Shown here: piece after piece, positions 1 to 20,719 of the stretch
Layout: the number at the start of each line of letters is the position of its first letter
Numbering within the stretch: the first letter of the stretch is position 1
DNA from: a virus
IMG/VR virus record: IMGVR_UViG_3300040789_000003
Span: 1-20,719 of that record
Reading direction: 5' to 3' (one strand)
Length of the DNA: 20,719 nucleotides
Notes under the pieces: model-generated
The model's input: the letters and a program-made list of their open reading frames with translations, nothing else
The model's database searches: none
Told to the model about the DNA's origin: nothing
Program-made: the position numbers and the translations under genes

Positions 1-50
1 AGAATTTGGCTATTTATTACAAAACTTTGATGGGCTTTTCACTTTATACA

Positions 51-75
51 GTGTTACCCATCTTTTAAAAATGGC
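51..75. repeat. Left arm of inverted repeat bounding the DUF6527 gene
   Basis: GTGTTACCCA at 51-60 is the exact reverse complement of TGGGTAACAC at 398-407. The similarity extends inward (AAAAATGGC at 67-75 against GCCATTTTT at 384-392) and outward (ATACA at 46-50 against TGTAT at 411-415, after a 3-nt offset). The two arms enclose the whole gene at 82-384. They could mark a mobile or cassette-like unit, or form a long-range RNA stem; the sequence alone does not decide. Confidence 0.6.
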
Positions 76-81
76 GGACAA

Positions 82-384
82 ATGAAAGCTAAATTAGATA
101 AGATTAACGGAATTGATTACTTGACTTTTAAGGTGACAGAAGAAATTGGATTGATGCAATTGCCTGTAATAACTAAAGGAACAAGACAAGGCACAAATGC
201 TTGGACTTGGAACGGAAGTTTGGAAAGCCCAACACTAAGACCAAGCGTAAGAACAAACTACCACAATGGTAAAGAAATGACTGAAATACATTACTGGCTT
301 AATGATGGAATTGCTGATTGCTTGGGCGATTGTAAGGACGGAAACGCTGGCAAGAAACTAACTTTATTAGAAGTAGAACAGTAG
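82..384 (+). CDS. DUF6527 family small protein
   Basis: This 100-residue protein looks like the DUF6527 family, small phage and prophage proteins that were often mislabelled as ammonia monooxygenase. The diagnostic blocks are WTWNGSLESPTLRPSV at residues 41-56 and HYWLNDGIADCLGDC at 70-84, followed by the usual AGKKLTL near the C terminus. The Cys and His residues in the second block may bind a metal, but the family's biochemical function is not established. The gene is isolated: the next gene starts about 150 nt downstream. Long inverted repeats sit directly before its start and after its stop, so it may have arrived as a unit. Family call is from motif recognition only. Confidence 0.7.
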   Translation: MKAKLDKINGIDYLTFKVTEEIGLMQLPVITKGTRQGTNAWTWNGSLESPTLRPSVRTNYHNGKEMTEIHYWLNDGIADCLGDCKDGNAGKKLTLLEVEQ

Positions 385-415
385 CCATTTTTTATTGTGG
401 GTAACACAGTTGTAT
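384..415. repeat. Right arm of inverted repeat bounding the DUF6527 gene
   Basis: This is the partner of the arm at 51-75. It begins at the last base of the stop codon with GCCATTTTT and contains TGGGTAACAC at 398-407, a perfect 10-bp complement of 51-60. A second small match (TGTAT, 411-415) follows a 3-nt insertion, giving an imperfect arm of about 30 nt. Confidence 0.6.
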
Positions 416-421
416 GTGTCA

Positions 422-435
422 TTGAATATATTCAA
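422..435. promoter_or_regulatory. Operator-like palindrome TTGAATATATTCAA
   Basis: A perfect 14-bp palindrome lies about 97 bp before the HNH gene. A near-identical copy (TTGAAAATATTCAA) is at 501-514. Paired dyads of this length upstream of an early phage gene are typical of repressor operators, but no regulator gene is visible in the window, so the binding protein is unknown. Confidence 0.45.
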
Positions 436-500
436 CAATTAATAAAATAAAAATCAACCAGTTAACAATAAAACAGATGAATTAATTTAAGGATATTAGG

Positions 501-514
501 TTGAAAATATTCAA
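501..514. promoter_or_regulatory. Second operator-like dyad TTGAAAATATTCAA
   Basis: This copy differs from the perfect palindrome at 422-435 at one position. The dyad extends to 16 bp with the flanking G and C (500-515). It ends 17 nt before the ATG of the HNH gene, so a bound protein would block initiation or early elongation there. A weak -7-like TAAATATG follows at 522-529. Confidence 0.45.
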
Positions 515-531
515 CTAAAAATAAATATGTT

Positions 532-912
532 ATGAAGAAATTAAAAGGAATAGACGGAAAACTTGATGACGCATGGAGCTTGTTAGTAAAATTAAGGGGT
601 GGTAACAAGTGTTCTGTATGTCTTAAGACAAGTCTGCTTAACTCACACCACATTTACAGCAGGTCAAATAAATCTGTGCGTTGGGATGTGTTAAATGGTA
701 TATGTTTATGCGTAGGTTGCCACACGTTCAGCAGTAAGTTTTCGGCACACAAAACACCTACGGAGTTCACGTATTGGCTTGAAAGAAAGTATGGTAAACC
801 ATTCATGGAAAAGTTAATGTTAAAGGCTCATGGGTTAGGTAAGTTTACCCCGTTTGAAAAGGAAATAATGTTGAAAGAATTAATGGAAGAAATTAAAACT
901 TATGGGAACTAA
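532..912 (+). CDS. HNH/NinG-like zinc-binding nuclease-type protein
   Basis: The 126-residue product has an HNH-type zinc arrangement: C27-x2-C30, a His pair at 39-40 (SHHIYSR), then C60-x2-C63-H64. The layout resembles HNH/endonuclease VII folds and the lambda NinG (Rap) recombination-protein group, where Cys pairs hold a zinc and the central His is part of the active site. The likely role is DNA cleavage or recombination in phage replication, but no specific substrate can be inferred. The C-terminal 40 residues are helical and Lys/Glu-rich. The gene overlaps the next one by 11 nt, indicating a shared transcript. Two operator-like dyads precede it. Confidence 0.6.
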   Translation: MKKLKGIDGKLDDAWSLLVKLRGGNKCSVCLKTSLLNSHHIYSRSNKSVRWDVLNGICLCVGCHTFSSKFSAHKTPTEFTYWLERKYGKPFMEKLMLKAHGLGKFTPFEKEIMLKELMEEIKTYGN

Positions 913-1270
913 AAAATGTATGAATGAAGTAAGGATAGCAGCGGACAAGAAGAGGAGAGAAGAAAAAAAGGTTTTTATCGATTCTATTAAACCAACATTC
1001 TATTCTTTGGAAAATGATATATGCATGATGCTAGGTTTAGATATTAATCTGTTCAAGTCAAGATATCACAAAAGAGAATACGCAGACGGTAGAGCGATGT
1101 TGTTTGCAATCATGAGACCATTAACAAAGGATGTTATAGGGTTAAAATTGCTAGGCGGTATACACCGAAAAGGATACGATCACTCAACGCTTAAAACAGC
1201 TCTAAAGAAACACGAGGATTTGTACGGTAGTGATAAAAGATATACTCAAATGTTTGATTTATTAAAGTAA
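902..1270 (+). CDS. Stand-alone DnaA domain IV-like DNA-binding protein
   Basis: The 122-residue product carries a C-terminal block, GYDHSTLKTALKKHEDL at residues 91-107, matching the signature helix of DnaA domain IV (GRDHSTVxxAxxKI in the host protein). The preceding residues 60-88, including AMLFAIMRPLTKDVIG, fit the upstream helices of that helix-turn-helix. There is no AAA+ ATPase, so this is only the origin-box-binding domain, after a basic N terminus. Such proteins occur in Bacteroidota phages and could direct replication initiation or compete with host DnaA; that is inference. The start overlaps the HNH gene by 11 nt; an alternative ATG lies at 920. The next small ORF starts in its stop codon (TAATG). 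Confidence 0.65.
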   Translation: MGTKKCMNEVRIAADKKRREEKKVFIDSIKPTFYSLENDICMMLGLDINLFKSRYHKREYADGRAMLFAIMRPLTKDVIGLKLLGGIHRKGYDHSTLKTALKKHEDLYGSDKRYTQMFDLLK

Positions 1271-1416
1271 TGCCCAACAGTTACGACAAGCCATTAACAG
1301 CACAACAGTTCTACGATAGCATTAAAGACAAAGATTCTTACTATTGGAAAACATCAGGAAGGCATACATATGCTGTAATGCTGGATTGGGAGAAAAATAA
1401 AAAGAAGAAAAAATAG
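1270..1416 (+). CDS. Small hypothetical protein (48 aa)
   Basis: An ATG inside the stop of the DnaA-like gene (TAATG) opens a 48-codon ORF ending in a Lys-rich tail (EKNKKKKK). It begins MPNSYDKPLTAQQFYDSIKD and has aromatic residues in the middle (DSYYWKTSGRHTY). No family is recognised. The stop-start overlap supports translational coupling and a common operon with the two genes before it. Its stop ends one base before the TTCCATATTTGGAA dyad, so the operon ends cleanly at the next promoter. Confidence 0.55.
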   Translation: MPNSYDKPLTAQQFYDSIKDKDSYYWKTSGRHTYAVMLDWEKNKKKKK

Positions 1417-1455
1417 TTCCATATTTGGAAGGTAAATAAATTATAGTTAGTATTG
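1417..1455 (+). promoter_or_regulatory. Bacteroidota-type promoter with overlapping dyad, copy 1
   Basis: The dyad TTCCATATTTGGAA (1417-1430) contains a -33 TTG at 1425-1427. Exactly 20 bp later comes TAGTATTG (1448-1455), one mismatch from the Bacteroidota -7 consensus TAnnTTTG. The next gene starts 21 nt further on. The same dyad, 20-bp spacing and TAGTATTG recur at 2453-2491, which makes chance unlikely. The dyad overlapping the -33 box suggests control by a repressor or activator. Confidence 0.65.
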
Positions 1456-1476
1456 TCTTAACGAAACAATAAGAAA

Positions 1477-1680
1477 ATGAATTACAAATTACTAGGCTTA
1501 ATAATATGCTTACTTTCTGGAATAGTTTCCTCGGTTGGTTACTTCTTTATCTTTAAAAATATGACAATGCAACAATTAGAATTAATAGTTTACTCGGTAT
1601 TACTTATGATAACAATTCCTTTTGCAATTAAAGCGGTTAGGGATTTGATAAAGGAAGGGTTTGACCATTGGAAGGTTTAA
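1477..1680 (+). CDS. Small membrane protein with two transmembrane segments
   Basis: The 67-residue product has two hydrophobic stretches, about residues 5-26 (LLGLIICLLSGIVSSVGYFF) and 35-53, joined by a short polar loop, then a charged C terminus (KAVRDLIKEGFDHWKV). It should be an inner-membrane hairpin. No family is recognised; a holin-like or superinfection-exclusion role is possible but nothing supports one specifically. The gene has its own promoter (1417-1455) and is monocistronic, followed by a long stem-loop that starts in its stop region. Confidence 0.55.
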   Translation: MNYKLLGLIICLLSGIVSSVGYFFIFKNMTMQQLELIVYSVLLMITIPFAIKAVRDLIKEGFDHWKV

Positions 1681-1780
1681 CGGCTCTAATAAAATGCAGT
1701 AGCGCAACCGCTACACTTGAATAGAAGCAATCACGCACCTTGCGCTATTCATTTTATTTTTTTGTTGTGGTGCGTTAAAT
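1675..1780. repeat. Long stem-loop resembling an integron attC site
   Basis: GTTTAAC (1675-1681) fits the attC R'' pattern RYYYAAC, and GTTAAAT (1774-1780) fits the R' pattern GTTRRRY; with the adjoining bases they pair over 8 positions. Inside, ATAAAATG (1689-1696) pairs with 1750-1757, and TAGCGCAA (1700-1707) pairs with TTGCGCTA (1740-1747), with unpaired bases only between the two helices. Length (106 nt) and bulged single-stem design are attC-like. It also ends in a T-rich run, so it may serve as a terminator for the 1477 gene. No integron integrase is seen. Confidence 0.4.
1764..1778. repeat. Left arm of inverted repeat bounding the 1790 gene
   Basis: GTTGTGGTGCGTTAA at 1764-1778 is the reverse complement, with one mismatch, of TTAATGCACCACAAC at 2005-2019. 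The pair starts 12 nt before the ATG and overlaps the stop codon of the intervening gene, enclosing it exactly. Confidence 0.65.
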
Positions 1781-1789
1781 TTTGAAACA

Positions 1790-2008
1790 ATGACTAAGAA
1801 AGAATTTGAAACAACTGATGAACCTTTATGTATGATTGTATCGCTTGACCCCAGCACAGGAAAAGTGCTTTACGATACTTATGATTGGCGAACCCAAGAT
1901 GGATGGCTGATAGACTTTAAAAAGGACTTTCCAAAAATGATGCACTTTTCTACTCTTAACCCTGCTGCCATTCGTGAACGAAAAAAAATGTTTGGACTGG
2001 TGTCTTAA
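1790..2008 (+). CDS. Hypothetical protein (72 aa), inverted-repeat-bounded
   Basis: The 72-residue product (MTKKEFETTDEPLCMIVSLD at the start) is mixed polar and hydrophobic, with no transmembrane segment and no recognised domain. The middle has an aromatic-rich stretch, LYDTYDWRTQDGWLIDF. It is bounded on both sides by a 15-bp inverted repeat with one mismatch and preceded by an attC-like stem-loop. That is the pattern of a mobile gene cassette: one small ORF of unknown function, almost no spare sequence. Expression would need an outside promoter, since no promoter is evident in the short leader. Confidence 0.5.
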   Translation: MTKKEFETTDEPLCMIVSLDPSTGKVLYDTYDWRTQDGWLIDFKKDFPKMMHFSTLNPAAIRERKKMFGLVS

Positions 2009-2019
2009 TGCACCACAAC
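2005..2019. repeat. Right arm of inverted repeat bounding the 1790 gene
   Basis: TTAATGCACCACAAC overlaps the stop codon and matches the complement of 1764-1778 at 14 of 15 positions. It is followed by GTTAAGT (2020-2026), another GTTRRRY-like box, and by unannotated sequence up to the next ATG. Confidence 0.65.
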
Positions 2020-2065
2020 GTTAAGTATAACCGTTCGGGCGACTGAACAAAAAAAACAATATTAA

Positions 2066-2365
2066 ATGAGCGAAAAGAAAGCAAAAAATACTAAATCTTC
2101 AAAAAAGTCAAACACTAAGCCTGACGGTTATACGTTTTTAGGAACTGTTGTTTGTTTTCCAAAGAACAAAATACATTTTTATCAAGATCATAGATTTTGG
2201 GAAGGAGTACCGACAGATGTGGAATTTACCGTAAAAGAGGCTTCTACACATGATGACTTTTGGCTGGTAGCTGATGGTTACGGTAATTTAGAAAAGCCAA
2301 ATGCCTATGGTAACGGAAGTATTTGTGTGAAAGAAAAAGATATTAGATGGGCGTTATCCCAATAG
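2066..2365 (+). CDS. Hypothetical protein (99 aa)
   Basis: The 99-residue product has a basic Lys/Ser-rich N terminus (residues 3-18), then a compact beta-type region with Gly and aromatic residues (YTFLGTVVCFPKNKIHFYQD, then a block ending in the acidic pair EKDIRW). No family is recognised. The basic tail could contact nucleic acid, but this is only a composition argument. It follows the 1790 gene after 57 nt and is followed by a 67-nt stem-loop starting two bases after its stop, so it may be the last gene of a cassette-like pair. Confidence 0.5.
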   Translation: MSEKKAKNTKSSKKSNTKPDGYTFLGTVVCFPKNKIHFYQDHRFWEGVPTDVEFTVKEASTHDDFWLVADGYGNLEKPNAYGNGSICVKEKDIRWALSQ

Positions 2366-2366
2366 T

Positions 2367-2436
2367 GCCTAACACGAAAATAAAAGAGCTTGTGCGTTCC
2401 GTGTATCGAAGCGGAATGGCTTTTTATTTTCTGTTA
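2367..2436. repeat. Long imperfect stem-loop: terminator or attC-like element
   Basis: GAAAATAAAA (2376-2385) pairs perfectly with TTTTATTTTC (2422-2431). TAACA (2370-2374) pairs with TGTTA (2432-2436) across one bulged C at 2375, and TTCCG (2397-2401) pairs with CGGAA (2412-2416) around a 10-nt loop. GCCTAAC at 2367-2373 fits RYYYAAC, and the partner end GTTA is only a partial R' box. The U-rich 3' arm also fits an intrinsic terminator, which is the simpler reading. Confidence 0.45.
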
Positions 2437-2452
2437 TCATTAAAATAATTAC

Positions 2453-2491
2453 TTCCATATTTGGAAGCGATAAGAATAAATAGTAGTATTG
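2453..2491 (+). promoter_or_regulatory. Bacteroidota-type promoter with overlapping dyad, copy 2
   Basis: TTCCATATTTGGAA (2453-2466), a TTG at 2461-2463, a 20-bp spacer and TAGTATTG (2484-2491) repeat the architecture of 1417-1455. The OB-fold gene starts 22 nt downstream. The two spacers differ in sequence while the boxes and dyad are kept, which points to selection on the boxes rather than a recent duplication. Confidence 0.65.
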
Positions 2492-2513
2492 AATTAAATA
2501 AACTCAAAAACAA

Positions 2514-2822
2514 ATGAAATTCAAAGGAAAAGTAACTCATGTAACACCTACAGAAAATGGTGAGGACAAAAAAGGTAATCAAACTATGAAGAACAACTTC
2601 GTAGTAGAAGAAACAGAAGGGAAATACCCTAGCAAAATTCTAATCAACCAGTACAAGAGCGGTGAACACGTTCAATACTTTAAAGAAGTTAACGTTGGTG
2701 AGGTGGTCGAGGTTGAATACTCTACAACAGTAAGCGAGTACAATGGTAAACACTACGGAAACAATAACATGTTCAGATTAGAAGTAATTGAAAAAGCTGA
2801 CTTTATAGACGCTCCTTACTAA
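2514..2822 (+). CDS. DUF3127-like OB-fold (SSB-type) protein
   Basis: The 102-residue protein resembles DUF3127, a Bacteroidota family with an OB-fold related to single-stranded DNA-binding proteins. The visible pattern is KGKVTHVTPTENG at residues 4-16, KNNFVVEETEGKYPSKI at 26-42, then GEVVEVEYSTTVSEYNGKHY near 62-81, which matches the family order of strands and the conserved EYNG-x-Y turn. The likely role is ssDNA binding during phage replication or recombination, in the cytoplasm. Its own promoter lies just upstream, and it sits immediately before the terminase genes. Binding activity is inferred from the fold. Confidence 0.65.
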   Translation: MKFKGKVTHVTPTENGEDKKGNQTMKNNFVVEETEGKYPSKILINQYKSGEHVQYFKEVNVGEVVEVEYSTTVSEYNGKHYGNNNMFRLEVIEKADFIDAPY

Positions 2823-2886
2823 TTAAAAACTTAACATAATAACGTGAATTTTTCAGATATTGAAATAATAATTAAAAAAATAGAAG

Positions 2887-3363
2887 ATGCCAGCGCCTAA
2901 AGGAAACAACTACTGGGAATTTAGAAACAAGCACGGAGCAAATCACAAGTATACTCCTGAAAATCTGTGGGAAGAAGCAGTAGCCTATTTTGATTGGATG
3001 AAGGAAAGGGTTTGGAACAAGAAGGAAGCAATTAAAAGCGGAGAGCTTGCTGGAAGCGTTATGGATGTGCCTACCCAAACCCCAATGAGTATAGAGTCGT
3101 TTTGTTTGTTCGCTGATATAAGTCGTCAAACCTTAATAAATTATGAAAGTAACAAAGAAGGATACCAAGATTTTTTTGAAGTCACAACACGCATAAGGAA
3201 TATTATAGACAGTCAGCAGTTTGAGGGGGCTACTGTAGGCGCTTACAATCCTAATATAATAGCTAGGAAACTAGGTTTAACAGATAGGAGAGATATTACA
3301 TCAGACAACAAGCCATTACCACCTACTCAAATCATATTCACAGATGATATAAACGATGTCTGA
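2887..3363 (+). CDS. terS: Terminase small subunit (P22 gp3-like)
   Basis: The 158-residue protein fits the gp3-type small terminase family. It opens MPAPKGNNYWEFRNKHGA, with WEEAVAYFDWMKER at about 29-42, then SIESFCLFADISRQTLINYE at 68-87 (the DNA-recognition helix-turn-helix) and FEGATVGAYNPNIIARKLGL at 112-131. It would recognise the packaging site and regulate the large subunit. The start fits the family N terminus; no Shine-Dalgarno is present. It overlaps the large terminase by 8 nt, as expected for a coupled pair. Confidence 0.85.
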   Translation: MPAPKGNNYWEFRNKHGANHKYTPENLWEEAVAYFDWMKERVWNKKEAIKSGELAGSVMDVPTQTPMSIESFCLFADISRQTLINYESNKEGYQDFFEVTTRIRNIIDSQQFEGATVGAYNPNIIARKLGLTDRRDITSDNKPLPPTQIIFTDDINDV

Positions 3364-4573
3364 GAATGTAAAGAAGATATTCCTACTACCTCATCAGAAG
3401 GAGTTTATTAAGTCTAAAGCTATGCATACAGCCATAGTAGGCGGTTATGGCAGCGGAAAGACTGAGGGAGGTTTATATAAAATCTTTTCTGTAATGTTGA
3501 GGAACAGGGTTGACACAGGTTATTACCTACCTACCTATGGGCTAGTTGAAGATGTGGCAATCAAGAAAGCTCCAATAGTTCTAAAGAGAATGGGGATAGA
3601 CTACTCAATTAAAATGAAGCCTTACAACTTGACTTTAAAAGGGTTTGGTACAATGATGCTTAGATCAATGGAGAAGCCAGATTATATAGCTGGGTATGAG
3701 GTGGGGTACTCTATCATTGACGAGATTGACAGAATGAGCAAGAAAAAAGCGGAAGAAGCATTTAACGCCATAACTGCTCGTAATCGTGCTTTAATGGAGT
3801 TTGATAAGAACTCTATTGATTTTGTTTGTACGCCTGAGGGCTATAGTTTCTTGTATGATTTTTTCGTTACCAAGAAAAGCCCAAACAAAAAGCTTATCAA
3901 GGCTAAGACGTCAGATAATCCATTCCTTCCATCTGATTACATAGACCAACTAAGAGAGAACTATACTCCTGAGCAGTTAGAAGCTTACTTGAATGGTGAG
4001 TTTGTTAACATGACTACAGGAAGCGTTTACAGGGATTACAACAAGGAAAAAAACTACTCACCAAGGGAGATATTACACAATGATTTGCTGCATGTTGGGG
4101 TAGACTTTAATATGGGGAATATGAGCGCGGTGGTACATGTGGTAGATGGTTTGACGGCAACTGCAGTAGCGGAGGTTTCAAACTCTTATGATACTAGGTC
4201 GTTGGCAGAGGAGTTGAAGTATAGATATCCTAGACATCGAATCGTTATATACCCCGATGCGTCAGGCTCTAACAGGAAGACATCAGCATCAAAGACAGAC
4301 GTTCAAATATTAAAGAGGTATGGTTTTACAGTCAAAAACTTAACAAGAAACCCCTTTGTTAAAGATAGAATCAACACAATGAATAATGCTTTCGAAAAAA
4401 TGCTTTACTTTGTGAACCACATGAATTGCCCTTCATACTCTGAATGCTTACAACAACTACCATACAAGGGTAATGAGCCAGACAAGACAAAGGGATTAGA
4501 TCATTTACCAGATGCTGGTGGGTACTTTGTTTGGTGGATGTTTGGGAAAGGAAAGAAAACAACTAAATTTTAA
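3356..4573 (+). CDS. terL: Terminase large subunit
   Basis: The 405-residue protein has a full two-domain terminase. The ATPase half shows Walker A GGYGSGKT at 29-36, Walker B IIDEID at 120-125 with catalytic Glu123, and a coupling motif CTPEG at 158-162. The nuclease half shows the acidic RNase H-type residues: D250 in VGVDFNMG, D301 in IYPDASGS, and D382/D386 in LDHLPDAGGY. It drives DNA packaging into proheads and makes the headful or site cut. Its length is typical of compact large terminases. It overlaps the small subunit by 8 nt. Confidence 0.93.
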   Translation: MSENVKKIFLLPHQKEFIKSKAMHTAIVGGYGSGKTEGGLYKIFSVMLRNRVDTGYYLPTYGLVEDVAIKKAPIVLKRMGIDYSIKMKPYNLTLKGFGTMMLRSMEKPDYIAGYEVGYSIIDEIDRMSKKKAEEAFNAITARNRALMEFDKNSIDFVCTPEGYSFLYDFFVTKKSPNKKLIKAKTSDNPFLPSDYIDQLRENYTPEQLEAYLNGEFVNMTTGSVYRDYNKEKNYSPREILHNDLLHVGVDFNMGNMSAVVHVVDGLTATAVAEVSNSYDTRSLAEELKYRYPRHRIVIYPDASGSNRKTSASKTDVQILKRYGFTVKNLTRNPFVKDRINTMNNAFEKMLYFVNHMNCPSYSECLQQLPYKGNEPDKTKGLDHLPDAGGYFVWWMFGKGKKTTKF

Positions 4574-4577
4574 TTAT

Positions 4578-4703
4578 ATGAAAAACAAGTTTATGTATTA
4601 TATTGGAAGAGCGACAGGGTTTGTTTTGATTTGTCTTGTGTTGCTTACTAGCTATGTAGCTTTAAAGGTGTGGACTGAATGGTTAATTAAAAACTTATGG
4701 TAA
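4578..4703 (+). CDS. Small single-span membrane protein (41 aa)
   Basis: Starting at ATG 4578, five bases after the terminase stop, this gives 41 residues with one hydrophobic segment at about 13-31 (TGFVLICLVLLTSYVALKV) flanked by basic residues on the N-terminal side. An upstream in-frame ATG at 4512 would lie inside the terminase gene, so 4578 is preferred. No family is recognised; a holin-like role is conceivable from size alone but there is no lysis gene beside it. It overlaps the next gene by 7 nt, so it belongs to the structural operon. Confidence 0.5.
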   Translation: MKNKFMYYIGRATGFVLICLVLLTSYVALKVWTEWLIKNLW

Positions 4704-5260
4704 AGAATACAATCTTCACAACGGAGCGATTAATTTCTTACACATTCCCTTCATCTTGGGATGACATAGATTACAGAACATTTAAGCTTCTTAACTTCGA
4801 GGATAAGACTGGTTTGTTTCATTTGCTTACTGGACTGGATAAAGAAGTAATTGAAAACATTCATGTATACAAGCACCTTGACAAAGCACTAGATAAGTTA
4901 ATGAGTGTTGAGTATCCTAAGGAGTTGCCAAGCAGGATAAAAGGGGTTAAGTTGTGTGATAAGATAACGGGGGAATCTATCGGTCAGTACGAAGATGCTA
5001 AACTATCAATTAATCAAGATGGAGTTAACGCGCCTCCGATAGTAGTAGCTATATACCTACAAGAATCAAAGGGGTATGACTACGACAAGGCGCTACTATT
5101 ATCTAAGGAAATAGAGAAGATGCCATTCTACATTGTGGTAAATGCGTACAATTTTTTTTTGACCAAATCAATAAACAAGAGGACTACTTGGTTAAGTCGC
5201 TTGCTCCTAATAATTCGAAGTATAGCGAAAAGATTAAAGCAGCTGGTTATGAAAAACTAG
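4697..5260 (+). CDS. Tail-assembly-chaperone-like protein, zero-frame product
   Basis: The 187-residue zero-frame product begins with a region like Bacteroidota phage chaperone proteins: YTFPSSWDDIDYRTFKLL at 15-32, LLTGLDKEVIENI at 43-55, and PPIVVAIYLQESKGYDYDKA at about 113-132. After the T9 run at 5152-5160 the zero frame continues with 33 basic, low-complexity residues ending KRLKQLVMKN, while the -1 frame continues in a more protein-like sequence for 87 codons. This is the gpG/gpGT arrangement of tail assembly chaperones. It is odd that the gene follows the terminase rather than preceding the tape measure. The chaperone role is inferred from similarity and layout. Confidence 0.5.
   Translation: MVKNTIFTTERLISYTFPSSWDDIDYRTFKLLNFEDKTGLFHLLTGLDKEVIENIHVYKHLDKALDKLMSVEYPKELPSRIKGVKLCDKITGESIGQYEDAKLSINQDGVNAPPIVVAIYLQESKGYDYDKALLLSKEIEKMPFYIVVNAYNFFLTKSINKRTTWLSRLLLIIRSIAKRLKQLVMKN
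5152..5160 (+). other. Probable -1 frameshift site (T9)
   Basis: The zero-frame codons are AAT TTT TTT TTG. Two adjacent TTT codons preceded by T form the slippery heptamer T TTT TTT, so slipping back one base puts the ribosome in the frame that continues TTT GAC CAA. A fused product of about 241 residues (154 + 87) would result. A T9 run is also a classic site for sequencing or assembly error, so the alternative is one uninterrupted gene. Confidence 0.5.
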
Positions 5261-5421
5261 GAGAGGTGTTTGGTTTTATGGTGACTTTAAACGACTTATC
5301 AGAGGGATGTATGATAAAACAAAAAAAAATACTTAAATTGCCTGTGTCAGATATACATCAACAAATGATTTATCGAAGTTGGTTAACACATTGCGACAGG
5401 AAGTTTGAAGAAACGCTATGA
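5158..5421 (+). CDS. -1 frame extension of the chaperone-like gene
   Basis: From the slip site this frame runs 87 codons to the stop at 5419-5421, which overlaps the next gene's ATG (ATGA). Its sequence is plausible as a real domain: FDQINKQEDYLVKSLAP, then EKLGEVFGFMVTLNDLSEG and a closing KKILKLPVSDIHQQMIYRSW. No ATG opens the frame near the junction; a TTG at 5188 could start a separate 77-residue product. The likeliest product is the fusion made by -1 frameshifting, analogous to gpGT, where the extension contacts the tape measure protein. Confidence 0.5.
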   Translation, partial: FDQINKQEDYLVKSLAPNNSKYSEKIKAAGYEKLGEVFGFMVTLNDLSEGCMIKQKKILKLPVSDIHQQMIYRSWLTHCDRKFEETL

Positions 5422-5858
5422 GTGAGAAGTATATAAACGATTTAATCGAACAATCAGTATCACAGTTGCCCATCTCATTAGAGTTGGGCTTTGGTACTTT
5501 AAAAGACTTTGAATTAACTATAGCTTCTGAAAACTACGGTCTTCCGTTAATGTGGATACTGCCACACAATCAGTCAGCATCTAGCATACAATCTAGTAAT
5601 GTAATGATAGATTCCCACGCTATATCTGGAATACTTCTAACAGATGATGATGTTGACCAAACAGCACAATCAAGACGTGAGAATGCTGAGTTCGCTGATA
5701 GCTTCATAGATACATTCGTATCAAAGCTAAATGAGAGTGATAAAATTACGATTAACTCTATAAGTAAATCTCCAATATATCGTGTTCATAATTCAATATC
5801 ACAAGGAAAAGCCTTTGTTATCAATTTAACCATGCCAAAACAAACGCAATGTTGTTAG
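5418..5858 (+). CDS. Putative head-tail/tail completion protein
   Basis: The 146-residue product has no clear catalytic motif. A central LPLMWILPHNQSA (42-54) and an acidic-polar helix further on (AQSRRENAEFADSFIDTFVS) resemble small Bacteroidota phage proteins found next to gp10-type neck proteins. It starts in the stop of the -1 frame extension and overlaps the following gene by 10 nt, placing it firmly in the virion operon. A tail-completion or neck role is inferred mostly from position; the alternative is an unrelated small structural protein. Confidence 0.45.
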   Translation: MSEKYINDLIEQSVSQLPISLELGFGTLKDFELTIASENYGLPLMWILPHNQSASSIQSSNVMIDSHAISGILLTDDDVDQTAQSRRENAEFADSFIDTFVSKLNESDKITINSISKSPIYRVHNSISQGKAFVINLTMPKQTQCC

Positions 5859-6304
5859 ATGATTTAAAAGACATCGGAGACAAGTCAGTAAAATCATTGA
5901 GGCAACAACTCAAAGATAAGGATAGGGTCGCTACTGGAAAAACTTCTGAAAGCATTAAATCAATCATAACAGAAGAAGGAACTAATATCATCTTCAAGAT
6001 AATCGCTAGGGAGTTTACTAACTTATTGGAGAAGGGCAGACCATCTACTGGGGTTGGTGTTAATCCATCAAAGGAATTTGTAGATAAGATTCAAGAGTGG
6101 ATAGATGCCAAAGGGCTTGATTTACCAGCTTATGCGGTAGCAAAGAAGATTCACGACAAGGGTTATAAGGGTACTGACGGCTTGATAACTATACCGTTGC
6201 AAGAAATACTTACTGATATAAAAATAGCAGTAAGAAGGCATTATAAGGAAATAACTAAAACAAATATAATCAATGGGCTTCGAGGTAATTCAACGACCGT
6301 CTAG
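5849..6304 (+). CDS. HK97 gp10-like tail completion protein
   Basis: The 151-residue protein shows the pattern of gp10-type completion proteins: RVATGKTSESIKSI at about 26-39, FTNLLEKGRPSTGVGVNPSK at about 56-75 (the family's x-x-x-EKGRxPTG turn), then IQEWIDAKGL and AYAVAKKIHDKGYKGTDGLI. Such proteins cap the tail at the head-tail junction. The 10-nt overlap with the preceding gene and the 32-nt overlap with the large gene after it show a compact operon. The completion role is family-based inference. Confidence 0.6.
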   Translation: MLLDDLKDIGDKSVKSLRQQLKDKDRVATGKTSESIKSIITEEGTNIIFKIIAREFTNLLEKGRPSTGVGVNPSKEFVDKIQEWIDAKGLDLPAYAVAKKIHDKGYKGTDGLITIPLQEILTDIKIAVRRHYKEITKTNIINGLRGNSTTV

Positions 6305-9269
6305 ATACATTTTTGAAAGCGGACAAAGTTTTTCGGTGCAAAAGCATGTGTTTGAAGGGTCTACATACTTCGGAGGCTCGGGGTTAACGCTTGGGAATAG
6401 GTTAACAGTCTCTTTTTGGGTTGAATTAACTGGTATAGGTGATAATCCTATAGTTTCTTTTATTGATTCTTTAAACGCGAATAACAATTTTGTAATTTAT
6501 GGGTCTGTAGTAGGTGGTAATTTAACTATAAACGCTGGTAATTTAACCAATATAGACACTAGTATAGCTCTTGATGGACTGACTCATGTTGCTGTAACTG
6601 CTAACGGGACTAGCGGAAAAGTTTATATTAACGGTGTATTTGTGGTTAATATAACAATACCAGTTTCTAAATGGTTAACACATGATGAGTTTTATATTGG
6701 TTACGATGGAACAGAGTTTTTAGATGGTATAGTTGATGATGTGGTTGTGTTCAATGGTGATTTATCAAAGGACGAGATTTCAAAGCTTGCTTTATCACCT
6801 TCTTTGTATCAATTAAAAAAATGGGGTGCGCTATATTCGTTTAAAAACAGAGAAGAGGTAATAGATGAAATTAACGGGCTTGAATTAACAGTAGTAAGCC
6901 CTAACCTTTCAGTATTTGGCAAGGAAGGGATAAACGAAACACCTCAATTTTTGTCACGATGGAATGCTGGTGGTGGAGAACTACCTTTGCTTTATAAGAT
7001 TGAAAACGATTTATTTCCTACCAACAAAGTAGATACAGTTTTTGATATAATAGGCGCAACGGAGTCACTAGGAAGAACATCAATAGAGACTAGTGCAGAC
7101 CATTTGTTAGACATTGGAGACTTAGTTTTTCACAAAGACTGCGAAAATGAAAGTTATAATGGCACTTACAGGGTTGTACAGATAGACTCTCCTACTGTTT
7201 ACATTGTCGGTGTTGCATTTGTTGGCGATGAAACACAAGGAAGCACACAAAAACGATACGAGAACTACGCAATAAACGTAACTGTTTACGCTGGTTTATC
7301 AGATACGCACCCATTGAGTGAATTAAAACCAATAGAAGAGATAGGTAAGCTTAGCGTACAGCCAGACACAGACAACATATCTTACATTGATATAGTAGAG
7401 TTAGTTAAATCAAAACTATCCATTCAAAACCCATTATTTAAAGAGTATTACCCAGTTGATTTGAGTGCTTTCACTTACTTTTATGTAGAAGTAAGTGAGA
7501 CGTACAGGGTGGGTGGTATAACTATCTTTGAATCAACGCCAACTGTAGACTCTATTAATAGTTGCGCAATAGATACTGAATTATTTACCGACCCTAACTT
7601 TGATAACGAACTAACATCATGGGAGCAGCTATGGACACAAGAGGAGTGGATTGCTGGGGTTAACGAGGTGACTAGTTCTTTCAGTACTCAACCAGTCACA
7701 AAGACACTAACACAGACGGGTGTTACTATCAGAAGCGGTGTAGGTTATAGGATAGAATGGGATAGTGATTTTGAAGGTTATAAGGAAGTTGTTTTGTTGT
7801 TTGTGTCATATAAGGGTGGTGTTCTTAGAATACGATCTAGCGATAAATCTGGTGTAATAAACAGAACTTTTTTAGGAGATTATCCATTAGTTGGTATATA
7901 TATAGTAAGCTTAAACGGTATTGATTCAAGCGATGTTTCTTTATCAAAATTTTCAATAACAGAGTCTAGTTGTAATGTTTTCCTGTTTGCCACTAATTCA
8001 ACTAAGCAGTTTCAAAACAAAACAGGAGGGTCTATGGGTGATTATGAAATTCACCAACTAGCCGAATCTAAGTTTATGACTGATTTTGATAAGCCTGTTT
8101 TATTTAAGGGCTATCCTTTTGCTTTATCTACCATAATAACAAAGGAGTCATTAGAAGGGTCTTTGAACGCAGATTCTTTATATATACGCAATATCACAGA
8201 GGGGGTAGATTACAAGATAGACACTTACGGTGACGGCGTTTACAGGGTTGGCGGTGACTTAGATAGTGACTTAGAAGAGATTGATGTTGAAATATATTCA
8301 GTGCCTCAGAACTACTTCACACTTTATTCTAACGGTACTTTTGAAGATAATACAGAGGTCGGTATTGTTAATTTCAACAGCCCTGAAACGGGCACGGTGA
8401 ACATTCTTAAAGGAATATCATTATCGAACGCTTACTCTGGAAGACATTCCTATTTAGTATCTTCACCAGAATTTACATTTAGCCCATTGCTTGGTGGTTC
8501 TTTATTCCCTGTTCAGGATATAGTTGGTGGTCTTGATTATATAGTAAGTGCTAAAATACAAATCAACAATTTCAATCAAAACGATTTAGACGATACTTAC
8601 CTTACATTATGGGTTTTAGATAGTTCAAACAATCGTATATGCGAAGATGAAGTGTTTATACCTTACAACGGTGGGGGTTGGCAATCATTTTCTAAAAAAG
8701 TATCTATACCAGAGGGTGTCACTTCTTATAAGATAGCATTCTTTAAGGGAGGCACTACATCGGCATACGGGGTATTGTCAGCCAATATTGACAACATACA
8801 AGTGGTAGGTCCATACGAAAAGGTTTCTGAAACTAAAACAATTCGAATAGACAATGAATGTGGAAATAGCGAGATATATTTAACATGGTTTAACTCATTA
8901 GGTGGTTGGGAGCAATACGTATTCAAGGCTAAAAAGGCATACAAGAGAACAATCGAGGGCAGCAAGTCTATTCGTAGGGATGTGTTTAATGACTGGGACA
9001 ACTCCTTTATAAATGGGGAGTCTGATTTTGATTTTACGGAAATTGACACTTACAAAACCATCACGGTAAGAAGTCAGCACATATCACTATCTGAAAAATT
9101 AGCTGTAGAAAAGATAAAGACTAGCATTAAAGTACAAATGTTAGTTGACGACACGCTAACAACTGTAAGAGTAGACAAGGGGTCCTTCACCATATACGAA
9201 GACGTAGACAAGCTTCACACGATAGAATTTGACATTGATTTACCATTGGAATACATTCAAACTATATGA
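6273..9269 (+). CDS. Large LamG-domain tail protein, probable receptor-binding protein
   Basis: The 998-residue protein is the largest in the window. Residues about 25-170 form a concanavalin A/LamG-type domain: TVSFWVEL, then THVAVTANGTSGKVYINGVFV, and DGIVDDVVVFNGDLSKDEI near its end. Further on are two jelly-roll-like carbohydrate-binding segments starting near DPNFDNELTSWEQ and SNGTFEDNTEV. The C-terminal part (ECGNSEIYLTWFNSLGGWEQ) resembles Bacteroidota phage tail-tip proteins. This fits adhesion to surface glycans. The gene overlaps the previous one by 32 nt and the next one by 4. Receptor binding is inferred, not shown. Confidence 0.6.
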   Translation: MGFEVIQRPSRYIFESGQSFSVQKHVFEGSTYFGGSGLTLGNRLTVSFWVELTGIGDNPIVSFIDSLNANNNFVIYGSVVGGNLTINAGNLTNIDTSIALDGLTHVAVTANGTSGKVYINGVFVVNITIPVSKWLTHDEFYIGYDGTEFLDGIVDDVVVFNGDLSKDEISKLALSPSLYQLKKWGALYSFKNREEVIDEINGLELTVVSPNLSVFGKEGINETPQFLSRWNAGGGELPLLYKIENDLFPTNKVDTVFDIIGATESLGRTSIETSADHLLDIGDLVFHKDCENESYNGTYRVVQIDSPTVYIVGVAFVGDETQGSTQKRYENYAINVTVYAGLSDTHPLSELKPIEEIGKLSVQPDTDNISYIDIVELVKSKLSIQNPLFKEYYPVDLSAFTYFYVEVSETYRVGGITIFESTPTVDSINSCAIDTELFTDPNFDNELTSWEQLWTQEEWIAGVNEVTSSFSTQPVTKTLTQTGVTIRSGVGYRIEWDSDFEGYKEVVLLFVSYKGGVLRIRSSDKSGVINRTFLGDYPLVGIYIVSLNGIDSSDVSLSKFSITESSCNVFLFATNSTKQFQNKTGGSMGDYEIHQLAESKFMTDFDKPVLFKGYPFALSTIITKESLEGSLNADSLYIRNITEGVDYKIDTYGDGVYRVGGDLDSDLEEIDVEIYSVPQNYFTLYSNGTFEDNTEVGIVNFNSPETGTVNILKGISLSNAYSGRHSYLVSSPEFTFSPLLGGSLFPVQDIVGGLDYIVSAKIQINNFNQNDLDDTYLTLWVLDSSNNRICEDEVFIPYNGGGWQSFSKKVSIPEGVTSYKIAFFKGGTTSAYGVLSANIDNIQVVGPYEKVSETKTIRIDNECGNSEIYLTWFNSLGGWEQYVFKAKKAYKRTIEGSKSIRRDVFNDWDNSFINGESDFDFTEIDTYKTITVRSQHISLSEKLAVEKIKTSIKVQMLVDDTLTTVRVDKGSFTIYEDVDKLHTIEFDIDLPLEYIQTI

Positions 9270-9475
9270 TATACTTAGAAGTGTTTTGGCAGATAATACA
9301 GGGGTGGTTTCTTTACTTGTCCCCATCAAAGGAGTCTAAGGAAAGAAGGGCTGAAAGGATGAAGCATTGCAAACCATGCGCTAACAATGTAAAGGGTGTT
9401 TGCGTTTCTTGTGGGTGTGTGTTAAAGGCAAAGACACTAGTTAAAGACGCTAAATGTGACTACGGTAAATGGTAA
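9266..9475 (+). CDS. Small Cys-rich zinc-ribbon-like protein
   Basis: The 69-residue protein has C35-x2-C38, then C46-x2-C49-G-C51, and C64 before a terminal YGKW. This CxxC / CxxCGC / C-GKW pattern is common in small phage proteins encoded among tail genes, and it suggests a single zinc site. The N-terminal 20 residues are aromatic and hydrophobic (VFWQIIQGWFLYL), possibly membrane- or protein-binding. It overlaps both neighbours by 4 and 7 nt. Its role in the virion or its assembly is unknown. Confidence 0.6.
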   Translation: MIYLEVFWQIIQGWFLYLSPSKESKERRAERMKHCKPCANNVKGVCVSCGCVLKAKTLVKDAKCDYGKW

Positions 9476-11427
9476 GAATAAAGATAAACAACACCTTCTT
9501 AGAACTAGAGAGAGACTTTCAGATAGCCCTTAACTTATCAGTAGGTGACATTGCCGAACTACAATCTAGAGCTGGAAACCATACCTATTCTATTCAGATA
9601 CCTTGGACAAATAACAACGCTAAGGCATTTAATTTTGTAGCCACTAACAACATTGATTTTAAAGGGTCTAAGAAGGTAGATGCAGAGATTTACCAAGGTC
9701 AAAACAGGGTACTAAAAGGATTTATAATAGTAAAATCGTACTCAGAAAAAATCTTAAAGGCTGTATTTTACTCGGGAAATAGTTTCTGGATAGACGCGCT
9801 AGGACAGCTAAAACTTACAGATATAGATTTTAGTGAGTTAGAACACCTTTGGAATGAGGATTCAATACTGAATAGTCTTTCGAACGGATGGGAGGATGGA
9901 TATACGTATCCTTTTATAAATTATAACGACAAAAGCAATACTTCGTCCACCGAGTTCACAGCCAAACAATTTAGACCTTGTATGTTTGCTAAGTATTTGC
10001 TAAACAGAATTTTTAACGACATATACATAATTCCTAAAGGTCAGGTTTTATCAAATCCTGTTTTTGAAAAGATGATATTAGCATCTTCTAAGATAGATGA
10101 AAGCTCTTTTAAACCAGTCAAGTATAACTTTTTAGGAAAACCGATAGGAAGTTCAGACGTAATAAGTACCGAGAGTGAAAAGAAATGGATTTATGACCCC
10201 CAGGATTTAGGTGTTTTCGACATTAAGTATAAGTATTTTAACGAAAAAACAACTGGATATACAACAACACTAATGAATGCTTCTGATGGTAGATATACTG
10301 CTCAGACTAGAATTAATGTAAGGATAAAAGCCGAATCTATTAAGTGGAGAAATGCTGGCAATTTTGTGGGGGATAGCTATTACAAGTATATAGCAGCCTA
10401 CTCTATATCTGTTAGGCGTAACGGAACAGAAATAATTGATAGTCAGGTTATAAATGAAGTTATTACTTTAGATGCTGGTGACTATATAGAGGTTTTCACA
10501 AAGAACAATAGCGATGTTTATAGTATCCTGTTCAATCCTAATGAGAATTTTCTAGTTAACTATTTAGATATTAGTTTAGATAGTCCAGTAACAGGAACAG
10601 CTATTACACCAGCATCATTTATACCAGACATGACTCAGTTAGAGTTTGTTAAAGATATAATGCTCATGTTTGGTTTGCAAGCTGACTACAATGAGACCAC
10701 AAGGGCGATAGACTTCTTTAGTTACGAAGAGGTAATGCTTAATGAGGCTGTAGATTGGAGTAACAAGATAGACGGAAAGCCATCGTTTGATTATACAGCA
10801 CTAACATCTAGGTATTCACAAGTAAACAACTTGAAGTGGTCAGAAGATGACAAGGACTTAGTATTAGAAGCTTATAAAGCAGCTAACAATAAAGGAGTTG
10901 GCGAAGGGTTTATAATCATTGATGATGATTCATTAAAAAAAGAATCTGATTTAATCACATTGAAAGCGTCCCCTACTTATGGAGAATTTACGCAGAATTG
11001 GAACGGATTAAACATACCATTCATACCAGAAGAGGGTAAGTACAGATACTTGTTGGTTAATCAAAACGTAGATACTATAGATGTGTTAGGTGTTGCCAAT
11101 ATAAGTATTGAAGGAGAAAACACAACGAAGGTTAATTATGCTTTCTTCGATGACTTATCGCACTTGAATAATGAGTTTTACGAGTCGCTAAGTTTTGAGG
11201 AAAAATTTAATAGAAGTTCATTAAAGGAAAATTATAGAGTTCTTGAAAACATTCTTAACAATGGATACATAATGAAGGTTAATGTGTTCTTAAAACCACA
11301 AGATATAACCTCGATTGATTTTAAGCGACCTAGATACATAAGACCTTTAGGGTTGTTTGCAATAAACAAAGTGAATAAATATGACTTCTCAAACAACTCA
11401 ACTGAAGTTGAACTAACTAAGCTATAA
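9469..11427 (+). CDS. Putative tail-tip/baseplate protein
   Basis: The 652-residue protein starts with a beta-rich segment, INNTFLELERDFQIALNL, and a conserved-looking SRAGNHTYSIQIPWTNNNA (residues about 34-52). This is reminiscent of large Bacteroidota phage proteins beside the tape measure that are assigned to the baseplate or distal tail. The remainder is rich in aromatic beta-strand patterns, with no catalytic motif found. It lies between a receptor-binding candidate and the tape measure gene, and its stop overlaps the tape measure ATG. Which distal tail component it is cannot be told from sequence by eye. Confidence 0.5.
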   Translation: MVRIKINNTFLELERDFQIALNLSVGDIAELQSRAGNHTYSIQIPWTNNNAKAFNFVATNNIDFKGSKKVDAEIYQGQNRVLKGFIIVKSYSEKILKAVFYSGNSFWIDALGQLKLTDIDFSELEHLWNEDSILNSLSNGWEDGYTYPFINYNDKSNTSSTEFTAKQFRPCMFAKYLLNRIFNDIYIIPKGQVLSNPVFEKMILASSKIDESSFKPVKYNFLGKPIGSSDVISTESEKKWIYDPQDLGVFDIKYKYFNEKTTGYTTTLMNASDGRYTAQTRINVRIKAESIKWRNAGNFVGDSYYKYIAAYSISVRRNGTEIIDSQVINEVITLDAGDYIEVFTKNNSDVYSILFNPNENFLVNYLDISLDSPVTGTAITPASFIPDMTQLEFVKDIMLMFGLQADYNETTRAIDFFSYEEVMLNEAVDWSNKIDGKPSFDYTALTSRYSQVNNLKWSEDDKDLVLEAYKAANNKGVGEGFIIIDDDSLKKESDLITLKASPTYGEFTQNWNGLNIPFIPEEGKYRYLLVNQNVDTIDVLGVANISIEGENTTKVNYAFFDDLSHLNNEFYESLSFEEKFNRSSLKENYRVLENILNNGYIMKVNVFLKPQDITSIDFKRPRYIRPLGLFAINKVNKYDFSNNSTEVELTKL

Positions 11428-13586
11428 TGGAAGAGGAAATAATATCGGTAACTATTGACAACGCATCTGCTATTAAGAAAATTGAAGAGCAGACCGAAGT
11501 ATTGAGGCAAGTCAATGAGCAAACAAAACAGCTTACTGAGCAAAACAAGGCTTTAACCAAAGCTAATAAAACGTTAGCTGACGAGTTTAAGACTGGTAAG
11601 ATAACACAACAGCAGTTTAATGCAGCGGTAGCAGAAAACAACGCACAAATAACTCAGAATTCAACCAAAATAGCGTTAAACAAAAAAGAAACTAGCGACC
11701 TAACAAGCACTAGGAAGAATCTAATCAAGTCTTTAGACGTTGAGAAAGGAAGTCTTGAAGACATGAGGGCGGAACTATCACGCCTAACAAGTGCTAGAAA
11801 CAAAATAAACATCTCAACAGAAGAGGGACGTAAGAAATTCGATGCTTACAACAAGACTATTAAGACGCAGAATGACGCTATTCTTGATTTAGAAAAGGCT
11901 GGAGGTAGTTATCAAAGACAAGTAGGTAACTACGAAAAGGGATTAAATTCTGTTAACCCAGCAATAGGCTCATTTATATCAGGGATCAAGGCTTCGACCA
12001 CCGCAGCATTAGCATTTATAGCAACACCATTAGGGGCAGTACTAGCAGCTTTAGGGCTGGCTCTTGCTGCTGTGGCACAATACTTTACTAGAACAGAAGA
12101 GGGTGCGGAGAAGCTCAGGATAATAACAGCAACTTTAACGGTCGCATTTCAAAAGTTCCTTGATATAGTTGCAAGTATAGGAGGTGTTATAGTTAAGGCT
12201 TTCGAAGACCCACAACAAGCAATCAAAGACTTTTCAAACTTAGTAAAGGAAAATATTAGCGACAGGATAGAAGCTTTGTTTGATGTGTTCGGGCTGCTTG
12301 GTGAAGCAGTAAAGAAAGCTTTTGAGGGAGATTTTGAGGGTGCTTTAGAGAGTGCTAGTAAAGCTGGAAAGAAATATATCACAGAGGTTGATTTGATTGG
12401 TAGTGCTGTCGCTGGTGCTACTAAGATAGTCGGTGAAATGAGTGACGAGATTTTAGAGTCTGCAAAAAATACCTCAACATTAGAACGCGCTTTAATTAAT
12501 TTAGAAAAGAAAGAAAACGATTTAATACTTACTAGAGCTAAAGCTAACTCCATTGTAAAGGAACAAAACAAGATAGCAGAGGACTTAACTAAGTCACTTG
12601 AAGAGAGAGAGGCAGCAGCATTAAAGGCTATTGAAGCCGACAACTTAGTCCTACAACAAGAGCTTCAAATAGCAAGAGAAAGGGAAAGAATCATTAAGGC
12701 TCAAAACGAGCAAACAAATAGTTTAGAGGCAGACCGAAAGAGAGAGATTGAAGCAGAAGCAAAAGTATTTGAGTTAAGAACGAGAAGTGCAGAACTTCAA
12801 ACAACTTTACAAAACAAGCTTAACACTATACGAGCGCAAGATGCAGCCCAAAAGAAAAAAATATCCGATGAAGAAACGGCACGATTGGAGAAAGAAGCTG
12901 CGCAACTTGAAGCTAACGCAGAACTAGAAGCCCAGAGAATTGAAAAGGAAAAGCAAACACTCTTTGAATTAGAACTATTCAAGAAGGAATTAGCAGCACA
13001 AGCAATTGAAGACGAGATTATAAGAGCGGACGCGTACGTAGAGATAGAAAGATTTAAACTAGAAAGAATCCTACAAAATGAAGAGCTTACCAACGCACAA
13101 ATATTATTAGCAAAAACAAAAGCGGCAGCAGCAGAGAAAAGCATTGAAGACTCAAAGCTGGCTATAACTAAGAAAAGAGAAGAAGAAAAGCAAGCGGTAC
13201 AACTTCAAACTGTTAATGCAGTATCTGGATTCCTTAACGAAGCTTTCGGAAACTTCAAGCCTATTGCAATAGCTACGGCTACAATAGACGGTATACTTGC
13301 AGCGCAGAAAGCATTAGCGCAAGGAGGTATCTTTGGGGCAATAGCTGCAGCAACTATTGGGGTATCAACAGCAAAAAATATATCTTCAATTAAAAATACG
13401 AAACCAGCTAGCGGAGGGGCTTCACCCTCAACGCCAAGTAGTGCTAACAGCTTAATTAATCAATCGAACCAAACTAATAGGGTAACAGAAAGCATAGAGA
13501 ACGCACCTAGACCAGTGGTATCGGTTGAAGAAATAACTTTAAGACAAAGACAAGTAGCAGAAATAAAAGAAACGGCAAGAGCATGA
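11427..13586 (+). CDS. Tail tape measure protein
   Basis: The 719-residue protein has a long coiled-coil N-terminal half (about 1-155, heptad-like Lys/Glu/Gln repeats), then a hydrophobic segment at about 185-220 (AALAFIATPLGAVLAALGLA) and a further amphipathic helix region. Residues about 345-590 are a second long coiled coil rich in Ala, Glu and Lys. The C-terminal section has another hydrophobic run ending AAATIGVSTAKN and a Ser/Pro-rich linker. This is the tape measure profile. By the usual 0.15 nm per residue, the tail would be near 108 nm. It overlaps its neighbours by 1 and 4 nt. Confidence 0.8.
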   Translation: MEEEIISVTIDNASAIKKIEEQTEVLRQVNEQTKQLTEQNKALTKANKTLADEFKTGKITQQQFNAAVAENNAQITQNSTKIALNKKETSDLTSTRKNLIKSLDVEKGSLEDMRAELSRLTSARNKINISTEEGRKKFDAYNKTIKTQNDAILDLEKAGGSYQRQVGNYEKGLNSVNPAIGSFISGIKASTTAALAFIATPLGAVLAALGLALAAVAQYFTRTEEGAEKLRIITATLTVAFQKFLDIVASIGGVIVKAFEDPQQAIKDFSNLVKENISDRIEALFDVFGLLGEAVKKAFEGDFEGALESASKAGKKYITEVDLIGSAVAGATKIVGEMSDEILESAKNTSTLERALINLEKKENDLILTRAKANSIVKEQNKIAEDLTKSLEEREAAALKAIEADNLVLQQELQIARERERIIKAQNEQTNSLEADRKREIEAEAKVFELRTRSAELQTTLQNKLNTIRAQDAAQKKKISDEETARLEKEAAQLEANAELEAQRIEKEKQTLFELELFKKELAAQAIEDEIIRADAYVEIERFKLERILQNEELTNAQILLAKTKAAAAEKSIEDSKLAITKKREEEKQAVQLQTVNAVSGFLNEAFGNFKPIAIATATIDGILAAQKALAQGGIFGAIAAATIGVSTAKNISSIKNTKPASGGASPSTPSSANSLINQSNQTNRVTESIENAPRPVVSVEEITLRQRQVAEIKETARA

Positions 13587-13843
13587 TCATATTTGACACT
13601 GTAAAAGAACAAGTTCCTAGTTTAAGCAGAGAGGAATTTAACAAAATCATAAACATCTTAATAAGAGATGGTGCTATATCTTATACATACTCATACCATC
13701 AAGAGGTATATGATGATTTTAAAAAGTACCTTGAATTATATGGAGATGATACACAAGGAAGAGTACAGGCTAGGGATAGGGTTTGCAAGGAAAGAGGTTT
13801 CTCTAAAGTTACCCTATGGCGAATAGTCAAGAGGTTTAATTAA
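13583..13843 (+). CDS. Small helix-turn-helix-like protein (86 aa)
   Basis: The 86-residue product ends in a helix-turn-helix-like segment (RVQARDRVCKERGFSKVTLW, then RIVKRFN) with a plausible recognition helix. The N-terminal half (SLSREEFNKIINILIRDGA) is helical and resembles no known family. It starts in the stop of the tape measure gene (ATGA overlap). A DNA-binding role is likely from the C-terminal pattern but is not proven; a structural chaperone remains possible. A 55-nt gap follows. Confidence 0.45.
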   Translation: MIIFDTVKEQVPSLSREEFNKIINILIRDGAISYTYSYHQEVYDDFKKYLELYGDDTQGRVQARDRVCKERGFSKVTLWRIVKRFN

Positions 13844-13898
13844 GCACACGGTTAACTCATAGCACTTTTTAATACTTTTTTATGTCTAAAATTAAGGC

Positions 13899-14972
13899 AT
13901 GAACAATGAAATATTTATTTACTCATTTATAGGAGACGAGGAAAGCGGAGGTGTTACGGCTTCTCAGGTGCATCAATCTTTGTCTAAAATGGATGGTGAT
14001 GTAGATGTATATATTAATTCACCCGGGGGAGATGTGTTTGCAGGTCGTACAATCTACCATGCTATTAAAGGCTACTCTAAAGGAACTGTAACTGCTCACG
14101 TAGTAGGTTACTGTGGGTCTATTGCTACTCTAATAGCCTTGGGGTGTAAAAAGATTGTGATGTATGACGGTGCAAAATTCATGATACATCAATCTTCTGT
14201 TGGTCAAATGAGCGGACGTTCAAGCGAGTTGAAGAGCATGGCAGATGAGCTTGAAGGAATCAATAATGATTTAGTAGAAGCATACCATGAGAAGACAGGC
14301 TTACCAAAAGAGCAAATCATTGCTATGATGGATAAAGAAACCACAATGAACGCACACACAGCTAAGGAATTAAAGTTTGTAGATGAAGTAAAAAAGTCGC
14401 TAAAAATTAGCGCAAGATATAATCACGTAATAAATAACAACATGGACAAAAAAGCAAAGTCAGCTAAGGAATTGCTTGCTTCTTTCACTAATTCTTTTTC
14501 TAAAATCTTTGGAGAAGGAGAGGAAGCTGAGGTATCAAACTTAGCTATGAAAACATCAGAGGGTAAAAACATTTACATTGAATCTGACGACATTGAGACT
14601 GCAGTTGGTAAAGCTGCATACATGGCAGACGAAGAAGGTAATAAGACAGAAGAGTTACTGCCTGACGGGGAATTAAGTCTAGAAGGTGGTGTAACATTGG
14701 TCATTGAGGGAGGAGTAGTTTCTGAAATCAAATCTTCTGAATTGGAAGAGGCTAGAAAAGAAATTGAAAACTTAAAGGCTCAAATCGAACAAATCACAGC
14801 ACAAAAAACCACAGCAGAATCTAAAGTTGAAGAAGCCAAGATAGAGATGTTGGCGTTCAAAAAGCAGCTTGACGAATTCCAAGAGATGCCAGCATTCACA
14901 TCAAAGGCTAAAATGATAGTTGTAAACGAGCAAAAGAAAAAGGAAAATAAATTAAAATTTGTAAACATTTAA
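13899..14972 (+). CDS. ClpP-like head maturation protease with C-terminal scaffold-like segment
   Basis: The 357-residue protein starts with a ClpP-type serine protease fold. VYINSPGGDVFAGRTIY (38-54) is the substrate-groove segment, Ser74 in GYCGSIATLIA is the likely nucleophile, His97 sits in KFMIHQSSVGQ, and Asp145 in MMDKETTMNA is the expected third residue. After residue 180 comes a Lys/Glu-rich region with a coiled coil (ELEEARKEIENLKAQIEQI), as in protease-scaffold fusions. It would process the capsid shell and act as scaffold. A Met at residue 182 (14442) could allow a separate scaffold product. It lies directly before the major capsid gene. Confidence 0.78.
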   Translation: MNNEIFIYSFIGDEESGGVTASQVHQSLSKMDGDVDVYINSPGGDVFAGRTIYHAIKGYSKGTVTAHVVGYCGSIATLIALGCKKIVMYDGAKFMIHQSSVGQMSGRSSELKSMADELEGINNDLVEAYHEKTGLPKEQIIAMMDKETTMNAHTAKELKFVDEVKKSLKISARYNHVINNNMDKKAKSAKELLASFTNSFSKIFGEGEEAEVSNLAMKTSEGKNIYIESDDIETAVGKAAYMADEEGNKTEELLPDGELSLEGGVTLVIEGGVVSEIKSSELEEARKEIENLKAQIEQITAQKTTAESKVEEAKIEMLAFKKQLDEFQEMPAFTSKAKMIVVNEQKKKENKLKFVNI

Positions 14973-14976
14973 TACA

Positions 14977-15954
14977 ATGGCAGTAACGGTAGATTTAGAT
15001 TATACATACAATGGGCAAGAGGTCTTTGATGTTCTCTTAGAACCAGCATTACAGAACGAGGACATCTTAAAGATGTTTAACGTTCTAACAAACATTCGCT
15101 CAAAGCGACAAATGATAACAGCCGACCAGTTCGGTAGGGTTTCATTTGCTGGGGATGGTACTTGCGATATTCCAACACCTGTAGGAAGTACCGTGTTAAA
15201 AAACAGAACGCTTGAAACAGGGGAGGTACAAATTTACATGACTCAATGCGCGAGAGAATTTTCCGAAGTTCTAGCAGAAGAGGCATTGAATACAGGGATT
15301 GAAATATATGACCTTTCACAAACTGAAATCAATAACAAAATAATTCTTCCATTGTTACAAGAAGCAGCGAAGAGAGATTTATTTTACTTGATAAGCTTCG
15401 GTGATTTAGATAGTGCTGATGAGTTACTTTCAGCTGCTCATGGCTTATGGCCGACATTAATTGACGGTGTTGATGACTATACTGTTATTGATGCAGAAGT
15501 TACATTTAACGCTATACTTGAAGAAGATGAAGCTTTAGAGGCATTTGAAAAAATGTGGTCACTTGCCCCTCAGAAGTTAAAGGCAATGAAAGACAAGATT
15601 GTTCTTGCGGTTACTGGTAGCTTATATGACAACTATGAGAAGTCGTTAAGAGACAAGGGGATAGACAACGGTTGGACAAGACTACAAGAAGGTACTCCAA
15701 GCTTGAAATTCAACGGAATTGAAGTAGTTCCAATGAGAGGATGGGATAATGGAATCGCAGAATTTGAACTTGATAATCCTCACAGAGCATTGTTGACGGT
15801 AAAAGAAAATCATTACATCGGAGTTGAGGACATGAAGAAAACAGCTACTCTAAGCTTTTTCTATGATAGAAATTCTCGATTAAACAAATACGAGGGTAGA
15901 TACCGAGTAGGTTATCAGTTTGTTCATAAGGATTTACAGGTAATAGCTTACTAA
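14977..15954 (+). CDS. Major capsid protein (HK97-fold)
   Basis: The 325-residue protein begins MAVTVDLDYTYNGQEVFDVL, typical of Bacteroidota phage capsid proteins. It has an N-terminal arm, then a helix-rich domain with DIFL-like and LLQEAAKRDLFYLISF segments, and a beta-rich C-terminal part ending ...RYRVGYQFVHKDLQVIAY, which matches the HK97 E-loop/P-domain layout in order and size. The gene follows the protease-scaffold by 4 nt and overlaps the next by 1 nt. It would form the icosahedral shell, presumably after cleavage by the upstream protease, although no cleavage site can be assigned by eye. Confidence 0.8.
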   Translation: MAVTVDLDYTYNGQEVFDVLLEPALQNEDILKMFNVLTNIRSKRQMITADQFGRVSFAGDGTCDIPTPVGSTVLKNRTLETGEVQIYMTQCAREFSEVLAEEALNTGIEIYDLSQTEINNKIILPLLQEAAKRDLFYLISFGDLDSADELLSAAHGLWPTLIDGVDDYTVIDAEVTFNAILEEDEALEAFEKMWSLAPQKLKAMKDKIVLAVTGSLYDNYEKSLRDKGIDNGWTRLQEGTPSLKFNGIEVVPMRGWDNGIAEFELDNPHRALLTVKENHYIGVEDMKKTATLSFFYDRNSRLNKYEGRYRVGYQFVHKDLQVIAY

Positions 15955-16499
15955 TGGGGTGTAGATTAACAGGAGGTATCATCGCAGAGTGCGATGACCT
16001 CATACAAATTGGGGGTCTGTATAAGAAATCATGGCTTGGTAACGTAGAAGACTTGACGTTAGATTATGATGAAGACGGTTATGTTAATGACATCACCATG
16101 GCAGAGTACGGGTTTCTTTACGCTTTTGAAAGCAAGAAGAACAGTTTTAGTGCTGGACACTCCACTGGTGACTCTGGGGCAGGGGCTAATAAATTCTTTA
16201 TACACACAGGGGTATTAAAGCTATTCCCTAACACACCAGCAGAAGACGAGGCGATAAAAGACCTACTAGTTTCTAGTGTGTTTATGATTGTTAAGACTCA
16301 GAATGATAAGTTTTTAATCTACGGTGCTAAGAATGGTATGAATGCGGTTACTGAGCAGAACTCAGGACAAGAGGCTGGCAGCGACATCACAGAGATTGTA
16401 ACACTTAAGGGCGAAGAGAAAACTAAGCCTTTGAGAATCAAGATAGGCGCGGATGCAGCAGCAACAGAGGCGGTGCTTGATGGGTTGCTAGAAGCATAA
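15954..16499 (+). CDS. Putative major tail tube protein
   Basis: The 181-residue protein opens MGCRLTGGIIAECDDLIQIGG, a motif I associate with Bacteroidota phage tail tube proteins found directly after the capsid gene. A central NKFFIHTGVLKLFPNTPAED and the closing EEKTKPLRIKI support an all-beta tube-type fold. It starts one base after the capsid stop and is followed by a terminator-like hairpin. Tail-tube identity rests on this pattern and position; other minor structural proteins are possible. Confidence 0.5.
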   Translation: MGCRLTGGIIAECDDLIQIGGLYKKSWLGNVEDLTLDYDEDGYVNDITMAEYGFLYAFESKKNSFSAGHSTGDSGAGANKFFIHTGVLKLFPNTPAEDEAIKDLLVSSVFMIVKTQNDKFLIYGAKNGMNAVTEQNSGQEAGSDITEIVTLKGEEKTKPLRIKIGADAAATEAVLDGLLEA

Positions 16500-16520
16500 T
16501 TAAAAAAAACAAAATAAATG

Positions 16521-16560
16521 AAAGGCTATGTATTAATTTATGTAGCCTTTTTGTATTTTT
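16521..16560 (+). terminator. Rho-independent terminator after the tail tube gene
   Basis: AAAGGCTA (16521-16528) pairs exactly with TAGCCTTT (16543-16550) around a 14-nt A/T loop, and is followed by a T-rich run (TTTTTGTATTTTT, 16548-16560). It ends the capsid-tail transcript about 60 nt after the stop, just before the accessory cassette. Confidence 0.7.
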
Positions 16561-16565
16561 AACCA

Positions 16566-16769
16566 ATGAACCATTCAGAGGCATTAGAACTATTCAAACA
16601 GATAGACGGCAAGATAAGTTGTAAAGCATCATTTGGAGATGTGGCTAAATTTATTAAGCTTGTTAAGTACGTTAATCAATTTAAGAAAGTAAAGCTATCT
16701 ACTTCAAAATGTCAGTTTAGATCAACCATGAATGAGATTAAATTCTTCTTAGAAAAGGTAAATGATTAA
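16566..16769 (+). CDS. Hypothetical protein (67 aa)
   Basis: This 67-residue, helix-rich, Lys-rich protein (HSEALELFKQIDGKISCKAS near the start, closing EIKFFLEKVND) has no recognised family and no transmembrane segment. It lies 5 nt after the terminator run and overlaps the next gene by 8 nt, so it opens the accessory cassette. It may be an adaptor or regulator for the following enzymes, but nothing in the sequence indicates which. Confidence 0.45.
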   Translation: MNHSEALELFKQIDGKISCKASFGDVAKFIKLVKYVNQFKKVKLSTSKCQFRSTMNEIKFFLEKVND

Positions 16770-17361
16770 AATTATACAGATTTGTTTTGATGAAGAATCA
16801 AAAGCTAATTGCTTCAATCATGAGAATGTAGAAGTATTTTTTAACGAAGAAAACCCCCACCCATATTTCGAGAATAAAATAATAGCTGACAAAGTTCCTA
16901 ATATAGAAGCTGATTATATAGGTGTTTTTTCACACGCATTTAAAAAGAAAAGAAAAAAGGATATTGATTTTATAATTAGGAAAATAAACAAAAATCCTGT
17001 TTACTCATTCTTTAGCAATATAAAGGATAAGAACGTGATTAGTCACATGGAGAGCTTACACACAGGCAGCAAAGAGATACTAAACTATATTTGTTTAAGG
17101 ATTGGATTAACTCCATCAAACAAGCTTGCACCAATATATCAAAACCACTTTATAGCAAGAAAGGAAATATATAACGATTATGTGACATATCTAACCCATG
17201 CAATTGATTTGATGAATAATGATAAGTGGTTAATTGATAGGTGCAACAAACCAGCTATGAGAACGGGAAAGTACGCAACATATACGCTTCATACATTTGT
17301 GTTAGAGCGTTTATTTTCAGTATATTGTAAAAACAAAAACATTAAAATTGAAATGATATGA
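16762..17361 (+). CDS. Putative glycosyltransferase
   Basis: The 199-residue protein has features reminiscent of small phage-encoded glycosyltransferases: EADYIGVFSHAFKKKRKKDI at 49-68, YQNHFIARKEIYNDYV at 126-141, and a closing YTLHTFVLERLFSVY at 174-188, which resembles the YxxxxxxERLFSV block found near the C terminus of several bacterial glycosyltransferases. No catalytic DxD motif stands out, so a sugar-nucleotide enzyme is a tentative call. It overlaps the methyltransferase gene by 4 nt and is one of three consecutive group-transfer enzymes here. Whether the acceptor is a host surface glycan or a virion protein is unknown. Confidence 0.4.
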   Translation: MIKIIQICFDEESKANCFNHENVEVFFNEENPHPYFENKIIADKVPNIEADYIGVFSHAFKKKRKKDIDFIIRKINKNPVYSFFSNIKDKNVISHMESLHTGSKEILNYICLRIGLTPSNKLAPIYQNHFIARKEIYNDYVTYLTHAIDLMNNDKWLIDRCNKPAMRTGKYATYTLHTFVLERLFSVYCKNKNIKIEMI

Positions 17362-18071
17362 AAATCACACACCATTTAAATATAATCAATACAACAGCTA
17401 AGGTAATCAACGCTAGGACTTACCTAGAGATAGGTGTATGTACAGGTTCTAATATTAACAACGTAAGGATAGGAGCAAAGACTGGTGTAGACGTTAACGA
17501 TATTCGTGGAATAAAGGAAGGTATAGAGATGATTAAATCATCTTCTGATGACTTTTTCAGAACCAATGAAAGGAAGTTTGATTTGATTTTTATTGACGGT
17601 GACCACTCACAAGAGCAGTCAATGAAAGATTTTGAGAACGCTTTAAAATGCGTGAGTAATAAAGGTCTAATCTTACTTCATGACGTCTACCCTCCGAATT
17701 TAAAGCACATGGAATTAAACTTATGTGGTGGTGTTTACTTGAATGCTCAGGATATAAACAATAGATTTAAATGCGTTGTGTTTCCTTATGATTACGGAGT
17801 GATGATAGTTAATCCAAGAGTGACAAAAAACAAGAAAACACCTATTTTTGAAGGCAATGACTTCTTAGAGATAAAGGATGATGTGTTTAACTATGGTCAC
17901 GAGGTAAGAGATATTTCAAACTTAATCACAGAGGACAAAAAAAGCTTTGATTTGTACGAAAAATCAGACGAAGAAATTAAGGATATACACCAAGAGGTAT
18001 TCGGAAACAAGCCGAAAGGGAGGTATATAAGAGAAAATGTAATTGCTAAAATTGAAGCCTTTGGAAAATAA
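17358..18071 (+). CDS. Class I SAM-dependent methyltransferase (Methyltransf_24-like)
   Basis: The 237-residue protein has the class I methyltransferase motifs: YLEIGVCTGSNINNV (22-36, motif I with the Gly-rich turn), TGVDVND (42-48, the acidic residue contacting the ribose), FDLIFIDGDHSQEQS (74-88) and GLILLHDVYPP (103-113). The pattern fits the Methyltransf_24 group, often found in sugar and polysaccharide modification. A basic C-terminal extension (KGRYIRENVIAKIEAFGK at the end) may anchor or bind a partner. It overlaps the sulfotransferase gene by 29 nt. The substrate is not known; its neighbours suggest a glycan. Confidence 0.6.
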   Translation: MKITHHLNIINTTAKVINARTYLEIGVCTGSNINNVRIGAKTGVDVNDIRGIKEGIEMIKSSSDDFFRTNERKFDLIFIDGDHSQEQSMKDFENALKCVSNKGLILLHDVYPPNLKHMELNLCGGVYLNAQDINNRFKCVVFPYDYGVMIVNPRVTKNKKTPIFEGNDFLEIKDDVFNYGHEVRDISNLITEDKKSFDLYEKSDEEIKDIHQEVFGNKPKGRYIRENVIAKIEAFGK

Positions 18072-18603
18072 GATAATAATCACAGGTACGGGTAGGGCTG
18101 GAACTACATTTCTAGTTCACCTACTTACCCTTTGTGGTGTAGATACTGGATTTAAGAAAGAAAATGCGGACATCTTTATAGATAATAAATCCTTTGGAGG
18201 GCTTGAATCATCAAGTCACGATCCCTATGTCTTGAAGTCTCCACACTTCTGTGATAAGATTGAAGATTTAAATAGTAAATACTTCATTGACTACGTTATA
18301 ATACCTATAAGAAGCCTAGAAAAGGCTGCCTCATCAAGAATTAGGGTTGGAAATAGCAATGGTGGTTATTGGGAGGCAACAAGTCAAGTTGGTCAAGAAA
18401 TTGTTCTTTTAGAAAATTTTTATAAAGCGATTCACTCATGTGCAAAATTAAACATAGATGTTATACTGATTGACTTCGATGTAATTATGAGTGAAAAGGA
18501 TGTGTTGTTTGTCACTTTAAGAAAGCCCTTCCCTAAATTAGATTACAACACTTTTATTAAATCTTACGATGAAATTTTTGATAAGAGAAAGATTACGCAA
18601 TAG
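18043..18603 (+). CDS. Sulfotransferase-like (PAPS-binding) protein
   Basis: The 186-residue protein shows the sulfotransferase 5'-phosphosulfate loop, ITGTGRAGTTFLVHLL at 13-28, and a plausible 3'-phosphate-binding segment with R90 and S98 (IPIRSLEKAASSR). The spacing of 8 between R and S matches the RNPxDVxxS-type motif. It would transfer sulfate from PAPS to a sugar or other acceptor. There is no ATG: the start is a TTG at 18043, 18052 or 18061, and the first beta strand starts just after 18061. It overlaps the methyltransferase gene. Compact size suggests a minimal member. Confidence 0.6.
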   Translation: MLKLKPLENKIIITGTGRAGTTFLVHLLTLCGVDTGFKKENADIFIDNKSFGGLESSSHDPYVLKSPHFCDKIEDLNSKYFIDYVIIPIRSLEKAASSRIRVGNSNGGYWEATSQVGQEIVLLENFYKAIHSCAKLNIDVILIDFDVIMSEKDVLFVTLRKPFPKLDYNTFIKSYDEIFDKRKITQ

Positions 18604-18608
18604 TTAAG

Positions 18609-18622
18609 CGGTTAGTTAACCG
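18609..18622. repeat. Palindrome CGGTTAGTTAACCG before the portal gene
   Basis: CGGTTA and TAACCG flank a GT centre in the 66-nt gap between the sulfotransferase and portal genes. It could be an operator or weak terminator stem. A -7-like TATCTTAG lies at 18648-18655, though no clear -33 TTG is at proper spacing. Confidence 0.35.
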
Positions 18623-18669
18623 AAACAAAACCAACCTTTAAAAATCTTATCTTAGCGTAAATTGATAAG

Positions 18670-19872
18670 ATGATTAAGATTATAAATAGGTCATACAATG
18701 ATACAAAGGTCGACCAGTCTGCGGAATGGAATGAAAACCTAGGTATACTTAATTTTGGCAGAGGTAACGCTTTCCCTACGCATCTAATTAGCGAGATAGA
18801 ATTTTCGTCTTGTGCAAACGCTTGTTTATCTGCTAAACATAAATTTGTAAGAGGTGGAGGTTTTGAGAATGAGTTTTTAAACACATTTTTAATAAATAGA
18901 AGCGAAGTTATTTCTAAGGTTGACAACAAAATAAGTCAAGATTTATCGTTTTTTGATGGTGCTTATGTGCTATTAACATTCAATTTTAAAGGTGTAATTA
19001 ACGAGATAAGACACTTACCATTCGAGAACACTAGAATAGGTAAGATTGATGAATTTGGCAATCCTAAATCATTCAAGTATAGCCCTAAATGGGGGCATAA
19101 AGGGGATGAAGAAAACCCAGATGCTGATTTCATAACTGAATATGACGCATTAAATCTTGATAAAGAATATATATTAGAAAAAATAAAAACCACGACAGGA
19201 GGCTATAGTGGTCAGGTTGTATATTTGAGTTTTGAAAGACCTTCTAAGAGAATCTATCCTGTTCCATTTTGGTATTCTGCAATTAATTGGATAGGTATAG
19301 ACGCTGCAATATCTGAATTTCACAAAAACAACATTGATAACGAGTTTCTTCTATCATACATGATCAAAATGGTAGGAGACCCTGATGAGTTGTTAAGAGA
19401 CGCAGAAGGAAAAGAGACTAAGCAAACTAAGGGGGAAGCGTTTAATGAGTATTTGACCACTCAATTTGCTGGAACAAAAAAAGGGGGTAAAACTATTACT
19501 CTCTGGTCAGATGACTCACAAAACTTTCCATCAATAGAGGCGTTTCCAAACTCAAACAATGAGAAGCTGTTTATAGCTATGGAGGAATTGACAAAGAAAA
19601 ACATAGTGCAAGCTTTCGGAATACCTAACCTAATAGCGAACATTGAGACGGCTGGAAAGCTTGGGGGGTCGGATGAAATTAACAACGCAGTCGCTTTGTT
19701 TAATGGTAATACAGAGATGTATAGAACGTTGCGTGAAGAAATGTGGGAGTTAATACTACAATTCTACAAAACACCATATAAAGGCGGTGTAAAAATTAAA
19801 GAATTTGAATTTAAAAATATAGCAAATGCTAATAACACTGGAGGATTTCAAGGAGCAAGTTCTAATTTCTGA
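18670..19872 (+). CDS. Portal protein
   Basis: The 400-residue protein fits the portal family of Bacteroidota siphophages. NFGRGNAFPTHLISEIE (28-44) and an ERPSKRIYPVPFWYSAINWI block (the conserved portal YPxPxW/Y region) are followed by the wing and crown segments with TKGEAFNEYLTTQFAGTKKG. The C-terminal region contains EAFPNSNNEKLFIAMEELTK and AFGIPNLIANIETAGKLGGS, typical of portals. It forms the dodecameric ring at the packaging vertex. It is slightly short for the family and sits far from the terminases, after the capsid and tail tube. It overlaps the next gene by 47 nt. Confidence 0.75.
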   Translation: MIKIINRSYNDTKVDQSAEWNENLGILNFGRGNAFPTHLISEIEFSSCANACLSAKHKFVRGGGFENEFLNTFLINRSEVISKVDNKISQDLSFFDGAYVLLTFNFKGVINEIRHLPFENTRIGKIDEFGNPKSFKYSPKWGHKGDEENPDADFITEYDALNLDKEYILEKIKTTTGGYSGQVVYLSFERPSKRIYPVPFWYSAINWIGIDAAISEFHKNNIDNEFLLSYMIKMVGDPDELLRDAEGKETKQTKGEAFNEYLTTQFAGTKKGGKTITLWSDDSQNFPSIEAFPNSNNEKLFIAMEELTKKNIVQAFGIPNLIANIETAGKLGGSDEINNAVALFNGNTEMYRTLREEMWELILQFYKTPYKGGVKIKEFEFKNIANANNTGGFQGASSNF

Positions 19873-20329
19873 TAAGCTACCAGAAAAGGAAATAATTCCT
19901 CACATAAAACACGCTGAGGAAAGGTATTTAAAGTCTACTCTATGTAATGATTTGTACAGAGAGATAAGCGAATCAGTTATAAACTGCGACATGGACGCTA
20001 AGCAAGAAGAACTTATGACGTTTATAAGACCGTTCTTGATTCAAAAATCATACGTTCGGTATATTTCTTTCAATGGAGTAAAGGGAACGTCTCAGGGGCT
20101 TGTGACCATAACTGGTGACAACACAGCTACACTAACAGACAATCAATTGAACACTATTAAAAAAAGAGCTGAATCTGATAGCGAGTATTACGAAAATGAA
20201 TTAATTAATTATTTAGAAAAAAATAAAGAAGTGTTTACTAATTACAACTGTAAAGGGTGTGTGGTTAACAAACAATCATTTAAAATAACAGCAATAGGCA
20301 AAAACCACGAAGGAGGCAAATTATTATGA
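19826..20329 (+). CDS. Head-tail connector protein (DUF6712-like)
   Basis: The 167-residue protein begins MLITLEDFKEQVLISDKLPE and continues PHIKHAEERYLKSTLCNDLY, the pattern of small Bacteroidota phage adaptors that dock on the portal. The middle helix (EELMTFIRPFLIQKSYVRYI) fits the four-helix connector shape. It overlaps the portal by 47 nt and its TGA overlaps the next ATG, placing it in the head-to-tail block. A pair of nearby Cys residues (CKGC near the end) is unusual. The connector role is inferred from similarity and position. Confidence 0.6.
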   Translation: MLITLEDFKEQVLISDKLPEKEIIPHIKHAEERYLKSTLCNDLYREISESVINCDMDAKQEELMTFIRPFLIQKSYVRYISFNGVKGTSQGLVTITGDNTATLTDNQLNTIKKRAESDSEYYENELINYLEKNKEVFTNYNCKGCVVNKQSFKITAIGKNHEGGKLL

Positions 20330-20719
20330 TTTACTATTTAGACAAAGCAAACAAATTAAGGATACCGACAGCCACAGAGGCTTATGTTCTGGTTAGATTT
20401 CAAAGAGAGTGTGGTGAGCATCTCTTTATAGGAACGGTTATAGAGTGTAACGGATACCAAGCAATTGAAGTGCCTATAGACTCTATTGATTTTGAAAAGA
20501 AGGGAAGATGGGAAGTTGATTTCTACGAGCAAGCCAGCGCGGTAAATGAAGATATAGAGTCTGCTTTGTTTATTGGAGATGATGAAATTTGGGTAGTACA
20601 AAACTCTCCTAGTTCATTACCTATACCACCTTCTAACGATGGGGGTCATGTAATTGAATACGAAGGAGAGGCACTAACTCAAAGGTCAAAATTAAACTTT
20701 ATTGGAAATGTAGAGATAA
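20326..20719 (+). CDS. Partial structural protein, tail-fibre-like repeat at the cut end
   Basis: Starting at the ATG that overlaps the connector's stop (ATGA), this frame is open to the end of the window for 131 codons, so it is cut off. Its first 100 residues (MIYYLDKANKLRIPTATEAY at the start) look like a small beta-sandwich adaptor common downstream of Bacteroidota phage connectors. The last visible part, EGEALTQRSKLNFIGNVEI, matches the repeated tail-fibre/tailspike anchoring motif (x-L-x-x-R-x-x-LNFIG). A fibre or tail-associated protein is likely, but the full protein is not seen. Confidence 0.5.
   Translation, partial: MIYYLDKANKLRIPTATEAYVLVRFQRECGEHLFIGTVIECNGYQAIEVPIDSIDFEKKGRWEVDFYEQASAVNEDIESALFIGDDEIWVVQNSPSSLPIPPSNDGGHVIEYEGEALTQRSKLNFIGNVEI

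Follow-up and report, generated by a model that had tools for sequence, protein, structure and literature searches.

A virion-operon slot headed by a candidate glycosyltransferase in an environmental phage lineage, and its putative sulfotransferase-bearing variant

Described systems closest to the locus

Phage-encoded virion glycosylation is already known for a few mycobacteriophages. According to PMC12363180, which cites Freeman et al. 2023, the mycobacteriophages Che8, Corndog and Myrna glycosylate their capsid and tail tube with glycosyltransferases of their own. In chloroviruses, methylated capsid glycans are assembled cytoplasmically by virus-encoded glycosyltransferases and a methyltransferase (PMC7826918). 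Here we analyze a four-gene cassette in 20,719 nucleotides of viral DNA (hereafter the window; positions 1 to 20,719 of IMG/VR record IMGVR_UViG_3300040789_000003). It resembles the mycobacteriophage systems in that phage-encoded glycosyltransferases are proposed to serve the phage’s own structural proteins. It differs in that its genes are placed within the structural operon, flanked by the gene for a 181-aa protein and that for the portal, and are joined by methyltransferases and, in the window, by a sulfotransferase. With the capsid N-glycan machinery of chlorovirus PBCV-1 it would share virus-encoded cytoplasmic glycosyltransferases and a sugar methyltransferase; PBCV-1, however, is a eukaryotic virus with multidomain enzymes, and the sections of PMC7826918 consulted describe no sulfotransferase.

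Partial parallels also occur among other phages. The gp40-gp41 pair of Cellulophaga phage phi18:1 (PMC11946311) places a Methyltransf_24-type methyltransferase beside a glycosyltransferase in the structural module, but there the slot runs from head morphogenesis to protease and lacks a sulfotransferase, and the methyltransferase is annotated as a DNA methyltransferase. Phage-borne sulfotransferases are found in OM43 phages and in cyanophage S-SRM01, where glycosyltransferase and epimerase genes lie alongside, and their function has been called unclear (PMC10580990). Unlike the window protein, they are annotated as PF13469, and they are not known in a lineage-conserved virion slot. In Synechococcus phage S-SRM01 (L047), the annotated sulfotransferase, glycosyltransferase and nucleotide-sugar epimerase cluster at 5348-9732, and the glycosyltransferase also matches the window methyltransferase. 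In the open literature searched, we found no account of a virion-operon slot that is fixed in position, is headed by a glycosyltransferase conserved in the lineage but novel in sequence, and has a variant adding methylation and sulfation.

The window cassette and its predicted enzymes

The original prediction read the locus as four overlapping genes between a terminator and a palindrome. The gene layout and the left boundary are borne out: the ORF list gives four consecutive frames (Table 1), neighbors share 8, 4 and 11-29 bases in order (the last depending on the start chosen), and the terminator hairpin (-14.9 kcal/mol, z = -4.9) is equalled by none of its shuffles. The palindrome at 18609-18622, by contrast, does not stand out from random sequence: its z is -1.48, and 18 of 200 shuffles do as well. 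Homologues, including that of L142, place the sulfotransferase start at the TTG codon of the table, which makes the last overlap 11 bases. The cassette had also been said to split the tail tube gene from the portal gene. The portal assignment stands, whereas the upstream neighbor matches only PHROGs labelled unknown or “virion structural protein”, and no search backs the name tail tube.

Table 1. Positions of the cassette features and flanking genes in the window.
Feature	Position	Strand	Length	Remarks
Conserved virion-module protein	15954..16499	+	181 aa	Left edge in 40/40 surveyed slots; PHROG 19091, virion structural protein
Intrinsic terminator	16520..16560	+		Separates 181-aa virion gene from cassette; 13-pair stem and T run
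g1, small gene	16566..16769	+	67 aa	Place held in relatives by c5 (58-90 aa, mostly CxxC)
GTx, candidate GT-A-fold glycosyltransferase (GT111-like)	16762..17361	+	199 aa	Heads slot cassette; predicted fold
Methyltransferase, class I SAM (Methyltransf_24)	17358..18071	+	237 aa	PF13578
Candidate PAPS sulfotransferase	18061..18603	+	180 aa	Start codon TTG 18061; the open frame of 186 aa begins at 18043
Portal protein	18670..19872	+		Right flank of slot; PHROG 11226, E 2.5e-57

Genes for a ClpP-type protease, a probable major capsid protein and the 181-aa virion-region protein lie upstream of the cassette. GC content is 28-30% across the first two cassette genes, against about 35-42% just upstream. 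An assembly error is unlikely, since the cassette recurs at 99-100% identity in two other contigs, the 39,990-base IMGVR_UViG_3300040801_000790 and one of 4,837 bases. Portal relatives (25-27% identity) belong to Cellulophaga, Tenacibaculum and Bacteroides phages and indicate Bacteroidota hosts; judged from such sequence kinship, the host of this phage is probably a member of that phylum. No Bacteroidota-type promoter pattern occurs in the window, and sigma-70-type sites show no excess over shuffled sequence. The first cassette gene, g1, is 26% identical to a small gene at the equivalent place in the L148 genome. Its kinship with the c5 family is suggested via that genome alone, the c5 profile giving no detection. 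In most slots c5 precedes GTx (for example, L021 6682-6861 and L022 5508-5684), and small genes resembling it are also present in slots lacking GTx.

The glycosyltransferase, the weakest call of the original prediction, was strengthened by structure prediction. An AlphaFold2 model of GTx built from four sequences (pLDDT 77, pTM 0.77) has as its best PDB match residues 8-260 of WbbM (6u4b; Z 14.2, rmsd 3.4, 185 residues aligned), with GT6 enzymes clearly behind at Z 9.9 and below. Fold neighbors in a viral structure library include a phage DUF4422 protein and a glycosyltransferase of Cellulophaga phage phi18:2. WbbM acts on the K. pneumoniae O2a O-antigen; its N-terminal domain, which contains DUF4422, functions as a UDP-Galf transferase, and no other member of GT111 has been characterized (PMC12269835). 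By sequence, GTx gives nothing convincing in Pfam, NCBIfam, PHROG or PDB, and none of 24 members matches DUF4422 (PF14393) in a Pfam-A scan at E 0.1. GTx is accordingly named GT111-like rather than a GT111 member, because the fold agrees but no member matches DUF4422 by sequence; as a candidate GT-A/GT111-like glycosyltransferase it has a clear predicted fold, though such a fold by itself does not establish activity. A PF14393 search of the record was without match, as were its positive controls, and is therefore uninformative. A likeness of GTx to DUF4422 motifs, which we had presumed, served as a lead only. An assignment of GTx as Evf was rejected: a single member of the 24 reached 20.6 bits, below the cut-off of 25, and the predicted fold matches a glycosyltransferase.

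The cofactor motifs claimed for the other two enzymes were also recovered. The window methyltransferase (METHYLTRANSFERASE) carries the SAM-binding motif YLEIGVCTG and scores 48 bits on PF13578 (E 2.6e-12), where the cut-off is 26.3. It is 38% identical to the methyltransferase directly behind GTx in the L134 slot and 37% identical to a near neighbor of the L142 sulfotransferase. Its PHROG matches bear the label DNA methyltransferase. The top tblastn match, MT836422, was set aside, as the long GC-rich frames surrounding it are unlike this phage type.

In an alignment of seven phage proteins, both PAPS motifs of the sulfotransferase, TGTGRxGTTFL (5'-PSB) and PxR....AxSR (3'-PSB), are invariant and in order in all seven. 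A P-loop motif scan followed by a profile-led scan placed the family at 36 loci, about half of which match over most of the protein. Several members match Sulfotransfer_1 (PF00685) or Sulfotransfer_3 (PF13469) at 7e-4 to 1e-5, below the curated cut-offs; the window protein scores 11.7 bits and the best relative 26.2, both against 27. The protein is termed a candidate because this cut-off is not reached. A PF13469 search of the record gave no match, and the family profile found no PDB chain; PDB profile searches returned nothing convincing for either GTx or the sulfotransferase. The structural check that favored GTx was uninformative here: the single-sequence model reached a pLDDT of 47, and nothing can be read from its PDB matches.

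The neighborhoods of other family members fit a sulfotransferase. One adjoins two proteins that score above sulfotransferase cut-offs, and another (L043) lies two genes from an adenylyl-sulfate kinase that is above its own cut-off. Adenylyl-sulfate kinase is the enzyme that makes PAPS. The L043 kinase (2518-3249) has an extra N-terminal hydrophobic stretch and adjoins sulfotransferase and sugar-nucleotide genes, on a contig classed as viral. An alternative that we consider quite unlikely places the 186-aa protein among the P-loop phosphotransferases or kinase-like proteins, in which case the cassette would glycosylate and methylate without sulfation. Its score below all Pfam cut-offs and the unconfident model would suit this alternative; the two invariant, ordered PAPS motifs, the weak matches of several members to Sulfotransfer_1 and Sulfotransfer_3 and the neighborhoods just described argue against it. 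Taken with the GTx fold and the PF13578 match, they uphold the claim of three group-transfer enzymes within the structural module.

Sequence searches of isolate phages found neither GTx nor the sulfotransferase. No relative of either was detected in 84,980 bacterial and archaeal genomes by a scan that demands exact peptide patterns. The GTx family, found in phage contigs alone, is apparently phage-only; WbbM differs from it in this respect as far as that scan reaches.

The slot across the lineage

A first scan, led by GTx, gave 25 loci, in nearly all of which GTx is the first of a series of glycosyltransferase and methyltransferase genes bounded by the 181-aa gene and the portal gene. As this search depended on GTx itself, the survey was repeated with capsid and portal alignments. 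Counting only distinct contigs whose slot is complete, GTx is present in 36 of 40, and in 21 of 25 among those reached independently of GTx. The slot usually continues with several further glycosyltransferases, methyltransferases and sugar epimerases. Two cassette types recur: GT2b-GT2a-(TylF)-FkbM-c10-GT2c and GT11-GT2d-epimerase-FkbM-GT25-GT2e. Pfam backs most of these families; GT2b, GT2c and c10 have no Pfam match, and the first two are GT2-like by eye. At the minimal end, L123 holds GTx and one small gene and L116 holds GTx and one GT2. The isolate phage BS-TP3, with the order ClpP-capsid-gp4-gp5-portal and no annotated cassette gene, has an empty slot.

GTx divergence tracks that of the portal (Mantel r 0.86) and of the 181-aa protein (r 0.76), each at P 0.0005, and its mean identity is about equal to theirs. 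Because of this co-divergence, we regard GTx as a core gene of the structural module, and the genes behind it are the changing part of the slot. The original description of the whole cassette as a possible moron thus fails for GTx, while the term may fit the methyltransferase and the sulfotransferase. The slot of the window is the only one that holds a sulfotransferase, and its cassette is a reduced variant of the lineage-wide glycan locus.

No contig other than the window and its two near-identical counterparts showed the four genes in this precise order. Nevertheless, a survey of related phages, proposed as a check on the trio, found its members together elsewhere, so the outcome that the original prediction named as refuting, genes that are never found in company, did not arise. 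GTx and the methyltransferase adjoin in the same slot of L134 and again in the 39,587-base L148 genome, where the slot reads small gene, GTx, methyltransferase, portal. The L148 genome carries a same-family sulfotransferase next to its terminase gene, so all three enzymes are kept. The 172-kb contig L142 has Methyltransf_24, GT2, sulfotransferase and GT2-like genes in a row. L141 has a sulfotransferase, FkbM and GT92/GT2, after which a 566-aa open frame lies on the opposite strand. L042 has a glycosyltransferase, an unnamed gene, a sulfotransferase, a methyltransferase-like frame and DUF5672, and L040 combines glycosyltransferases, several sulfotransferases and a methyltransferase-like frame. 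By gene content, comparable trios thus lie side by side in unrelated phages. About as many contigs (L036, L039, L144, L147, L154) carry the sulfotransferase without such company; its association with glycosyltransferase and methyltransferase genes is recurrent, not universal.

Several other features of the slots were recorded. In slots of the GT11/GT25/epimerase type (L017 6575-8884, L019 6745-9003, L021, L025, L028, L032 and L034), a single open frame of about 736-769 aa encodes both ClpP-like protease and major capsid protein; each has its own gene in the other slot type and in the window. An IS1595-type transposase lies within the glycan slot of L031 (13780-14709), and genes for HNH-type endonucleases turn up in slots as well (for example, L028 15826-16281). 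In L035/L006 (5966-6535), GTx points the opposite way from the other slot genes and the adjoining capsid gene is truncated, through either an inversion or an assembly fault. The slots without GTx in L124, L125, L129 and L131 hold reverse-strand genes instead, each including one for a protein of 489-669 aa; a protein of this type is found next to the sulfotransferase cluster of L042 as well.

Candidate targets of the cassette

The original prediction left the glycan on either the host surface or the virion, and the position of the cassette in a structural operon does not by itself identify the acceptor. We consider it reasonably probable that the cassette represents, in a reduced form that bears a sulfotransferase, a virion glycan-decoration locus of a Bacteroidota-type phage lineage. 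Modification of virions in the cytoplasm is favored because the slot lies among virion genes and GTx co-diverges with them, because nearly all slot enzymes, GTx, the methyltransferase and the sulfotransferase included, have no clear membrane segments, and because the mycobacteriophages and chloroviruses provide precedents. A phage-encoded glycosyltransferase conserved with structural genes, as in phage virion glycosylation systems, is what was found here (36/40 slots; Mantel r 0.76-0.86).

The enzymes might instead alter a host surface glycan during infection (O-antigen, capsule or S-layer glycan), blocking superinfection or changing a receptor in the manner of serotype-conversion genes. The resemblance of GTx to an O-antigen transferase domain points in this direction, as do the GT11, GT25, GT2 and GDP-mannose dehydratase genes of other slots, which are of the kind found in polysaccharide clusters, and a cytoplasmic cassette could feed host lipid-linked glycan pathways. 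However, the GtrA flippase and temperate life style of gtrABC-type serotype conversion have no counterpart in this lineage’s contigs: among long contigs, which may be incomplete, GtrA (PF04138) was found in 0 of 17, integrase (PF00589) in 0 of 16, including the 39,990-bp twin, and a Bac_transf priming transferase in none of 16-17. Almost no membrane-bound glycosyltransferase occurs in the slot, and siting and co-divergence with late structural genes would suit early or lysogeny genes poorly. We therefore hold action on the host surface to be unlikely.

Far less probable is that the three enzymes act on hypermodified bases of phage DNA, although DNA-hypermodifying phage glycosyltransferases are known (cited in PMC12619734) and the PHROG label of the window methyltransferase would agree with such a role. 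The thymidylate-synthase-like hydroxymethylase of DNA hypermodification systems (PF00303) was found in 0 of 17 contigs, which may be incomplete. Moreover, Methyltransf_24 here and FkbM and TylF in other slots are small-molecule or sugar methylases, and the locus sits in the structural module. Because homologues of flippase, priming transferase, integrase and thymidylate synthase were not found, the virion is favored over both the host surface and DNA, and these absences from long contigs are moderate evidence for virion modification.

If the virion is the target, the enzymes would work in the host cytoplasm, presumably late in infection. GTx would transfer a sugar from a host nucleotide sugar, perhaps a donor of galactofuranose type if its nearest structural relative is a guide; the acceptor would be a virion protein or a short glycan attached to one. 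The methyltransferase would then methylate the sugar with SAM and the sulfotransferase would sulfate it with host PAPS, in an order that we suppose. Most relatives would build a longer glycan with the extra glycosyltransferases, the FkbM and TylF methyltransferases and the sugar epimerases or dehydratases of their slots. The glycan may coat the particle and alter its charge, adsorption or recognition.

More tentatively, we propose that this lineage keeps one virion-operon slot for swappable glycan cassettes, headed by a conserved and apparently phage-only glycosyltransferase family, and that the virion glycan of the window lineage is methylated and sulfated, forming a sulfated sugar coat. If true, this would suggest that the particles of an environmental phage lineage are glycosylated as a rule and in diversifying ways, with the GTx-bearing slot present in at least 36 contigs, and phage sulfotransferases would gain a concrete, testable substrate. 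Sulfated sugars could change the charge, adsorption, decay and recognition of the particles.
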